Assembly: GCF_003697845.1 (NCBI RefSeq)
Contig: NZ_RDQE01000006.1
Location: 62,001 to 126,000 of the forward strand
Source of the DNA: Halobellus captivus
Lineage (GTDB): Archaea; Halobacteriota; Halobacteria; Halobacteriales; Haloferacaceae
Direction: 5' to 3'
DNA length: 64,000 nt
Within the stretch, counting starts at the first letter, position 1, and the number at the start of each line of letters is the position of its first letter. The notes beneath the pieces are model-generated. The model searched no databases. It had not been told where the DNA came from and was given only the letters and a program-made list of their open reading frames with translations. Both the position numbers and the translations under genes were made by a program. This document shows, piece by piece, positions 1-64,000 of the stretch.

Positions 1-2
1 AG

Positions 3-620
3 GCGGGAATCGCGCTGTTCAACGCCGGCTACGTCCTCGCGGCGCGCGACCGCTGGAGGTCGACACGGGTCGCGATCGCCGACGACGCACCCGCCGACGC
101 CGGCACCGAACCCGGAGGCGAGCGGGTCCTCCGCGGGCTGGTTGCGGTCGCGACCGCGGCCGATCACGCGGGAAGCGGGGAGCGGTCCGGAGCCGCGGAC
201 CACGGCACGCGCGCCGTGGACCTCCTCGAGGGGATCGACGACGCGTGCCACGGGACCGATCTCGAGCCGATCCGCGAGTGGTGCCGACGGCTCGCCGCGG
301 ACCCGGGAGCGATCGGGGACGGCCCGCCGCCGATCCGGATCGACGGCGTCGCCGTCGGGTTCGAGGACCTGGATCTGGCGGCGACGCTCTCGGCCGCGTC
401 CGCGCTTTCGGCCGTGGTCGACGCCGGTGACGAGGAAACGATGTCGGCCGCGGCGGCGCTCGCTCGCGAAGAGCACGGAACGGGCCGGACGCAGGTCACG
501 GAGCTTCTGTTCGCGTATCTCCGTCGGCCGGAGGCGCGCCCGCAGATCGCGGCGCGGATCGCTGACCACGTCGACCGGGACCGTCGCAAGGGTCGGGACG
601 TCTCGGGCCTGTTCGAGTGA
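3..620 (+). CDS. C-terminal part of an unrecognised protein (5' truncated)
   Basis: The reading frame is open from the first bases of the window to a TGA at 618-620, so the start lies outside. The visible 205 residues begin with a hydrophobic stretch (GIALFNAGYVLAARDRW). An Ala/Asp/Glu-rich region follows, ending in a helical segment with the motif ELLFAYLRRPEARPQ and a charged tail. There are no cysteine pairs, nucleotide-binding motifs or clear membrane segments. I do not recognise the family. It converges on azf with only 9 bases between the two stop codons. Composition and acidity match the neighbours, so it is probably a real gene rather than a shadow. Confidence 0.6.
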   Translation, partial: AGIALFNAGYVLAARDRWRSTRVAIADDAPADAGTEPGGERVLRGLVAVATAADHAGSGERSGAADHGTRAVDLLEGIDDACHGTDLEPIREWCRRLAADPGAIGDGPPPIRIDGVAVGFEDLDLAATLSAASALSAVVDAGDEETMSAAAALAREEHGTGRTQVTELLFAYLRRPEARPQIAARIADHVDRDRRKGRDVSGLFE

Positions 621-629
621 GCGGGGGCG

Positions 630-1436
630 TCAGGGTTCGTCCGTCGGCGGATCCTCGGCGATCGGCTCGCCCTCGAAGGTGTAGTTCGCGGAGTTGTCCT
701 GCGGGTCGTAGCCGAGGACCTCGCGGGCGCGCTCGATGGAGTAGTACTTCCGGTCGTTGTCGGAGATGCCGTAGACGATCTCGAAGCCGTACTCCGCCCG
801 GAGACACCGGTCGAAGAGGTGCGCGCAGTCGCCGTGTGAGAGCCACATCGCCTGTCCGCGCTCGTACTCGCGCGGCGGGTGGTCCTTGGTGAGGTTGCCG
901 ATGCGGACGCAGACGACGCCCATCCCGGTCTCGTCGTGATAGTACCGCCCGAGGAACTCGCCGGTCGCCTTCGAGACCCCGTAGAGGTTCCCCGGACGGG
1001 GGAGCTCCTCGCCGTCGAGCCGGTAGTCGTCGTCGGGGCGGTAGAGGTCGGGGGTCCGATCGTCGGTCTCGTAGCCGCCGACGGCGTGGTTCGAGGAGGC
1101 GAACGCGAACTTCTCGACGCCGGCGGCGGCGGCGACTCGCATCACCACCTGCGTCCCGTCGATGTTGTTCCGGAGGACGGAGTCCCACGGCGCGGTCTTC
1201 CGCGGGTCCCCCGCGAGGTGAATGACCGCGTTCACGCCCGTCATGGCCTCGCGGACGGCACGCTCGTCGGTGATGTCGGCGACGTACTGGTCGGCGTCGG
1301 TCACCCGGTCGGGCACCTTCGCGGCCGGGAGCGGCTCGCGGTCGAGGAGCCGCCAGTCGTACTCCTCGCCGATCCCGTCGAGGATGGCCTGGCCGACCCG
1401 CCCGCCCGCGCCTGTGAGTAGGACCGGATCGTCCAT
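630..1436 (-). CDS. azf: NAD-dependent glucose-6-phosphate dehydrogenase, archaeal Azf type
   Basis: A 268-residue extended short-chain dehydrogenase. The N-terminal Rossmann motif LLTGAGGRVGQ (about residues 6-16) binds NAD, and the catalytic Tyr/Lys lie in NLYGVSKATGE. Serines in FASSNHAVGG complete the usual active site. Overall length and motifs match Haloferax volcanii Azf, the zinc-independent glucose-6-phosphate dehydrogenase of the haloarchaeal oxidative pentose phosphate pathway; that assignment is family knowledge, recognised by eye. The enzyme is expected to be cytosolic and to produce NADH from glucose 6-phosphate. The ATG at 1436 directly precedes the Rossmann strand, so the start is secure. 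The gene stands alone, convergent with the truncated gene to its left. Confidence 0.85.
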   Translation of the reverse strand: MDDPVLLTGAGGRVGQAILDGIGEEYDWRLLDREPLPAAKVPDRVTDADQYVADITDERAVREAMTGVNAVIHLAGDPRKTAPWDSVLRNNIDGTQVVMRVAAAAGVEKFAFASSNHAVGGYETDDRTPDLYRPDDDYRLDGEELPRPGNLYGVSKATGEFLGRYYHDETGMGVVCVRIGNLTKDHPPREYERGQAMWLSHGDCAHLFDRCLRAEYGFEIVYGISDNDRKYYSIERAREVLGYDPQDNSANYTFEGEPIAEDPPTDEP

Positions 1437-1512
1437 TCAGCCTACTATGGACGCGAGGACGGCATATATGACACGGTTCGGCCGCCGAGACGTCGACGGC
1501 CGCTCCGCGTCC

Positions 1513-1866
1513 TCAGGAGAGCTTCTGACGCGAGACGGTCACGCCGGTCGGCGCCACCACGAGCTGGTCGTCCCCCTTCTGGACGATGTCTCCGTCGACC
1601 TCCTCCGCGACCTGGCGGAGCTCGTCGATGATGTGTTCCACGGTCCGGTCGGACGTCGAGTGCCGGGTGATGTCCGCGATGACGAAGTCGCCGTCGTAGA
1701 CCGCGTCCTTGATCGGGATGACGTCGCTCTGGTCGCCGATCTCCGCGATGTGTACCTTCATTCCCGCGTCCGCCTTCGCCTCGGCGAAGTCGTCTATGTC
1801 GAGTTCGACGTAGTCGTCGACGGAGCGCTGTCCGCCCCCGCCGAGGATCTTGCTCATAATACCCAT
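1513..1866 (-). CDS. sepF: SepF-like cell division protein, FtsZ membrane anchor
   Basis: A 117-residue protein starting MGIMSKILGGGG, a short amphipathic helix typical of the SepF membrane-targeting sequence, followed by a compact alpha/beta domain (about residues 45-117). In archaea SepF binds FtsZ and tethers the division ring to the membrane. I chose the ATG at 1866. An in-frame upstream ATG at 1968 would add 34 Arg/Pro-rich residues that look like translated non-coding DNA and would bury the targeting helix. The gene is monocistronic between azf and mutS, both on the same strand, with 167 bases of upstream sequence to hold its promoter. Confidence 0.85.
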   Translation of the reverse strand: MGIMSKILGGGGQRSVDDYVELDIDDFAEAKADAGMKVHIAEIGDQSDVIPIKDAVYDGDFVIADITRHSTSDRTVEHIIDELRQVAEEVDGDIVQKGDDQLVVAPTGVTVSRQKLS

Positions 1867-2034
1867 ACCAGTGTTACGACGAGGTCGCACATTAGTTCTT
1901 ACGTCAGACACGGCCGTTGCGTTCTCGTTCGGACGAGGCCGCCGCGTCGGTCGCTCGAACGCGGTCACACACGACGACGAACCCGCCGCGCGGCCGTCCG
2001 GTAGCGAGCCCGAGATCGACGGAGTCGGCTCCGA

Positions 2035-4806
2035 TCACTCGAGGCGGTCCTGCCACTCCTTGACGCGCGAGAGCAGCTCCACCGGTGCCGTCTCCACGAC
2101 GTCGACGTCGGTCAACTCCTCGATCACCGCGCGCGTCTCCGCGTCGAGGCCGTCCTCGGGAGTCTCGAGCGCGGCGGCCCGTTCGTCCGAGGATCCCTCC
2201 GAGACCGGAGTTCCCTCGGAACCGGTCGCCGGCGACTCCTCCTCGTCTCCGTTTCGAGCGCCGCGTTCTCCCCCCTCGGCTCCCGCGAACGATCCGGTCG
2301 AGAGGTCGAAGACGGCCTGTCTCGTCCCGTCCCCTCCCGTCCCCTGCCGCGAGCCGCCCTTCGCCTCGATCGCCTTCTCCTCGCGCAGCCGGTCGAGCAC
2401 CCGGCCCGCGCGGTCGACGACCGGCCCGGGGACGCCCGCGATGTCCGCGACGTGGACGCCGTACGAGCGGTTCGTCGGCCCGTCCCGAATCGTCCGGAGG
2501 AACGTCACGTCGCCGTCGCGCTCGTCGACCGCGACGTGGACGTTCTCGACGCGCGGGAGGTGGTCCGCGAGCGTCGTCAGCTCGTGGTAGTGGGTCGCGA
2601 AGAGGGTTCGGGCGCGCACCTCGTTGTGGAGGTACTCCGTGGCCGCCCACGCGATGGATATCCCGTCGTAGGTTGCGGTGCCGCGGCCCACCTCGTCTAA
2701 GATTACGAGCGACTCCTCCGTCGCCGAGTGGAGGATGTTCGACAGCTCCTGCATCTCCACCATGAACGTCGACCGGCCCTGTGCCAGCTCGTCGAGCGCG
2801 CCGACCCGGGTGTAGATCCCGTCGACGAGGCCCACCTCCGCCGCGCGTGCGGGCACGAACGATCCCGTCTGGGCGAGCAGCTGGATCAGCGCCGCCTGCC
2901 GCATGTACGTCGACTTCCCGCTCATGTTCGGTCCCGTGACGATCAGGAAGCCGCGCTCCGCGTCGAGCTCGAGGTCGTTCGGCACGAAGTCCGTCGTCCG
3001 CTCGACCACGGGATGGCGGCCCGCCTCGATCGAGAGGGCCCGCGAGTCCGAGAGCGTCGGGCGGGTCCAGTCGTTGCCCGCGGCGTGGGTCGCGAGCGAC
3101 GCGAGCGCGTCCAGCTCCGCGAACGCTCGCCCCACGTCCTGTAACAGCGTTACCGCCTCCGCGACCCGCTCGCGGAGCGCCTCGAACAGCTCGTACTCCA
3201 GCTCGCCGCGCGCCTCCTCGAGCCGGAGCACCTCGCGTTCGCGCTCCTCCAGCTCGTCGGTGACGAACCGCTTCGAGTTCTTCAGCGTCTTGATCTCCCG
3301 ATAGTGGTCGGGCACCCCGTCCGCCACCGACTTGCCCACTTGAATGTAGTAACCGTCCGTCTTGTTCCGGTCGACCGTGACGTGGGAGAGCCCGTGGTCC
3401 CGCTTCTCCCGCTCGGCGAGCGTGTCGAGCCACTCGGCGGCGGCCTCGTGGCGCTCGATGAGCTCGTCGAGCTCCGCGTCGTACCCCTTCCGGAACAGCC
3501 CGCCCTCCGTCTTCGTCTTCGGCGGGTCCGCCGCGAGGGCCTCCTCCAGCTCCCCGTGGAGGTTGCGGGCGCGGTCGCGGTCCGGCCGTCCGAGGACCTC
3601 CACGACCGGGGAGTCAGCGAGCTCCGTCCCCTCGACCGCCTCCGCGAGCGCGGGCAGCAGCCCGAGGGTGTCCCGGACCGACGAGAGTTCCCGCGCGCCC
3701 GCGCTCCCGCTCGTCGTCCGGGCGGCCAGCCGTTCGAGGTCGTACGCGTCCCCGAGCGTCTCGCGGAGCCGGTCGCGTGCGAGCGCCGCCGACGCCAACG
3801 ACTCCACCGCGTCGAGCCGTCGGTCCAGCTCATCGCGGTCGCGTTTCGGCCGCGTGAGCCACTCGCGGAGCAGCCGGCCGCCCGCGGCGGTGACCGTGTG
3901 GTCGACGGCGTCGTAGAGCGACCCGTCCGTCTCCCCGCGCATCGTCTCCGTCAGCTCGAGGTTGCGCTGGGTGGTGGCGTCGAGCTCGACGTGGTCGCTC
4001 GCGCCGTACGTCGTCAGGCGCGTCATCGACGCGAGCACGCCCGCGCCCGTCTCGGCGACGTACGCCAGGGCCGCGCCGGCCGCCCGCGTCGCGGACCCGG
4101 AGCCCAGCCCGACGCTGTCGGCGGTCTCGGCCCCGAACTGCTCGCGGACCGCGTGGGCCGCCCGCCCCGGCGCGAACGCCTCCGCGTCGAAGACCGAGAC
4201 GGAGCCGGAGAGGTCCTCGCGGACCGAGGCGAGGAACGCGTCGTCGTTCCGGAGGTCGGGGCCCGGCAACACCTCCGCGGGATCGAACCGGTACAGCTCC
4301 GCCCGGAGGTCGCCCCGGTCGTCGACCGTCGTGGCGAGGAACCGACCGGTGGTGACGTCCGCGAACGCGACCCCGTAGGGGCCGTCGTCGCTTCCGGTGC
4401 TTCCGTCGTCGATTCCGCTTCCGCCGCCCTCCCCGCCGCGCACGACCGTCGCCAGGTATCGCGCGTCGGCGTCGCTGGTCTCGAGGAGCGTCCCGGGCGT
4501 GACGACACGGGTCACCTCCCGCGCGTGGCCGCCGTCGTCCGTCTCGTACTGGTCCGCGACCGCGACCCGGTACCCCCGCTCGACGAGCGCCTTCAGGTAC
4601 GGCGTCAGCTCCGAGAGCGGGACGCCCGCCATCGGGTACGACGACCCGTGTGAGGACTTCTGGGAGACCGTCAGGTCGAGCTCGTCGGCGACCAGCTCGG
4701 CGTCGTCGGCGAAGAACTCGTAGAAATCGCCACACTGCATCGCGAGGACGTCCGCGTCCGTCCCCTCCTTGAGTTCGAGGAACTCCCCGACGATCCCCGT
4801 TGGCAT
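2035..4806 (-). CDS. mutS: DNA mismatch repair ATPase MutS (MutS1 family)
   Basis: A 923-residue MutS. The mismatch-recognition Phe-X-Glu is present at F28-Y29-E30 in the motif CGDFYEFF. Connector, lever and clamp regions follow. The ATPase has Walker A GPNMSGKST at about residue 623, Walker B in LVILDEVGRGT, and the downstream FATHYHEL motif. A low-complexity acidic linker (about residues 800-870) separates the ATPase from a short C-terminal helix-turn-helix-like segment ending in VKEWQDRLE. The protein recognises base mismatches in the cytosol and would act with MutL, which is not in this window. Haloarchaea often carry several MutS1 paralogues, and I cannot say which one this is. The start ATG at 4806 fits the family N-terminus. 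Confidence 0.93.
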   Translation of the reverse strand: MPTGIVGEFLELKEGTDADVLAMQCGDFYEFFADDAELVADELDLTVSQKSSHGSSYPMAGVPLSELTPYLKALVERGYRVAVADQYETDDGGHAREVTRVVTPGTLLETSDADARYLATVVRGGEGGGSGIDDGSTGSDDGPYGVAFADVTTGRFLATTVDDRGDLRAELYRFDPAEVLPGPDLRNDDAFLASVREDLSGSVSVFDAEAFAPGRAAHAVREQFGAETADSVGLGSGSATRAAGAALAYVAETGAGVLASMTRLTTYGASDHVELDATTQRNLELTETMRGETDGSLYDAVDHTVTAAGGRLLREWLTRPKRDRDELDRRLDAVESLASAALARDRLRETLGDAYDLERLAARTTSGSAGARELSSVRDTLGLLPALAEAVEGTELADSPVVEVLGRPDRDRARNLHGELEEALAADPPKTKTEGGLFRKGYDAELDELIERHEAAAEWLDTLAEREKRDHGLSHVTVDRNKTDGYYIQVGKSVADGVPDHYREIKTLKNSKRFVTDELEEREREVLRLEEARGELEYELFEALRERVAEAVTLLQDVGRAFAELDALASLATHAAGNDWTRPTLSDSRALSIEAGRHPVVERTTDFVPNDLELDAERGFLIVTGPNMSGKSTYMRQAALIQLLAQTGSFVPARAAEVGLVDGIYTRVGALDELAQGRSTFMVEMQELSNILHSATEESLVILDEVGRGTATYDGISIAWAATEYLHNEVRARTLFATHYHELTTLADHLPRVENVHVAVDERDGDVTFLRTIRDGPTNRSYGVHVADIAGVPGPVVDRAGRVLDRLREEKAIEAKGGSRQGTGGDGTRQAVFDLSTGSFAGAEGGERGARNGDEEESPATGSEGTPVSEGSSDERAAALETPEDGLDAETRAVIEELTDVDVVETAPVELLSRVKEWQDRLE

Positions 4807-4837
4807 ACCCGTACTCCCGCCGTCGGCGGCTAAAACC

Positions 4838-5668
4838 CTACGGGTCGGTCGCGGCCGTCGGGTTCACCGCACCCGGACCCGAGCCCACGTCGTAGCCGCG
4901 CCGGATCCCCTCGTTCATTCCGTCGACCGCGTCGACGACGGCCCCCTCCAGCGGCTCGCCGCGCGCCAGCCGTGCGGCGATCGAACTCGAGAGGGTACAG
5001 CCGGAGCCGTGGGTCGCGTCCGTGTCGACCCGCGGGTTCTCGATCCGACGTACGCGGGGATCGTTCCCCCCGTTTCCACCGATCACCAGAGTATCCGTCA
5101 CGGTTCCTTCGCCGTCGAGGTGACCGCCCTTCACGAGCGCCGCGTCGGCTCCGCGGTCGACGAGCGTCCGCCCGGCTTCCGCGGCGTCCGTGGGCGTCTC
5201 GACCGCGCCGTCGACGAGGACCGCCGCCTCGTCGGCGTTGGGCGTGACGAGCGTCGCCGCCGCGATCAGGTCGTCGTACGCCGCCTCCGCCGCCGGCGAC
5301 AGCAGGCGGTCGCCGGTCGCCGCCACCATCACGGGGTCGACGACGACCGGCCCAGGGAAGTCGGCGAGCTTCCGCGTGGCCGTCTCGACGACCTCGCGCG
5401 TCGCCAACATTCCGGTCTTGACCGCGCGCGGCTCGAGGTCGTCGACGACCGCGTCGTACTGGGCGGCCACGTGGTCGGCCGACAGCGGGTTCACGTCGTT
5501 GACGCCGCGGGTGTTCTGGGCGGTCGTCGCCGTCACGACCGCGGTCCCGAAGACGCCGTGGGCCGTCATCGCCTTCAGATCCGCCTGGATCCCCGCCCCG
5601 CCGCCGCTGTCGCTGCCGGCGATCGTCAGCGCGACGGGCGGGGAGACGGGGTCGTAGGGTTCGGACAT
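4838..5668 (-). CDS. thiD: Hydroxymethylpyrimidine/phosphomethylpyrimidine kinase
   Basis: A 276-residue ribokinase-fold kinase. The N-terminal motif ALTIAGSDSGGGAGIQAD is diagnostic of ThiD, and the C-terminal anion-hole motif DTDATHGSGCTLSSS holds the catalytic Asp/Cys region. Known role: two successive phosphorylations of hydroxymethylpyrimidine in thiamine synthesis and salvage. The length is that of the single-domain form, without the ThiN or ThiE fusion seen in some archaea. It starts at ATG 5668 and ends 31 bases before mutS on the same strand, so co-transcription is possible but not required. Confidence 0.92.
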   Translation of the reverse strand: MSEPYDPVSPPVALTIAGSDSGGGAGIQADLKAMTAHGVFGTAVVTATTAQNTRGVNDVNPLSADHVAAQYDAVVDDLEPRAVKTGMLATREVVETATRKLADFPGPVVVDPVMVAATGDRLLSPAAEAAYDDLIAAATLVTPNADEAAVLVDGAVETPTDAAEAGRTLVDRGADAALVKGGHLDGEGTVTDTLVIGGNGGNDPRVRRIENPRVDTDATHGSGCTLSSSIAARLARGEPLEGAVVDAVDGMNEGIRRGYDVGSGPGAVNPTAATDP

Positions 5669-5752
5669 GTCCGCGGATATTCTTCGGTTGTACTAGTGGG
5701 TGGCGATAACCGCCGTCGAACGGGCTTTCCGCCTCGGGGTCCGAGGGGAGGT

Positions 5753-6421
5753 ATGAGCGACACTGACGTCGACGACGCGGAGGCCGACGCCGATCCCGTC
5801 ACCGTCACGGTCTTTTCCGACTACGTCTGCCCGTTCTGCTACCTGGGTCGGCAGTCCCTCGAGGGATACCGGGAGACGCGGGAGGCGGACGACGGCGACC
5901 TGCGGATCGACTGGCACCCCTTCGACCTCCGGAGCGGGAAACGCCGTCCCGACGGGAGCATCGATACCTCGGTCGACGACGGCAAGGACGACGACTACTA
6001 CGCGCAGGCCAGGGAGAACGTCCGCCGGCTTCAGGAGGAGTACGACGTCGAGATGGACCTCGAGATCGCGACCGACGTGGACTCGCTCGACGCACAGGTC
6101 GTCTCCTACTACCTAAAGGAGCACCACCCCTACGACACGTGGCTCGCGTTCGACGAGTCCGTCTTCGCCGCGCTGTGGCGGGAGGGCGAGGACATCGGCG
6201 ACCGCGACCTCCTCGTCGATCTCGCGGCGGACGCCGGCGTCGATCCCGAGGAGGTCCGGTCAGCGCTCGAGGACGACACGCTCCGCGAGGAGGTGTCGGG
6301 GCTGTTCGACGAGGCGCGACGGCGGGGAGTCACCGGCGTCCCGACGTTCGCGTACGACGGCCACGCCGCCCGGGGCGCGGTCCCGCCGGAACACCTCCGG
6401 CGGCTCGTCGAGGGCGCATAG
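5753..6421 (+). CDS. DsbA-family (FrnE-like) thiol oxidoreductase
   Basis: A 222-residue thioredoxin-fold protein with the DsbA helical insertion. The N-terminal strand FSDYVCPFCYLG carries a CPFC active site about 25 residues in, and the cis-Pro loop is seen in GVTGVPTFAYDG. The pattern matches 2-hydroxychromene-2-carboxylate isomerase/FrnE-like DsbA proteins. No signal peptide is visible, so it should act in the cytosol on protein or small-molecule disulfides. The ATG at 5753 follows a GGGGAGGT ribosome-binding sequence. A longer in-frame extension back to about 4769 overlaps thiD and reads as low-complexity sequence, so I reject it. The natural partner or substrate is unknown. Confidence 0.82.
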   Translation: MSDTDVDDAEADADPVTVTVFSDYVCPFCYLGRQSLEGYRETREADDGDLRIDWHPFDLRSGKRRPDGSIDTSVDDGKDDDYYAQARENVRRLQEEYDVEMDLEIATDVDSLDAQVVSYYLKEHHPYDTWLAFDESVFAALWREGEDIGDRDLLVDLAADAGVDPEEVRSALEDDTLREEVSGLFDEARRRGVTGVPTFAYDGHAARGAVPPEHLRRLVEGA

Positions 6422-6451
6422 GCGCGTCGACCGCGCTCGGGTCGACCGCGA

Positions 6452-7372
6452 TCAGGCGGATCCCCCCTCGGTGGGGTCTTCAACCGCTCCGTCGTCGACG
6501 TTGTGGTCGGCCGCGTTCCGATCGGCGACGTTCCGATCGGCGGCGTTCTGATCGGCGACGTCCCCGTCGCGGTCCCCGACCGCGTCCACGTACCGGTACG
6601 AGAGGTACACGCAGCCGAGCGCGAGAGCGGTCCCGAACATCACGTCCGTGAGCCAGTGGATCCCGAGGTACATCGTCGAGACGACCACGGAGCCGGCGAT
6701 CCACCAGGCTATCGGCGTCCATCTGGGATACCTTCCGTGCGTGAGCGCGGCGAAGGTCGCGACGGTCACCGACAGGGAGGTGTGAAGCGAGGGGAACACG
6801 TTCGTCTCGACGTTCACCTCCCCGGTGAGCGTCTGGAAGTTCGGGTTGAACGTGTACAGAAGCGAGGTCACGGCGTCCGGCATCAGGTTCCGCGGGCCGT
6901 ACGCCAACACGACGGTGTAGAGCACGAGCCCGATCGCGTAGTTGAGCGTGTACGCCACGATCAACCGCTTCAGCGTCGTCGACTCCGGAAGCGCCGCGTA
7001 CGCGATGAAGGGGAACACGAGCAGGAACGCGTACCCGAACACGTAGACGGACGAGAAGTACAGCGTCAGCCGTGGGCTCTGGAAGGTCCCCTGGAGCCAG
7101 GCGACGAAGTTCCCCTCCAGCGCGAAGATGAGCCCCGTCAGTCGCAGGCCGAACACTTCCGATATCGACTGGAGCGCGGGCCGACCGATCCCGCTCACGA
7201 CGAGCACGACGATCAGGGCGGCGACCTCCCGACGCGACTCGCGGAGGTACGGAACCAGGTTCTCGCCGACCCCGTACAGCCGCCGCGGGCCGACGACGGC
7301 GACGCCGGCGACGAGGCACATCGCGGCCACCCAGAACAGGACGCTCGTGACGACCGGGAGGAGCGGAGTCAT
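6452..7372 (-). CDS. PAP2-superfamily membrane phosphatase or lipid transferase
   Basis: A 306-residue polytopic membrane protein with about six hydrophobic segments. PAP2-type catalytic motifs are visible: NVFPSLHTSLS (motif 2 region, conserved SxH) and YLGIHWLTDV (motif 3, conserved His and Asp). This arrangement resembles archaeal phosphatidate phosphatase and inositol-phosphorylceramide-synthase-like proteins acting on lipid phosphates. The substrate cannot be read from sequence. The start ATG at 7372 overlaps the stop of the upstream binding-protein gene by four bases, indicating translational coupling. The hydrophilic C-terminus is encoded partly by four 15-base tandem units. Confidence 0.8.
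   Translation of the reverse strand: MTPLLPVVTSVLFWVAAMCLVAGVAVVGPRRLYGVGENLVPYLRESRREVAALIVVLVVSGIGRPALQSISEVFGLRLTGLIFALEGNFVAWLQGTFQSPRLTLYFSSVYVFGYAFLLVFPFIAYAALPESTTLKRLIVAYTLNYAIGLVLYTVVLAYGPRNLMPDAVTSLLYTFNPNFQTLTGEVNVETNVFPSLHTSLSVTVATFAALTHGRYPRWTPIAWWIAGSVVVSTMYLGIHWLTDVMFGTALALGCVYLSYRYVDAVGDRDGDVADQNAADRNVADRNAADHNVDDGAVEDPTEGGSA
6500..6559. repeat. Four tandem 15-base units encoding a 5-residue repeat
   Basis: Four units of about GTTCCGATCGGCGAC lie head to tail at 6500-6514, 6515-6529, 6530-6544 and 6545-6559; the first is the most diverged. They are in frame near the 3' end of the PAP2-family gene on the minus strand and encode a degenerate five-residue repeat of the NVADR/NAADH type. 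Length change by replication slippage would keep the frame and lengthen only the disordered cytosolic tail. Confidence 0.8.
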
Positions 7373-9225
7373 TGGTCGCGCGCGAGCAGTCTGTCGGACT
7401 CGTCGAACCGATAGCCGATCTCCCGGAGGGCCTCGCGCGTCGCCTCCGCGTCGAGCGACCCGTCCTCCCCGCGGAACGGATGTACCGGGTCCTCCTCGCG
7501 GTCGTCGTCCCACCGGAGGTTCCCGGGAACCCACTCGGGCGACGTCGCCAGCGGACTGGTGGCCGGTCGAGCGTACCCGGCGAACGCGTCGTCGACGATG
7601 GTCGACTTGTCCACGAGCGACGCGACGATGCCACGAAACCGCGGGTTCGAAAGCGGCGCGCGCCGCGCGTTATACCCCACGTAGTAGAACGCGGCCGACT
7701 GCGTGCTCACGAGGCGGGCATCGCTCTCACGGCCGATCCTGGGCACCGAGTCCGGCCCGAGGTTCGAGACCGTTCCGTCGGCGTAGCCGTCGGCGACCCA
7801 CTGTACCGCGGAGACGTCCGATCCGACGATCGCGACCTCGAGGCGTTCGAACGCCGGCTTCCCACGGTACGGTGCAGGGATCGACTCCCCGTCCTCGGTC
7901 CCGGCCGTCGATTCGGCGGTGTCCCCGTCGGCCTCGGCGTCCTCGCTACCGTCCGAGCCGGAACGAACGAGGAAGTGGTCGGGGTTTCGTTCGAAGACCA
8001 CCCGCTCTCCGGGAGTCGACTCGATGAACCGCATCGGACCGCTGCCGACCGGGTCCTCGTTGGACGTGACGAGCGCCTCCGTGGTCTCGGTGTCGAACTC
8101 GAACCCGCCGACCGTCGCCGTCTCGGCCCGGTCGATCCAGACGTGTCTCGGCAGGATCGGGACCTGTAGGGCGCGTTCGGCGACGGCCTCGTCGGCCCCT
8201 CCGACGATCAGTCGAACGGTCGAATCGTCGACGACGTCGGTCGACTCCACGATCGACCCGCGTCCCCGGAACTGTGGGGCGGGAACCGGCATCTCGGTGC
8301 CCCCCATCGAGGTGTCCCGGAGGAACTCGTACGTGAACGCGACGTCCTCCGCGGTCAGCGGCTCGCCGTCGTGCCACGTCGAGTCCCGCAGTCCGATCTC
8401 GATCGTCTCCGGGTCGATCCACTCCCACTCGCGCGCGAGCCACGGGATCGTGGTCCCGTCGTCGACGATCGCGAGCCGGTCGTACAGCATCGACATGAAC
8501 GTCCCGTATCGGCGATATTCGGCGGCGATCGGGTTCCAGTTCTCGGTGATTCGTCCGTCCGTGGTCGCGAGCCGGAGGGTGACCGGCTCGCCGTCGTCCT
8601 CGTCTCGCTCGTCGACGAGATCCATGGTGAGCAGCCCGGTCGCGGATATCGGCGGTCCCGTCTCCCAACCGACGAACCGGTCCGTCCGCGCCGCCGCCAG
8701 CGCGTCCGGGAACGCGACCACGGTGAACGGCTGTTTCTCACACACCGACTCCTGGAGGTCGGAGACGATCCGGGCCCGGTCGGACTCGGCCGCGGCCCGT
8801 TGCTGCTCGAGGAGTTCGTCGACGTCGAGGTCGGTGAAACCGAACGGGTTCTGCCACCCCGCCTCGGCGGTGAACTTCGAGTGGATGAGCCCGTAGAGTA
8901 CGTCGGGATCGAACGGGAGTACCTCCGTGTACTGGCCGACGTACACGTCGAAGTCGTGGTTGAGGAGCACCGTCCGGTGGAGGTCGGTCCCGTTCATCGT
9001 CTCGACCCGCGTGTCGACGCCGACGGCGTCCAGGTTCTCGGCGAGTGCGCGCGCGATCCGGATCCCGTTGGGGTCCTCGTCGGCCGGCGTGGTTCGGATC
9101 TCCAACACGAGCTGTGAGGAACCCTCACGTCCGGCGATGTTCCGCGCCCGCCCGGCACAGCCGGCGCTCCCGACAGCGAGGCCGATCCCCGCGAGCGCGT
9201 CGCGTCGGCTGATCCGCCCCGTCAT
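7369..9225 (-). CDS. Oligopeptide-type (SBP family 5) binding lipoprotein with permuted lobes
   Basis: A 618-residue exported protein. The N-terminus has a twin-arginine stretch (ISRRDALAG) and a lipobox with lipid-attachment Cys at about residue 23 (SAGC). The order of parts is unusual. Residues about 38-200 read like the C-terminal lobe of family 5 binding proteins (RIARALAENLDAVGV, FDVYVGQY, DLDVDELL). Residues about 220-600 then read like the normal N-terminal part (WHDGEPLTAEDVAFTYEF, PILPRHVW, YYVGYNAR). The protein ends at the point that normally leads into the C-terminal lobe. No permease or ATPase genes adjoin. It overlaps the PAP2 gene by four bases. The ligand is unknown. Confidence 0.8.
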   Translation of the reverse strand: MTGRISRRDALAGIGLAVGSAGCAGRARNIAGREGSSQLVLEIRTTPADEDPNGIRIARALAENLDAVGVDTRVETMNGTDLHRTVLLNHDFDVYVGQYTEVLPFDPDVLYGLIHSKFTAEAGWQNPFGFTDLDVDELLEQQRAAAESDRARIVSDLQESVCEKQPFTVVAFPDALAAARTDRFVGWETGPPISATGLLTMDLVDERDEDDGEPVTLRLATTDGRITENWNPIAAEYRRYGTFMSMLYDRLAIVDDGTTIPWLAREWEWIDPETIEIGLRDSTWHDGEPLTAEDVAFTYEFLRDTSMGGTEMPVPAPQFRGRGSIVESTDVVDDSTVRLIVGGADEAVAERALQVPILPRHVWIDRAETATVGGFEFDTETTEALVTSNEDPVGSGPMRFIESTPGERVVFERNPDHFLVRSGSDGSEDAEADGDTAESTAGTEDGESIPAPYRGKPAFERLEVAIVGSDVSAVQWVADGYADGTVSNLGPDSVPRIGRESDARLVSTQSAAFYYVGYNARRAPLSNPRFRGIVASLVDKSTIVDDAFAGYARPATSPLATSPEWVPGNLRWDDDREEDPVHPFRGEDGSLDAEATREALREIGYRFDESDRLLARDQ

Positions 9226-9277
9226 CGTTCAGACGGAGTCGTCTCCGAAAGTATATCAGTTCTATGGTGTGGTATTC

Positions 9278-10534
9278 TTAAAGCACGTCGGCGAGGGGGA
9301 GCGCGAGCGCGACGATCCACGCGAGCACGCCGGCGGCGAGGATCGAGCGGTCTCCCTCCGCCCGCCCGACGGCGATCAGCCCGAGGGCGGCCAGTACCGC
9401 CATGCGATGGACGATCAGGCCGGGAGGTACCGCCACCCCGAGCGCGGCGAAGTCGAGGACGAACCCCGAACCGAGCCCCAACACGACCCCGAGGAACACG
9501 GCGGTCGGGTCCGACCGTCGGCTCCCGTGGACGACGAGCGCCGGCAGCCCGACGGCGATCACGAGGTACAGCGGTGCGGCGATGGCCTTCGGCGCGAGTT
9601 CGGGATACGCGGTCTCCAGGGCGACGCCCAGGTGTCGGACCGAGACGAAGGCCCCCGCGAGTGCCACGCCGAGAACCGCCGCCTCCGCGTGTCGTTCCGC
9701 CTCCCGTCGCAGCCGACTCGCCGTCTCCACGGCCGCCTCGCGCGTCCGTCTCCGGAGGAGCGCCCCGACCGCCGGGAGGAGAACGGCGAGTTCGATCACG
9801 GAGAGCCAGCCGTCGCTCCGGCCGCCGTCGATCCCGCGGTACTCCCGGCTGACCTCCGCGGCGATCGGATCGTCGATGAACTCGTCCTCGAGCCGGGTCG
9901 CCGGCTCGTCGATCTCGGGGACGGTGTGACGGAGACGGAACCAGTCGTAGTACTCCTCGTGGATCTGTACCGCGGTATACGCGCCGTCGGGCGACTCGTA
10001 CGCCCGGATGTGGTCACGGGTACCCAGATACGTGCCGTCGTGGACCTCGAAGGTGACCGCCTTCCAGGTGCCGCCGTCGGGTCCCCTGAAATACGAGTAC
10101 CGGTTCGATCCGCTGGCGTTCTCCCAATTGCCTTCGACGATGTCCCGGACGGGATCCGATCGATCCTCGTTTTCGATCGGGTCCGTCCGCCCCGTCGCGT
10201 TGTCGTCCCCGACCAGCGGTGCGCGTCCGTCCTCGTCGGTCGCCTCCTGCTCGTCGGTCTCCCGCCAGTCGGCCTCCGGGTCAGTGGTGAGTGCGCGCTC
10301 GACCGTCTCGGCGTCGTTCCGGAACACGACGTTGATCGCGAGGGTCTGTCCGTAGACGGACCGGCTTCGGCTCGTGTACGGCCACAGCTCGTAGTCCCCC
10401 TCTATCTCGATCAGGGACTCCGCGGGGACGTCGCCGGCCTCCGGCCCTTGAACGGTCCCGCCGAGGATCCCCGAGAGGACCAGCCCTGCTCCGACGACGA
10501 GCAGGAGGGCCACGGCGACCGTCTTCCGTTGCAT
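9278..10534 (-). CDS. Membrane protein with an LssY-C-like extracellular domain (tentative)
   Basis: A 418-residue protein. An N-terminal hydrophobic segment (about residues 5-27) leads into a roughly 210-residue soluble domain, then about five to six membrane segments (residues 240-418). The soluble part contains NVVFRNDAETVERAL, an aromatic TWKAVTFEVHDGTYLGTR stretch and HTVPEIDEPATRLEDEFI. This order resembles the LssY C-terminal domain often found with PAP2 phosphatases; I infer this by eye and hold it loosely. It lies just upstream of the binding-lipoprotein/PAP2 pair on the same strand with 52 bases between, so a functional cluster is plausible. Confidence 0.55.
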   Translation of the reverse strand: MQRKTVAVALLLVVGAGLVLSGILGGTVQGPEAGDVPAESLIEIEGDYELWPYTSRSRSVYGQTLAINVVFRNDAETVERALTTDPEADWRETDEQEATDEDGRAPLVGDDNATGRTDPIENEDRSDPVRDIVEGNWENASGSNRYSYFRGPDGGTWKAVTFEVHDGTYLGTRDHIRAYESPDGAYTAVQIHEEYYDWFRLRHTVPEIDEPATRLEDEFIDDPIAAEVSREYRGIDGGRSDGWLSVIELAVLLPAVGALLRRRTREAAVETASRLRREAERHAEAAVLGVALAGAFVSVRHLGVALETAYPELAPKAIAAPLYLVIAVGLPALVVHGSRRSDPTAVFLGVVLGLGSGFVLDFAALGVAVPPGLIVHRMAVLAALGLIAVGRAEGDRSILAAGVLAWIVALALPLADVL

Positions 10535-10616
10535 GACCGATTCGCACGCGTCCGCGCTATAAAACCTCCCGGGGGCGGGATCCGGGAGAACGTCCCGGAC
10601 GATCCCTCACGGCGAG

Positions 10617-10919
10617 TCACCACGTCTCGACGTAGCCGTCCCGGACGTCCTCCGCACAGCCCTCACAGTCGGCGTGATCCGGCTCGAAACAGTCGGGGCG
10701 GCCCTCGGCGTCGACGGTCACCGATCGTCGCTCGGCGTGTCGCCGACAGACGACCCTCGCGCGCCCACCCTCGTCGGTCGGCAGGTCGTACAGTTCCGCA
10801 CCGGCGTTCTCCTCGTCGGGAGCCGTTCTGCCCTCCGCGTACGCCCGCTTGGCCTCCTCGAACTGCCGGCCGGCCTTTCGGAGTTGCTGGCGGATCACTC
10901 GTTCGAGGCGGTCGTCCAT
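10617..10919 (-). CDS. Conserved haloarchaeal small protein (DUF7091-like)
   Basis: A 100-residue soluble protein. A basic N-terminal helix (MDDRLERVIRQQLRKAGRQFEEAKRAY is its extent in outline) leads to a C-terminal half with four cysteines, including an FEPDHADCEGCAEDV motif, suggesting metal binding. It ends in YVETW. I associate this layout with haloarchaeal DUF7091; its function is unknown. The ATG at 10919 is preferred over an upstream in-frame start because a TATA-like ACCTATACTC lies about 25 bases upstream on the minus strand, consistent with a leaderless transcript. The longer version adds 112 residues of poor coding character. Confidence 0.7.
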   Translation of the reverse strand: MDDRLERVIRQQLRKAGRQFEEAKRAYAEGRTAPDEENAGAELYDLPTDEGGRARVVCRRHAERRSVTVDAEGRPDCFEPDHADCEGCAEDVRDGYVETW

Positions 10920-11257
10920 GTCCCCGCTTTCGACCGCCCGGAGTATAGGTCCGTTGGCGACGTGGGCGTCGGGACCCTCCCGTGCGCCCGACCGCTTCGT
11001 GAACACGTCCCGTGTGAGGGTTCCACTTGAAACGCCGCCCGCGCATGGCTGACGCGCGTCTGACGGTCCGGTTCCCGACGGAGGAACCATCGATCGATCA
11101 CAGAGCGAGATCAGCCGGTAGCGCACGACTATCGACCGATATCGGCGGTTCCATGGTGAGCGAGCGGACACTTTCACCGCGGTCACGTTCGTTTTAATAT
11201 CATGAGGAACCAACCGTCGTACGCCTCCCATTGAAAACGACCGGAGGCGAGACACCC
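10920..11257. other. Divergent intergenic region between the DUF7091-like gene and rpa3
   Basis: There are 338 bases without a convincing gene. The left edge holds the minus-strand promoter of the small protein (TATA-like box near 10941-10950). The right edge holds the rpa3 promoter: an AT-rich GTTTTAATAT at 11191-11200, which would place transcription start near 11225, and a purine-rich GGAGGCGAG just before the ATG at 11258. The roughly 200 bases between show no clear repeat or RNA structure. Confidence 0.6.
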
Positions 11258-12184
11258 ATGAGCGAACTGCGACAGGAAGCGGAAGCGATAGCGGAACAGT
11301 TCTCGGACCACCTCGAGGTGGGCCCCGACGAGATCGAAGAGCGGCTGGAGAACCTGGTCAACGAGTATCGCGTGCCGCTCGAGGAGGCGCGCCGGAGCGT
11401 CACCAACAGCTACCTCGACGACGCCGGAATGGAGCGCGACGAGCTCGGCCGCGGCGGCACCGAGCAGGTCCGTGTGAACGACATCGACGAGGACGAGCGG
11501 TGGGTCGACCTCCGCGTGAAGCTCGTCGACCTCTGGGAGCCCCGAAGCGACTCCATCTCGCAGGTCGGGCTCGTCGGAGACGAGTCCGGGACGATCAAGT
11601 TCGTCGCCTTCGAGACGTCCGACCTCCCCGAGCTGGAGGAAGGGAAGGCCTACGAGCTCTCGAACGTCGTCACCGACGAGTACGAGGGCAGCTACTCGGT
11701 GAAGCTCAACCGGACGACGGGGATCACCGAGATCGACGAGGAGATCGAGGTCGGCGACAACGCCGAGACCGTCGAGGGAGCGCTCGTCGACATCCAGTCC
11801 GGCTCCGGGCTGATCAAGCGCTGTCCCGAGGAGGACTGTACCCGCGTCCTCCAGAACGGACGGTGTTCCGAGCACGGCCAGGTCGAGGGCGAGTTCGACC
11901 TCCGCATCAAGGGCGTCCTCGACGACGGCGAGACCGTCACCGAGGTCATCTTCGACCGCGAGGCCACCGAGGAGCTCACCGGGATGGGCCTCGAGGAGGC
12001 GAAGGACATGGCGATGGACGCGCTCGACACGACGGTCGTCGCCGAGGAGATGGCCGAGGACGTCCTCGGCCGCTACTACCGCGTCACCGGCCCGACGTTC
12101 GGCCGGTACGTCCTGGTCGACGAGATGGAGGAACCCGGCGCGGTCGACGTGGAAAGCGCGCTGATCGAAGCGAGGTCGATCTGA
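11258..12184 (+). CDS. rpa3: Replication protein A, RPA41-like single-strand DNA-binding subunit
   Basis: A 308-residue protein. A helical N-terminus is followed by an OB fold (about residues 75-165), then a second region containing a zinc finger, RCPEEDCTRVLQNGRCSEHG (about residues 188-207; Cys-X4-Cys-X8-Cys-X2-His). This architecture, with the downstream RPA-associated gene, matches the haloarchaeal Rpa3 type rather than the longer multi-OB Rpa1. It binds single-stranded DNA in replication and repair. The ATG at 11258 has a GGAGG sequence upstream; a TTG at 11231 is in frame but adds only nine non-conserved residues. Its stop at 12184 is one base before the next ATG. Confidence 0.85.
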   Translation: MSELRQEAEAIAEQFSDHLEVGPDEIEERLENLVNEYRVPLEEARRSVTNSYLDDAGMERDELGRGGTEQVRVNDIDEDERWVDLRVKLVDLWEPRSDSISQVGLVGDESGTIKFVAFETSDLPELEEGKAYELSNVVTDEYEGSYSVKLNRTTGITEIDEEIEVGDNAETVEGALVDIQSGSGLIKRCPEEDCTRVLQNGRCSEHGQVEGEFDLRIKGVLDDGETVTEVIFDREATEELTGMGLEEAKDMAMDALDTTVVAEEMAEDVLGRYYRVTGPTFGRYVLVDEMEEPGAVDVESALIEARSI

Positions 12185-12185
12185 A

Positions 12186-12884
12186 ATGAGCCAGTCAACC
12201 CCCACCCGAGAGGTCGCCCGGCGCGTCTTCGCGAGCGAGTTCAACGACGCCGGCTACACGTTCAAGGAGTCCGATGACGAGCGCGCGCCCGTCTACCTGC
12301 TGTTGCCGACGGGCGAGTCCGCCAACCGCGTCTTCTTCGTCGGCACCCTCACCGAGAAGGAGGACGTCGGCGAGGACAGCGAGTACTGGCGGGGCCGCAT
12401 CGTCGACCCGACGGGGACGTTCTTCGTCTACGCCGGCCAGTACCAGCCAGAGGCCGCCTCGAAGCTCCGAGACCTGGAACCGCCCGCCTACGTCGCGGTC
12501 GTGGGCAAGCCCCGGACGTACGAGACCGACGACGGGACCGTCCGGGTCTCGGTCCGCCCCGAGTCGATCACGGAGGTCGACGCGAGCGTCCGCGACCGCT
12601 GGGTCGCGGAGACCGCTCAGCGGACGATAGAGCGCGTCGCCGCGTTCGACGACGAGGGGAACGAGTACGCGCGGATGGCCCGCGAGGAGTACGACCTCGA
12701 TCCCGAGACGTACAAGGCCGCGGCGCTGTCGGCGCTCGAGGACCTCGACGAGACCGACGAGCTCGCCGGCGACGGCGTGGCGACGGAGGGCGGCGTGAGC
12801 GACGGAGCGACCGGCGACGCGACAGGGTCCGACGACGCGGCGCTCGACGACGACGCGGAGGTCCCCGACGCGGCCGGCCTCTGA
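12186..12884 (+). CDS. rpap3: RPA-associated protein (COG3390 type)
   Basis: A 232-residue protein with an OB-fold core (motifs RVFFVGTLTEKED, WRGRIVDPTGTFFVYAGQYQ, YVAVVGKP) and a helical C-terminal half ending in a low-complexity acidic tail. In Haloferax these proteins are encoded next to their cognate RPA and bind it; rpa3-rpap3 is a known pair. Here the gene begins one base after the rpa3 stop, which supports co-translation and a complex. The acidic tail (about residues 190-232) is likely disordered. Confidence 0.87.
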   Translation: MSQSTPTREVARRVFASEFNDAGYTFKESDDERAPVYLLLPTGESANRVFFVGTLTEKEDVGEDSEYWRGRIVDPTGTFFVYAGQYQPEAASKLRDLEPPAYVAVVGKPRTYETDDGTVRVSVRPESITEVDASVRDRWVAETAQRTIERVAAFDDEGNEYARMAREEYDLDPETYKAAALSALEDLDETDELAGDGVATEGGVSDGATGDATGSDDAALDDDAEVPDAAGL

Positions 12885-13035
12885 CGCTCGGTTTCCGTCC
12901 GAGCATCGCCCGAGTCCGACTCGAGCGCCCGCTCCGATTCCGCCGATCGACGTTTCGATCCCCGGAAACGACGCGTGAGCGCGCCTGCGACCGTCTGACA
13001 AACGCTTAAGTGGTCCGCGTAACGATCGGGTGGTG

Positions 13036-13440
13036 ATGGGCAACAAGAACAAGACGATCTCGTTCCGCGTCAACGAGGACGCCTTCGAGACCCTCCGCGA
13101 CATCGCCGAGGAGCGGGACATCTCGCTTTCGGCCGTCTTCCGGGACTACGTGGATACGCTCGTTGCCCACGACGGACAGGTCCGCGTCATCCCCGAGGCG
13201 GAACTCGAGAGCATGGGCGACAGCGGCGAGTCGTTCCCCCCGAAGATCGAGGTCCCAAAGAGCTTCGTCCGCGAACACGAACGCCTGGAGCTCGAGGCCG
13301 ACCACCTGCGCGAGCAGCTCGAGGAGCACAAACGCTACGTCAACTACCTCCGCGAGCAGCTCGAGGACGAGGACGAGGACGTGATCCAGCTCGAGGACCT
13401 CGACGGCGAGCCCGACGAGCCCTCCTTCCGTCTCGGCTAG
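13036..13440 (+). CDS. Ribbon-helix-helix protein with C-terminal coiled coil
   Basis: A 134-residue protein. The N-terminal NKTISFRVNEDAFETLRDIAEE and ISLSAVFRDYVDTL fit a ribbon-helix-helix DNA-binding fold (residues about 5-45). Residues about 75-115 form a heptad-like coiled coil (LREQLEEHKRYVNYLREQLE), and the tail is acidic. It is probably a dimeric DNA-binding regulator or chromatin-associated protein; the target is unknown. Two GTG codons precede the ATG at 13036 in frame, but ATG is the natural choice. It follows rpap3 by 151 bases, with a likely separate promoter (AAACGCTTAAGTGG near 13000-13013). Confidence 0.7.
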   Translation: MGNKNKTISFRVNEDAFETLRDIAEERDISLSAVFRDYVDTLVAHDGQVRVIPEAELESMGDSGESFPPKIEVPKSFVREHERLELEADHLREQLEEHKRYVNYLREQLEDEDEDVIQLEDLDGEPDEPSFRLG

Positions 13441-13641
13441 GTCGCGGACCGCCTCCGGGGTCTCCCCGCGAGCCGCCCGGACCTATCCCCTCCCGAACCG
13501 TCCCCGTCGATCCCCTGATTTCGGGACGGGTCGTCCCGCCGACCACGGATCACCGCGTTATCGCGCTCACGGGAACGATCGTTTCTCTCTCGCGGCCGTT
13601 CCGTGGACGAATCCCCACAGTCTCCGACGATTTCTGCCGAT

Positions 13642-13671
13642 CTATAACGATCGACGAAAAGGATATTACTC
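13642..13671 (+). promoter_or_regulatory. Putative promoter of the pdh operon
   Basis: Two AT-rich boxes stand out in the otherwise GC-rich 13441-13699 gap: TCTATAACG (from 13641) and GGATATTACT (13661-13670). The second lies about 30-40 bases before the candidate starts at 13692, 13700 and 13712, the expected distance for an archaeal TATA box. The rest of the 259-base gap shows no gene. Confidence 0.45.
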
Positions 13672-13699
13672 GGGGCTCGGACTGTACTCGCATGAAGGG

Positions 13700-14821
13700 G
13701 TGGATCCGACCGTGACCGAGGGCGTGTTCGACAGGGCGTACGACGATCCGGTCCGCGTCCTCGACGAGGACGGCACGGTCGTCGGCGACGTGCCCGATCT
13801 CGGGGAGGAGGAACTCGTCGGGATCTATCGGGACATGCGGCTCGCTCGGCACTTCGACGGCCGGGCGGTGAGCCTCCAGAGACAGGGGCGGATGGGGACG
13901 TACCCGCCGCTGTCCGGTCAGGAGGGGGCACAGGTCGGGTCGGCGGCCGCGCTCGCCGGGAACGACTGGATCGTTCCCTCCTACCGCGAGCACGGCGCCG
14001 CGTTCGTCCGGGGGCTTCCCCCCGAGAAGACGCTCCTCTACTGGATGGGCCACGGGGACGGTGCCCGTCCCCCGGACGACGTCAACGTCTTCCCGATCGC
14101 GGTGCCGATCGCCTCGCAGGTGCCGCACGCGGTCGGCGGCGCGTGGGCGTCGAAGCTGCGGGGAGACGACGACGTCTTCGTCTGTTACTTCGGCGACGGC
14201 GCGACGAGCGAGGGCGACTTCCACGAGGGGTGTAACTTCGCGGGCGTCTTCGACACCCCCACGGTGTTCTTCTGTAACAACAACCAGTGGGCGATCTCCG
14301 TCCCGCGCGAGCGGCAGACGAGGAGCGCCACGTTGGCAGGGAAGGCCGAGGCGTACGGCTTCGACGGCGTCCAGGTCGACGGCATGGACCCGCTCGCGAC
14401 GTATAAGGTCACGAAGGCGGCCGTCGAGAAGGCGCGGGACCCGTCGGAGAGCCGGCTCCGACCGACGCTGATCGAGGCGGTCCAGTACCGCTTCGGCGCA
14501 CACACCACCGCCGACGACCCGACCGTCTACCGCGACGACGACGAGGTGGAGCGGTGGCGGCGCAAGGACCCGATCCCGCGGCTCGAGCGGTATCTCCGGT
14601 CGGAGGGGGTCCTCGACGACGAGCGGGTCGACCGGATCGAAGCCGAGGTCGAGACGCGCGTCGCCGACGCCATCGAGGCGGCGGAGTCGGTTCCCAGACC
14701 GGATCCGCGGGCGCTGTTCGAGCACGCCTACGCCGAGCTCCCGCCGGAGCTCGAGGCGCAGTACGCGGAGGCCGAGACGCTCCGCGAGAAAGCCGGCGAC
14801 GCGGCGTTTCTGGGTGAATAA
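13700..14821 (+). CDS. pdhA: 2-oxoacid dehydrogenase E1 component, alpha subunit
   Basis: A protein of up to 373 residues. Thiamine diphosphate binding is shown by GDGATSEGDFHEGCNFAGVF followed by NNNQWAISVP. The loop RFGAHTTADDPTVYRDDDEV matches the E1-alpha phosphorylation-loop region. It is the first gene of pdhA-pdhB-pdhC-lpdA and decarboxylates a 2-oxoacid onto the E2 lipoyl group. Haloarchaea oxidise pyruvate with ferredoxin-dependent enzymes, so a branched-chain or other 2-oxoacid may be the real substrate; the sequence does not settle this. The start is uncertain: GTG 13700 or GTG 13712; no in-frame ATG is near. It abuts pdhB directly. Confidence 0.88.
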   Translation: MDPTVTEGVFDRAYDDPVRVLDEDGTVVGDVPDLGEEELVGIYRDMRLARHFDGRAVSLQRQGRMGTYPPLSGQEGAQVGSAAALAGNDWIVPSYREHGAAFVRGLPPEKTLLYWMGHGDGARPPDDVNVFPIAVPIASQVPHAVGGAWASKLRGDDDVFVCYFGDGATSEGDFHEGCNFAGVFDTPTVFFCNNNQWAISVPRERQTRSATLAGKAEAYGFDGVQVDGMDPLATYKVTKAAVEKARDPSESRLRPTLIEAVQYRFGAHTTADDPTVYRDDDEVERWRRKDPIPRLERYLRSEGVLDDERVDRIEAEVETRVADAIEAAESVPRPDPRALFEHAYAELPPELEAQYAEAETLREKAGDAAFLGE

Positions 14822-15814
14822 ATGAGCGACACGCAAAACCTCACGCTGGTACAGGCGGTCCGGGACGGGCTTCACACCGAGCTCCGCGAGGACGAGGACG
14901 TCGTCGTGATGGGACAGGACGTCGGCAGGAACGGCGGCGTCTTCCGGGCGACCGAGGGGCTCTACGACGAGTTCGGCGGCGACCGCGTCGTCGACACGCC
15001 GCTCGCGGAGTCCGCCATCGTCGGCTGCGCGGTCGGGATGGCCGCGATGGGGATGCGTCCGGTTCCGGAGATCCAGTTCTCCGGGTTCATGTACCCCGGC
15101 TACGACCAGATCGTCTCGCACATGGCCCGGTTCCGGGCGCGCTCGCGGGGACGGTTCTCGCTGCCGATGACCCTCCGTGCACCCTACGGCGGGGGGATCC
15201 GCGCGCCCGAACACCACTCCGAGTCCAAGGAGGCGTTCTACGCCCACGAGGCGGGGTTGAAGGTAGTGATCCCGTCGACGCCGCGGGACACGAAGGGGTT
15301 GCTCGCGGCGTCGATCCGCGATCCGGACCCGGTGATCTTCCTCGAACCGAAGCTGATCTACCGGGCGTTCCGCGAGGAGGTGCCCGAGGAACCCTATACC
15401 GTCCCGATCGGCGAGGCGGCGACCAGACGCGAGGGCGACGACGTCGCCGTGTTCACCTACGGCGCGATGACTCGACCCACCCTCGAGGCGGCCGAGACGC
15501 TCGCCGAGGAGGGGATCGAGTGCGAGGTGCTCGACCTCCGGACGATCTCGCCGCTCGACCGGGAGGCGATCGTCGACGCCTTCGAGCACACCGGCCGCGC
15601 GGCGGTCGTCCACGAGGCCCCGAGGACGGGCGGGCTCGCCGGCGAGATCACGGCGATCCTCCAGGAGGAGGCGCTCCTCTACCAGGAGGCTCCGATCGAG
15701 CGTATCACGGGATTCGACGTGCCGTACCCGCTGTACGCGCTCGAGGACTACTACCTCCCGAGCGCGACGCGCATCGAGGAGGGGATCAGGGCGGCCGCGG
15801 AGTACGAGCCATGA
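14822..15814 (+). CDS. pdhB: 2-oxoacid dehydrogenase E1 component, beta subunit
   Basis: A 330-residue transketolase-type beta subunit. Motifs include VVMGQDVGRNGGVFRAT, DTPLAESAIVGCAVGMA and PEIQFSGFMYPGYDQI, with a C-terminal transketolase domain (CEVLDLRTISPLDREAI, VVHEAPRTGGLAGEI). It completes the E1 active site with PdhA. The ATG at 14822 begins immediately after the pdhA stop, and the stop overlaps the pdhC start by four bases (ATGA), so the subunits are probably made in fixed ratio by coupled translation. Confidence 0.93.
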   Translation: MSDTQNLTLVQAVRDGLHTELREDEDVVVMGQDVGRNGGVFRATEGLYDEFGGDRVVDTPLAESAIVGCAVGMAAMGMRPVPEIQFSGFMYPGYDQIVSHMARFRARSRGRFSLPMTLRAPYGGGIRAPEHHSESKEAFYAHEAGLKVVIPSTPRDTKGLLAASIRDPDPVIFLEPKLIYRAFREEVPEEPYTVPIGEAATRREGDDVAVFTYGAMTRPTLEAAETLAEEGIECEVLDLRTISPLDREAIVDAFEHTGRAAVVHEAPRTGGLAGEITAILQEEALLYQEAPIERITGFDVPYPLYALEDYYLPSATRIEEGIRAAAEYEP

Positions 15815-17553
15815 CGATCGAGGAGTTCCGCCTCCCGGACGTCGGCGAGGGGGTCGCGGAGGGCGAACTGGTCGCGTGGCTCGTCGAGCCCGGCGACCGC
15901 GTCGAGGAGGACCAGCCCGTCGCCGAGGTGGAGACCGACAAGGCGCTCGTCGAGGTGCCCTCCAGCTACGACGGCGTCGTCGAGGAGCTGTTCGTCGAGG
16001 AGGGCGAGATCGTCCCCGTCGGCGACACCATCATCTCCTTCCGCGTCGACGCGGGGGACGGGGAGCCCGTCGACTCGGGGACGGTCGACGAAGGGGACGC
16101 CGGGGGTAATGCCGGAGAGGCCGACTCCGGGACGGCCGACCCCGACGAGGTCGATTCCGAAGGGTCCGACTCCGGGGCGACTGACTCGACGGCGAAACGC
16201 GCGTTCGCCCCGCCGTCGGTCCGCCGGCTCGCGCGCGAACTCGGCGTCGACCTCGGGGCCGTCGCCGGCAGCGGTCCTGGCGGTCGGGTGTCCGAGCGCG
16301 ACGTGCGCGAGCACGCGGAGACGAGCGGATCCGGAAGCGACGCGGTCGACGCCGACGACGGGAACTCGTCCGGTCCGAGACCGGTCGACGTCGGGTCCGA
16401 CGAGCGAAGATCGGCCGTGAAAAAGCGCGACTCGACCGCGGGGTCCGACGGCCGGCCGTCGGCGTCCGGTCCCGAACCCGCCGACCGCGATCGGACGCTC
16501 GCGACGCCGGCGACGCGGAAGCTCGCCCGTGAACTCGGCGTCGACGTCGACGAGGTTCCCACCGACGAGACGCGCGAGGGCGAGGCGTTCGTCGACGATG
16601 ACCACGTACGGGCCTACGTGGAAGCGGGCGACGATATCAGGGCAGGTCCCGATTCCGAGCCGGATACCGACGTCGGCGTCGAGACCGATCCGACGCCCGC
16701 CGATCCGGCGACCGACGCGCCGACGTCGACCGCGGACACGGTATCGACCGACGCCGACGTCACGGACGGCTCGGAGGCGAGGAACGTCGACGACGCCGCG
16801 GGGGATGCCGACGAAACGGCCGCGGAGACGATCCCGTACCGCGGCGTCCGCCGGACGATCGGAGAGCGCATGGAGCGGTCGAAGTTCACGGCCCCACACG
16901 TCACCCACCACGACACCGCCGAGGTCGACGACCTCGTCGCCGCCCGCGAGCGGCTGAAGCCGAAGGCGGCCGAGGCGGGGGTGACCCTCACCTACCTGCC
17001 GTTCGTGATGAAGGCCGTCCTCGCGGGGCTGCGGGAGTATCCGATCCTCAACAGCGAGCTCCGCGAGGAGGAGGAGGAGATCGTCCTGAAAGGGGAGTAC
17101 CACTTCGGCGTCGCGGTCGCGACCGACGCGGGACTGATGGTTCCCGTGATCGAGGACGTCGACGAGAAGGGGCTCTTCGAGCTGGCCGCCGAGGTGAGCG
17201 ATCTCGCGGCACGGGCGCGTGACCGTTCGCTCACGCCGGCGGAGCTGCGCGGCGGCACGTTCACGCTCACCAACTTCGGCGCGATCGGCGGCGAGTACGC
17301 GACGCCGATCATCAACTATCCCGAGACCGCCGTCCTGGGACTGGGGGCCATCGAGAAACGCCCCGTCGTGCGGGAACGATCCGGCGAGGACAGGTTCCTC
17401 GGCGACGACGCGAGCCACGAGGTCGTCCCGGCGTCGACGCTACCGCTGTCGCTGTCCATCGACCACCGGGTCGTCGACGGGGCGGTCGCCGCCCGGTTCG
17501 CGAACGTCGTGATGGACCATCTTGAAGACCCGCTGTTACTGTTGAACGAGTGA
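15811..17553 (+). CDS. pdhC: Dihydrolipoamide acyltransferase E2 with two E3-binding domains
   Basis: A 580-residue E2. One lipoyl domain (residues 1-80; lipoyl Lys44 in ETDKALVEV) is followed by an acidic linker. Two peripheral subunit-binding domains are visible: about 131-170 (PSVRRLARELGVDL, GPGGRVSERDV) and about 230-272 (TPATRKLARELGVDVDEV). A second acidic linker leads to the catalytic domain (about 341-580) with active-site DHRVVDG near residue 550. It accepts acyl groups from E1 and transfers them to CoA. It overlaps pdhB by four bases and lpdA by one. Most bacterial E2s have one E3-binding domain, so the second copy is notable. Confidence 0.92.
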   Translation: MTIEEFRLPDVGEGVAEGELVAWLVEPGDRVEEDQPVAEVETDKALVEVPSSYDGVVEELFVEEGEIVPVGDTIISFRVDAGDGEPVDSGTVDEGDAGGNAGEADSGTADPDEVDSEGSDSGATDSTAKRAFAPPSVRRLARELGVDLGAVAGSGPGGRVSERDVREHAETSGSGSDAVDADDGNSSGPRPVDVGSDERRSAVKKRDSTAGSDGRPSASGPEPADRDRTLATPATRKLARELGVDVDEVPTDETREGEAFVDDDHVRAYVEAGDDIRAGPDSEPDTDVGVETDPTPADPATDAPTSTADTVSTDADVTDGSEARNVDDAAGDADETAAETIPYRGVRRTIGERMERSKFTAPHVTHHDTAEVDDLVAARERLKPKAAEAGVTLTYLPFVMKAVLAGLREYPILNSELREEEEEIVLKGEYHFGVAVATDAGLMVPVIEDVDEKGLFELAAEVSDLAARARDRSLTPAELRGGTFTLTNFGAIGGEYATPIINYPETAVLGLGAIEKRPVVRERSGEDRFLGDDASHEVVPASTLPLSLSIDHRVVDGAVAARFANVVMDHLEDPLLLLNE

Positions 17554-18980
17554 TGGTGGTCGGAGACATCTCGACTGGAACGGAGGTACTGGTGATCGGC
17601 GCGGGGCCGGGGGGCTACGTCGCCGCGATCCGCGCCGCACAGAAGGGGCTGGACACGACGCTGGTCGAGAAGGACGCCTACGGCGGGGCGTGTCTCAACC
17701 GCGGCTGCATTCCCTCGAAGGCGCTCATCGCGGCGAGCGGGCTCGCCCACGAGGCGGGCAACGCCGAGTCCATGGGGATCCACGCCGACCCCGCCGTCGA
17801 TCTCTCGCGCATGATGGAATGGAAACGGGGCGTCGTCGACCGGCTCACGGGCGGCGTCGAGAAGCTGTGTAAGGCCAACGGCGTGAACCTGATAGAAGGG
17901 ACCGCGCGCTTCGTCGACGACCACACGGTCCGCGTCGCCCACGGCGGCGACGGGCAGGGCTCCGAGTCGATCGAGTTCGAACACGCGATCGTCGCCACCG
18001 GGTCCCGCCCGATCGAGATCCCCGGGTTCGAGTTCGCCGAGGACCACGTCTGGAGCTCCGAGGCCGCGCTCGCGGCCGAGAGCGTTCCGGACCGCCTCGT
18101 CGTCGTCGGCGGCGGCTACATCGGGATGGAGCTGGCCACCGTCTACGCGAAACTCGGCGCCGAGGTCACGGTCGTCGAGATGCTCGACGATATTCTCGAC
18201 CCCTACGAGGACGACGTGAAACGCGTCGTCCGTGACCGCGCGGAGGATCTCGGGATCGAGTTCCGCTTCGGCGAGGGCGCGTCCGGCTGGTCGGAGGCCG
18301 GCGACGGCGGCCACCTCGTTCACACGGAGACGGAGGACGGAACGGAGTCGGGCTATCCGGCCGACAGGGTCCTCGTCGCGGTCGGCCGCGAGCCCGTCAC
18401 CGGCGGGCTCGACCTCGAGAACGCGGGCGTCGAGACGACCGAACGCGGGTTCATCGAGACCGACGACCGAACCCGGAGCACGGTCGAGCACGTCCACGCC
18501 GTCGGCGACGTCTCCGGCGAGCCGATGCTCGCACACGCGGCCTCGAAGGAGGGGGTCGTCGCCGCCGAGACGATCGCCGGCGAGCCGGCCGCCCTCGACC
18601 AGCAGGCGATCCCCGCCGCCGTCTTCACCGATCCCGAGATCGGGACGGTCGGGATGACGGAGGCCGACGCCGAGGACGCCGGCTTCGACGTCGCGGTCGG
18701 CGAGATGCCGTTCCGGGCCTCCGGGCGCGCCATGACCACCGGCCACACGGACGGCTTCGTTCGGATCGTCGCCGACGCGGACGAGGGGTTCGTGCTGGGC
18801 GCACAGATCGTCGGCCCGGAAGCCTCGGAGCTGATCGCGGAGGTCGGGCTCGCGATCGAACTCGGCGCGACCCTAGAGGACGTCGCCGCGACGGTCCACA
18901 CCCACCCCACGCTCTCGGAGGCCGTGATGGAGGCCGCCGAGAACGCCCGTGGACAGGCGATCCACACGCTGAACCGGTAG
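17553..18980 (+). CDS. lpdA: Dihydrolipoyl dehydrogenase E3
   Basis: A 475-residue flavoprotein disulfide reductase. It has an FAD motif VIGAGPGGYVAAIRAAQ, redox disulfide C47-LNRG-C52, an NAD motif VVVGGGYIGMELA, and the C-terminal catalytic HTHPTLSEAVMEAA (His-Glu pair). It reoxidises dihydrolipoyl groups of PdhC with NAD. The ATG at 17553 overlaps the pdhC stop (TGATG); a GTG at 17550 is possible but less likely. Last gene of the operon; a 244-base gap follows. Confidence 0.93.
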   Translation: MVVGDISTGTEVLVIGAGPGGYVAAIRAAQKGLDTTLVEKDAYGGACLNRGCIPSKALIAASGLAHEAGNAESMGIHADPAVDLSRMMEWKRGVVDRLTGGVEKLCKANGVNLIEGTARFVDDHTVRVAHGGDGQGSESIEFEHAIVATGSRPIEIPGFEFAEDHVWSSEAALAAESVPDRLVVVGGGYIGMELATVYAKLGAEVTVVEMLDDILDPYEDDVKRVVRDRAEDLGIEFRFGEGASGWSEAGDGGHLVHTETEDGTESGYPADRVLVAVGREPVTGGLDLENAGVETTERGFIETDDRTRSTVEHVHAVGDVSGEPMLAHAASKEGVVAAETIAGEPAALDQQAIPAAVFTDPEIGTVGMTEADAEDAGFDVAVGEMPFRASGRAMTTGHTDGFVRIVADADEGFVLGAQIVGPEASELIAEVGLAIELGATLEDVAATVHTHPTLSEAVMEAAENARGQAIHTLNR

Positions 18981-19072
18981 ATCGTTTCCTGCGAGGTCGT
19001 TTCCCGCGGTTAGACGTTCCCCCGACTCCGTGAGCCCCGCGTGACGAACGCGCCGCCGATGTGAAATCGAAT

Positions 19073-19088
19073 TGATATCGCGATATGA
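19073..19088. promoter_or_regulatory. Palindromic operator candidate, copy 1
   Basis: The sequence TGATATCGCGATATGA contains the perfect 12-base palindrome ATATCGCGATAT (19075-19086) and shares 15 of 16 bases with the site at 20099-20114. It sits immediately upstream of an AT-rich GATTTATTATTC (from about 19089), a plausible TATA element for the DUF5783/NifU-like unit. The location and the duplicate suggest a regulator-binding site; the regulator is unknown. Confidence 0.55.
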
Positions 19089-19224
19089 GATTTATTATTC
19101 GTCGAATCCCGGAATGCACTGGATCCGGTACACCCCGGCACGTCCGTCGATCACGCCGCCGTTCGGCGGGAGTCGGCTCCCGTGGATCGACCGGCTTTTT
19201 CCCCGGCGGACCCTCGATTCGGGT

Positions 19225-19551
19225 ATGGCCGACGAGTTCGACCCCGAGAAGTTCGAGGACAAGTACGTCCACTACTTCCCCGAACTCCAGCGGGCGTACA
19301 AGAACGCGTTCAACCAGATGAACGAGCGCTACGACTCCGAGCTGATCCACGGGATCGACCAGATGGTCCTCAACGAATCGGAGCCGACCTACGAGGACGG
19401 GGAGTTCTCCGTCGAACTACCCGAGAACCCTCGCGAGCGGCTTCAGGGGGTTCTCGTCGACGACGAGAAGTTCGAGGCGACCCTCGAGGAGTACGTCGAC
19501 CGGATCGAGACGGAGCTGTACCGAACGCTCGGCGTCGACGCGCCCGAATGA
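19225..19551 (+). CDS. Conserved haloarchaeal protein (DUF5783-like)
   Basis: A 108-residue soluble acidic protein starting MADEFDPEKFEDKYVHYF. It continues with an LQRAYKNAFNQMNE helix, a central NESEPTYEDGEF loop and a helical C-terminus. It matches my recollection of haloarchaeal DUF5783; no function is known. The ATG at 19225 is chosen because 51 additional in-frame upstream residues (from 19072) are low-quality sequence that would also translate the palindromic operator. It precedes the NifU-like gene by 54 bases on the same strand and may share its promoter. Confidence 0.72.
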   Translation: MADEFDPEKFEDKYVHYFPELQRAYKNAFNQMNERYDSELIHGIDQMVLNESEPTYEDGEFSVELPENPRERLQGVLVDDEKFEATLEEYVDRIETELYRTLGVDAPE

Positions 19552-19605
19552 CCGGAGATCCGCCCGAACCAAAGGCATAAGCCGACCGACCGCCAACTCG
19601 AGGAC

Positions 19606-19980
19606 ATGAGCACGGATACGAGCGACGCGGACAACGACCTTCGCGAGCGGGTCACGAACTTCCTGCGGCGCAACTTCCCGCAGATCCAGATGCACGGCGG
19701 CAGCGCCGCGATCAGCCACCTCGACCGCGAGACCGGCGAGGTCCAGATCCAACTCGGCGGCGCATGTTCCGGCTGCGGCATCTCGCCGATGACGATCCAG
19801 GCGATCAAGTCCCGAATGGTCAAGGAGATCCCCGAGATCGAGACGGTCCACGCCGACACCGGAATGGGCGCGGGTGCCGACGGCGACCTCGGCGGGACCG
19901 GCGGCAGCGGCATGTCCCCCTCCTTCCCCGGTGAGACGACCGACGGCGACGACGACGAAGGGCCGCAGGCCCCCTTCTGA
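19606..19980 (+). CDS. NifU C-terminal-domain Fe-S scaffold or carrier protein
   Basis: A 124-residue protein. The NifU C-terminal fold is clear: LRERVTNFLRRNFPQIQMHGG, then QLGGACSGCGISPMTIQ with the cluster-binding CXXC at about residues 54-57. A Gly/Ser/Asp-rich tail of about 35 residues follows and is probably disordered. Such proteins assemble or deliver Fe-S clusters in the cytosol. The SUF system (sufC, sufB) is also in this window, about 43 kb away. Nearby PolD large subunit and the DR2241-type protein have cysteine clusters, but no direct link is shown. Confidence 0.85.
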   Translation: MSTDTSDADNDLRERVTNFLRRNFPQIQMHGGSAAISHLDRETGEVQIQLGGACSGCGISPMTIQAIKSRMVKEIPEIETVHADTGMGAGADGDLGGTGGSGMSPSFPGETTDGDDDEGPQAPF

Positions 19981-20098
19981 CGCCGTCGTCCCTCGGTATC
20001 ACTTCCTCTCGCGTTTTCCCGCCCGATAGCCGATAGCGACCGCGTTTTCCGGGATCGATCGTTCGACGATGAAGCCGTCCGCCACGCACTGATAAATG

Positions 20099-20114
20099 TC
20101 ATATCGCGATATGA
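20099..20114. promoter_or_regulatory. Palindromic operator candidate, copy 2
   Basis: TCATATCGCGATATGA is a perfect 16-base palindrome. It directly follows an AT-rich TGATAAATG (20090-20098, TATA-like) and ends 64 bases before the ATG of the PPC-domain gene. A site between TATA box and transcription start is the classical position for repression. It matches copy 1 at 19073-19088 in all but one position. Confidence 0.6.
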
Positions 20115-20178
20115 AAAACCGATCCCGGTCGGTTCGACGACTGAAGGGTTTTTGCCCCCCGGGCCGTCATCGCTTCCT

Positions 20179-20598
20179 ATGCAGTACCGCGAAGTCGAGC
20201 CGACGGCGGAGTACGTCGCGCGGTTCGAGACGGGGGCCGACTGGCGCGAGGAGATCGAGGACCTCGCCCGCGAGGAGGACGTCGACGCCGGGTGGTTCTC
20301 GGCGCTCGGTGCCGTCCAGGACGCGGAGGTCTGGTTCTACGACCAGGAGGAGACGGAGTATCGATCGGTGACGTTCGACGAACCGCTGGAGGTCGCCGCC
20401 TGCGTCGGCAACGTCTCGCTCCTCGAGGACGACGTCTTCGCGCACACGCACTCGGTGGTGTCACGACCGAGCGGACAGGCGCTCGCGGGCCACCTCGACT
20501 CGGCGACCGTCTGGGCCGGCGAGTGTCACCTTCGGGCGTTCGCGGAGCCGCTCGAACGCACACACGACCCGGTCACCGACCTCGACCTATGGCTCTGA
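20179..20598 (+). CDS. PPC-domain (DUF296) DNA-binding-type protein
   Basis: A 139-residue protein covering one PPC domain. The core has GWFSALGAVQDAEVWFYDQ, a LLEDDVFAHTHSVVSRPSG segment with clustered histidines that can bind metal, and GHLDSATVWAGECHLRAF. PPC domains occur in plant AT-hook proteins and as stand-alone prokaryotic proteins thought to bind DNA; the archaeal role is not established. The ATG at 20179 lies 65 bases after the 16-base palindrome. The stop is 13 bases before the PolD large-subunit ATG on the same strand, so the two are probably one transcription unit. Confidence 0.8.
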   Translation: MQYREVEPTAEYVARFETGADWREEIEDLAREEDVDAGWFSALGAVQDAEVWFYDQEETEYRSVTFDEPLEVAACVGNVSLLEDDVFAHTHSVVSRPSGQALAGHLDSATVWAGECHLRAFAEPLERTHDPVTDLDLWL

Positions 20599-20611
20599 CC
20601 CGGCGGCAGCG

Positions 20612-23600
20612 ATGAGACCGGCCGACGAGCGCTACTTCGCGCGGCTCGAGGATCGGCTCGACGAGGCGTTCGAGGTCGCGGAGACCGCGAAGGCACAGGG
20701 GAAGGACCCCGAGCCGGAGATCGAGATCCCGGTCGCCCGCGACATGGCCGACCGGGTCGAGAACATCCTCGGGATCGACGGCGTCGCGGAGCGCGTCCGT
20801 GAGTTGGAAGGCGAGATGTCCCGCGAGGAGGCAGCCCTCGAACTCGTCACCGACTTCGTCGAGGGAACCGTCGGCGACTACGACTCCCGCGCCGGCAAGA
20901 TCGAGGGGGCGGTCCGGACCGCCGTGGCGCTCCTCACCGAGGGCGTCGTCGCCGCGCCGATCGAGGGGATCGACCGCGTCGAACTGCTGGAGAACGACGA
21001 CGGCACCGAGTTCATCAACGTCTACTACGCGGGGCCGATCCGGTCGGCCGGCGGGACCGCACAGGCGCTGTCGGTACTGGTCGCCGACTACGCACGAGCA
21101 CTCTTGGGGATCGACGAGTACCACGCACGAACCGAGGAGGTCGAGCGGTACGCCGAGGAGATCGCTCTGTACGACCGCGAGACAGGGCTCCAGTACACGC
21201 CGAAGGACGAGGAGTCGAGGTTCATCGCCGAGAACATCCCCATCATGCTCGACGGGGAGGCGACCGGCGACGAGGAGGTATCTGGGTTCCGCGACCTCGA
21301 ACGGGTCGACACCAACTCCGCACGCGGCGGGATGTGTCTCGTCGCCGCGGAGGGTATCGCCCTGAAGGCCCCGAAGATCCAGCGGTACACCCGCGACCTC
21401 GACGAGGTCGACTGGCCGTGGCTCCAGGACCTCATCGACGGGACGATCGGGAAGGAGGAGGACGGCGACGAGGAAGCCGCTGCCGACGACGACGGTGACG
21501 GAAGCGACGCGGACGGCGAGCCGGGTGACGGCGACGGGGAGAGGGCGATCGACGGCGAGGCGGACGAAGAGGGAGCGGCCGGCCCCGCCGGGCCGCTCCG
21601 GCCGAAACCGTCGCAGAAGTTCCTGCGGGACCTGATCGCCGGACGCCCGGTGTTCACGCATCCCTCGGAGGACGGCGGGTTCCGGCTCCGCTACGGTCGC
21701 GCACGGAACCACGGGTTCGCGACCGCGGGCGTCCATCCGGCGACGATGCACCTCGTGGACGACTTCCTCGCGACCGGGACGCAGATCAAGACCGAGCGTC
21801 CGGGGAAGGCCGCGGGCGTCGTCCCCGTCGACTCCATCGAGGGGCCGACGGTGAGGCTCGCGAACGGCGAGGTCCGGCGGATCGACGACCCCGAGGAGGC
21901 GCTCGCGGTCCGCAACGGCGTGGAGGAGATCCTCGACCTGGGCGAGTACCTCGTCAACTACGGGGAGTTCGTCGAGAACAACCACCCCCTCGCGCCGGCC
22001 TCGTACGTCTACGAGTGGTGGGTCCAGGAGTTCGAGGCCGCCGGCGCGGACGTGCAGGCGCTCGACGACGACCCCAACGTCGACCTCGAACACCCGAGCG
22101 TCGACGAGGCGATCGAGTGGGCGAAAGCGTACGGCTGTCCGCTCCACCCCGAGTACACCTACCTCTGGCACGACGTGAGCGTCGAGGCGTTCGAGGCGCT
22201 CGCGGACGCGGTCGCCGACGGCGAGATCGTCGAGGGCGTTCTGGCGATCGAGCACACCGACTCGGTCGCGCGCACGCTCGAGACGCTGCTCGTCGAGCAC
22301 GCCGCCACGCCCGACGCGCTCCGGATCCCGACGTGGCGACCGCTGGCGCGTTCGCTGGGGATCGACGACGGGCTGCGGAAGGAGTGGGAGGAGCTGCCCG
22401 CGTCCGCCCGCGAGTGGGACGGCGGCGACAACGCGGTGCGAGCCGTGGACGCGGTCGCGCCGTTCGAGGTCCGCGAGCGCGCGCCGGTCCGGATCGGCAA
22501 CCGGATGGGTCGCCCGGAGAAGTCGGAGAGTCGCGACCTCTCGCCGGCGGTCCACACGCTCTTCCCCATCAACGAGGCCGGCGGCCCGCAACGCGACGTG
22601 GCGAAGGCCGCGGGAACGATGGACGACCGCGGGCGGCGCGGCCATCACGAACTCGAGGTCGCAGACCGGGCCTGTCCCGACTGCGGCACCCACACCTATC
22701 GATCGGCGTGTCCCGACTGCGGCACCCACACCGAGCCCCACTACGAGTGCGGCGACTGCGGAACTGTCTGTGAGCCCGACGAGGCGGGCCGCGTCGAGTG
22801 TCCGCGCTGTGAGTGGGAGGTGACCGCGGCTACCTACCAGGAGGTCGACCTCAACGACGCCTACCGCTCGGCGATGGAAGTCGTCGGCGAGCGCGAGTCG
22901 GCCTTCGAGATCCTCAAGGGCGTCCAGGGTCTCACCTCGACGAACAAGACGCCCGAGGCCATCGAGAAGGGGATCCTCCGCGCGAAGAACGGCGTCACCT
23001 CGTTCAAGGACGGCACGGTCCGGTACGACATGACCGACCTCCCGGTCACGTCGGTCCGCCCGGAGGAACTCGACGTCACCGCGGACCACTTCCGGGAGCT
23101 GGGGTACGAGACCGACGTCGACGGCGACCCGCTCCGCCACGACGACCAGCTGGTCGAGTTGAAGGTACAGGACGTGGTGCTCTCGGACGGGGCTGCCGAA
23201 CACATGCTTCGGACGGCCGACTTCGTCGACGACCTCCTCGAGCAGTTCTACGACCTGCCTCGCTTCTACGAGGTGAACGAGCGCGACGACCTCGTCGGCG
23301 AGCTCGTCTTCGGGATGGCCCCGCACACGAGCGCGGCGACCGTCGGGAGGGTGATAGGGTTCACGTCGGCCGCGGTGGGTTATGCTCACCCGTACTTTCA
23401 CGCCGCGAAGCGGCGGAACTGCTTCCACCCGGAGACGAAGATCTGGTACGAGGATGAGACAGGGAGCCTGCGATACGACGAAATTGACGACTTCGTCGAA
23501 ACGTATCTCGATCGGTCCGATGTCGAATTTGACGACTTCGGGACCGCCGTCGGTGAGATGGAAGCCGTTGACGGGGAGCTGCGAGTTCCGTCGTTGACCG

Positions 23601-25732
23601 CGGACGGCGAGCGCGTGTCTCGGCCAGTCGAGGCCGTCAGCAAACACCCGGCATCAGATCACGTGATCGATATCCGAACAGCATCGGGACGATCGATAAC
23701 CGTCACGCCAGACCACAGCGTTCACGTGTACGACGTGGAGTCGGACCGGATCGTCGGAAAGGAGGCAAGAGATATCGAAACGTCCGACAGCCTGGTCGTC
23801 CCTGAGTCGGTCGACTCCGAGCCAGCCCACGGTGACGTAAGCGATCGAACGCACCGACACTTCGACCTGCTCGACGAGTTCATCGACAGCGAGGCTGTTC
23901 CGACCGATCGCCTCATGATCAAGGGACTGGACAAGGACCAGATGTACGAACTCTTCAAGGACGCGTTCGCCGAGGACTGGGATGGGCGCTTCTATCCGCT
24001 TCAGAGTACGACCGAGGTGTTCGACACGAACAAGAAGACGCTGAGTAACTACCTGTACCGGGGGAGTTTCCCCGTGTCGTACCTCAAGCGGTGTTTCTCC
24101 TCGACCGACGAACTCCTCGAGTTCGTCCCGGACGACGTGACGCTCGGGATGAAACGAGACCGCACCGAGATCGATCGGTTCGTAGAACTTAATGATCGGG
24201 TGGCGACACTTCTCGGCTACTATGCGGCGGAAGGGTTCGCCCGCAAACAGGAGACGCCGAAGGGGACGATCCACCAGACGACGATCTGCGGTACCGAGAC
24301 GGAGGCGAGAGAGTTCTTCCTCGACGTCCTTCGCGAGGAGTTCGGCGTGGACCCGTACGAAGAGAATCACGCGAAAGTGACCGTCTCCGGACGGCTGTTG
24401 CGCGCGTTCTTCGACTCGGTACTCGACGCAGGCGTGTACGCACACACGAAACGTGTGCCGGCTCCGGTCTTCGACGCGTCGGAGACGATCGTCGGTGCGT
24501 ATCTGAGCGGCTACTTCAGCGGTGACGGCGGTGTGGACGAGGGGTCACTCCGGATCACGGCGACGACGGTGAGCGAGGAACTCCGGGAGGATCTGCTCGG
24601 ACTACTCAGACGGCTCGGTATCCACGCGACGGTCGATCGACCGAAACGGGTCCGGCTCCACGACAAGTTCCCCGAGTTCTACGACGAGAGCGACATGCGG
24701 CTGAACGCACAGACGTACGTTCTCGCCGTCTCCTCGCGGGATGCCGTCCGATTCGCCGAGACGGCGGGCTTTCACCTCTCTCGCAAGGCAGATCGGCTCG
24801 CGGAGAACGTCGCGTCGATCTCGCCGAACGCGCCGCGGATGGCGGACGGTGGCTCCGGTGAGTACCTCGTCGACGACGTCGACACGATCGAGGTCGTCGA
24901 GAGCGACACCGAGTACGTCTACTGTCTCACCGTCGAGGACACTCACTCGCTCGTCGCGAACGACCTGTCGGTCGATCAGTGTGACGGTGACGAGGATTGC
25001 GTCATGCTCCTCATGGACGGGCTGCTCAACTTCTCAAAAACCTTCTTACCCGATCAGAGAGGTGGAAAGATGGACGCGCCGCTCGTGATGTCCTCGCGGA
25101 TCGACCCGTCGGAGATCGACGACGAGGCGCACAACATGGACATCGTGCGGCGGTATCCGCTGGAGTTCTACGAGGCGACCCGCGAGATGGCCGATCCCGA
25201 GGCGGTCGAAGAGCGGATCCAGCTCGGCGAGGACACGCTCGGCACCGACGACGAGTACCGCGGGTTCGACCACACCCACGACACGACGGACATCGCGATG
25301 GGGCCGGACCTCTCGGCGTACAAGACGCTCGGCGACATGATGGAGAAGATGGACGCCCAGTTGGAGCTCGCCCGGAAGCTCCGCGCGGTCGACGAGACGG
25401 ACGTCGCGGAGCGCGTCATCGAGTACCACTTCCTGCCCGACATCATCGGGAACCTCCGGGCCTTCTCGCGCCAGGAGACGCGGTGTCTCGACTGCGGCGA
25501 GAAGTACCGGCGGATGCCCCTCTCCGGCGACTGTCGGGAGTGCGGCGGTCGGGTGAACCTCACCGTCCACGAGGGCTCCGTGAGCAAGTACGTCGACACC
25601 GCCATCGAGGTCGCGGAGCGGTTCGGCTGCCGTCCCTACACCAAACAGCGGCTGTACGTGCTCGAGGACGCGCTGGAGTCGATATTCGAGGACGACACCA
25701 ACAAACAGTCGGGCATCGCGGACTTCATGTGA
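20612..25732 (+). CDS. polD2: DNA polymerase D large (catalytic) subunit DP2, with one intein
   Basis: A 1706-residue precursor; removal of the 520-residue intein leaves an 1186-residue DP2. The N-terminus (DERYFARLEDRLDEAFEVA) and YYAGPIRSAGGTAQALSVLVADYAR are typical. A zinc-binding region (about residues 685-735) has repeated CPDCGTHT units. After the intein come CDGDEDCVMLLMDGLLNFSK, containing the catalytic acidic residues, and a C-terminal zinc finger CLDCGEKYRR...CRECGG. With the small subunit DP1 (not in the window) it forms the replicative family D polymerase. An acidic insertion lies near residues 285-330. It probably shares a transcript with the PPC-domain gene. Confidence 0.95.
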   Translation: MRPADERYFARLEDRLDEAFEVAETAKAQGKDPEPEIEIPVARDMADRVENILGIDGVAERVRELEGEMSREEAALELVTDFVEGTVGDYDSRAGKIEGAVRTAVALLTEGVVAAPIEGIDRVELLENDDGTEFINVYYAGPIRSAGGTAQALSVLVADYARALLGIDEYHARTEEVERYAEEIALYDRETGLQYTPKDEESRFIAENIPIMLDGEATGDEEVSGFRDLERVDTNSARGGMCLVAAEGIALKAPKIQRYTRDLDEVDWPWLQDLIDGTIGKEEDGDEEAAADDDGDGSDADGEPGDGDGERAIDGEADEEGAAGPAGPLRPKPSQKFLRDLIAGRPVFTHPSEDGGFRLRYGRARNHGFATAGVHPATMHLVDDFLATGTQIKTERPGKAAGVVPVDSIEGPTVRLANGEVRRIDDPEEALAVRNGVEEILDLGEYLVNYGEFVENNHPLAPASYVYEWWVQEFEAAGADVQALDDDPNVDLEHPSVDEAIEWAKAYGCPLHPEYTYLWHDVSVEAFEALADAVADGEIVEGVLAIEHTDSVARTLETLLVEHAATPDALRIPTWRPLARSLGIDDGLRKEWEELPASAREWDGGDNAVRAVDAVAPFEVRERAPVRIGNRMGRPEKSESRDLSPAVHTLFPINEAGGPQRDVAKAAGTMDDRGRRGHHELEVADRACPDCGTHTYRSACPDCGTHTEPHYECGDCGTVCEPDEAGRVECPRCEWEVTAATYQEVDLNDAYRSAMEVVGERESAFEILKGVQGLTSTNKTPEAIEKGILRAKNGVTSFKDGTVRYDMTDLPVTSVRPEELDVTADHFRELGYETDVDGDPLRHDDQLVELKVQDVVLSDGAAEHMLRTADFVDDLLEQFYDLPRFYEVNERDDLVGELVFGMAPHTSAATVGRVIGFTSAAVGYAHPYFHAAKRRNCFHPETKIWYEDETGSLRYDEIDDFVETYLDRSDVEFDDFGTAVGEMEAVDGELRVPSLTADGERVSRPVEAVSKHPASDHVIDIRTASGRSITVTPDHSVHVYDVESDRIVGKEARDIETSDSLVVPESVDSEPAHGDVSDRTHRHFDLLDEFIDSEAVPTDRLMIKGLDKDQMYELFKDAFAEDWDGRFYPLQSTTEVFDTNKKTLSNYLYRGSFPVSYLKRCFSSTDELLEFVPDDVTLGMKRDRTEIDRFVELNDRVATLLGYYAAEGFARKQETPKGTIHQTTICGTETEAREFFLDVLREEFGVDPYEENHAKVTVSGRLLRAFFDSVLDAGVYAHTKRVPAPVFDASETIVGAYLSGYFSGDGGVDEGSLRITATTVSEELREDLLGLLRRLGIHATVDRPKRVRLHDKFPEFYDESDMRLNAQTYVLAVSSRDAVRFAETAGFHLSRKADRLAENVASISPNAPRMADGGSGEYLVDDVDTIEVVESDTEYVYCLTVEDTHSLVANDLSVDQCDGDEDCVMLLMDGLLNFSKTFLPDQRGGKMDAPLVMSSRIDPSEIDDEAHNMDIVRRYPLEFYEATREMADPEAVEERIQLGEDTLGTDDEYRGFDHTHDTTDIAMGPDLSAYKTLGDMMEKMDAQLELARKLRAVDETDVAERVIEYHFLPDIIGNLRAFSRQETRCLDCGEKYRRMPLSGDCRECGGRVNLTVHEGSVSKYVDTAIEVAERFGCRPYTKQRLYVLEDALESIFEDDTNKQSGIADFM
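22673..22732. repeat. Direct repeat of 24 bases within the DP2 zinc region
   Basis: The same 24 bases occur at 22673-22696 and 22709-22732, offset by 36 bases (12 codons). Both encode CPDCGTHT, giving two adjacent CXXC knuckles in the DP2 zinc-binding region. Identity at the DNA level, including synonymous positions, suggests recent duplication or conversion of one knuckle onto the other. Confidence 0.8.
23420..24979 (+). other. Intein in PolD large subunit with LAGLIDADG homing endonuclease
   Basis: Residues 937-1456 of the precursor (520 aa). The N-terminal splice motif starts at Cys937 (CFHPETKIWYED); block B has a TPDHS motif; the C-terminal block has VYCLTVEDTHSLVAND. The junctions read AAKRRN/C and SVDQ/C, so the last residue is Gln with Asp before it, instead of the usual His-Asn. 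Two dodecapeptide motifs of a LAGLIDADG endonuclease are present: LLGYYAAEGFA and YLSGYFSGDGG. One sampled 60-base block is about 52% GC, lower than the surrounding extein. It would self-splice after translation. Confidence 0.92.
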
Positions 25733-25781
25733 GGTCGCCGCGGCGACTTCGTGGGCGTTCGTCGATCTCCGGAACCCGCCA

Positions 25782-26990
25782 CTACTCGCCGTCGTCCGGG
25801 TCGGTCGGCACGCCGCCGAGGTTCCCCTCCTCGTCGAACAGCTTCGCGCGGAGGAACCGGGCACGGTAGCGGTTCGCGCCCTCCTTCGTGTCCGCCTCGC
25901 GGATCTCGTCGATCCGGCCGTCGGCGACCGCGTCGACGACCGCCTCGAGCTGTTCCTTCTCGCTCGGCGTCAGCTCGAACTCGTACGTTCGAGGTTGCTC
26001 GCTCTCCAGACGGGTCCACTTGCGCGCGGCGCTGACGACGACGGAACAGGGCTCCCGGCAGGGGAAGACGCCGTCGCCGCCGTCGACGTCGAGGTCGGTC
26101 TCCTCGTCGTACTCCCACTCCCGGCGTTTCAGACACTGCGAGTCGTCACAGCACGCCTCCGCCACCCAGTTCACGTGCTCGTGGCCCTCGCCGCGGTCCC
26201 ACGTCTCGATCACGCCGTATATCCCCGACTGTCGCTCCATCGTCTCGCGCCAGTGGTTCACGTCGAGGTCCCCCTCGCGCTCGCGGTGCCAGTTCGCGAC
26301 CGTCGCCGGGTAGACCGTCTCGACGAGCTCGTAGGCGTCCCGCGGCCCCAACTCGGGAAACGCCCAACCGCGCCGCAGGGACGGCGCGGTCTTCAGCGGC
26401 CGGTACCGCCCCTTTCCGTCGAGTTTGACGATCTCGCGCGCGTCGAGCGGGTCGTCGTGCGTCTCGAGGTCGTCGACCGGGACGCCCGCGTCGTCGACGT
26501 GGCGCACCTCGTACCGGCGCTCGCCGCGGTCGGTGACGGTCGCGGTGATCCGCAACTGGCCCCAGGCGCGCTCGATGCCCTCGGAGAGCGCGGCGTACCG
26601 GGTCGCCACCGTCGCGCCGTCGGCGTCCTCGATCCACCGGAGGAACGCCCGCCGGGGGCCGAACTCCCCGACGACGCGCTCGAAGGCGTACCAGTCGGTG
26701 ACCCGGGGGGCACGCTCCGCGAGCGCCGCGTGGAGGTCACGCTCGCTCAGGCCCGTCCGGAGGTCGTCGCCGGCGGGTTCGAGGACGTAGGCGCCCTCGG
26801 CGTCGGGGTCACGCCCGACCGCGAACCCCTCGAACCGGATCCGCTCGTCGGGAGCGAGGTCGCCGATCGCGTCGAGAACCGCGTCGAACGCGTCGCTCGG
26901 GAGGTCGGTCTCGGGGACTGCGGGCTCGTCGGTCGTGGTCGTCCCCCCGTCAGGCGTCGCGGTGGCGGGGTCGGGAGTCGGGTCCGCCAC
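25782..26990 (-). CDS. DR2241-family protein with C-terminal Fe-S cluster domain
   Basis: A 402-residue protein starting at GTG 26990. The central region is a mixed alpha/beta domain. The C-terminal part carries a cysteine set ACCDDSQCLKRREWEY followed about 20 residues later by VFPCREPCSVVVSAARKW, consistent with a 4Fe-4S site. This pattern matches the DR2241 family, which in haloarchaea sits next to CbiX. Here it follows cbiX by two bases on the same strand, so it probably works with the chelatase in cobalamin or other tetrapyrrole metabolism. The biochemical role is not known. A run of Thr, Pro and Ala at residues 5-25 is likely disordered. Confidence 0.8.
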   Translation of the reverse strand: MADPTPDPATATPDGGTTTTDEPAVPETDLPSDAFDAVLDAIGDLAPDERIRFEGFAVGRDPDAEGAYVLEPAGDDLRTGLSERDLHAALAERAPRVTDWYAFERVVGEFGPRRAFLRWIEDADGATVATRYAALSEGIERAWGQLRITATVTDRGERRYEVRHVDDAGVPVDDLETHDDPLDAREIVKLDGKGRYRPLKTAPSLRRGWAFPELGPRDAYELVETVYPATVANWHREREGDLDVNHWRETMERQSGIYGVIETWDRGEGHEHVNWVAEACCDDSQCLKRREWEYDEETDLDVDGGDGVFPCREPCSVVVSAARKWTRLESEQPRTYEFELTPSEKEQLEAVVDAVADGRIDEIREADTKEGANRYRARFLRAKLFDEEGNLGGVPTDPDDGE

Positions 26991-26992
26991 GG

Positions 26993-27862
26993 TCAGTCCC
27001 CCGCGGCGACACGGGTCGTTTCACGCACGGTCGCGAGCGCGTCGCCGAGGTCCGCGCCGGCGTCCGCCGCGCGCTCCAGGATCACGTCGGCCATGAGCGG
27101 CTCGGTGCCGACCGCGCCCGCGTACCAGATCCGGGTGCCCGCGACCGTCTCCGGCACGTCGTACCCCTCGGTGTGGTCCTCACAGAGCCCGACGTCCTCG
27201 GGGATGTCCTCCTGGGTGTGGTAGCCGTCGGCGATGAAGAGCGGGACGAGGACGACGTCGTCGCTCTCGAAGTGCTCGGGGAGGTCGTCGACCTCCGGGT
27301 CCTCGTCCATGTAGAGCGCCTTCACCTCCTCGAAGCGACCGCGCTCGCGGATCCGGTCGGCGTGGTACTCGATCGCCTTCGCGCTGTTCTCGTTGCGCTC
27401 GGTACCGTGGCCGACGACCGCCAGTCCGAATCCCTCGCCCACGTCGGGGTCGCCGGTGACCGACTCCGCGCGCCGGACGATCACGTCCGTCATCGCATGG
27501 TGGGTTCCCACCGGGCCGCAGTAGTGGACCTCCCGGTCGACGTCCCGGGCGACGAGCGTCGCCTGGTCCGCGGAGAGGCCGTCGGAGTCCCACTCCGAGA
27601 CGTCCCAGCCGTCGAGCCGGAGCTCGCGGGGGATCACCTGTTCGGTGAAGTAGCCCTCCGAGATGAAGAGCGGGACGACGTATATCTCGTCGCCCTCGAC
27701 GGTGCGGAGCACCTCGCGGAAGTGCGGTTCCTCCTTCCAGAAGCCGGTCTTCACCTCGTCGAACGCGCCGGACGCGCGGATCGTGTCGGCGTGTGCGTAC
27801 GTCGGCGCGCTCGATTCCGGATTGAGGTGGGAGCCGTGCGCGACGATGACGAGCGACTGCAT
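26993..27862 (-). CDS. cbiX: Sirohydrochlorin cobaltochelatase, two-domain CbiX
   Basis: A 289-residue protein built of two homologous chelatase domains. Each starts with a strand and a His (VIVAHGSHLNPES at residue 5; LAVVGHGTERNENS at about 145) and each has a second motif (VVPLFISEGYFT; LVPLFIADGYHT). Paired His residues would coordinate the inserted metal. Bacterial CbiX-long forms are similarly fused. Known reaction: insertion of cobalt into sirohydrochlorin in the anaerobic cobalamin pathway. First gene of a pair with the DR2241-type gene. Its ATG at 27862 faces the divergent gene at 28070 across 207 bases. Confidence 0.9.
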   Translation of the reverse strand: MQSLVIVAHGSHLNPESSAPTYAHADTIRASGAFDEVKTGFWKEEPHFREVLRTVEGDEIYVVPLFISEGYFTEQVIPRELRLDGWDVSEWDSDGLSADQATLVARDVDREVHYCGPVGTHHAMTDVIVRRAESVTGDPDVGEGFGLAVVGHGTERNENSAKAIEYHADRIRERGRFEEVKALYMDEDPEVDDLPEHFESDDVVLVPLFIADGYHTQEDIPEDVGLCEDHTEGYDVPETVAGTRIWYAGAVGTEPLMADVILERAADAGADLGDALATVRETTRVAAGD

Positions 27863-28069
27863 ACCCGATCTGGGGGCGCGCCGTTCTTAGGGACTTCGGA
27901 GGCTGCGGCCGCGCGGGAACGCGTCGAGGCGTCGACGAGGCCAGGCGAGCGATCGAATCCCGCGAAGCCGCGAATGCAACCGCAACCGTCAACGCAACTC
28001 CGACCGCCGAGCATCACGACCGCCGAATCAACCGAAACCGCCATGCCGGCCGCACACACAGGAGCGGGC

Positions 28070-28603
28070 ATGTCGCTGGCAGCCGACACCCGCGAGGCGG
28101 TCCGGGAGCGGCCCTTCCTCCTCGACGCGCTCCGTGCCGGGGTCCTGAACTACAGCGCGGCCGCCGCGTGGCTCGCCGTCGAGGGCGACCTCGACGGCGA
28201 CGCGGACGCGATCGCGACCGCGCTCCGCCGGTTCCGCGGGGACCTCCCCGCCTACGCGACCGACGACCGGGCCGCGAGCGTCACGATGCGGAGCGGCGTG
28301 GGGGTGGTGAGCGATGACGAGTCGACGACGGGCAGCGATCCCGACGACGACCCGCTCCTTCGGGTCGCCGGCGCGGCGGTCGTTCCGAGTGGTTCACACA
28401 CGGCGCTGCTCGCGACCGGCGAGGTCGACGCCGCGGCGCTTTCGGCCGCGCTCTCCCGACTCGACGCGGCGGACGTCGCGGTCGCGGCCGCGGGCGTCGC
28501 CGGCGACTCGCTCGCCGTCGTCGTGGACCGGCGCGACGGCGCGACGGCGCTTCGGGTCGTCGAGGGCGCGCTGGAGGCGGTTCCGAGCGCCGACGGCGAA
28601 TGA
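28070..28603 (+). CDS. Conserved haloarchaeal protein (DUF7523-like)
   Basis: A 177-residue protein starting MSLAADTREAVRERPFLLDALRAGVLNYSAAAAWL. This N-terminal helical domain is characteristic of a haloarchaeal family I associate with DUF7523. The second half resembles an ACT-like or ferredoxin-like fold (LLRVAGAAVVPSG, TALLATGEVDAAALSAALSRL). No catalytic motif is visible. An in-frame ATG at 28043 would add nine residues; I prefer 28070, which has GGAGCGGGC before it. It is divergent from cbiX and is followed by a dispersed repeat. Confidence 0.65.
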   Translation: MSLAADTREAVRERPFLLDALRAGVLNYSAAAAWLAVEGDLDGDADAIATALRRFRGDLPAYATDDRAASVTMRSGVGVVSDDESTTGSDPDDDPLLRVAGAAVVPSGSHTALLATGEVDAAALSAALSRLDAADVAVAAAGVAGDSLAVVVDRRDGATALRVVEGALEAVPSADGE

Positions 28604-28937
28604 GCCGTGGCTGTCGAGAACACCTCCAAAGCCCCGGTCTCGAGAGCTCGATTCGCTCGCGACTGCCCCTTCCAGTCCCGTCCCGAATCCCACGGCCTCG
28701 AACCGCCCCGCACCTCACGCCTCCCCAGCCTCGGTCTCGGCGACCCGCCGGGACCGCTGGCAGGTCGCCTCGCCCTCCACCGGAAATCGGAGATTTCCGA
28801 GCAGCCGCTCACTCCGTTCGCGGCGACCTCGTGCGGGCTCCTCGCGGCCTGCCGGCCGCTCGGAGGCACGCGCCACCACGAGGGAACCCGATTCCGCAAC
28901 CGGGTCCTTTTCGTTCCGTGGCGTAGATTCGCTCGTC
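28604..28937. other. Non-coding gap holding dispersed repeat copy A
   Basis: There are 334 bases between the DUF7523-like gene and ilvA. Open frames exist but are Arg/Pro/Ser-rich and have no family resemblance. Most of the gap is occupied by repeat copy A (28618-28880). The last 50 bases contain TTTTCGTTCCGTGGCGTAG, possibly the ilvA promoter. Confidence 0.6.
28618..28880. repeat. Dispersed intergenic repeat, copy A
   Basis: This element shares ordered blocks with 41608-41850. They include CTCCAAAGCCCC near the left end, an identical 15-base block at 28657-28671 versus 41716-41730, an identical 28-base block at 28706-28733 versus 41740-41767, a CACTCCGTTCGCG-like block, and GCGCCACC near the right end. 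Copy A also has a perfect 7-base inverted repeat, GGAAATC-GGA-GATTTCC (28782-28798). It has no transposase or target-site duplication that I can see. Confidence 0.7.
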
Positions 28938-30191
28938 ATGTCCCGAGTCACGGTCGACGACGTCGAGGCCGCGGCGGCGCGGTTCGCCGACGCCGACATC
29001 GTCCAACGAACCCCGGTCCAGCGGAGCCGGTCGCTCTCCGAGCGGTGCGGCGCGGAGGTGCGGCTGAAGATGGAACACCTCCAGCGTACCGGCTCGTTCA
29101 AGCCCCGCGGCGCGTACAACGCGATCTCGCGGCTCGTCGAGTCGGAGCCGTCGGTCGACCGGGTCGTCGCCGCGAGCGCGGGAAACCACGCCCAGGGGGT
29201 CGCCCTCGCGGCGACCGCGGCGGGCCTCGACTCCACGATCGTGATGCCGGAGTCGGCCCCGGGCGCGAAGATCGAGGCCACCCGGTCGTACGGCGCGGAC
29301 GTGGTCCTCGAGGGAGCCGTCTTCGCCGAGGCGATGGACCACGCGCGGACGCTCGTGGACGACCCGGCGACACGGTTCGTCCACGCCTTCGACGATCCCG
29401 ACGTCGTCGCCGGGCAGGGCACGATCGGGCTGGAGGTGCTCGAACAGGCCCCCGACGTCGACACCGTGCTCGTCCCCGTCGGTGGCGGCGGGCTCGCGGG
29501 CGGGGTCGCGACCGCGGTGAAGGCCCGCGCGCCCGACGTACGGGTGATCGGCGTCCAGACCGAGGGCGCCTCGACGCTCTCGGAGAGCCTCGCGGCCGGC
29601 GAGTTGGTCACGCGCGAGGAGCCGGACACGATCGCGGACGGGATCGCCACCGGCGGGATGAGCGACCTCACCTTCGGCCTCCTCGAGGAACACCTCGACG
29701 GCGTGGTCGTGGTCAGCGACGACGACGTGGCCGCCGCGATCCTCCTCCTCTTGGAGCGCGCCAAACAGATGGTCGAGGGCGCGGGCGCGACCGCCGCGGC
29801 CGCCCTCCTCGACGACCGGATCGTCGACGAGCTCGAGCTGGCCGGCGAGACGGTCGTGCCGCTGCTCTGTGGCGGGAACATCGACATCACGTCGCTTCAG
29901 GAGGTGTTGACCCACGCGCTGGTCGAGCGCCATCAGCTCGTCGAGCTCACCGTCCGCATCGACGACACGCCGGGCAAGATGGGCGAGATCGCGACGCTGA
30001 TCGGCGGGGAACGCGCGAACATCCGCACCGTCCGCCACGAGCGGAGTCGCCCGGACCTCCCGGTCGGCGACGCCGACCTCGTCTTCGAGGTGGAGACGAA
30101 CGGCCCCGCCCACATGGAGCGCGTCGTCGAGGCGGTCCGCGAGGCGGGGTACGCGGTGGCCTCGCGGACCGACGTCGGGTCCGATCGGTGA
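28938..30191 (+). CDS. ilvA: Threonine ammonia-lyase (dehydratase) with ACT domain
   Basis: A 417-residue PLP enzyme. The PLP lysine is K55 in GSFKPRGAYN; the phosphate-binding loop is PVGGGGLAGG; the C-terminal residues about 330-417 form an ACT domain (VELTVRIDDTPGKMGEIATLIGG). It converts threonine to 2-oxobutanoate for isoleucine synthesis or threonine catabolism. Family 2 substrates can include serine, so catabolic or biosynthetic use cannot be decided from sequence. Start ATG 28938, with the repeat-bearing gap upstream. Confidence 0.9.
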   Translation: MSRVTVDDVEAAAARFADADIVQRTPVQRSRSLSERCGAEVRLKMEHLQRTGSFKPRGAYNAISRLVESEPSVDRVVAASAGNHAQGVALAATAAGLDSTIVMPESAPGAKIEATRSYGADVVLEGAVFAEAMDHARTLVDDPATRFVHAFDDPDVVAGQGTIGLEVLEQAPDVDTVLVPVGGGGLAGGVATAVKARAPDVRVIGVQTEGASTLSESLAAGELVTREEPDTIADGIATGGMSDLTFGLLEEHLDGVVVVSDDDVAAAILLLLERAKQMVEGAGATAAAALLDDRIVDELELAGETVVPLLCGGNIDITSLQEVLTHALVERHQLVELTVRIDDTPGKMGEIATLIGGERANIRTVRHERSRPDLPVGDADLVFEVETNGPAHMERVVEAVREAGYAVASRTDVGSDR

Positions 30192-30217
30192 GCCCGTGAG
30201 TCCGTATCCGGACCCGC

Positions 30218-31096
30218 CTACTCGGGCGCGAGCCACCGGAGCACGTCGGAACCGCGATCGAGCAGCGTCCCGAGATGGTCGGCGTCGACGGTCGTCAGCG
30301 TTCCCCCGCGGTCGTCCACGAACTCCCGGACGGGTCCCGCCGGGGCGTTGTCGTCGCGGGTGCCGTGCCACGCACGAATCGGGAGGTCGGGACGGCCCGG
30401 ATCGACCGGCTCGGTCGCGAACGACCGGCTCTCGCGTTCGACCGCGGTCGCGCCGCCGATGGCGCCGCGCGCTCCGCCACCGTCCGCCCCGCCGAGCGCC
30501 TCGTGGAAGTCCGCGGCCACCGCCCGCGTGACCGCCGGCGACACCGACCGGTCGGTGTACTGGCTCACGACCGCGTCCGGCCCCGAAACCGACGCGAACG
30601 CGCGGAAGAGGGGGAAGAGGAGACGGAGCGCGTAGGGGACCCGCGCGAGCCGGGCGAGCCCGTCGGCGGCGGGCGGGACGACGGCGCTCAGGAGCGCCAG
30701 CCGGGTCGCCCGGTCGCTCTCGGCGGCCGCCATCGCGAACGGGCCGCCGCCCGAGAACCCGCACAGCCCGGCCCGGTCGATCGACTCCGCGCGGAGCAGG
30801 GTCGTCAGGTCCTCGCGCCAATCGCGCCGGCTCCAGCCGTCCGGCGGCGGCGACGAGCGCCCGTATCCCGGCCGGTCCGGGGTGATGAGCCGGACGCCCT
30901 CCTCGGCGGCATCGTCGGCGAACAGCGCCGCGAACAGCCGGGATCCGGGGGTTCCGTGGTGGAGGACGACCGGGAAGCCGTCGGGCGGACCGCAGTCGGT
31001 GTACGCGAGGGTTCGCCCGTCGGCGAGGTCGACCGCGTCGGCGCGGAGGGCCACGCCCCCGTCGACGCCGGGGCGGGGGGTCGTGTGCTGGTCCAT
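30218..31096 (-). CDS. Alpha/beta-hydrolase fold protein
   Basis: A 292-residue hydrolase. The oxyanion strand is VVLHHGTPGSRL, the nucleophile Ser115 lies in the elbow GFSGGGPFA, the acid is probably Asp in WHGTRDDNAPA, and the His is in DADHLGTLL. The substrate is unknown; the layout resembles haloalkane-dehalogenase-like and proline-iminopeptidase-like esterases. The ATG at 31096 is preferred: longer in-frame versions extend over cysS upstream sequence and read as Ser/Arg-rich noise. It converges on ilvA with 26 bases between stops. Confidence 0.8.
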   Translation of the reverse strand: MDQHTTPRPGVDGGVALRADAVDLADGRTLAYTDCGPPDGFPVVLHHGTPGSRLFAALFADDAAEEGVRLITPDRPGYGRSSPPPDGWSRRDWREDLTTLLRAESIDRAGLCGFSGGGPFAMAAAESDRATRLALLSAVVPPAADGLARLARVPYALRLLFPLFRAFASVSGPDAVVSQYTDRSVSPAVTRAVAADFHEALGGADGGGARGAIGGATAVERESRSFATEPVDPGRPDLPIRAWHGTRDDNAPAGPVREFVDDRGGTLTTVDADHLGTLLDRGSDVLRWLAPE

Positions 31097-31214
31097 CGGT
31101 GTCCTCGGGTTTCGATCCCGGAGGCATAACGCGTCGGATGGGTCAGGCTCCGATTGTAGCCTTCGGGACGACGATCCGACGATTTCAAAGCCTCCCCGCG
31201 GGTATCGGCGCGTA

Positions 31215-32690
31215 ATGAGTCTCGTCGTTACCGACACCCTGTCGGACGAGCGCGTCGAGTTCACGGCCGACGGCGACGTCACGCTGTACGTCTGTGGGCT
31301 GACGGTGTCGGACGACCCCCACCTCGGACACGCCCGGCTGTGGTTCCACGCCGACGTGCTCCACCGGTGGCTGGTGCACCTCGGGTACGACGTACGCCAC
31401 GTCGAGAACGTCACCGACGTCAACGAGAAGATCACGGCCCGCGTCGGCGAACGCGACGGATGGGACGAGGAGCGCGACGTGGCCGAGACGTTCACGGCGA
31501 GCACCTTCGAGTCGATGCGCGGGCTGAACCTGCTCCGCGCGGAGGTGTATCCCCGCGTCACCGAGCACGTCCCGGAGATCGTCGACCTCGTCGAGACGCT
31601 GGTCGAGAAGGGCTACGCCTACGAGTCGAACGGCTCCGTCTACTTCGACGTCACGACCTTCGACGACTACGGCGCGCTCTCGAACCAGGACCCCTCGGAG
31701 CTGGAGGCGCAGGGCGAGCCGGACGAGCGGAGCGAGAAGCGCAACCCCGCGGACTTCGCGCTCTGGAAGGCGGACGGCGTGAGCGAGGCGGCCGCCCGCG
31801 AGCACGCCAAACACGACCACGGCGACGCGGTTCCCGAGGGCGAGACGTGGAAGTCGCCGTGGGGCGAGGGGCGGCCCGGCTGGCACGTGGAGTGTTCGGC
31901 GATGTCGACGACGCATCTCGGCGACACGCTCGACGTTCACATGGGCGGGCGAGACCTCGTCTTCCCGCATCACGAGAACGAGATCGCACAGTCGACGGCC
32001 GCGACCGGCGAGGAGTTCGCCCGTCACTGGCTCCACGTCGGCCTGCTGGCGATGGAGGGCGAGAAGATGTCCTCCTCGATCGGCAACTTCTGGACCGTCC
32101 CCGACGCCCTCGACGAGCTCGGCGTCAACGTCGTCCGGACGTTCTACGCCGGGGCGGCCTACCGCTCCGAGCAGGCGCTCACCGAGGAGACGATCGCGGA
32201 GGCCGAGGAACGCTGGGACCGGCTCGCGCGCGCTCACGAACGCGCGGTCGACGCGCTCGACTCGGTCGACGCCCGCACGAAGACGGTCGACGAGGACCTG
32301 CGCCAGGCGGTCGCGTCGACCCGTGAGGAGTTCGAGACGGCGATGAACGACGACCTCAACCTTCGGGAGGCGACCGCGGCCCTCCTGGAGCTCACCGAGG
32401 CCGTGAACCGCCACGTCGACGCGGAGCCGCCGTACGACTACCGCGGACTCCGGGAGGCCGTCGAGGCGTTCGAGGAACTCGGCGGCGACGTGTTGGGCCT
32501 CCAGTTCGAGTCGACGACCGACGGCGACGTCGATCTCGCCGGCGACGTGGTGGAACTCGTCCTGGACGTCCGCGAGGCCGAACGCGAGGCCGGCAACTAC
32601 GAGCGCGCGGACGAACTGCGGGACGCGCTCGGCGAGGTCGGCGTCGATATCGAGGATGGGCCGGACGGGACGAGTTACCGGTTCGAGTAG
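31215..32690 (+). CDS. cysS: Cysteinyl-tRNA synthetase
   Basis: A 491-residue class I synthetase. The zinc-binding Cys27 is in YVCGLTVSD; the HIGH motif is PHLGHARL (about 35-42); the second zinc ligand region is GWHVECSAMS with HHENEIAQS; the KMSSS motif is at 284-288 (EGEKMSSSIGNF). The C-terminal helical domain binds the anticodon. It charges tRNA-Cys in the cytosol. The ATG at 31215 is near the end of an AT-containing upstream stretch. The C-terminal acidic helices fit the halophilic form. Confidence 0.95.
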   Translation: MSLVVTDTLSDERVEFTADGDVTLYVCGLTVSDDPHLGHARLWFHADVLHRWLVHLGYDVRHVENVTDVNEKITARVGERDGWDEERDVAETFTASTFESMRGLNLLRAEVYPRVTEHVPEIVDLVETLVEKGYAYESNGSVYFDVTTFDDYGALSNQDPSELEAQGEPDERSEKRNPADFALWKADGVSEAAAREHAKHDHGDAVPEGETWKSPWGEGRPGWHVECSAMSTTHLGDTLDVHMGGRDLVFPHHENEIAQSTAATGEEFARHWLHVGLLAMEGEKMSSSIGNFWTVPDALDELGVNVVRTFYAGAAYRSEQALTEETIAEAEERWDRLARAHERAVDALDSVDARTKTVDEDLRQAVASTREEFETAMNDDLNLREATAALLELTEAVNRHVDAEPPYDYRGLREAVEAFEELGGDVLGLQFESTTDGDVDLAGDVVELVLDVREAEREAGNYERADELRDALGEVGVDIEDGPDGTSYRFE

Positions 32691-32723
32691 GCGGGGGACG
32701 AAACGGGAGGCCGTCGGGACGCG

Positions 32724-33530
32724 CTACTCCAGCACGTGCTGGGTGTCGTACGACCCGAGCACCCGCACCCAGCCGTTGTCGGCGATGGCCTCGACGTCCT
32801 CGACCGCCTTCGCCATGTGGTCCTCGTAGAGGCCGGCCTCGACGTCGAAGTGGAAGAGGTAGTCGCCGAGGCGCTCGCCGCTCGGGCGCGACTCGATCCG
32901 CGAGAGGTTGAGGTTGCGGTCGGCGAACGCCTCCAGGAGTTCCAGGAGGAGTCCGGGGTAGTTGGCGTTCGGATAGACGATGAGGGTCGTCTTCCCGCCG
33001 GCGTCCGTGCGGGCGCTCGTGGGACCGACGACGAGGAACCGGGTCGCGTTCGAGGTCCGGTCCTGGATGTCCGCGGCGAGTATCTCGAGGTCGTCGCCGG
33101 CGTTGTCCGGGTGGCCGATCCCGGCGATACGGGCGTCCTCCCGGGCGCGCTCGACCCCGCGGGCGGTCGAGGCGACCGCCTCCAATCCGGCCGACGGATG
33201 GTTCGCCTCGAGCCAGTTGCGACACTGCGCGAGCGCCTGCGAGTGGCTGGCGACCAGTTCGAACTCCGACGACTGCGCGAGCAGCGCGTGCCGGATCGGG
33301 GTGACGACCTCGCGAGTGACCGCGACCTCGTGGTCAGCGAGCGCGTCGAGGCTCTCGGAGACCGAGCCCTCGATGCTGTTCTCGATGGGGACGACCCCGC
33401 GTTCGAACTCGCCGCTCGCGACGGCGTCGACGATGGCGGTGACCGACTCGCGGAACGACACCTCGGCGGCGACGGCCCGCGCCGCACGGTGTGAGTACGT
33501 GCCGGCGGGACCGAGCGTGACGGCGTTCAT
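32724..33530 (-). CDS. pheA: Prephenate dehydratase with ACT domain
   Basis: A 268-residue enzyme. The N-terminus LGPAGTYSHRAA and GVVPIENSIEGSV are family motifs; the TRF motif is in SNATRFLVV. The C-terminal ACT domain has LSRIESRP, the Phe-binding motif that mediates feedback inhibition. It converts prephenate to phenylpyruvate in phenylalanine synthesis. It is monofunctional (no chorismate mutase domain), as is usual in archaea. It converges on cysS with 33 bases between. Confidence 0.93.
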   Translation of the reverse strand: MNAVTLGPAGTYSHRAARAVAAEVSFRESVTAIVDAVASGEFERGVVPIENSIEGSVSESLDALADHEVAVTREVVTPIRHALLAQSSEFELVASHSQALAQCRNWLEANHPSAGLEAVASTARGVERAREDARIAGIGHPDNAGDDLEILAADIQDRTSNATRFLVVGPTSARTDAGGKTTLIVYPNANYPGLLLELLEAFADRNLNLSRIESRPSGERLGDYLFHFDVEAGLYEDHMAKAVEDVEAIADNGWVRVLGSYDTQHVLE

Positions 33531-33612
33531 CGCGTCGGAGTAGACGCCCGGGCGCGAAAAGCGTGGTGGGACGACGATCGGCGTGGGGCGGCAACGACCC
33601 CTCGATCGGTCC

Positions 33613-34893
33613 CTACAGCAGGCCGGGGTCCTCGTCGCGCCGCTGGAGCCACACGAACTCGCCGGAGTCGAACGCGAACGCCACCGCCCCGTCGACGAGC
33701 CAGCCGTCGACGGCCTTTCCCCCGGAGAGCTCCAGCTCCCGCGTCCAGACCCGGCCGTCGGCGTCGACCGCGATCGCCTCGCCGCCCCGTCCGACGTAGT
33801 ACGCCCGGCCCCCGTCGACGACGAGGGACCGGTATCGGTCCCGGCCGGGAGCGCCCCCGGCGCGCCACAGCGGATCGCCGGACTGCCGGTCGAGAACCCG
33901 AGTCTCGCCCCGAGCCGTGACGGCGACGCGGTCCTCGATCACTCGCGGCGGAACACCTCCACTCCCGACCTCGGTCCGCCACGCCTCCCCGCCATCGGGG
34001 CGGTCGAGCGCGACGACCGCGTCGCCGTCGCGGCACAGGACCAGGTCGCCGTCGACCGTCAGAGTCGGCTCGTTCCCGACCTCGTACCGCCACCGACGGG
34101 ACCCGTCGGGCGCGAGCGCGACGACCGCGTCACCGGCGACGGCGACGACGCCGTCGGGACCGTCCGAACCGCCGCCCCACAGGCCGTCGACGGGGGGCGA
34201 CGAGTCGACGGACGCCGACGGCTCGACCGTCCACGCCACGCCCCCCTCGCGAACCGCGACCACCTCGGCGTCGACCGCGACGTACGCGCCGTGAGCGTCG
34301 GCCGCGATCGGGCGCTCCTCGTCCGAGTCGTCGGTTCCCGGCTCGCCGTCGTCCGGCTCGTTCCCGCTCGATCCGTCGCCGTCGACCGGCTCCGCGGTCA
34401 GATCGGCGAGCGACGCCCGCCAGTCGGGCGTGTCGGGCCGCCGGGACGGACCGCCGTCCATGCCGTCCGTGTCCTCCATTCTGCCCGTGTCGTCCGGGTC
34501 GTCGGTGCCGTCCGCGCCCCCCATCCCCGCCGACTCGTCGGGCGGGGTGACCGCGACGACGCCGCCGAGTTCGCGGAGGTACACCCGTTCCGCCGCCGGG
34601 TCGACCGCCATTCCGACGCTTCGGTCCCCGTGTCGGAACGACCATCGCACCGCCGCGTCGCGGTCGATCACGTCGACGGCGGTCCGCTCGCCCTCGAACG
34701 GCGAGTCCCCCGACTCGGCGAACACGATCCGGTCCCCGGCCGTCGCGTGGGCGCTCCACCCGGCCATGAAGACGCTCGTCCCGCCCGCGAAGGCGGTCCG
34801 TCGAACGTCGCCGCCGCCGTAGGCGTACCCGCAGCCGGCGAGCGCCGCGGTCGACCCCGTCGCGAGCGCGGCGAGCAGCCGTCGGCGGTTCAT
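33613..34893 (-). CDS. Exported PQQ-like beta-propeller lipoprotein
   Basis: A 426-residue protein. The N-terminus MNRRRLLAALATGSTAALAGC has a Tat-like Arg cluster and lipobox with Cys at about residue 21. The mature part contains repeated propeller blades (WRYEVGNEPTLTVDGDLVL, DGGEAWRTEVGSGG, SGDPLWRAGG) typical of PQQ-binding-like repeats. An acidic, Gly/Asp-rich insertion lies at about residues 120-200. PQQ need not be bound; related haloarchaeal proteins are surface scaffolds of unknown function. Its ATG overlaps the htpX stop by four bases, so it is co-translated with that protease gene. Confidence 0.82.
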   Translation of the reverse strand: MNRRRLLAALATGSTAALAGCGYAYGGGDVRRTAFAGGTSVFMAGWSAHATAGDRIVFAESGDSPFEGERTAVDVIDRDAAVRWSFRHGDRSVGMAVDPAAERVYLRELGGVVAVTPPDESAGMGGADGTDDPDDTGRMEDTDGMDGGPSRRPDTPDWRASLADLTAEPVDGDGSSGNEPDDGEPGTDDSDEERPIAADAHGAYVAVDAEVVAVREGGVAWTVEPSASVDSSPPVDGLWGGGSDGPDGVVAVAGDAVVALAPDGSRRWRYEVGNEPTLTVDGDLVLCRDGDAVVALDRPDGGEAWRTEVGSGGVPPRVIEDRVAVTARGETRVLDRQSGDPLWRAGGAPGRDRYRSLVVDGGRAYYVGRGGEAIAVDADGRVWTRELELSGGKAVDGWLVDGAVAFAFDSGEFVWLQRRDEDPGLL

Positions 34894-35912
34894 TCGAGCG
34901 CCCCGGCCATCCCGCGGAGCCGGTCGATCCGGTCGGCCGTCGGCGGGTGCGTGGCCGGGAAGACGTCGGTCGACACCAGCTCCGCGTCGGTGAACGCCCG
35001 CCCCTCGAGCGGCGCGACGTACAGCGCCTCCGCGCCGCCGTCGAGCGACCGGAGGTCGCGATCGGGAACCGACTCCATCCCCTCGTCGAGCGTCCGGAGC
35101 GCGCTCGCGAGCGCGGTCGGGTCGCCCGTGATCGCCGCCGCGCCACGGTCGGCGGCGTACTCGCGGTACCGCGAGAGCACGCGGTGGACGAGCACGCTCG
35201 CCGCCCAGAACGTCGCCGAGACCGCCAGCGTGACGAGCGCGGTGACGATCAACACGAGCAGCGCCTTCGCCGCGCCGTCGCCGCGGTTCCGCGAGCTTCC
35301 GCCGTGGCCCAACGCGCGGACCATCCCGTAGAGCACGTACGCGGTCGCGATCGCGAGGTAGTAGGTGACCGTCGGCAACAGCCACGCCACGGTCATCACG
35401 GTGGCATCGTCGTTGGCGACGTGTGAGACCTCGTGGGCGAGGGTCGCCTCGAGCTCCCGACCGTCGAGCGTCTCGAGCAGGCCGGTGGTGACGACGACCG
35501 CCGCGCCGCGGGGCCCCTGCACCGCCATCGCGTTCGGCGCGTCGTTGTGCGCGACCGCGACGGCCGGCGGGTCGACGTCCGCGGCCTGTGCCAGCCGGGT
35601 GACGCGCGCGTGGAGCTCCGGGTACTCGTCGGCGTCGACGCGGCGGGCCCCGACGCTGCCGAGCACGACGTCGGGACCCTTCCACGCCTGGAGCGCCAGC
35701 CCGCCGGCGACGACGACGACCGCGAACAGCGGGTCGACGTACACCCGGCCGTGGTAGGGGCCGCTTCCCTGCGACTCCAGGAGCGGGATCAGGACCGCGT
35801 TCGTCACGAACACGAACGTGTAGATGAACGCGAACGGGAGGACGACGACCAGCGCGGTCGCGACCAGCACGCGACGCCGGAGGCTGGGGTCCTCGGGGAG
35901 GGTGGAGGGCAT
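34890..35912 (-). CDS. htpX: HtpX-like zinc metalloprotease (M48 family), membrane-bound
   Basis: A 340-residue membrane protease. Two N-terminal hydrophobic segments precede the zinc motif H160-EVSH-164, followed by a downstream Glu in YREYAADRGAA. Additional membrane segments lie at about residues 175-240, and the C-terminal THPPTADRIDRL motif is typical of M48. Known role: membrane protein quality control. The ATG at 35912 is chosen because upstream in-frame codons (to 36101) encode an Arg-rich stretch. First gene of a coupled pair with the beta-propeller lipoprotein. Confidence 0.88.
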   Translation of the reverse strand: MPSTLPEDPSLRRRVLVATALVVVLPFAFIYTFVFVTNAVLIPLLESQGSGPYHGRVYVDPLFAVVVVAGGLALQAWKGPDVVLGSVGARRVDADEYPELHARVTRLAQAADVDPPAVAVAHNDAPNAMAVQGPRGAAVVVTTGLLETLDGRELEATLAHEVSHVANDDATVMTVAWLLPTVTYYLAIATAYVLYGMVRALGHGGSSRNRGDGAAKALLVLIVTALVTLAVSATFWAASVLVHRVLSRYREYAADRGAAAITGDPTALASALRTLDEGMESVPDRDLRSLDGGAEALYVAPLEGRAFTDAELVSTDVFPATHPPTADRIDRLRGMAGALE

Positions 35913-35992
35913 CGTTCGCGCGTTGTGAGCGGGACGATAAAAATCCCGCGCGCGACGGCGAGCGGTCCGGATCGTGAACGGGTTCGTGAGCC

Positions 35993-36991
35993 CTACGCGA
36001 CCGGGGTCCGCTCGACGACGGTCCCGTTCACGGTCGGGTACTGCTCGACGATCTCGCCCTCCGTGAGGTCGCCGTCCTCGATCATCTCCTCGAGGAGCCA
36101 CCAGGCGACCTCGACGTGGTTCGTCTTGACGGTGTAGAACTCCTCGGGGACGCCGAGCGCCTCGAACCGCTCGGGGTCGGCGAACGCCTTCCCGTAGACG
36201 AGCGTGCCGTCGTCCGTGACCTCGTCGAACTCGCGGCGGACGTTCCGGGCCATCCGCTTGAGGCGGTTGCGGTGCTGGGCGGCGTCCTTGAACACCGACG
36301 TACAGAAGTACACCTTCTCGTGGGAGGCCATCTCCTCGACGATCGAGGCGTCCTTCGATCCCTCGACGGCGGACATGTGTCCCTCCTGGAGCTCGAAGCC
36401 CTCCTCCTGCATCCGCCGGTAGTTGCCGTCGCTCATCTCGAACTCGTTGACGTTACAGAACTCCGCCGCGCCCTCGTCGAGGAACTCCAGGAACTCCGGC
36501 TCCGCGCGGATGCCGGGTATCTCGAACGCCGGCGTGAGTCCCTCCTCGCGGGCGATGTACAGGATCTCCTCCCACTCGGTACCGTGCATGTCGCCCCACA
36601 GCTCCAGGGGCGGATGGAAACGGATCTCGTCGAGGCCGGCCTCGCTCAGCCGGCGCATGTTCTCGCGGCCGCCGGGGATCCCCGTGTAGAGGTGAGTGTG
36701 ATGGTCCTCGCCGAACTCGTCTTTGAGCAGTTCGAGGTACCGCGTCGTCTTCGCCATCGCCTCCTGTGGCTCCCCGCCCGTGATCGAGGTGCCGAGCGCG
36801 CTCATGCGTTTGGCCTCCTCGATCACGTCCTCGTCGGACTCCACCTTCCGCTCGTTGGCGTACACGTCGGTGACGTTCTTCCGGTTCTCCCCGAGGGGGC
36901 AGTAGAAACAGTCCCGCTGGTCGCAGTAGCCGTAGACGAAGAGCACCATCTTCCCGCCCTTGGCGCACTGTTCACAGCCCTTGGAGATCAT
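35993..36991 (-). CDS. Radical SAM protein, COG2108 type, with CX4CX2C motif
   Basis: A 332-residue protein. The cluster motif reads C23-DQRD-C28-FY-C31, so the spacing is CX4CX2C rather than the common CX3CX2C. The SAM-binding GGEP motif is seen in TSITGGEPQEAM. An extra pair C6-EQ-C9 lies before the cluster motif and Cys residues recur later (EFCNVNEFE, VYFCTSVF). It belongs with the uncharacterised proteins related to pyruvate formate-lyase-activating enzyme (COG2108); substrate unknown. It stands alone, with 80 bases to htpX on the same strand. Confidence 0.82.
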   Translation of the reverse strand: MISKGCEQCAKGGKMVLFVYGYCDQRDCFYCPLGENRKNVTDVYANERKVESDEDVIEEAKRMSALGTSITGGEPQEAMAKTTRYLELLKDEFGEDHHTHLYTGIPGGRENMRRLSEAGLDEIRFHPPLELWGDMHGTEWEEILYIAREEGLTPAFEIPGIRAEPEFLEFLDEGAAEFCNVNEFEMSDGNYRRMQEEGFELQEGHMSAVEGSKDASIVEEMASHEKVYFCTSVFKDAAQHRNRLKRMARNVRREFDEVTDDGTLVYGKAFADPERFEALGVPEEFYTVKTNHVEVAWWLLEEMIEDGDLTEGEIVEQYPTVNGTVVERTPVA

Positions 36992-37135
36992 CTACGGTCC
37001 CGTACCGGCCGCGGCCTCAAAAAGCGACCGGACTCCGCACGCCCGGGAGAGCCGTTCTCACGGAGGGTCGGGGTCGCGAGGGGCGACGCGGTCGCAGACA
37101 CAAAGTATGTACCCCCGCCCCGGCGAACGGGAGGC

Positions 37136-37852
37136 ATGGATCGACCGTCGAACGACGAGGAGACGCGAGGCGACGCCCGGCGGAACACGAACGCTCCGGT
37201 CACCCGGCGGCGAGCGCTCGCCGCCGGAGGGGCGCTCGGGATCGCCGGAATCGCGGGCTGTACCGCGCTCGACGTCGCGACCGGTGATCCGGCCGAGTTC
37301 GAGGCCGGCACCGCGACGGTGGCGGACGCGGCCCTCGACGAGACCGGGTACGAGCTCAACGAGGTCTCCGACCGCGCGGTCTCCCGGGAGGTCGAGGTGG
37401 CCGGGACGACCCGGGAGGTCCGGGTGGTCAACCGCGTCGCGGAGTACGACAAGGCCGTCGAGGTGCTCGGCGAGCGCTACCAGGCGGCGGTGTTCGCGGT
37501 GCTCACGACGCCGCGGATCGAGGTGCTCGGGCGGGCGGTCAACCCCGTCGGCGACCTCGACGACGAGGAGCGTGCCGAGCTGATCGTGGACCGCTACGAG
37601 AACGTCGACTCCCTCGAACGGGGCTCGGAGTACACCACGACCGTCCTCGACGCGGACGCCGACGTGGTCGTGTACACCGCCGACGGCGAGATAGCGGGAA
37701 CGGGCGCGAGCACCGAGCTCGAGTTCCACGTCGGCGGGGCGGTCGAGGCCGGCGAGGACTACGTCGTCCCGATGGCCGCCTTCCCGGCGTCGTTCGGGGA
37801 CGGCGAGAACGTCCGCCGAATGCTGAACGGCATCGAACACGATCCGGCGTAG
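37136..37852 (+). CDS. Haloarchaeal lipoprotein (DUF6517-like)
   Basis: A 238-residue exported protein. The N-terminus has TRRRALAAGG (twin-arginine type) and a lipobox IAGC with Cys at about residue 42. Mature-domain motifs (DETGYELNEV, REVRVVNRVAEYDKAV, FAVLTTPRIEVLGRAVNPVGDL) match the DUF6517 family as I remember it. No enzymatic motif is visible. The ATG at 37136 follows GGGAGGC. The upstream in-frame extension overlaps the antisense radical SAM gene and is not coding. Confidence 0.75.
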   Translation: MDRPSNDEETRGDARRNTNAPVTRRRALAAGGALGIAGIAGCTALDVATGDPAEFEAGTATVADAALDETGYELNEVSDRAVSREVEVAGTTREVRVVNRVAEYDKAVEVLGERYQAAVFAVLTTPRIEVLGRAVNPVGDLDDEERAELIVDRYENVDSLERGSEYTTTVLDADADVVVYTADGEIAGTGASTELEFHVGGAVEAGEDYVVPMAAFPASFGDGENVRRMLNGIEHDPA

Positions 37853-37927
37853 CGGCCCGCGGTCCGCCGTCTCCGGAGCGTGAACCGTCGCGGTCCGTCG
37901 CGACCCGTCCCGATCCGCCCCGGCCGA

Positions 37928-38431
37928 TCAGGAAACCTCGCCGTCCATCGACCCGCGATGCCAGCGGCCCGTCTCGGTGTCGCACTCGACGCAGTGCGCG
38001 ACGACGACCTCCTCCCCTTCGGCGTCCTCGATCCGGTCCAGCTCGCCCTCGGTCTCGGCGTCGCAGTCGGGACAGTATCGGAGTTTCGGCTGGGTTCCGT
38101 ACTCCAGCGGCGCGCCGATCGCGAACGCCCGGACCCGTTCGTCGCCGTAGTTCCAGCCCCGCTGGAACTCCTCACGGCCGAACCGGACGATCTCGTCCGC
38201 GCCGACCTCGACGGGACCCGCCCCGGTTTCGAACGTCGCCGTTCCCGAGAGGACGCAGAAGACCTCCTCCTGGACCTCGTGGCTGTGGTACGCGAACGCG
38301 AAGCTGTCGCCGGATTCGAGCTCGTAGTAGTTGATCGCCACGTCGGTGAGCCCGAGCGGTTCGGTGAGCTTGCGCATCACCGCGGCGGGCTGTACGTCGT
38401 TTTCCACGTCGTCGATGCGAACCCGATCCAT
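37928..38431 (-). CDS. Cupin-domain protein with C-terminal zinc ribbon
   Basis: A 167-residue protein. The cupin barrel (residues about 25-110) has YHSHEVQEEVFCVLSG, with metal-ligand His and Glu, and EIVRFGREEFQRGWN. The C-terminal 50 residues carry RYCPDCDAETEG and VVAHCVECDTETG, a two-knuckle zinc ribbon. The combination suggests a metal-dependent small-molecule binding protein or enzyme; substrate unknown. The ATG at 38431 fits the family start. An in-frame upstream ATG at 38485 would add 18 residues of poor quality. Confidence 0.8.
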   Translation of the reverse strand: MDRVRIDDVENDVQPAAVMRKLTEPLGLTDVAINYYELESGDSFAFAYHSHEVQEEVFCVLSGTATFETGAGPVEVGADEIVRFGREEFQRGWNYGDERVRAFAIGAPLEYGTQPKLRYCPDCDAETEGELDRIEDAEGEEVVVAHCVECDTETGRWHRGSMDGEVS

Positions 38432-38760
38432 GACGGTCCTTGGAAGCGACCCACCAAAACCGTGTGGAGCGTGCGCCGGATCCACGAGACACGAAGGAGA
38501 AGTCGACGAGGTCGGTCGTCGGCGGCCGACGACCCGATAAGGGGGGAACGTGTGCCTCCGTCCGCGATCGGATGGACGACTGCGTCCGGGTTAAACGCCT
38601 CGCGGTCGTGTGGTCACGGTGCATACGCGTACCGTCGGGTCATCACCCGGAGGACGCTCGAGCCCGGAGCATGGGGATGCCCGAATCCGGACATCGGGAA
38701 CCCCCGGAGAGCGATCGTGAGATCGTTCCTCCGGGAGTCGAGCCCGCTCGACCGCGCGGC
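38432..38760. other. Intergenic region upstream of the cupin gene
   Basis: There are 329 bases without a credible gene. It is the 3' flank of the disulfide reductase and the 5' flank of the cupin gene, both on the minus strand. The half next to the reductase contains GC-rich inverted segments, for example CCCGGAG (38661-38667) with CTCCGGG (38733-38739), and CGATCGTGAGATCG (38712-38725). These could fold in RNA and help end the upstream transcripts. No T-tract terminator is obvious. Confidence 0.45.
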
Positions 38761-40218
38761 TCATTCGTGACGGTGGTGGTCGTGGCCGCCGCGCGAGAAC
38801 CGTCCCGAGAACGCCCGGTCGACGACCTCGGAGAGCGCCGGGTGGACGTGGACCGCGTCGCGAATGTCCGTAACGGTCCCCGAACCCGCGGTCATCGCGA
38901 CCACGACCTCCTCGATCAGGTTCGAGGCCTCGGGGCCCATAACGTGACAGCCGAGTATCTCGCCGTCCGGATCGATGAGCACCTTCACGAACCCGTCGGC
39001 GTGCATCGCGCTCCCCCGAGCCGTCTCGTCGTAGGCGTACGTGTTGGTGGCGTAGTCGGCGTCGGCCTCCCGGAGGTCCCGTTCGCGCGCGCCGACGCCG
39101 GCGACCTCGGGCGAGGCGAACACCGCGAACGGCATCGCCGAGTAATCGACCGGCTCCGACTCGTCGCCGAGCAGGTTGCGGATCACGGCCTTCGCCTCGT
39201 GGTTCGCGCTGTGTTTGAGCAGGTACTCGCCGACGACGTCGCCGAGCGCCCACACTCCATCCGCGTCCGTCCGGAGGTACTCGTCGGTCTCGACGAATCC
39301 CCTCCCATCGGTCTCGACCCCGGTCGCGTCGAGGTTCAGCGCGTCCGTGTTCGGGCGGCGGCCCGCGGCGACGAGCAACGCGTCGCCCGTGACGGTGACG
39401 TTCTCGGCCTCCCCGGGCGGTCCGACCCGCTCGCCGCCCGAACGGACCGAGTCGGCCTCGGGGTACGGCCGGGCCTCGACCGTCACCTCGCCGGCGTCCT
39501 CGTCGACCGCGACGGCCTCGTAGCCCGCGTACACGTCGAACCGGTCGGCGTAGCGGTCGGTGAAGGCCTCGCCCACCTCCCCGTCCGCCTCCGGGAGCAG
39601 GCGTTCGCGCCGGCCGACGATCGTCACGTCGCTGCCGAACGTCCCGAAGAAGTGGCCGAGCTCGGCCGCGATGTATCCGCCGCCGACGATGGCGAGGTGC
39701 TCCGGCGGCGACTCCAGCCGGAGCGCCTCCGTACTCGTGAGGTACTCCACCTCCTCGATCCCGTCGATCGGCGGGATCGAGGGTCGCGTCCCGGTGGCGA
39801 TCAGGACGGTGTCGGCCCGCAGCGTCGCGCCCTCGTCGTCGCCGGAAACGACCTCGACGGTGCGGTCGTCGACGAACCGTCCGGTTCCCGAGAACAGCTC
39901 GTGGGCGTCCGAGGACGTGAGCCCCCGCCGGATCGACTCGGAGCTCTCGGCGACGTCCTCGGTGACCGTCCGGACGATCTCCGCGAAGTCGACGTCGGTC
40001 ACCTCGGCCTCGATCTCGAACGCGCCCGCACCCTCGATCGTCTCGAGCACCTCGGCGTGATAGAGGAGCTTCTTCGAGGGGATGCACCCGCGGTTGAGAC
40101 ACGTCCCGCCGAGCCGGCCCTCCTCGACGACCGCGACCGAGTTCCCCCGGCTCGCCATCGCGTTCGCCACGTCCAGCCCCGACCCCGATCCGATCACGAG
40201 AAAGTCGAACTCCTGCAT
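38761..40218 (-). CDS. Flavoprotein disulfide reductase, possible bis-gamma-glutamylcystine reductase
   Basis: A 485-residue two-dinucleotide-domain reductase. FAD motif VIGSGSGLDVANAMA, redox pair C40-LNRG-C45, NAD(P) motif AIVGGGYIAAELGHFFG, and C-terminal catalytic HVHPALSEVVDRAF. The tail GGHDHHRHE is His-rich. It differs from LpdA in the GSGSG FAD motif and in KKLLYHAEV after the disulfide, features closer to mycothione-reductase-like enzymes. Haloarchaea use gamma-glutamylcysteine, and its disulfide reductase was earlier annotated as mercuric reductase in Halobacterium; this gene is a candidate, by inference. It lies apart from the pdh operon. Confidence 0.82.
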   Translation of the reverse strand: MQEFDFLVIGSGSGLDVANAMASRGNSVAVVEEGRLGGTCLNRGCIPSKKLLYHAEVLETIEGAGAFEIEAEVTDVDFAEIVRTVTEDVAESSESIRRGLTSSDAHELFSGTGRFVDDRTVEVVSGDDEGATLRADTVLIATGTRPSIPPIDGIEEVEYLTSTEALRLESPPEHLAIVGGGYIAAELGHFFGTFGSDVTIVGRRERLLPEADGEVGEAFTDRYADRFDVYAGYEAVAVDEDAGEVTVEARPYPEADSVRSGGERVGPPGEAENVTVTGDALLVAAGRRPNTDALNLDATGVETDGRGFVETDEYLRTDADGVWALGDVVGEYLLKHSANHEAKAVIRNLLGDESEPVDYSAMPFAVFASPEVAGVGARERDLREADADYATNTYAYDETARGSAMHADGFVKVLIDPDGEILGCHVMGPEASNLIEEVVVAMTAGSGTVTDIRDAVHVHPALSEVVDRAFSGRFSRGGHDHHRHE

Positions 40219-40354
40219 GCCTCCGACGAGGGCGGCCACCCTCATCAAGGGCCGTCCGTGGTGGTGCCCGCGACACACGACCGCGAGAGCTCGAATCCCG
40301 ACTCCGTCGGCCCGAGCCGAAAGCATATGCCGGCCCCTCGCATACCATCGCTGA

Positions 40355-41464
40355 ATGCTGCTCGTCCTCTGTGTCGACCTCGACGACGACCTCGGCCGCA
40401 AGACCGGGATCCCGACCCCCGTGATCGGCGACGACGACGTCACCGAGGCCGCGGTCGCGCTCGCGACGGCCGACCCGGAGGACTCGGACGTGAACGTGCT
40501 GTTCCAGGGCGTGACCGTCCACGACGAGCTGGCCGCCGAGGGCGAGGCCGTCGAGGTCGCGGCCGTCACGGGCGTCGACGGTCCGGACGTCAAGGCCAAC
40601 CGCGCGGTCGGCGCGGAGGTCGACCGCGTGCTCGCGGAGCTGTCGACCGGCGAGGACGTCTCGGCGATCGTGATCACCGACGGAGCCCAGGACGAGTCGG
40701 TGCTCCCCGTGATCCGCTCGCGGATGCGGATCGACGGGGTCCGCCGCGTCGTCGTCCGGCAGGCACAGGACCTCGAGTCGCTGTACTACACGATGAAACA
40801 GGTGCTCGCGGACCCCGAGACCCGCGGGACCATCCTCGTGCCGCTCGGAATCCTCCTCCTCATCTACCCGCTCGTCGTGGTCGCGAACCTCTTCGACGTG
40901 GAGGGGGCGGCCGTGCTCGGACTCATCTCCGGCGGCGTCGGCCTCTACTCGCTGTTCCGCGGGCTTGGGTTGGAGGACACCGTCGACGGCGCGGCCGACG
41001 CGGTCCGAAACGTGCTCTACGCCGGACGGGTGACGCTCATCACGTACGTCGTCGCGCTCGCGTTGGTCCTCGTCGGCGGCGTTCAGGGAACCGAGACGGT
41101 CGAGGCGGTCCGCGGCGTCGTCGACGGGAGCCTCCCGGTGACCGCGACCGTCACCGCGTTCGTTCACGGGTTCGTCCAGTGGCTCGCCGTGGCGGGCGTG
41201 ACCTCCAGTCTCGGACAGATCACCGACGAGTACCTCGCCGGCCGCTTCCGGTGGCGGTACCTCAACGCGCCGTTCTACGTCGTCGCCATCGCGGTCGTGC
41301 TGTACGCGGTGTCCGGGTTCCTCCTCCCGCCCGCGCCGGGCGTCACCTCGCTGGAGCTCGCGGACCTGGCGATGGCGCTGGCGGTCGGGACGCTGCTCGG
41401 CGTGTTGAGCACGCTCACGTTCGCGATCGCCGAGTCGCAGCTCCCGACCGGGGAGCCGGCCTGA
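40355..41464 (+). CDS. DUF373 family membrane protein
   Basis: A 369-residue protein. A cytosolic N-terminal domain (residues about 1-150; MLLVLCVDLDDDLGRKTGIPTP, with IVITDGAQDESVLPVI) is followed by six or so membrane segments. The conserved start and the DDDLGRK motif identify the archaeal DUF373 family, whose function is not known. It is divergent from the disulfide reductase with 136 bases between. A hairpin candidate lies 42 bases after the stop. Confidence 0.87.
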   Translation: MLLVLCVDLDDDLGRKTGIPTPVIGDDDVTEAAVALATADPEDSDVNVLFQGVTVHDELAAEGEAVEVAAVTGVDGPDVKANRAVGAEVDRVLAELSTGEDVSAIVITDGAQDESVLPVIRSRMRIDGVRRVVVRQAQDLESLYYTMKQVLADPETRGTILVPLGILLLIYPLVVVANLFDVEGAAVLGLISGGVGLYSLFRGLGLEDTVDGAADAVRNVLYAGRVTLITYVVALALVLVGGVQGTETVEAVRGVVDGSLPVTATVTAFVHGFVQWLAVAGVTSSLGQITDEYLAGRFRWRYLNAPFYVVAIAVVLYAVSGFLLPPAPGVTSLELADLAMALAVGTLLGVLSTLTFAIAESQLPTGEPA

Positions 41465-41506
41465 AGGCCGAGATCGGGGCGGGAGGCTTCGTTGAACGTC
41501 TGTTAA

Positions 41507-41526
41507 TCAGGCGTATGATCGCCTGA
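41507..41526 (+). terminator. Perfect 7-base-pair hairpin, terminator candidate
   Basis: TCAGGCG-TATGAT-CGCCTGA forms a 7-bp stem with a 6-base loop, 42 bases after the DUF373 stop codon. There is no long T tract, and archaeal termination relies mainly on T-rich sequence, so this may only stabilise the 3' end. Confidence 0.35.
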
Positions 41527-41607
41527 ACCGATCGGTCGATGTAGACTGCTTGAAGGACGGTCGTTTCGATGTGATTAGAGTGAGTAGAAGAGTATCGTTG
41601 CTGGCGC

Positions 41608-41850
41608 GGTGACCATCTCCAAAGCCCCAGTCGCGACGGCTCCCGCGGCTCGCTGCGGTCCTCAGTCGTTCGCGTTGCTCACTCCCTGCGGTCCTTACGT
41701 CGCCGGGGTTCGCCCTCGCGACTGCCCCTTTGAGTCCCACCCCGCACCTCACGCCTCCCCAGCCTCGTCGCTCACTTCGTTCGCGACGTCCCTCGCGGGC
41801 CGGTCGCGGGCCGGTGGCCCGCTCCCGGGCGCGCCACCGCAATCCGGATC
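41608..41850. repeat. Dispersed intergenic repeat, copy B
   Basis: Shares ordered blocks with 28618-28880, including the identical 28 bases at 41740-41767. Copy B has an extra segment of about 60 bases between the left-end block CTCCAAAGCCCC and the TCGCGACTGCCCCTT block, built from short GCTGCGGTCCT/CCCTGCGGTCCT-type subrepeats. It ends near GCGCCACCGC. Same orientation as copy A on the window's plus strand. Confidence 0.7.
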
Positions 41851-41930
41851 GTTCGTGGCTTCGTCTGTATTGACCGAACCGGTGCTTGATCTATCACTCG
41901 CTGTAGATTTCGACGGAGCCGAACCGGAGG

Positions 41931-42926
41931 TCACCGCGGCGTCCACTGCTCGCAGGCCTCCATGTCGTCCATCAGCTCGTCGTAGTGGGCGCAGTACGGC
42001 CGCATCCCGTCGTCGGTTCGAACGTAGTCGAACTCCGCGCAGTTCCCGCAGTAGGTGTCCCCGGGCCCGTCGCGTGCGGCGGCGGCGTTCTCTTCCCGTG
42101 ATCCGTCCGTCGGCGCGATCGGGGACGACGGCGTCTCCGGTCCGGCCGAACCGTTCGGTCCGGTCCCGTCGACTCCATCCGAACCGCCGCCGTCGAGCGG
42201 CGAGGAGAGGTCCGCCGTCTCGCTCCCGCCGTCGCTTCGACCGGAGGGGACCGTCGACGGCGTGCCGAGCGAACCGCCGGCGTTCCCCACGGAGTCGTCG
42301 AGTCCCGTCGAGTCGTCCGGCCGGTTCGTCTGCGTCTCCACGTCGCCGTCGGGCGTGCCGCCGAGGAGGCCCACTCCGCCGCCGAGCCCCTGGATCCGGT
42401 CGCGTTCGACCTCGATGACCTTCGTCTCGCCCTTGTGGGTCACCTCCATCGTCACCGTCCCGCCGGGGTCGTTTCGGGTCTTGAAGTTGGCGACGCCGAC
42501 GAACACGCACCACATCGTCGTCGCGGCCCCGAGGAAGTAGACGCCGGCGGTCGGCAGGGTGAGGTCCACGAGCTCCGGGCGCGGCCCGCCGACCCAGTGG
42601 TTCGGGTACGCCTGCGAGAACAGCGCGACGCCGAGCGCCATGATCGCCGCGCCGACGACAGCGGCCGTCCGGGTGCGTCGGTCGGCCGGCAGCACCGTCA
42701 TCACGCCGAGCGTGACGAGCGGGACGCCGATCCCGCCGAGGATCCCGCCGAGCCGCCGCGCCGCGCCGGAGCTGTAGCCGCTCGGCACGAGCACCTCCGC
42801 GGCGACGAGGATCCCCGCGACGAGGAGCAGCGTGCCGCCGACGAACAGCCCCGCCCCGAGCGACAGCCGCCGCGGGTCGACCTCGGAGCGCCCCTTCCCC
42901 CCGTACGCCTCCGAGAGACTAGTCAT
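41931..42926 (-). CDS. Haloarchaeal membrane protein with C-terminal Cys cluster (DUF7139-like)
   Basis: A 331-residue protein. Four hydrophobic segments span residues about 20-155. A cytosolic stretch with MEVTHKGETKVIEVERDRIQG follows, then a long disordered Gly/Ser/Asp-rich linker (about 190-290). The C-terminal domain has four cysteines: TYCGNCAEFDYV and PYCAHYDELMDDMEACEQW. The pattern matches a family I associate with DUF7139; function unknown. The cysteine module resembles a small zinc or Fe-S binding tail. The ATG at 42926 begins MTSLSEAYGGK, a conserved-looking start; longer versions are not supported. Confidence 0.7.
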   Translation of the reverse strand: MTSLSEAYGGKGRSEVDPRRLSLGAGLFVGGTLLLVAGILVAAEVLVPSGYSSGAARRLGGILGGIGVPLVTLGVMTVLPADRRTRTAAVVGAAIMALGVALFSQAYPNHWVGGPRPELVDLTLPTAGVYFLGAATTMWCVFVGVANFKTRNDPGGTVTMEVTHKGETKVIEVERDRIQGLGGGVGLLGGTPDGDVETQTNRPDDSTGLDDSVGNAGGSLGTPSTVPSGRSDGGSETADLSSPLDGGGSDGVDGTGPNGSAGPETPSSPIAPTDGSREENAAAARDGPGDTYCGNCAEFDYVRTDDGMRPYCAHYDELMDDMEACEQWTPR

Positions 42927-43070
42927 ACGCCCCCTTCGTCTCCCACCGTGAAAACAGTACGTCAGACGTTCACCCGATCTCGGGACGACGTCGTCGGGAT
43001 CGTCGATGTCGTCCACCCTTCATCGACGTCGTCGTCCCCCACCGAGGACGCGCTCCTCGTCGAGGACGCG

Positions 43071-44129
43071 CTAGACGAGCGCGTCGAGGTCGGCGTGCGC
43101 GTCGAGCAGCTCCGCCATCCGGTCGACGGTGCGGGCGTCGCGGGTCCGCCCGCCGCTTATCACCGCCTCGACGCGGTCGATCGCGGTCGCGGTGTCGGTG
43201 TTCATCGCGAGCACGGCCGTCCCGGCCTCGGCGGCCCGGCCGAGCACCGCGCCCGAGGGCCGGTGACCGCCGGTGAGCACGAGACACTTGACGCCGGAGG
43301 CGTCGAGGGCGGCGGCCTGGACGTCCGCGCGGTCGCCGCCGGTGATCACCGCGGCGTCGCGGGCGCGCCGGAAGTGCCGCAGCGCCTCGTCGCCGCCCAT
43401 CGCACCGACGAGGAACCGCTCGACGAACGCGTCCCCGGGGCCGTCGGTCAGCAGCTCCGCGCCGAGCTCGTCGGCGAGGTCGGCGACCGTGACGCCCGCG
43501 AGCTCCTTCTCGTGCGGGAGCGCCCCGAACACGGATATCCCGCGGGACTCGAGGAACGGGATCCCGTCGTGATCGAGCGAGTCGAAGGCGGCGTCACCCA
43601 CCTTGTTGAAGAGGACGCCCGCGAGCCGGTCGCCGAACGCGTCGGCGGCTGCGAGCACCTCGTCGAGGTCGCCGGGCGACCCGTACTCCGCCACGAGCAC
43701 GACCCGCGCGTCGAGCAGCTCCGCCACGTCGACGTCGGTGAGGTCGACGACGCCGCCGGTGGTCCAGTCGCCGCCGCCCTCGACGAACATGTGGTCGCGG
43801 TCGGCGGCCAGCTCGTCGAACTCCCCGCGGATCCGCTCGCGGAGCGCGCCGGCGTCCTCGGTGCCCCGGACCGCGCCCTCGACGAACGTCGGCGAGTAGA
43901 CGACGGGCTCCATCTGGTGCATCTCGGCGTCCAGACCGAGGACCTCGCGGGCGAGCATCGGGTCGCGGTCGAGCGTCTTGCCGACGTTCGACTGGAGCCG
44001 CGTCCCCTTCGGTTTCATGTAGCCGACGCTCCCGTCGCGGTCGGCGGCGAGCCGAGCGAGCGCGAGGGTGATCGCAGTCTTTCCGGCGCCTTCTCCGGTC
44101 GCGGTGACGAGTGTGGTGGTGTCTGTCAT
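43071..44129 (-). CDS. BioD-like P-loop/DRTGG-domain protein (phosphotransacetylase-family)
   Basis: A 352-residue protein. The N-terminal dethiobiotin-synthetase-like NTPase domain has P-loop TATGEGAGKTAITLAL and FVEGGGDW. A DRTGG-type domain (about 215-330) contains DAAVITGGDRADVQAAAL and CLVLTGGHRPSGAVLGRA. This pair of domains also forms the N-terminal part of bacterial phosphotransacetylases, where it is regulatory; the catalytic PTA domain is missing here. It overlaps the acyl-CoA synthetase gene by four bases (ATGA), suggesting regulation of that enzyme, by inference. Confidence 0.8.
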   Translation of the reverse strand: MTDTTTLVTATGEGAGKTAITLALARLAADRDGSVGYMKPKGTRLQSNVGKTLDRDPMLAREVLGLDAEMHQMEPVVYSPTFVEGAVRGTEDAGALRERIRGEFDELAADRDHMFVEGGGDWTTGGVVDLTDVDVAELLDARVVLVAEYGSPGDLDEVLAAADAFGDRLAGVLFNKVGDAAFDSLDHDGIPFLESRGISVFGALPHEKELAGVTVADLADELGAELLTDGPGDAFVERFLVGAMGGDEALRHFRRARDAAVITGGDRADVQAAALDASGVKCLVLTGGHRPSGAVLGRAAEAGTAVLAMNTDTATAIDRVEAVISGGRTRDARTVDRMAELLDAHADLDALV

Positions 44130-46255
44130 TGGTTGGGTTCCTCGAAGTCGAGTTCCTCGGGATCGACGGTGAGTCGGACGTCCACGGCGGCGACGTTCGT
44201 GCCGCCGTCGGCGTCGGGCAGTGCGACGAGCGGGTTGATGTCGAGTTCCAGGATCGCGGGGAAGTCGGTGACGAGCTGTGAGAGCCGCCCGATCGTCTCG
44301 ATCACGGCGTCGACGTCGACCGGGTCGCGGCCGCGAGCGCCCCGCAACAGGGGTGCCGACCGGATCTCCTCGGTCATCTCGCGGGCCTCGGGCTCGGAGA
44401 CGGGCGCGACGCGGAAGGCGGTGTCCTCCATCACTTCCACGAAGATCCCACCGAGCCCGAACATCACGAGCGGGCCGAACTGCGGGTCCCGGTTCATCCC
44501 CACGATGGTCTCGACGCCGTCGTCGAGGTCGACCATCTCCTGAACCTGGACGCCGAGGATCGTCGCGTCCGGCTGGTAGTTCCGCGCGCGAGTGATCAGG
44601 TCCTCGTAGGTGTCGGCCACGTCCGCGTCGGCGACGCCGACCGCGACCCCGCCGATGTCGGACTTGTGGAGAACGTCCGGCGAGACGATCTTCATGACCA
44701 CGTCGCCGTCGATCCCGGCCGCGACCTCGCTCGCGCGTGCCGGCGAGTCGACGATCTCGCCGGCGGGCGTCTCGATCCCGTAGGCGTCGAGCAGCTCCAT
44801 CGCCTCCACGCCGAGGCGGTTGTCGTCGCGGTCGCGGACCGACGAAAGAATTTCGCGGGCGCGCTCGCGGTCGACGTCGAACGACATCGGCTCGGCGTAC
44901 TCGCGCGCTCTGATGTCTCGGTACTCCGCGAGCGTCGCGAGGCTCTCGATCCCGCGAGCGGGGTCGAAGTAACAGGGGATCCCCGCCGCCTGGAGCTTCC
45001 GTTTCGGCTCGCGGGTCCGGTCGCCGCCCATCAGGCAGGCGGCCACCGGGGCGTCGACGTCCGAGACCGTCTCGCGTACCGCCTCGCCCAGCTCGTCGAA
45101 CTCGAGGGTCGCGGTCGGCGCGGCCAACACCAGCGCGGCCCCGACGTTGTCGTCGGCGATCACCGTCTCGAGCGCCTCGCGGAACCGGTCGACGTCGGCG
45201 TCGCCGATCACGTCGACGGGGTTGTGGACGTTCGCCTCCTCCGGCATGGACTCGCGGAGCGCCTCGGTGGTCTCGCCCGTGAACGAGGCCAGCTCGAGGC
45301 CGGCGTCGCCGACCGCGTCGGTCGCCATCACGCCCGGGCCGCCGGCGTTCGTGACGATCGCGACGCTGTCGGTGTCGGGGAGCGGCTGGCTGCCGAGGAT
45401 GCCGGCGGCGTCGAACAGCTCGTCGACCGACTCCGCGCGGATGACGCCGGCCTGGTCGAGCCCCGCCTCGTAGGCCTTCTCCGAGCCGGCAAGCGTGCCG
45501 GTGTGGGAGGAGGCGGCCTGTGCGCCCGCGCTCGTGCGCCCCGACTTCACGGCCACGATCGGGGTGTCGGCGGCGGTCTCGCGGGCGGTCTCGATGAACT
45601 CGCGGCCGTCCTCGATCCCCTCGAGGTAGCCGATGATCACGTCCGTGCCCTCGTCGTCGCCCCAGTGGTCGACGAAGTCGGTCTCGTCGAGGACCGCCTT
45701 GTTTCCGAGCGAGACCACGTCCTTGAACCCGACGCCGTTGTCGTTGGCCCAGTCGAGGACCGCCGTGACGAACGCGCCGGACTGGCTCATGAACGAGAGC
45801 CCGCCGGGGAGCGCGTTCTCGGGGCCGAACGTGGCGTTCATTCCCGAGGGCGTCGACATGATACCGAGGCTATTCGGGCCGACGAGGTTCAACTCGTACT
45901 CCTCGGCGATCTCGGCGAGGCGACGCTCGCGTGCCGCGCCGTCCTCGCCGGTCTCGCCGAACCCCGCGGTGATCACGACGACGTTTTCCACCCCCGCCTC
46001 GCCGCACGCCTCGATGGCGTCTAACACGATCGAGGGCGGAACGACGACGACCGCCACGTCGGCGTCGGCGTCGCCGATCCCGTCGACGCAGGTCGTCCCG
46101 AGCACCTCGTCGTAGTTCGGGTTGACGGGGACCGTCTCGCCGTCGAAGTCCGCGAGCAGGTTCGACGTGACGGCGCGGCCGACCGCCCCCTCGCGGGCCG
46201 TCGCGCCGACGACCGCGACCCGGTCCGGGTCGAACAGTTCGTTGAGCGTACCCAT
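44126..46255 (-). CDS. acd: ADP-forming acetate/acyl-CoA synthetase, fused alpha-beta
   Basis: A 709-residue protein with CoA-binding, ligase-CoA and ATP-grasp domains fused in alpha-beta order. The CoA-binding start reads DRVAVVGATAREGAVG. The phosphohistidine is in AASSHTGTLAGSEKA (about residue 251). The ATP-grasp part begins near YGIETPAGEIVD. Known reaction: acyl-CoA + ADP + Pi to acid + ATP + CoA, the haloarchaeal route of ATP formation from acetyl-CoA. Substrate range is not readable here. A TATA box TTATTAAA lies 27-34 bases upstream on the minus strand, fitting a leaderless mRNA. Confidence 0.9.
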   Translation of the reverse strand: MGTLNELFDPDRVAVVGATAREGAVGRAVTSNLLADFDGETVPVNPNYDEVLGTTCVDGIGDADADVAVVVVPPSIVLDAIEACGEAGVENVVVITAGFGETGEDGAARERRLAEIAEEYELNLVGPNSLGIMSTPSGMNATFGPENALPGGLSFMSQSGAFVTAVLDWANDNGVGFKDVVSLGNKAVLDETDFVDHWGDDEGTDVIIGYLEGIEDGREFIETARETAADTPIVAVKSGRTSAGAQAASSHTGTLAGSEKAYEAGLDQAGVIRAESVDELFDAAGILGSQPLPDTDSVAIVTNAGGPGVMATDAVGDAGLELASFTGETTEALRESMPEEANVHNPVDVIGDADVDRFREALETVIADDNVGAALVLAAPTATLEFDELGEAVRETVSDVDAPVAACLMGGDRTREPKRKLQAAGIPCYFDPARGIESLATLAEYRDIRAREYAEPMSFDVDRERAREILSSVRDRDDNRLGVEAMELLDAYGIETPAGEIVDSPARASEVAAGIDGDVVMKIVSPDVLHKSDIGGVAVGVADADVADTYEDLITRARNYQPDATILGVQVQEMVDLDDGVETIVGMNRDPQFGPLVMFGLGGIFVEVMEDTAFRVAPVSEPEAREMTEEIRSAPLLRGARGRDPVDVDAVIETIGRLSQLVTDFPAILELDINPLVALPDADGGTNVAAVDVRLTVDPEELDFEEPNQ

Positions 46256-46281
46256 CGTTTCCCGCCTACGCGGACTACGGC

Positions 46282-46289
46282 TTTAATAA
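46282..46289 (-). promoter_or_regulatory. TATA box of acd
   Basis: On the minus strand TTATTAAA spans 46289-46282, that is 27-34 bases before the A of the acd ATG at 46255. This spacing places the transcription start at or next to the start codon, as in leaderless haloarchaeal transcripts. No ribosome-binding sequence is visible. Confidence 0.65.
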
Positions 46290-46383
46290 CGGTGACTGGT
46301 TCCCGGTTCCGGGAATCCACACCGACGCGCGCGCGAAACGACCGATCGACGGACGGACCGGGGCGCGCCCCTCGCTCGGGGGC

Positions 46384-46410
46384 GATCCCGTTCGCGGGAT
46401 CCCGTTCGCG
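46384..46410. repeat. TTCG-loop hairpin and overlapping 13-base direct repeat
   Basis: GATCCCG-TTCG-CGGGATC (46384-46401) is a perfect 7-bp stem closed by a TTCG tetraloop, an exceptionally stable RNA fold. The 13-mer GATCCCGTTCGCG is also repeated directly at 46384-46396 and 46398-46410, allowing two alternative pairings. Confidence 0.7.
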
Positions 46411-46525
46411 TCCGGAGGGAGGACCGCTTCCGCCAGCGGCGGCGCTCGTAGTCGTGGCGTTCGGCGCCCCGGTCATACCCGAGCTCTCTCGATACGGCAC
46501 AGATGGTCATGACCGTCCGGTTATC

Positions 46526-46551
46526 ACGATCGAAAAGTACGGTTCGATCGT
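46526..46551. repeat. Perfect 9-base inverted repeat
   Basis: ACGATCGAA (46526-46534) and TTCGATCGT (46543-46551) flank an 8-base spacer. The repeat lies 40-65 bases after the stop codon of the minus-strand winged-helix gene, so it may end its transcript or serve as a protein-binding site. Confidence 0.6.
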
Positions 46552-46590
46552 CGACGGACGGATCGATGACGGCGACGTTGCCGGAGCGAG

Positions 46591-46983
46591 TCAGTCCGCG
46601 GAGACCTCCGGCGTGTCGAAGGCGGCACCGAGGGCGCCGGCTCCCTCGTCGGACTCCATCGTCAGGCGGACCCCGCCATCGGTGAGTTCGAGCGTCGCGT
46701 CGGTGACGCCTCGCGAGTACTCCGCGGCGTGGTCGCCGTCGGGGTCGAACCGGACGCCCTCGGTGAGAAGCGGCGTCTCGCTCAGCCGTTCGACCTTTCG
46801 GTAGGCCGTCGAGAGCGCGATGTCGCAGGCGTCGGCGATCTCGCTCGTCGTCATCGGCTCGTCCGCCATCGCGAGGATCGTCCGGCAGTCGGGGTCCGAG
46901 AGCGCGTCGAACGCGGTGTCCAGGTCTCCGTCGGTCTCCGTCAGCGTCGTCGGTCCACCCAGGCGGGACGGGTCTCGCTTCAT
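46591..46983 (-). CDS. Winged-helix (ArsR-like) transcriptional regulator
   Basis: A 130-residue protein. The winged helix is at about residues 22-75 (FDALSDPDCRTILAMADEP, TSEIADACDIALSTAYRKVERLSE). A C-terminal beta region follows (AEYSRGVTDATLELTDGGVRLTM). No metal-binding ArsR cysteines are visible, so the signal is unknown. Start choice: ATG 46983 gives MKRDPSRLGG, resembling related haloarchaeal regulators; in-frame ATGs at 47004 and 47019 are possible, and a TATA-like GTATAAAAC at about 47045-47037 would suit 47019. It is divergent from an HTH-10 regulator across 122 bases. Confidence 0.75.
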   Translation of the reverse strand: MKRDPSRLGGPTTLTETDGDLDTAFDALSDPDCRTILAMADEPMTTSEIADACDIALSTAYRKVERLSETPLLTEGVRFDPDGDHAAEYSRGVTDATLELTDGGVRLTMESDEGAGALGAAFDTPEVSAD

Positions 46984-47105
46984 GTCTATACGTCGGCGCT
47001 CCATCCCCCCGAACCCCATCCCTGTATATGCGGGGTGTTTTATACCGGATCCCGCGAGCCCCGCGGGCCGTCAACGTTTTGTTCGGCGGGAGGGACGGAC
47101 GAACG

Positions 47106-47864
47106 ATGGGATCCGGCATCCGCGCGGAGGTCTCGCTGCCGACGTCGGCACCGTCCCCGTTCGACGGCGTCGTCGACGGGTCGACCCCGATCTACAGCGT
47201 CGCACGAAGCCGGATCACACCCGAGTCGCCGGACGCGAACGACGCGGCTGACGGCACCGAAACGGCCGACGGCGACGATCTCCCCGACGACACGGCCGAC
47301 GGCGACGACACGGCCGCGAGCTCCGGCGTCCCGGCGGACGCCGCCGCCGACACCGTCGTGATCGAGTTCCTCGCGGACGCCGACCTCGAGGTTCCGGAGG
47401 GCGTCGAGACGGTGTTCGACTACGGTCGGAAGGCGGCCTATCGGTTCGAGGTACCCTGTGCGGACGGGTCGCCGTTCTCGGTGCTCGACCGCCACGGCGT
47501 CCCGGCGACGGAGACGGTCGTCCGCGACGGCCGGCTCCTCGTGACGTTCCACGCGGCGGACCTTCCGACGCTGCGGACGGTCCTCGGGGAGCTCCAGGAG
47601 TCGTGTGCGGACATGCAGGTGCTTCGGCTGTTACAGTCGTCGTCGACGCCCGAGGAGAGCGACCTGGTCACCTTCGACCGGAGCGAGCTGACGGAACGAC
47701 AGCGCGAGGTTCTCTCGGCCGCGTACGACGCCGGCTACTTCGACCACCCGAAGGGCGCGAACGCGGGCGAGGTCGCCGCGGACCTCGGCATCGATCGGTC
47801 GACGTTCAGCGAGCACGTCGCGGCCGCCCAGCGGAAGATCCTCGCGACCGTGCTCGACTCGTGA
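47106..47864 (+). CDS. Bacterio-opsin-activator-type (HTH-10) regulator
   Basis: A 252-residue protein. The C-terminal HTH-10 domain (about 195-252) is clear: FDRSELTERQREVLSAAYDAGYFDHP, ANAGEVAADLGIDRSTFSEHVAAAQRKIL. The N-terminal sensing domain (about 1-190) has a beta-rich part (VVIEFLADADLEVP, YRFEVPCADGSPFSVLDRHG) and an acidic low-complexity loop at about 45-85. The ligand is unknown. It is divergently paired with the winged-helix gene; cross-regulation is plausible. The ATG at 47106 is chosen over 47028 because the extra residues are Arg/Pro noise over the promoter. Confidence 0.83.
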   Translation: MGSGIRAEVSLPTSAPSPFDGVVDGSTPIYSVARSRITPESPDANDAADGTETADGDDLPDDTADGDDTAASSGVPADAAADTVVIEFLADADLEVPEGVETVFDYGRKAAYRFEVPCADGSPFSVLDRHGVPATETVVRDGRLLVTFHAADLPTLRTVLGELQESCADMQVLRLLQSSSTPEESDLVTFDRSELTERQREVLSAAYDAGYFDHPKGANAGEVAADLGIDRSTFSEHVAAAQRKILATVLDS

Positions 47865-47948
47865 CGCTCGCGACCGTCGATCCCTCGGATTCTGACGGCA
47901 TGGGAACTCGATGATCGTTTGATAGGAACGGGCGTGCTATTCGTATCC

Positions 47949-48101
47949 ATGACGACACCCACACACACGTTCGTCTGCCCGGAGTGTCGCCACTCGTTCG
48001 AGGTGGACGACGCGATGCGGGAGGCGCTGCTCGAAGCCGGCTGTGTCGTCTGCGGCGCGCCCGTCGTCGACGCCGACCTCACCGCCCCGACCGTCGAGTG
48101 A
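47949..48101 (+). CDS. Small zinc-ribbon protein, copy 1 (DUF7560-like)
   Basis: A 50-residue protein with one zinc ribbon: FVCPECRHSFEV, then DDAMREALLEAGCVVCGAPVV (two CXXC knuckles, 22 residues apart). It is clearly similar to the 45-residue protein encoded at 48893-49030. The start ATG at 47949 is preferred to one at 47919. It follows the HTH-10 gene by 84 bases on the same strand. Haloarchaea encode many such zinc micro-proteins, some involved in biofilm or stress regulation; the role of this one is unknown. Confidence 0.75.
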   Translation: MTTPTHTFVCPECRHSFEVDDAMREALLEAGCVVCGAPVVDADLTAPTVE

Positions 48102-48207
48102 CCCGCCGGTGAATCACTCGCCGCCGAGACGACTTCCGGTCCGGAGAGCGTCGCGGCCGTCGCCCGGTCTCGTGTGGTTTATGCGTGCGTATGTAGAGAC
48201 GTAGCGT

Positions 48208-48666
48208 ATGACGACGAAGCGCGAGGCCGAGATGTCCGCGTCGGCGATCGACGCGTTCCTCGCCCGCCACGAGACCGGCGTGCTCTCGCTCGCCCGCGAC
48301 GACGCCCCGTACGCGATCCCGATCTCCTACGGCTACGACGAGGACACACGCGAGGCGTTCCTGCGGCTGGTTTCGACCGTCGACAGCGAGAAGCGCGAGT
48401 TCCTCGGCTCCGACCCCGACGCCCGCCTCGTGGTGTACGAGGAGGACGGCGAAGACTACGCCAGCGTCGTCGCCGTCGGAACGCTCGAACGCGTCGACCC
48501 CGCGGAACTCACCCCCGAGCGGATCGCCCAGTACGGCGAGACCCGTCGCCCGCTCTTCGAGATCTGGGCCGACGGCAAGCCCGACCTCGACATCCAGCTC
48601 TACCGGCTCGCGCCCGACCGGCTGACCGGTCGGACGGTCACCGTCGACCGCGACGAGGGCGAGTAA
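48208..48666 (+). CDS. Pyridoxamine-5'-phosphate-oxidase-like FMN-binding protein
   Basis: A 152-residue split-barrel protein. FLARHETGVLSLARDDAPYAIPISYGYD and LRLVSTVDSEKREFLGSDPDARLVVYEE are typical of the haloarchaeal pyridoxamine 5'-phosphate oxidase superfamily, which mostly act as flavin- or F420-dependent reductases of unknown substrate. A TATA-like GGTTTATGCG near 48175-48184 lies about 25-33 bases before the ATG, in keeping with a leaderless transcript. Confidence 0.82.
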   Translation: MTTKREAEMSASAIDAFLARHETGVLSLARDDAPYAIPISYGYDEDTREAFLRLVSTVDSEKREFLGSDPDARLVVYEEDGEDYASVVAVGTLERVDPAELTPERIAQYGETRRPLFEIWADGKPDLDIQLYRLAPDRLTGRTVTVDRDEGE

Positions 48667-48892
48667 CCCGGGCCGTTCCCGCGTCACGCTCGTCGTCGTT
48701 TCCTCCTCTCGCTTGCTCCCTCTCCGTCCTCCCTCCACGCTCGTTTTCCGCTCCGCTCGGACTCCCGTGTGACCGCGCCGGCGAAGTAGAGAAACCGTGG
48801 GGAACGGTGATCGGATGAACGGAGAGCGGCGGAAGCGAAAACGACGGAATCGAGGACGGGTGGACGTGCGGATCCGGGCCCGACCGGCCGGG

Positions 48893-49030
48893 CTACGCCT
48901 CGGCGAAGTCGTCCGGGCTCACGGCGGTCGTACAGACCGGACAGCCGACCTCGAGGATGGTCTCGCGCATCTCGTCGTTCACCTCGATGGTCTGGTTACA
49001 GCCCGGACACGAGAACTCTGCGGTCGTCAC
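48893..49030 (-). CDS. Small zinc-ribbon protein, copy 2, GTG start
   Basis: A 45-residue protein read from GTG 49030 to TAG 48893. It starts (M)TTAEFSCPGCNQTIEV and continues NDEMRETILEVGCPVCTTAVS. The two CXXC knuckles, 22 residues apart, and the EV(N/D)DxMRExxLExGC core align with the protein at 47949-48101 without gaps. A TATA-like GTTTATATCG lies at about 49074-49065 on the minus strand, supporting expression. It is easily missed because of its length and GTG start. Confidence 0.8.
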   Translation of the reverse strand: MTTAEFSCPGCNQTIEVNDEMRETILEVGCPVCTTAVSPDDFAEA

Positions 49031-49185
49031 GATGGTCCCTCGTTGGTCGAAAAACGGCGGCGGGCGATATAAACCACCGGCTTTCGGTTCGATCGCGGTC
49101 GAACCCCGACCGGCCGTCGGAGGCTCGACCGTCGGTGGCGTCCGATCGAGTCGGAAGACGTGCGAGGAAGTGCTCGACTGCGAGT

Positions 49186-49229
49186 CGATCCGGGCGACGG
49201 TATGAGTGCGGGCCGATCCGGGCGACGGT
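49186..49229. repeat. 16-base direct repeat downstream of the PAN gene
   Basis: CGATCCGGGCGACGGT occurs at 49186-49201 and 49214-49229, separated by 12 bases, just beyond the 3' end of the proteasome-activating ATPase gene on the minus strand. It could be a slippage product or a binding site; nothing else in the 216-base gap explains it. Confidence 0.6.
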
Positions 49230-49246
49230 CGATGGTGATCGGTCGC

Positions 49247-50461
49247 CTACGCGAACGCGAGCGAGTCGTCGGCGCCGGTCTCGTCGGTCTCCTGAAGCTT
49301 CTCGTAGGCCTCGAGGAAGTCGTCGAGCGTGACCTGCGTCCGGTCGTCGCGGATCGCGAACATCCCGGCCTCGGTGCAGATCGCCTTGATGTCCGCGCCG
49401 GAGGCGTCCTCGACCATGGCGGCGAGTTCGGTGAAGTCGATGCCGTCGGCGAGGTTCATCTTGCGGGTGTGGATCTGGAAGATGATCTCTCGGCCCGCCG
49501 TGTCGGGCTTGGGGACCTCGATGAGCCGGTCGAACCGACCCGGACGCAGGATGGCGGGATCGAGCATGTCGAAGCGGTTGGTGGCGGCGATGATCCGGAC
49601 CTCGCCGCGCTCGTCGAAGCCGTCCATCTCGCTGAGTAGCTGCATCATCGTGCGCTGGACCTCGGCGTCGCCGGAGGTCTTCGAGTCCGTCCGCTTGGAG
49701 GCGATCGCGTCGATCTCGTCGATGAAGAGGACGGCTGGCTGGTTCTCGCGGGCGACCTCGAAGAGGTCGCGGACGAGCTTCGCGCCCTCGCCGATGAACT
49801 TGTGGACCAGCTCGGAGCCGGCCATCTTGATGAACGTGGCGTCGGTCTCGTTGGCGACCGCCTTCGCCAGCATCGTCTTCCCGGTTCCCGGCGGGCCGTA
49901 CAGGAGGACGCCGCTCGGCGGCTGGATGCCGACGTCCTCGAACATCTCCGGGCTCTCGAGCGGCATCTCGACCGTCTCGCGGACCTCCTGCATCTGCTCT
50001 TCGAGCCCGCCGATGTCGTTGTATGTGACGTCGGGGGAGTGTTCGACCTGCATGACGCGAGCCCGGACGTCCGTCTCCTTCTCGAGTTTCTTGACGACGG
50101 AGAGCGAGTTGTTGACCGCGACGCGGTCGTCGGGGTCGACCTTCTCGCGCATCTCGTCGGTTATCTCCGTCAGCGCCTCCTGGTTGTTGCCGTGCTGTTT
50201 GATGACCGCGCCGTCCTCCGTGAGCTCCTGGACGGTGGCCACGAAGAGCGGCGACTGCTTGAGCTTCTTGTTCTCGTGGGTGAGCCGCTCGAGCTTCTGT
50301 TGGTACTTGTTGTTCTCGGCGTTGGCGTCGAGGAGCTTGTCGCGCATCTCCTCGTTCTGGGTCTCGAGGACCTCCAGGCGCTCCTGGAGGGTCTCGATCT
50401 TCTCCTGTCTCGACGCCGACCCCTCGTAGGGCATGTCGACGTCGTCGACGGTGTCACTCAT
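49247..50461 (-). CDS. pan: Proteasome-activating nucleotidase (PAN) AAA ATPase
   Basis: A 404-residue protein. The N-terminal coiled coil (about residues 20-75, ETLQERLEVLETQNEEMRDKLL) is followed by an OB domain (VATVQELTEDGAVIKQHG) and the AAA domain with Walker A GPPGTGKT (about 189-196), Walker B VLFIDEIDA and arginine-finger region ILRPGRFDR. It unfolds substrates for the 20S proteasome. The C-terminus ends SLAFA, so the HbYX docking motif has Phe where Tyr is usual. The ATG at 50461 fits the family; a longer version from 50509 is not supported. It is divergent from a small HTH gene. Confidence 0.94.
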   Translation of the reverse strand: MSDTVDDVDMPYEGSASRQEKIETLQERLEVLETQNEEMRDKLLDANAENNKYQQKLERLTHENKKLKQSPLFVATVQELTEDGAVIKQHGNNQEALTEITDEMREKVDPDDRVAVNNSLSVVKKLEKETDVRARVMQVEHSPDVTYNDIGGLEEQMQEVRETVEMPLESPEMFEDVGIQPPSGVLLYGPPGTGKTMLAKAVANETDATFIKMAGSELVHKFIGEGAKLVRDLFEVARENQPAVLFIDEIDAIASKRTDSKTSGDAEVQRTMMQLLSEMDGFDERGEVRIIAATNRFDMLDPAILRPGRFDRLIEVPKPDTAGREIIFQIHTRKMNLADGIDFTELAAMVEDASGADIKAICTEAGMFAIRDDRTQVTLDDFLEAYEKLQETDETGADDSLAFA

Positions 50462-50529
50462 TGTCCGTAATAAAGCGTCTCGCGGATAAGAGGTTTCGGG
50501 TGGGGGCACTCGAGAACCGTCCCGTCACG

Positions 50530-50602
50530 AAAATGAATGCCCAATAGTAATAAAACAGGATAGTAAATATTATTTAACGGCATGAGTTACTGATGACCAC
50601 GC
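50530..50602. promoter_or_regulatory. AT-rich divergent promoter region of pan and the HTH gene
   Basis: This is one of the most AT-rich non-coding stretches in the window. For the rightward gene, TTATTTAAC (about 50569-50577) lies 26-34 bases before the ATG at 50603, a good TATA position. Minus-strand elements for pan are less clear; an AT-rich run at 50530-50570 is about 70-110 bases from its ATG. Confidence 0.6.
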
Positions 50603-50866
50603 ATGAGCACCACGGAAGCCGTCGCCGCCGACGAGGACGTTTCGGACCGCTGGGAGGCCGTTCGCGACCTGCCGCCGAGCGCCAAGCTCGTCGCGAAGGT
50701 CCTCGATTACAACGACACGCTGACCCAGAGCCAGCTCGCCGAGGAGACGCTGCTCCCGCCGCGGACCGTCCGGTACGCGCTCTCGCGGCTCGAGGAGGAG
50801 GACGTGATCGACGCCCGTTTCTCGTTTACCGACGCCCGGAAACGGCTGTACTCGCTCGCGGTCTGA
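50603..50866 (+). CDS. MarR-like winged-helix DNA-binding protein
   Basis: An 87-residue protein consisting almost only of a winged helix: PPSAKLVAKVLDYNDTLTQSQLAEETLLPPRTVRYALSRLEEE in outline, ending in a two-strand wing (ARFSFTDARKRLYSLAV). It resembles small haloarchaeal MarR/TrmB-type HTH proteins. It is divergent from pan, making regulation of the proteasome ATPase one possibility; no direct evidence. Confidence 0.8.
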   Translation: MSTTEAVAADEDVSDRWEAVRDLPPSAKLVAKVLDYNDTLTQSQLAEETLLPPRTVRYALSRLEEEDVIDARFSFTDARKRLYSLAV

Positions 50867-50938
50867 TCCGTGCTGCCGACTCCATAGTCCCGCTCCGACG
50901 TCCCGAGAGGTTAAATCCGATGCCGACCCAGCCGCCGT

Positions 50939-51295
50939 GTGGTCTCGACAGACGACGTCAAACGGGCGCTCGCCGCGCTGGCGACCCGGACGGACACCGC
51001 GACCCGCCCCTACGCGGCGGTGATAGACGAGGCGGACGCCGCCCGCGCCGACCTCCGTCGAGCGGCCGGGTTCGTCGAGGCCGTCGGGCTCGACCGGCTC
51101 GACGCGGCGGTCGCGGAGGCGGACCGCGCCGGTGACGGCGACCTCGCGGACCGCGGACGCGAGGCGCTCGAGGCGTACCGCCGGTATCGAACCGTCGCCG
51201 CGGGCGGCGACGATCGGTCCGACCGAGCCGGAACCAACCCCCCCGACGGCCCCGGAACCCCTAAATCCGACACGGGCCAATCCGCGACCAGATGA
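50939..51295 (+). CDS. Small helical protein of the mre11-rad50 operon
   Basis: A 118-residue protein starting at GTG 50939 (VSTDDVKRALAALATRT). It is predicted to be mostly helical through residue 85 and ends in a disordered Gly/Pro/Ser/Asp tail. No domain is recognised. Its TGA overlaps the mre11 ATG (ATGA at 51292-51295), which argues for coupled translation and a role with Mre11-Rad50. A box AGGTTAAATCC about 25-35 bases upstream may be the operon promoter. Confidence 0.65.
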   Translation: MVSTDDVKRALAALATRTDTATRPYAAVIDEADAARADLRRAAGFVEAVGLDRLDAAVAEADRAGDGDLADRGREALEAYRRYRTVAAGGDDRSDRAGTNPPDGPGTPKSDTGQSATR

Positions 51296-52635
51296 CACGG
51301 GTGATCCACACCGGCGACACCCACGTCGGGTACCAGCAGTACCACTCGCCGGTCAGACGCCAGGACTTCCTCGACGCGTTCGGGGCCGTCGTCGACGACG
51401 CGATCGACGACGACGTCGACGCGGTCGTCCATGCAGGCGACCTCTTCCACGACCGGCGTCCCGAGCTCCCCGGCCTCATGGGGACGATCACCGTCCTCCG
51501 GCGGCTCGCGGACGCCGGCGTTCCCTTCCTCGCCGTCGTGGGAAACCACGAGTCGACGCGGGGGGGCCAGTGGCTCGACCTCTTCGAGCGGCTGGGGCTC
51601 GCCACCCGACTCGGCGGTTCGCCGACCGTCGTCGGCGACACGGCCTTCTACGGGCTCGACCACGTCCCCGTCTCCCGCCGCGACGATCTCGAGTACGCGT
51701 TCGAGCCGCACGACGCCGACTACGCGGCGCTCGTCGCCCACGGGCTCTTCGAACCCTTCGCGCACGCCGACTGGGACACGGAGACCGTCCTCGACGAGAG
51801 CGACGTCGACTTCGACGCGATGCTCCTCGGCGACAACCACACCCCCGACCGCGCCGAGGTCGCGGGGACGTGGGTCACCTATCCGGGGTCGACCGAGCGC
51901 GCGAGCGCCAGCGAGCGGGAGGGCCGCGGCTACAACCTCGTCACCTTCGACGAGGCGGCCGTGGGCGGCGACGACCGGGTGGAGATCCGCCGTCGCGCGC
52001 TCGACACCCGGGAGTTCGTCTTCGTGAGCGTCGACCTCAGGTCCGGGGAGGGCGAAGCACGCGTCCGCGAGCGGATCCGCGAACACGACCTCGCGGACGC
52101 CGTCGTGCTCGTCGAGATAACCGGCGAGGGCGACCCGGTCACCCCGGCCGCGATCGAGGAGTTCGCGGACGCCGAGGGCGCGCTCGTCGCGCGCGTCACC
52201 GACCGCCGGACGGTCGAGACCGAGGAGGAAATAGACGTGAGTTTCGCCGACCCGGAGGTGGCCGTCCGCGAGCGGATCGAGGGGATGGGACTCTCGTCGA
52301 CCGGGCTCGACGTGGACGACGTGGTCCGGTCGGATTCGGTCGCCGACAGCAACGTCCGCGAGACGGTGAAGACCCGCGTCGAGGAACGGCTCGACGATCC
52401 CGGTGCGTTCGTCGGAACGGCGGGGGACGAAGACGGCACCGGGGAGGACGTCGAGACCGACGACGAGGGGGCGACGGACGAGGGAGAAACGGCGGCCGAC
52501 GACGACGGCGGCGACGCTGACGCCGATGACGAGGACGCCCGGGAGGGTACGGACGACGACCCCGGCAGCGACGACGAACCGACGGAGTCGTCGACGCCCG
52601 CCGACGGACAGGTCTCCATGGAGGACTACCTGTGA
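51292..52635 (+). CDS. mre11: DNA repair nuclease Mre11
   Basis: A 447-residue calcineurin-like phosphoesterase. Metal-binding motifs in order: [46 protein letters not shown] and LLGDNHTPD. The nuclease core spans about residues 1-240. The C-terminal third is acidic and low-complexity, ending [10 protein letters not shown], a short tail that may contact Rad50. With Rad50 it processes DNA double-strand breaks. It overlaps the upstream small gene by four bases and rad50 by four (GTGA). Confidence 0.93.
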
Positions 52636-55325
52636 GGTTCGACCGGATCCGGCTCTCGAACTTCAAGCCGTACGGGGACGCCGACCTGCGGCTCTCGGAG
52701 GGCGTCACCGTCATCCACGGGATCAACGGCAGCGGCAAGTCGTCGCTGCTCGAGGCCTGTTTCTTCGCCCTCTACGGATCGAAGGCGCTGGAGGGGACTC
52801 TCGAGGACGTGATCACGAACGGTGAGGAGGAGACCGAGGTCGACCTCTGGTTCACCCACGACGGGGTCGCCTATCGCGTCGAGCGACGACTCCGGCGGTA
52901 CGACGACCGCGTCGACCACGCGTGCTCGCTCGAGACCACCGCGGGCGGCGACGTGACGCGCGAGGGCGCGACGGCGGTTCGGCGGTTCGTGACCGAGCTG
53001 CTCCGGATGGACGCCGACGCGTTCGTCAACTGTGCGTACGTCCGGCAAGGCGAGGTGAACGCGCTCATCAACGCCACGCCGAGCGGGCGGCAGGACGTGA
53101 TCGACGACCTCCTCCAGCTGGGCAAACTGGAGGAATACCGCGAGCGCGCGGGGGACGCCCGTCTGGGCGTAGAGGACGTGTTGAACGCCAAGCGTGCCGT
53201 CCTCGACGAGAAGGAGACGCGGATCGAGCGGAAGGAGGACGAGGACCTCTACGACCGGCTCAACGGACTCGAGAGCGAGCTCGCGGAGGTGACCGAGGAG
53301 GTCGACCACTACGAGGATCAGCGGGAGCGCGCGAGGGAGACGCGGGAGGAGGCGGCCGAGACGCTCGCGACCCACGAGGAGAAGCGGTCCGAGCTGGCGG
53401 AGCTCGAGGAGGACATCGCGGGGATCGAGTCGGCGATCCGCGAGACGGAACGCGAACGCGACGAGCATCGGGAGGCGATCCGCGAGACCCGCGAGCGGAT
53501 CGAGTCGGTCGAGTCCGCGATCGACGACCGGCTCGACGCGGCCGATCTCGAGGCCGCGACCGACGAGGCGATCGCGAGTCGCCGGGAGGCGCTCGACGAC
53601 CGGGAGGCGGAGGTCCGCGAGGAGCTCGACGACGGGCGGGTGAGAGCCGAGGCGTTCCGCAACCAGGCGACGAACCTCGCGGCGAAGGCCGACGACCTCG
53701 CCGAACGTGCCGCGGAGGCGGCGAACGAGGCCGACGACATCGCGGACGAGGCCGAGGCCGCGGAGTCGGACGCCATGGAGCGCGAGTCCGCGCTCGAGGA
53801 GCTCGAAGCGGAGGCCGAGACGCTCCGCGATCGGTTCGAGACGGCCGACGTCGACGTCGATCGCGACGACGCGAGGACGCGTCACGAGACGCTGCGGGAG
53901 CGGCGCGGCGAGGTGCGCGAACGCGTCGCGGAGCTGGAGACGGAGCTGAAGAACGCCCGCGAGCGCGTCGCGGAGGCCGAGGAGCTGCTCGCGGCGGGCA
54001 AGTGTCCCGAGTGCGGCCAGCCCGTCGAGGGGTCCCCGCACGCGACCGGGATCGAGGCGGACCGCGAGCGCGTCGCGGAGCTGGAGACCACCCTCTCGAC
54101 GGTCCGCGAACGAGCGAGCGAACTCGACGACCGGATCGGGACGCTCGACGCGCTCGTCGAGGCGGCCGAAAGGCTCGACGAGATAGACGAGCGGACCGCG
54201 ACTCTGGAGGAGCGTGCAGCGGAGAAACGCGAGGAGGCCGAATCGAAGCGGGACGCCGCGGCCGAGAAGCGCGAGGAAGCGGCCGAAAGGCGTGAGGAGG
54301 CCGAATCGACCCGCGAGATCGCCGCGGAGAAACGCGGGGAGGCCGAGGCCGCCGCCGAGCGCGTGAGCGAGTTGGAGGACGCCCTGTCGATCGTCGAGGA
54401 CGCCCGCGAGGCGGTGGACGCGGTCGAGGAGCGGCTGTCGACCGTCGAGGAACTGAACGCGGAGATCGAGCGTCGCCGCGAGAAGCGCGAGAACCTCGAG
54501 GCGGTGAACGACGAGCGGCGCGACCGGCTCGCCGACGAGCGCGACCGGCGCGACGCGTTGCGGGAGGCGGTCGACGAGGCGGCGGTCGAGGCGGCGAAAG
54601 AGCGGAAGGCGGACGCCGAGGAGTACCTCGAGGAGGTCGACGAGGAGCTCGATCGGCTCGACGGGAGACGAACCGAACTCCAGAACGCGATCGGCGGCGT
54701 GAGAGGCGAGATCGAGGCGTTAGAGGAGCTCCGCGAGGAGCGCGAGACGCTCGCCGAGACCGTCTCGGCCCTCGAGTCGCTACACGAGGAGACGAACGAG
54801 CTGGAGGCGACCTACGGCGACCTCCGTGCGGAGCTCCGCCAGCGCAACGTTCGTGAACTCGAACGCACCCTCAACGAGACGTTCGAGCTGGTGTACGGCA
54901 ACGACGCGTACTCGCACATCGAACTCGACGGCGAGTACGCCCTCACCGTCTACCAGAAGAACGGGCAGGCGCTCGATCCCGAGCAGCTCTCCGGGGGCGA
55001 GCGGGCGCTCTTCAACCTCTCGTTGCGTTGTGCGATCTACCGGCTGCTCGCGGAGGGGATCGAGGGGGCCGCGCCGACGCCGCCGCTCATCCTCGACGAG
55101 CCGACGGTCTTCCTCGACTCCGGACACGTCTCACGGCTCGTGGACCTCGTCGAGGAGATGCGCGGGTTCGGCGTCAAACAGATCGTGATCGTGAGCCACG
55201 ACGACGAGCTGGTCGGGGCCGCAGACGAGCTCGTGACCGTCGAGAAGGACCCGCGAACGAACCGATCGACCGTCACCCGGGAGGACGCCGCCGGGATCGA
55301 CATCGCGTCGCTCGCGGACGACTGA
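52632..55325 (+). CDS. rad50: DNA double-strand break repair ATPase Rad50
   Basis: An 897-residue SMC-like ATPase starting at GTG 52632, which overlaps the mre11 stop. Walker A is in [22 protein letters not shown]. Long coiled coils run from about residue 170 to 740. The zinc hook is C458-PE-C461 (KCPECGQPV). The C-terminal lobe has signature [19 protein letters not shown] and Walker [16 protein letters not shown]. It tethers DNA ends and controls Mre11. Residues about 530-580 form near-tandem heptads ([20 protein letters not shown]). Confidence 0.94.
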
Positions 55326-55361
55326 GTCGCAGGCGACGAAGGAGTCCGGGTAGGCGATCCG

Positions 55362-55844
55362 CTACGAGCCGCCGTCAGTCGGCTCCGCGTCGTCGAGCGA
55401 CTCCACGTCGTCGGTCATCGTCTCGCCGCGCAACATCCGGACCGCCTCCTCGGCGGTCGTCGTCGCGGCGTATCCCCGGCGACCGCCCACGTCGGCCTCC
55501 TCGATCAGCCCCGCGACGCGGAACTCCGCGAGCCGGCCGTGGAGGTCGGACTCGCACATGTCGTAGGCGTCGCCGAGCGCGAGGACCGACAGCGGCCCGC
55601 GGTCGACGAGTTCGACGAGCAGTCCCAGCGTCCGGTCGTCGTGGACCGCCCGGATCGTCCGGCGGACCGGTTCGGGAACCCCTCGCGCGGCGGTCGTGAG
55701 CGGTGACTCGCCGTCGGCGACCTCAAGCGCGTCGTTCGCGACGTACCGCTCCTCGCCCGTTTCCGGGTCCAGGATCCGGCTCGAGTCGCCGGATCGCTTC
55801 ACGAGGAGGTACGTGTCGCCGTCGGCGTCTCGAACCGTCTGCAT
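55362..55844 (-). CDS. Winged-helix haloarchaeal protein (DUF7346-like)
   Basis: A 160-residue protein. The N-terminus MQTVRDADGDTYLLVKRSGDSSRI forms a small beta domain, and EPVRRTIRAVHDDRTLGLLVELVDRG plus LSVLALGDAYDMCESDLHGRLAEFRVAGLIEE forms a helix-turn-helix. This order fits a haloarchaeal family I associate with DUF7346; probably DNA-binding. The C-terminal 30 residues are acidic and disordered. It converges on rad50 with 36 bases between. Confidence 0.72.
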   Translation of the reverse strand: MQTVRDADGDTYLLVKRSGDSSRILDPETGEERYVANDALEVADGESPLTTAARGVPEPVRRTIRAVHDDRTLGLLVELVDRGPLSVLALGDAYDMCESDLHGRLAEFRVAGLIEEADVGGRRGYAATTTAEEAVRMLRGETMTDDVESLDDAEPTDGGS

Positions 55845-55890
55845 GGGGTTCGGATAGGGCGTCGAGACGCATTACGGTTCCGGGGACGGA

Positions 55891-56370
55891 TCACGGTTCC
55901 GAGGATCGATCGCGGTCGGGACCGGTCGCTGGACCGACATCCTCGTCCGCGTTCGCCGGATCCCCGTTCACCGGATCCCCGTTCACCGGATCCACGCCAT
56001 CGTTCTCGGCGTCATCGTCCTCGTCCTCGGCGCCTTCACGCGATCGGTCCCACGCGCGATACGTCTGATACGTCCGGATCCCGGCCAACGCTCCGACGAC
56101 GAGGAGCCCCGCGCCGATCCGGCTCCATCCCTCGAAGAACCAGACGAGCGGGCCGAGCGCGACGAGGAGGACCGCGGCGTTCGCGTAGATCACGGCGACG
56201 ACGAACGCGCGGAGGGTGTCGCCGTCGACGTCGCCGGCGGCGGAGAAGTCGCCGTCGTCGTCGAACGTCTTCACCGAGGGCGCCTTCGGGATGTCCGGCG
56301 TCATGTCGCGTTCGGCGTCGGAGCTCTCTCCGAAGGAGACCTCGCCCTCGTCGTCCTCGTCGAAGAACAC
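55891..56370 (-). CDS. Small haloarchaeal membrane protein with acidic N-terminus (DUF7322-like)
   Basis: About 159 residues from GTG 56370. The acidic N-terminal half (FFDEDDEGEVSFGES) is followed by two membrane segments (about residues 68-110: VVAVIYANAAVLLVALGPLVWFF and IGAGLLVVGALAGIRTY in outline) and an acidic tail containing the repeat DPVNGDPVNGDPAN. The layout resembles a haloarchaeal family I associate with DUF7322; function unknown. The start is uncertain: a longer form from 56511 is Arg-rich and unlikely, and a shorter form from ATG 56307 is possible. Confidence 0.6.
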   Translation of the reverse strand: MFFDEDDEGEVSFGESSDAERDMTPDIPKAPSVKTFDDDGDFSAAGDVDGDTLRAFVVAVIYANAAVLLVALGPLVWFFEGWSRIGAGLLVVGALAGIRTYQTYRAWDRSREGAEDEDDDAENDGVDPVNGDPVNGDPANADEDVGPATGPDRDRSSEP

Positions 56371-56465
56371 GTCCGCCGCTACGACGCGACGGGTCAAAGG
56401 GGTTGTGTCCGCCCGCCATGGGCGGATGCGTCGGGGGATCGCTGGTTCGTGGCCGACGGACCGCC

Positions 56466-56639
56466 TCAGGCGGCGTCGGCGAGTCGGACCGTTCGGCTCG
56501 CCTCGACCCACGCGAGCGGGTTCTCCGCCTCGAAGAGTACCACGTTGCCGTCGTCCTCGTACACCTCCACGTCGGCGTCGACCGCGTCGTGGTCGCCCGA
56601 GCGGTGCGTCCCGTCGTCCCGAAGTGGGTTCGAGGGCAT
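56466..56639 (-). CDS. Haloarchaeal micro-protein (DUF7331-like)
   Basis: A 57-residue protein from ATG 56639 to TGA 56466. Its second half, VEVYEDDGNVVLFEAENPLAWVEA, matches a very short haloarchaeal family I associate with DUF7331. No cysteines or membrane segments; function unknown. It is divergent from polB, whose ATG lies 129 bases away, and the AT-rich stretch just upstream (AACGATATATGC near 56656-56672) provides promoter-like sequence. Confidence 0.7.
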   Translation of the reverse strand: MPSNPLRDDGTHRSGDHDAVDADVEVYEDDGNVVLFEAENPLAWVEASRTVRLADAA

Positions 56640-56768
56640 GGACCGTGGTAAGTCGTTACACGATATATGCTTTTCCGTGGGGGTGAGTGTCACCGGTCGG
56701 GCCCGTTGGCGACCGACGGTGGCGGGGACGAACGCCGGTCTTTTAGCCGGGTACGCCGAACGGAGCGT

Positions 56769-59700
56769 ATGACTCAGTCGGGGCTCTCGGACTTCTCGTC
56801 GCCCGGCGGGACGGGCGACGGCGACGGAGACGACTCCCGCGGCGACCTCGCCGCCGAGGAGGCGAAGGTCGTCGCCGGCGGCGGACACGGACGCGTCAGC
56901 GACGTCGTCGACGTCGACGAGGCGAAGTTCCCGGAATCGACCGGCACCGTCGATCTGATGATCACCCAGATCGACTACGCGGTCGAGGGGTACGGCAGCG
57001 ACGAGTACCCCGTCGTCCACGTGTTCGGCCGGCGGCCGGATCCCGACGGCGACGACACCGTCGAACACCTCCGCGTGCTCGGCGTCGAGCCGTACTTCTA
57101 CGTGCCCACCGCGGAGCTCGATCGCGACCCGGTCGAGGCCTACGACGTCGTCATCGGCGTCCGCGAGGAGGGCCCCGACGGCGAGCCGTACGAGAGCATC
57201 CGCGGCGAGCCGCTCACCCGGATCGTCACCCGAACTCCCCGCGACGTGGGGAACGTCCGCGACGACTTCGAGACCACCTTCGAGGCGGACATCCTCTTTC
57301 CGAATCGCTTTCTGATCGACAACGGGCTCAACGGCGGGCTTCGGGTCGAGGAGCGCCGTCTCGACGACGACGAGGGGACGATCCAGGTCCACGAGGGCCA
57401 CCTCGAGCCGGCCGACGTCGACGCCGAGATGCGGGTGAACACCTTCGACATCGAGGTCGACGACCGCCGCGGGTTCCCCGAGGACGGCGAGGAGCCGATC
57501 GTCTGTCTCACCAGCCACGACTCCTACGACGACGAGTACGTCGTCTGGCTGTACGACGCGCCCGAGGCGGCGGTGCCGCCGCCGGCGGAGCTCCCCGACT
57601 ACGAGGGGATCGTCGAGGGGGCGGAACTCGACTTCCGGGTCGAAGTCTTCGAGGAGGAGGCGGCGATGCTCGACGCGTTCGTCGACTACCTCGAAGGGAC
57701 CGATCCGGATCTCTTCACGGGGTGGAATTGCCTTCCAGCGGATAGCCAAATTCTCAAAGCTGACGGGACTGAACAGCGGATCGAAGACGTATCCGTTGGG
57801 GACGAGGTGATCGGAAGCAACGAACAAGAGACGACAACCGCGGAGGTCACGAACAAGTGGAAAAGCGAGAAAGAGATCCTCCAGTACGAACTCGCGGACG
57901 GAACTACTCTCAGCAGCTCTGAAGATCATCGTGTGATGGTCGGCGACGACGAGCAGATCGACTGGAAGGAGGGAAGCGAGATCGGGGTCGGCGATTATCT
58001 CCTCAAGCCACGAAAATTGAACGTCGATTCGGCTCGAATTCCGACTCTCGGTGACCTCGTCCCGATCGAATACCAGCGGTTCGGAAGTAAAGAGGCTATC
58101 AAATCGTTCAAATCCGAACTTCCCTACGGTGCCGTTTCGGAGCTCGCAGATGAGTTCGGCCTCGCGACAGGAACGTTACATCATCCGAAGACGGACATCT
58201 GGACCCCGGAGCGCTGTCGGGTTGCGGCTGACCAATACGATGTCGCGCTTCCTGACGGAGGGTATGAATACCGCCGTACGCGGAAAGACCTCGACAGAGA
58301 ACTCACCACCCATGAGCTGTATCTCGCGGGATTAGTTCTCACAGATGGGACAATGTCGTCCGACGATGGGATCCGTTTCTACAACACTCGCGAGGAGTTA
58401 CACGAACAGTTCCCCGGTGAGATACATCTCGAACCCGACGGGAAAGGATGCTACAAACAGAACGTGTTGGACTACGCGAGAATGTACGCGTTCAACGGCC
58501 TCGGAATCCCGTTTGGTGACAAAAACGCGGAGCAGGTCGATCTCTCGACCGTTTTCGAGCTCCCTGAATCACACATCGAACAATTCCTGGCGGGAGTTAT
58601 CGACGGAGACGGGAGCGTTTCGTCTTCAGTGACCGTTGCGGCCGAAAACCGGACCATCGGTGAATGGTACGTGAAGTTATTCCGCCGGCTGGGCATCTAC
58701 GCAGAACAGCGTGAGAACGTGGTTCGGGTTCCGAGCGCAGAGTGTGACATCCAGCAGCTCAAGGCTCGGATCCTCCCTTACCTCTCCCATTCAGAGAAGC
58801 GAGATGCAGTGAAAACGCTGGACGGTGGAAAGAGTGGGCGGAGCGAGAACATCCCGTACGCGCTCTTTGAGGCGGACACCGGCACCGACGAGAAGCGGAT
58901 CGGTCGAGACAAACACCGCCGAGGAATTAATCTCAAACGCCACGAGACGACGCGAAACGAGTGGGAAGAGTACGTGTTCGTGGAGGTGACGGACGTGGAT
59001 TGTGTCGGTACGGAGACGACCTACGACATCGAGACGAGCACGCACAATTTCTTCGCAGACGACTGTCTCGTCCACAACTGCGAGGACTTCGACGTTCCGT
59101 ACTTCTTCGATCGGATGGAAGAGCTTGATCCGGGAAGCCAGTACGATCTTTCGGTAGATCGATTCTCCCGCATCGACGAGGTGTGGCGGTCCGGCTGGGG
59201 CGGCCCCGACATCAAGGGTCGGGTCGTCTTCGACCTGCTGTACGCCTACAAGCGCACGATGTTCACGGAGCTGGAGTCGTACCGGCTCGACGCGGTCGGC
59301 GAGCGCGAACTCGGCGTCGGCAAGGAACGGTACGCCGGCGACATCGGCGACCTCTGGGAGCAGGACCCCGAGCGTCTCCTGGAGTACAGCATCCGCGACG
59401 TGGAGCTGTGCGTCGAGATCGACCGAGCACAGGACGTGATCGCGTTCTGGGACGAGGTGCGGACGTTCGTCGGCTGTAAGATCGAGGACGCGCCGACACC
59501 CGGCGACACCGTCGACATGTACGTCCTCCACAAGGCGTTCGGGAAGTTCGCGCTCCCGACGAAAGGCCAACAGGAGTCGGAGGAGTTCGAGGGCGGCGCG
59601 GTCTTCGAGCCCATTACGGGGGTGAAAGAGATGGTAACTGTCCAAGACTTGAAAAGTCTCTACCCCATGTGTATGGTAACGATCAACGCGGGGCCGGAGA

Positions 59701-62120
59701 CGAAGGTCGATCCCGACGCGTACGACGGCGAGACGTACGTCGCACCGAACGGGACCCACTTCCGGAAGGAGCCGGACGGTATCATGCGCGAGATGGTCGA
59801 CGAGTTGCTCGACGAGCGCGAACAGAAGAAGGCGCTCAGAAACGACCACGATCCCGGAACGGACGCGTACGAACAGTACGACCGGCAACAGGGAGCCGTC
59901 AAGGTGATCATGAACTGCTTTACGCCGGACACGGAGGTGTTGACGCCCGCCGGAGTGCGGTCGATCACCGATCTCGACGTCGGCGACGAGGTGTACTCGC
60001 TCGATCCGGACACCGAGGAGATGGCGGTCAAGCCCGTCGAGGAGACGCACGCGTATCCCGAGTATCGCGGCGAACTCGTCGACATCGAGACGTCGAAGGC
60101 CGACTTCCGCGTGACGCCGAACCACCGGATGGTGGTCCGGAAGAACGAGACGAACGGGATCACGGAGGACGGCTACGGGTTCGTCGAGGCGGGCGACCTC
60201 GACCGTGCGACGAACTACGAACTCCCGCACGACTGGGACGGCCCGGAGGGGGAACGGATCGACGAGGTGGACCTGACGGAACTGATCGACGGGGAGTACG
60301 AGGTGTGGGTCCGACCGAGCGTACACGGCCACACGTTCACCGCCGAACTCGGCTGGACGCCGCGGCGCGTCCCGAAGGCGGACGTCGGACGGACCGGGTA
60401 CGTCTTCACCGCCGAGGAGTTCGAGGAGCACCGCGAGTACGTCGAGTCGGTCTGTGAGACGAGTTTCGTCCACCGCGAATCCGGTCGAAAGTGGATCCCA
60501 CGGACCTACGACGGCGACGACTTCCTCGAGTTGCTGGCGTGGTACGTCACCGAGGGCAACGTGTACACCTCTGAGGAGAAGACGTTCGGCGAGAACCATC
60601 GAGGATCCGCGACGACGGTGAAGATCGCACAGAACGCCATCGCCGACGGCGGCGGTCACCACGCCAATATCGGCGATCTACTCGACGGGATGGGGTTCGA
60701 CTGCTACGTCGACGACCGCGCCCATCAGTTCACCTCGAAGCTTCTCGGGGAGATGCTTCGAAACCGGTGTGGTGGCGACAGCTTCGAAAAACGGATCCCG
60801 GCGTTCGTCTTCGACGTGTCCCGGGACCAGAAGCGCCGCTTCCTGGAGACGCTGATCGACGGGGACGGGGACCAGCAGTCCGGATCGTGGCGGTACACCA
60901 CGTCCAGCGATCGGCTTCGCGACGACGTACTCCGGCTGTGTGCGCACCTCGGGCTGACCGCGAGTTACAACCGCGACAGCGGGAGCTGGCGGATCTACGT
61001 GGCCGAGAACGCGAAGAACACGCTACGAATGCATCGAAGCGGATCACGGAGCGAGGCCGAAAACGGCGTCTACTGTGTGACGGTCGCGGACAACCACACG
61101 TTGCTCGCGGGACGGAACGGGAAGTTCCAGTTCGTCGGTCAATCACTCTATGGTGTGACAGGTTGGGATCGGTTCCGGCTGTACGACAAAGAAGGTGCGG
61201 CAGCCGTCACATCTACCGGTCGTGAAGTTATCGACTTTACTGAGACTGCCGCAAACGAGCTAAACTATCAAGTAGCTTATGGAGATACTGATTCAGTAAT
61301 GTTATCTCTGTCTGACATGTCAAAAGAAAAGGCTATCGAGACGTCCTTCGACATTCAAGAACACATCAACGAGCGGTACGACGACTTCGCACGCGAGGAG
61401 TTGAACGCCGACTTCCATCGCTTCGAGATCGAGTTCGAGAAGCTCTACCGGCGGTTCTTCCAGGCCGGCAAGAAGAAGCGCTACGCGGGTCACATCGTCT
61501 GGAAGGAGGGGAAGGACGTCGACGACATCGACATCACGGGCTTCGAGTACAAGCGGTCGGACATCGCGGGCATCACGAAGGAGGTCCAACAGCACGTCAT
61601 CGAGACCATCGTCACGGGCGACGACATCGACGAGGACTTAGCGGAGATCACGACGTACCTCTCGGGCGTCATCGACGACTTCCTCGCGGGGGACGTCGAC
61701 GTCGAGGAGATCGGGATCCCGGGCGGGATCGGCAAGCGGCTCGACGCCTACGAGACGCCGACCGCGCAGGTCCGGGGCGCACAGTACGCCAACGAGCTGC
61801 TCGGGACGAACTTCGGGCGGGGTTCGAAGCCGAAACGGCTCTACCTGAGGAAGGTCCACCCGGACTTCTGGGAGCGGATGGAGGGCGAGGAGGGGTTCGA
61901 TCCCCAGCGGAACGGGCTCTACGGCGAGTTCAAACGCGACCCGGACGTGATCTGCTTCGAGTACGCGGACCAGATCCCCGAGGAGTTCGAGGTCGACTGG
62001 GAGAAGATGCTCGAGAAGACGCTGAAAGGACCCATCGAGCGGGTGATCGAGGCGCTCGGCACCTCCTGGAAGGAGGTCAAGACGGGCCAGGAGCAGACGG
62101 GCCTCGGCTCGTTCATGTGA
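56769..62120 (+). CDS. polB: Family B DNA polymerase (PolB) with two inteins
   Basis: A 1783-residue precursor; removal of inteins of 450 and 409 residues leaves about 924 residues. Exo I is in NTFDIEVDDR; Exo II reads LFTGWN/CEDFDVPYFF, split by intein 1. Motif A is QDLKSLYPMCMVTINAG; motif B is GAVKVIMN/SLYGVTGWDR, split by intein 2; motif C is AYGDTDSVM. An acidic, disordered N-terminus of about 60 residues precedes the polymerase. It is a replicative or repair polymerase with 3'-5' proofreading. The ATG at 56769 follows GGAGCGT. Extein base composition drops sharply near the splice sites and at motifs A and C. Confidence 0.95.
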   Translation: MTQSGLSDFSSPGGTGDGDGDDSRGDLAAEEAKVVAGGGHGRVSDVVDVDEAKFPESTGTVDLMITQIDYAVEGYGSDEYPVVHVFGRRPDPDGDDTVEHLRVLGVEPYFYVPTAELDRDPVEAYDVVIGVREEGPDGEPYESIRGEPLTRIVTRTPRDVGNVRDDFETTFEADILFPNRFLIDNGLNGGLRVEERRLDDDEGTIQVHEGHLEPADVDAEMRVNTFDIEVDDRRGFPEDGEEPIVCLTSHDSYDDEYVVWLYDAPEAAVPPPAELPDYEGIVEGAELDFRVEVFEEEAAMLDAFVDYLEGTDPDLFTGWNCLPADSQILKADGTEQRIEDVSVGDEVIGSNEQETTTAEVTNKWKSEKEILQYELADGTTLSSSEDHRVMVGDDEQIDWKEGSEIGVGDYLLKPRKLNVDSARIPTLGDLVPIEYQRFGSKEAIKSFKSELPYGAVSELADEFGLATGTLHHPKTDIWTPERCRVAADQYDVALPDGGYEYRRTRKDLDRELTTHELYLAGLVLTDGTMSSDDGIRFYNTREELHEQFPGEIHLEPDGKGCYKQNVLDYARMYAFNGLGIPFGDKNAEQVDLSTVFELPESHIEQFLAGVIDGDGSVSSSVTVAAENRTIGEWYVKLFRRLGIYAEQRENVVRVPSAECDIQQLKARILPYLSHSEKRDAVKTLDGGKSGRSENIPYALFEADTGTDEKRIGRDKHRRGINLKRHETTRNEWEEYVFVEVTDVDCVGTETTYDIETSTHNFFADDCLVHNCEDFDVPYFFDRMEELDPGSQYDLSVDRFSRIDEVWRSGWGGPDIKGRVVFDLLYAYKRTMFTELESYRLDAVGERELGVGKERYAGDIGDLWEQDPERLLEYSIRDVELCVEIDRAQDVIAFWDEVRTFVGCKIEDAPTPGDTVDMYVLHKAFGKFALPTKGQQESEEFEGGAVFEPITGVKEMVTVQDLKSLYPMCMVTINAGPETKVDPDAYDGETYVAPNGTHFRKEPDGIMREMVDELLDEREQKKALRNDHDPGTDAYEQYDRQQGAVKVIMNCFTPDTEVLTPAGVRSITDLDVGDEVYSLDPDTEEMAVKPVEETHAYPEYRGELVDIETSKADFRVTPNHRMVVRKNETNGITEDGYGFVEAGDLDRATNYELPHDWDGPEGERIDEVDLTELIDGEYEVWVRPSVHGHTFTAELGWTPRRVPKADVGRTGYVFTAEEFEEHREYVESVCETSFVHRESGRKWIPRTYDGDDFLELLAWYVTEGNVYTSEEKTFGENHRGSATTVKIAQNAIADGGGHHANIGDLLDGMGFDCYVDDRAHQFTSKLLGEMLRNRCGGDSFEKRIPAFVFDVSRDQKRRFLETLIDGDGDQQSGSWRYTTSSDRLRDDVLRLCAHLGLTASYNRDSGSWRIYVAENAKNTLRMHRSGSRSEAENGVYCVTVADNHTLLAGRNGKFQFVGQSLYGVTGWDRFRLYDKEGAAAVTSTGREVIDFTETAANELNYQVAYGDTDSVMLSLSDMSKEKAIETSFDIQEHINERYDDFAREELNADFHRFEIEFEKLYRRFFQAGKKKRYAGHIVWKEGKDVDDIDITGFEYKRSDIAGITKEVQQHVIETIVTGDDIDEDLAEITTYLSGVIDDFLAGDVDVEEIGIPGGIGKRLDAYETPTAQVRGAQYANELLGTNFGRGSKPKRLYLRKVHPDFWERMEGEEGFDPQRNGLYGEFKRDPDVICFEYADQIPEEFEVDWEKMLEKTLKGPIERVIEALGTSWKEVKTGQEQTGLGSFM
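57729..59078 (+). other. PolB intein 1 (Exo II site) with LAGLIDADG endonuclease
   Basis: Residues 321-770 of the precursor (450 aa). It starts at Cys321 (CLPADSQILKADG), has a block B SSEDHRV motif, and ends with the canonical FADDCLVHN/C junction. Endonuclease motifs LYLAGLVLTDGTM and QFLAGVIDGDGSV are both intact-looking, with acidic catalytic positions. A sampled 60-base block is 48% GC, far below the host gene. Composition and intact motifs point to a recent, probably active arrival. Confidence 0.93.
59082..59170 (+). other. AT-richer extein tract downstream of PolB intein 1
   Basis: The first 90 extein bases after intein 1 have atypical codons (for example gaagagcttgatccg) and are about 50% GC in the counted block 59101-59160, while sequence from 59180 returns to host-like composition. 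This fits co-conversion of flanking DNA during intein homing from a lower-GC donor. Confidence 0.6.
59621..59680 (+). other. AT-richer extein tract at PolB motif A
   Basis: I count 26 G or C in these 60 bases (43%) in a gene otherwise near two-thirds GC. The tract encodes MVTVQDLKSLYPMCMV, centred on motif A, a conserved PolB site where other archaea carry an intein. No intein is present here. Confidence 0.6.
59916..61142 (+). other. PolB intein 2 (motif B site) with LAGLIDADG endonuclease
   Basis: Residues 1050-1458 (409 aa). It starts at Cys1050 (CFTPDTEVLTPAG), has block B FRVTPNHRM, and ends KFQFVGQ/S, so Gln with a preceding Gly replaces the usual His-Asn. Endonuclease-type motifs are ELLAWYVTEGNV and RFLETLIDGDGD; the first is weaker than in intein 1. 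A sampled 60-base block is 67% GC, like the host, so this intein has been resident long enough to match genome composition or came from a similar genome. Confidence 0.92.
61143..61380 (+). other. Strongly AT-rich extein tract around PolB motif C
   Basis: Directly after intein 2 the extein falls to about 53% GC (61141-61260), then 33% (61261-61320), then 47% (61321-61380), before returning to host values. The minimum encodes AYGDTDSVM, motif C, a known intein insertion site in archaeal PolB. The protein sequence is normal, so the change is at synonymous positions. The tract is best read as imported DNA. Confidence 0.7.
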
Positions 62121-62243
62121 TCTCTCCAAACTACGTTTTCGTTCCTGAAAGAATTGTTCTCTAATTCGTGATTTTGGACGGGATATCCGTAACTATTAAC
62201 CTCCGCAACACCTTCGGTACACCTACGAGGCATAACCCTACAC
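62121..62243 (+). promoter_or_regulatory. Promoter region of the suf genes
   Basis: An AT-rich gap between polB and sufC. AACTATTAAC at 62191-62200 is the best TATA candidate, implying a transcription start near 62220 and a short leader. GGATATCC (62181-62188) is a small palindrome just upstream of it and could be a regulator site. Confidence 0.5.
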
Positions 62244-63158
62244 ATGGCAACTCTCGAGATCAGCGACCTACGCGTGCGGGTGGCCGAAGAGGGCGGAGAA
62301 CGGATCCTTCGAGGCGTCGACCTCGAGGTCGAGTCCGGCGAGATCCACGCACTGATGGGTCCGAACGGCTCGGGGAAGTCGACGCTGGCGAAGGTCATCG
62401 CCGGCCACCCCGCCTACGAGGTCACGGACGGGAGCGTCGCGCTCCACCTCGATGAGGCCGACGTAGCGGACGTCGACGCCGACCTCGACGACGAGGACTA
62501 CCACTGGGAACTGCTCGAGATGGAGCCCAACGAGCGCGCCGCGCTCGGGATCTTCCTCGGGTTCCAGTACCCCGCGGAGATCGAGGGCGTCACGATGACG
62601 AACTTCCTCCGGCAGGCGCTCAACGCGAAGGCGGACGAGCGCGAGGAGCTGTTCGAGGACGAGGACGAGGAGGCGGACGCGGACGACGACGCCGGCTACG
62701 ACACCTCCCCGATGGAGGGTCCCGCCGACGACGGCGAGATCGGCGTCGCGGAGTTCCAGGAGATCCTCTCGGAGAAGATGGAGCTTCTCGACATGGACGA
62801 GAAGTTCATGCAGCGGTACCTCAACGCCGGCTTCTCGGGCGGCGAGAAGAAACAGAACGAGGTGCTCCAGGCCGCGATGTTGGAGCCCGCGATCGCCGTG
62901 CTCGACGAGATCGACTCCGGGCTCGACATCGACCGGCTCCAGGACGTCTCGAAGGGCATCAACGCGCTCCGCGACGAACAGGGCACGGGGATCCTCCAGA
63001 TCACCCACTACCAGCGGATCCTCGACTACGTCGAGCCCGACCACGTCCACGTGATGTTGGACGGCGAGGTCGCCAAGAGCGGCGGCCCGGAGCTCGCCGA
63101 GAAGCTCGAGGACGAGGGATACGACTGGGTCCGCGAGGACGTCTACGAGGCCGCGTAA
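62244..63158 (+). CDS. sufC: Fe-S cluster assembly ATPase SufC
   Basis: A 304-residue ABC-type ATPase. Walker A is [18 protein letters not shown]; the signature is [18 protein letters not shown]; Walker B is [14 protein letters not shown]; the switch His is in [10 protein letters not shown]. The family's ADP/SufB contact region is extended by an acidic insertion at about residues 130-165, a halophilic feature. With SufB and SufD it assembles Fe-S clusters. sufB follows after 52 bases on the same strand. Confidence 0.95.
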
Positions 63159-63210
63159 TCGCCCGTGGTTACACACCAACGCTATACAACCGGAGGCGTA
63201 ACTAACTGAT

Positions 63211-64000
63211 ATGAGTTCACAAGACCACCTGAAAGAGACCGACACCGAGGCGCGCTTCGAGTTCAAGAAGGAGGAGAACTCGGCGTTCAAAAGCGAGAAG
63301 GGCCTCACCGAGGAGACGGTTCGCGTCATCTCGGAGGACAAGGACGAACCGGAGTGGATGCTGGAGCGCCGTCTGCGCGCGCTGAAGCAGTTCCAGGCGA
63401 TGCCGATGCCGACCGACTGGCCGGAGGCACCGGACCTCTCGGAGATCGACATCGACGAGATCGTTCCGTACATCCGCCCCGACATCGACGTGCGCGGCGG
63501 CGTCGACGACTGGACGGACCTCCCCGATGACATCAAGGACACGTTCGACAAGCTGGGCATCCCGGAGGCCGAGAAGAACGCCCTCTCCGGGGTCGGCGCC
63601 CAGTACGAGTCCGAGATCGTCTACCAGAACATGCAGGAGCGCTGGGAGGAGAAGGGCGTCGTCTTCTGTGACATGGACAAGGCGGTCCAGGAGCACGAGG
63701 AGCTCGTCAAGGAGTACTTCATGACGAAGGCCGTGCCGCCGAGCGACAACAAGTTCGCGGCGCTTCACGGCGCGATCTGGTCGGGCGGCTCGTTCGTGTA
63801 CGTCCCCGAGGACACCACGGTCGAGATGCCGATCCAGGCGTACTTCCGGATGAACTCCGAGGGGATGGGCCAGTTCGAACACACGCTCATCATCGCCGAG
63901 GAGGGCTCGGAGGTCCACTACATCGAGGGCTGTTCCGCCCCGAAATACTCGGCGTTCAACCTCCACTCGGGCGGCGTCGAGGTGTTCGTCGGCGAGGACG
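63211..64000 (+). CDS. sufB: Fe-S cluster assembly protein SufB (3' truncated by window end)
   Basis: The first 263 codons are visible. ETVRVISEDKDEPEWMLERRLRALK and YESEIVYQNMQERWEEKGVVF are typical SufB N-terminal motifs, followed by the start of the beta-helix core (WSGGSFVYVPEDTTVEMPIQAYFRMN, EGSEVHYIEGCSAPKYS). The Cys in EGCSAP is conserved in SufB. It is the scaffold subunit of the SufBCD complex. The ATG at 63211 follows an AT-rich stretch. The rest of the gene, and probably sufD, lies outside the window. Confidence 0.94.
   Translation, partial: MSSQDHLKETDTEARFEFKKEENSAFKSEKGLTEETVRVISEDKDEPEWMLERRLRALKQFQAMPMPTDWPEAPDLSEIDIDEIVPYIRPDIDVRGGVDDWTDLPDDIKDTFDKLGIPEAEKNALSGVGAQYESEIVYQNMQERWEEKGVVFCDMDKAVQEHEELVKEYFMTKAVPPSDNKFAALHGAIWSGGSFVYVPEDTTVEMPIQAYFRMNSEGMGQFEHTLIIAEEGSEVHYIEGCSAPKYSAFNLHSGGVEVFVGED

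Follow-up and report, generated by a model that had tools for sequence, protein, structure and literature searches.

A family 5 solute-binding lipoprotein with circularly permuted lobe order in Halobellus captivus, and its permuted relatives in haloarchaea and bacteria

TpMglB-2 (Tp0684) of Treponema pallidum is a glucose-binding lipoprotein of "cluster Bc" and a natural circular permutant (PMC4990184). It is the nearest precedent for the protein described here, P0001, as both are permuted, bilobed and membrane-tethered solute-binding proteins (SBPs) within a wider family, and TpMglB-2 retains ligand binding and closing. However, TpMglB-2 has the cluster B sugar-binding fold, with its cut in the N lobe and an extra hinge crossing, and its kind occurs in spirochaetes and Gram-positives, whereas the class of P0001 belongs to cluster C (family 5), is cut in lobe II and occurs in archaea and several bacterial phyla. 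Membership of P0001 in cluster Bc was considered and rejected, since its sequence and fold matches are to family 5/cluster C. The canonical cluster C proteins DppA, OppA, AppA, NikA and EppA share with P0001 the sequence family, the motifs and the predicted fold. P0001 differs from them in the order of its two segments (B-A instead of A-B), in an anchor predicted to lie on lobe II and in the DppA ligand residues, which are not conserved; its clade also differs in having no adjacent permease or ATPase gene. A third comparison is with permuted receptors encoded in Dpp/Opp operons, two in the same genome (L006 and L007) and others on bacterial plasmids, which have the cut site and B-A order of P0001 but share about 20-30% identity with it and are followed by permease and ATPase genes. 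We found no description of permuted family 5 receptors in the open-access literature covered by our search. With natural permuted SBPs already known from TpMglB-2 in cluster B, the permuted family 5 class comes as an addition.

The stretch of DNA analyzed (the window, 64,000 nucleotides from Halobellus captivus) encodes P0001, a protein of 618 aa, on the minus strand at positions 7369..9225; all window features below lie on this strand. By inspection of its sequence, P0001 is equipped for export and membrane anchoring like other archaeal SBPs, having a Tat-type RR signal peptide with a lipobox (SAG-C23) and Cys23 as the predicted lipid-anchor residue (9157..9225). The SRR..SAGC pattern of this signal is conserved in orthologues, and the NCBIfam TAT_signal_seq model matches it at E 0.058, below its cut-off. 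A short tether follows (residues 24-37, GRARNIAGREGSSQ; 9115..9156), which is conserved in the genus; the predicted model has a pLDDT below 50 up to residue 33. Segment B (residues 38-205; 8611..9114), supported by PF00496 positions 287-363, profile matches in the PDB and hhalign, holds the C-terminal return and a portion of lobe II, which together end the chain of canonical family 5 proteins. It leads into a new junction (8590..8610) where, by profile comparison with relatives, the former C- and N-termini are joined; this linker has about 8 residues in P0001 and from a few to about 75 among relatives. Segment A (residues 213-612; 7390..8589), supported by PF00496 positions 3-278, PDB matches from query residue 228 and the A profile, comprises lobe I and the first part of lobe II and corresponds to the initial two thirds of a canonical chain. 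The new C-terminus (LLARDQ and the stop; 7369..7389) comes after an "LxEAGY..(D)G" loop.

According to the original prediction, the C-terminal-lobe motifs of a family 5 protein come first in this chain, which stops where a normal chain would enter that lobe. All the quoted motifs were found in this order: IARALAENLDAVGV, FDVYVGQY and DLDVDELL of the C-lobe first, then WHDGEPLTAEDV, PILPRHVW and YVGYNAR, with EALREIGYRFDES at the end. PF00496 matches P0001 with 150 bits against a curated cut-off of 32.4, and its two parts are inverted: model positions 3-278 lie at residues 260-605, while positions 287-363 lie N-terminal to them, at window positions 8878-9114. In a rotation scan of the mature chain against a profile built from 41 canonical family 5 proteins only, the score rose from 223 bits unrotated to 294 bits after rotation near residue 213; shuffled sequences gave at most 1.1 bits, and two canonical proteins peaked at zero rotation. 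The inverted Pfam order and the gain on rotation bear out the predicted circular permutation. Comparison of sequences thus confirms that P0001 belongs to the family 5 binding proteins (SBP_bac_5, cluster C) and that its chain is circularly permuted.

Both lobes are present, the A and B segments each being matched by a profile. A profile of residues 36-206 and their relatives matched 71 PDB sequences at E <= 0.001; among the 60 of these that were listed, the names are those of family 5 proteins, and the match lies close to the C-terminal end of the chain (357-479 in DppA). Likewise, hhalign aligns residues 36-206 with positions 388-520 of P0005, a canonical protein of Rhizobium. These matches speak to another reading, in which residues 38-205 are an unrelated domain added in front of a complete ordinary SBP, as might be thought from the Pfam report on the single protein, which names mainly the later stretch. 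Residues 36-206 match C-terminal parts of family 5 proteins only, and a profile search of the chain beyond B found no second C-terminal part, the protein ending at the equivalent of DppA residue 339. Rotation, moreover, restores one contiguous match. An added N-terminal domain is refuted at this level of comparison, and we give it hardly any chance. With a permuted profile of 505 positions, P0001 scored 522 bits over positions 3-505 in one uninterrupted B-A match. Permuted proteins score 320-640 bits end to end with this profile, against less than about 270 bits, over the A part only, for canonical proteins.

All orthologues of P0001 examined keep the B-A order. Almost every genome tested within the genus has one, with 57-85% identity, and so do many of the other families of the order, with 38-49% identity. 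Both halves of P0001 have a dN/dS of about 0.25-0.4, that is, they are under purifying selection. This conservation and selection argue against both a faulty assembly and a fusion in decay. An artefactual order, through misassembly, frameshift fusion of genes or gene pieces, or a decaying rearrangement, could draw on one homologue, on a Neorhizobium plasmid, that is split over two frames. Against this, the same order occurs in unbroken frames in dozens of independent assemblies, including named complete genomes and plasmids, and the signal peptide precedes B in every haloarchaeal permuted protein aligned. Fusion artefact and pseudogene are both refuted by the conservation of orthologues and by dN/dS, and the likelihood left to them is practically nil.

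AlphaFold2 modelled the whole of P0001 (28 sequences) with a pLDDT of 85 and a pTM of 0.84. The best 50 PDB fold matches of this model are all family 5 binding proteins, with a TM score by target of about 0.5, which is no higher because a sequential alignment uses just part of a rotated chain; for a full model, a sequential fold search cannot by itself demonstrate a permutation. Segment B folded alone gave a weak model (pLDDT 67), whose best fold match had an E-value of 1.7e-3 and whose matches were nearly all family 5. No permuted solved chain was found in the PDB, where matches to the permuted profile start in its A part, no earlier than position 150 of 505, and correspond to the N-terminal regions of the matched chains.

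Mapping onto known structures indicates where the chain was opened. On DppA, the A part of the permuted profile reaches to residue 339 and B sets in shortly before residue 357; the cut maps to about 339|345 of the mature protein. The hinge strands of EppA comprise residues 295-302 and 531-538, with domain III (residues 303-530) between them (PMC7312458). Residues 57-176 of P0001 align to EppA chain residues 421-534, which places the cut near EppA residues 395-400, inside domain III. Measured along the chain, each hinge strand is thus about 90-130 residues distant from the new termini. It had been predicted that both termini and the lipid anchor would move to the hinge; in terms of sequence this part was not supported, as the mapping on DppA and EppA puts the cut inside lobe II. 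In the lobe II sheet, the first strand directly follows the cut, and its far end leads to R355 of DppA (precursor R383), which contacts the ligand (PMC12136057). With the other end of this strand at a ligand contact, the new termini should face away from the cleft, and the anchor would shift to lobe II instead of lobe I or the hinge. The former termini, being joined by a short linker, must be close together in the canonical fold.

In DppA, the dipeptide termini are bound by an arginine and an aspartate, R383 and D436 in precursor numbering (PMC12136057). In the alignment with DppA, neither of these salt-bridge residues (R355/R383 and D408/D436) appears conserved in P0001, so that P0001 probably does not bind a dipeptide in the manner of DppA. 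It departs from a DppA-type dipeptide receptor in two respects, the Arg and Asp being unmatched and no permease or ATPase genes adjoining.

The gene for P0001 is followed by one for a PAP2 (PAP2_3) membrane phosphatase-like protein of 306 aa (6452..7372; PF14378, PF01569), the SBP stop and the PAP2 start overlapping as ATGA. PAP2 lies directly downstream of the SBP in 64 of the 76 entries of the P0001 clade, duplicates included. The other 12 comprise two cut by the end of the sequence retrieved, eight second copies belonging to SBP-PAP2-SBP arrangements with PAP2 between the two SBPs, and two that lack PAP2 (L048 and L050). The SBP-PAP2 pair is conserved across haloarchaeal families, and the PSLH and H...D motifs of PAP2 are invariant in all 67 partners (67/67). 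Likeness to the PAP2 superfamily (PF14378 PAP2_3, PF01569), through its PSxH and H...D motifs, concerns this downstream partner only, and its match to the NCBIfam PgpB model is far below the cut-off of that model. In the Natrinema-type arrangement (L087-L092, L047, L049), two permuted SBPs flank one PAP2 gene. On the upstream side, a membrane protein of 418 aa (9278..10534), with no Pfam or NCBIfam match, neighbours the permuted SBP across the sampled genomes of the genus.

DppB/C genes adjoin none of the 76 entries of the clade (0/76), and there is no permease or ATPase gene beside the window gene. Outside the P0001 clade, DppB/DppC-like genes directly follow the permuted protein in 50 of 64 entries (some being duplicates or having short flanks), and PAP2 directly follows in none of the 64. 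In the same genome, L006 and L007 are each the leading gene of an operon of the Dpp/Opp type that also encodes permeases and ATPases. Plasmids of Nitratireductor, Roseomonas and Ketogulonicigenium carry annotated SBP-permease-permease-ATPase-ATPase operons, which adjoin M28 peptidase, hydantoinase/oxoprolinase or IclR genes. Most permuted relatives would thus be receptors of complete Dpp/Opp-type importers.

From the lack of transporter genes alongside and the translational coupling to PAP2, we infer that P0001 serves the PAP2 enzyme, a partnership that we hold to be somewhat better than an even prospect. P0001 would capture a solute outside the membrane, perhaps a phosphorylated or lipid-linked compound, and hand it to the PAP2 enzyme or regulate it. 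P0001 could instead be an orphan receptor feeding a Dpp/Opp permease encoded elsewhere, with PAP2 as an incidental neighbour; family 5 receptors often serve distant permeases, and the permuted relatives in its own genome sit in full importer operons. PAP2 is, however, coupled to the SBP across many families of the order, no permease gene adjoins the clade, and the start-stop overlap argues for co-production of the two proteins. We regard the orphan receptor as a serious though less probable alternative to a PAP2 partnership.

The genome of H. captivus encodes eight family 5 proteins, three of which share one permutation site: P0001, L006 (C1:229 kb) and L007 (C1:267 kb). Permuted proteins were surveyed with the 505-position profile at E <= 1e-95; 5-15 candidates were scored per genome, so that the counts below are lower bounds, and some samples include the seed genome. 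The count of homologues with this order across haloarchaea, which the original prediction had proposed, gave permuted proteins in 38 of 53 Halobacteriales genomes. None was found at this threshold in the other genomes of the phylum sample, outside Halobacteriales. Among bacteria, permuted proteins were detected in Alphaproteobacteria (7/142 genomes), Actinomycetota (3/149), Desulfobacterota (3/99) and Bacillota (7/101); the Pseudomonadota sample gave 1/299, this one being the seed genome itself, and Chloroflexota 0/101 at E <= 1e-95. The permuted class is thus present in most sampled Halobacteriales and sporadic in Alphaproteobacteria, Actinomycetota, Desulfobacterota and Bacillota. The split homologue on the Neorhizobium galegae plasmid (L077:5598-7365) is annotated as a hypothetical protein and an SBP.

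To compare the histories of permuted and canonical proteins, we built a first tree of 94 proteins, in which both halves had been put in the same order before alignment. Only 3 changes of order were counted in this tree, against 30.6 expected by shuffling labels, and most permuted rows cluster. Such clustering favours a single permutation from which all permuted family 5 proteins descend by vertical and horizontal spread. In a 49-row set, though, the AU test rejected a single clade of all permuted rows (p-AU 0.0006), because one protein of the Bacillota sample, L196, groups with a canonical protein (L114), of which it is the sister (support 99); without L196, one permuted clade was not rejected (p-AU 0.29). 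The haloarchaeal L006 type is also placed among canonical rows, with weaker support. These trees are quick ones with long branches, and the tested group was chosen after the first tree had been seen; resting on them, two or more separate permutations of this one loop are likely, and a single origin seems improbable to us. L196 and L197, both permuted lipoproteins, are candidates for an independent permutation at this loop.

The B-A order probably arose when a family 5 gene was duplicated in tandem and the first A and the last B were then lost. A Thermoplasmata contig (L100:121-7224) carries one frame of 2368 aa in which family 5 halves alternate as A-B-A-B, together with PKD domains. Such a tandem could yield B-A by losing its ends, and we present it as an illustration, not as a demonstrated ancestor. 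The authors of the TpMglB-2 work propose tethering as a possible reason for the permutation (PMC4990184). As the alphaproteobacterial permuted proteins have a plain signal peptide without a lipobox Cys, tethering cannot be the general reason.

Taken as a whole, P0001 is very probably a lipid-anchored, permuted two-lobed cluster C SBP with a normal fold, tethered through lobe II, and its gene is translationally coupled to that of PAP2. In lobe I, the short linker would have joined the two original termini, and in lobe II the loop that precedes the first strand of the sheet would have been opened to give the new ones. P0001 would then fold into the ordinary bilobed form and presumably close on its ligand as usual, the membrane tether running through lobe II and not lobe I. 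A broader proposal, that permutation at the lobe II loop occurred at least twice, perhaps three times, and was retained in five phyla, and that one haloarchaeal branch left ABC import to become a lipid-anchored sensor or delivery subunit of PAP2, is put forward tentatively, at rather less than an even chance.

The permuted class is far wider than the TpMglB-2 case and has so far been annotated as ordinary "ABC transporter substrate-binding protein". Judging from gene context, permuted receptors work with ordinary permeases, and they therefore offer natural tests of what tether position and chain order mean for the flytrap and for docking. They would also be ready-made permuted scaffolds for biosensors, and recurrence at the same loop would be a test case for how permutations arise. 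The branch coupled to PAP2 points to an SBP that may no longer serve transport.
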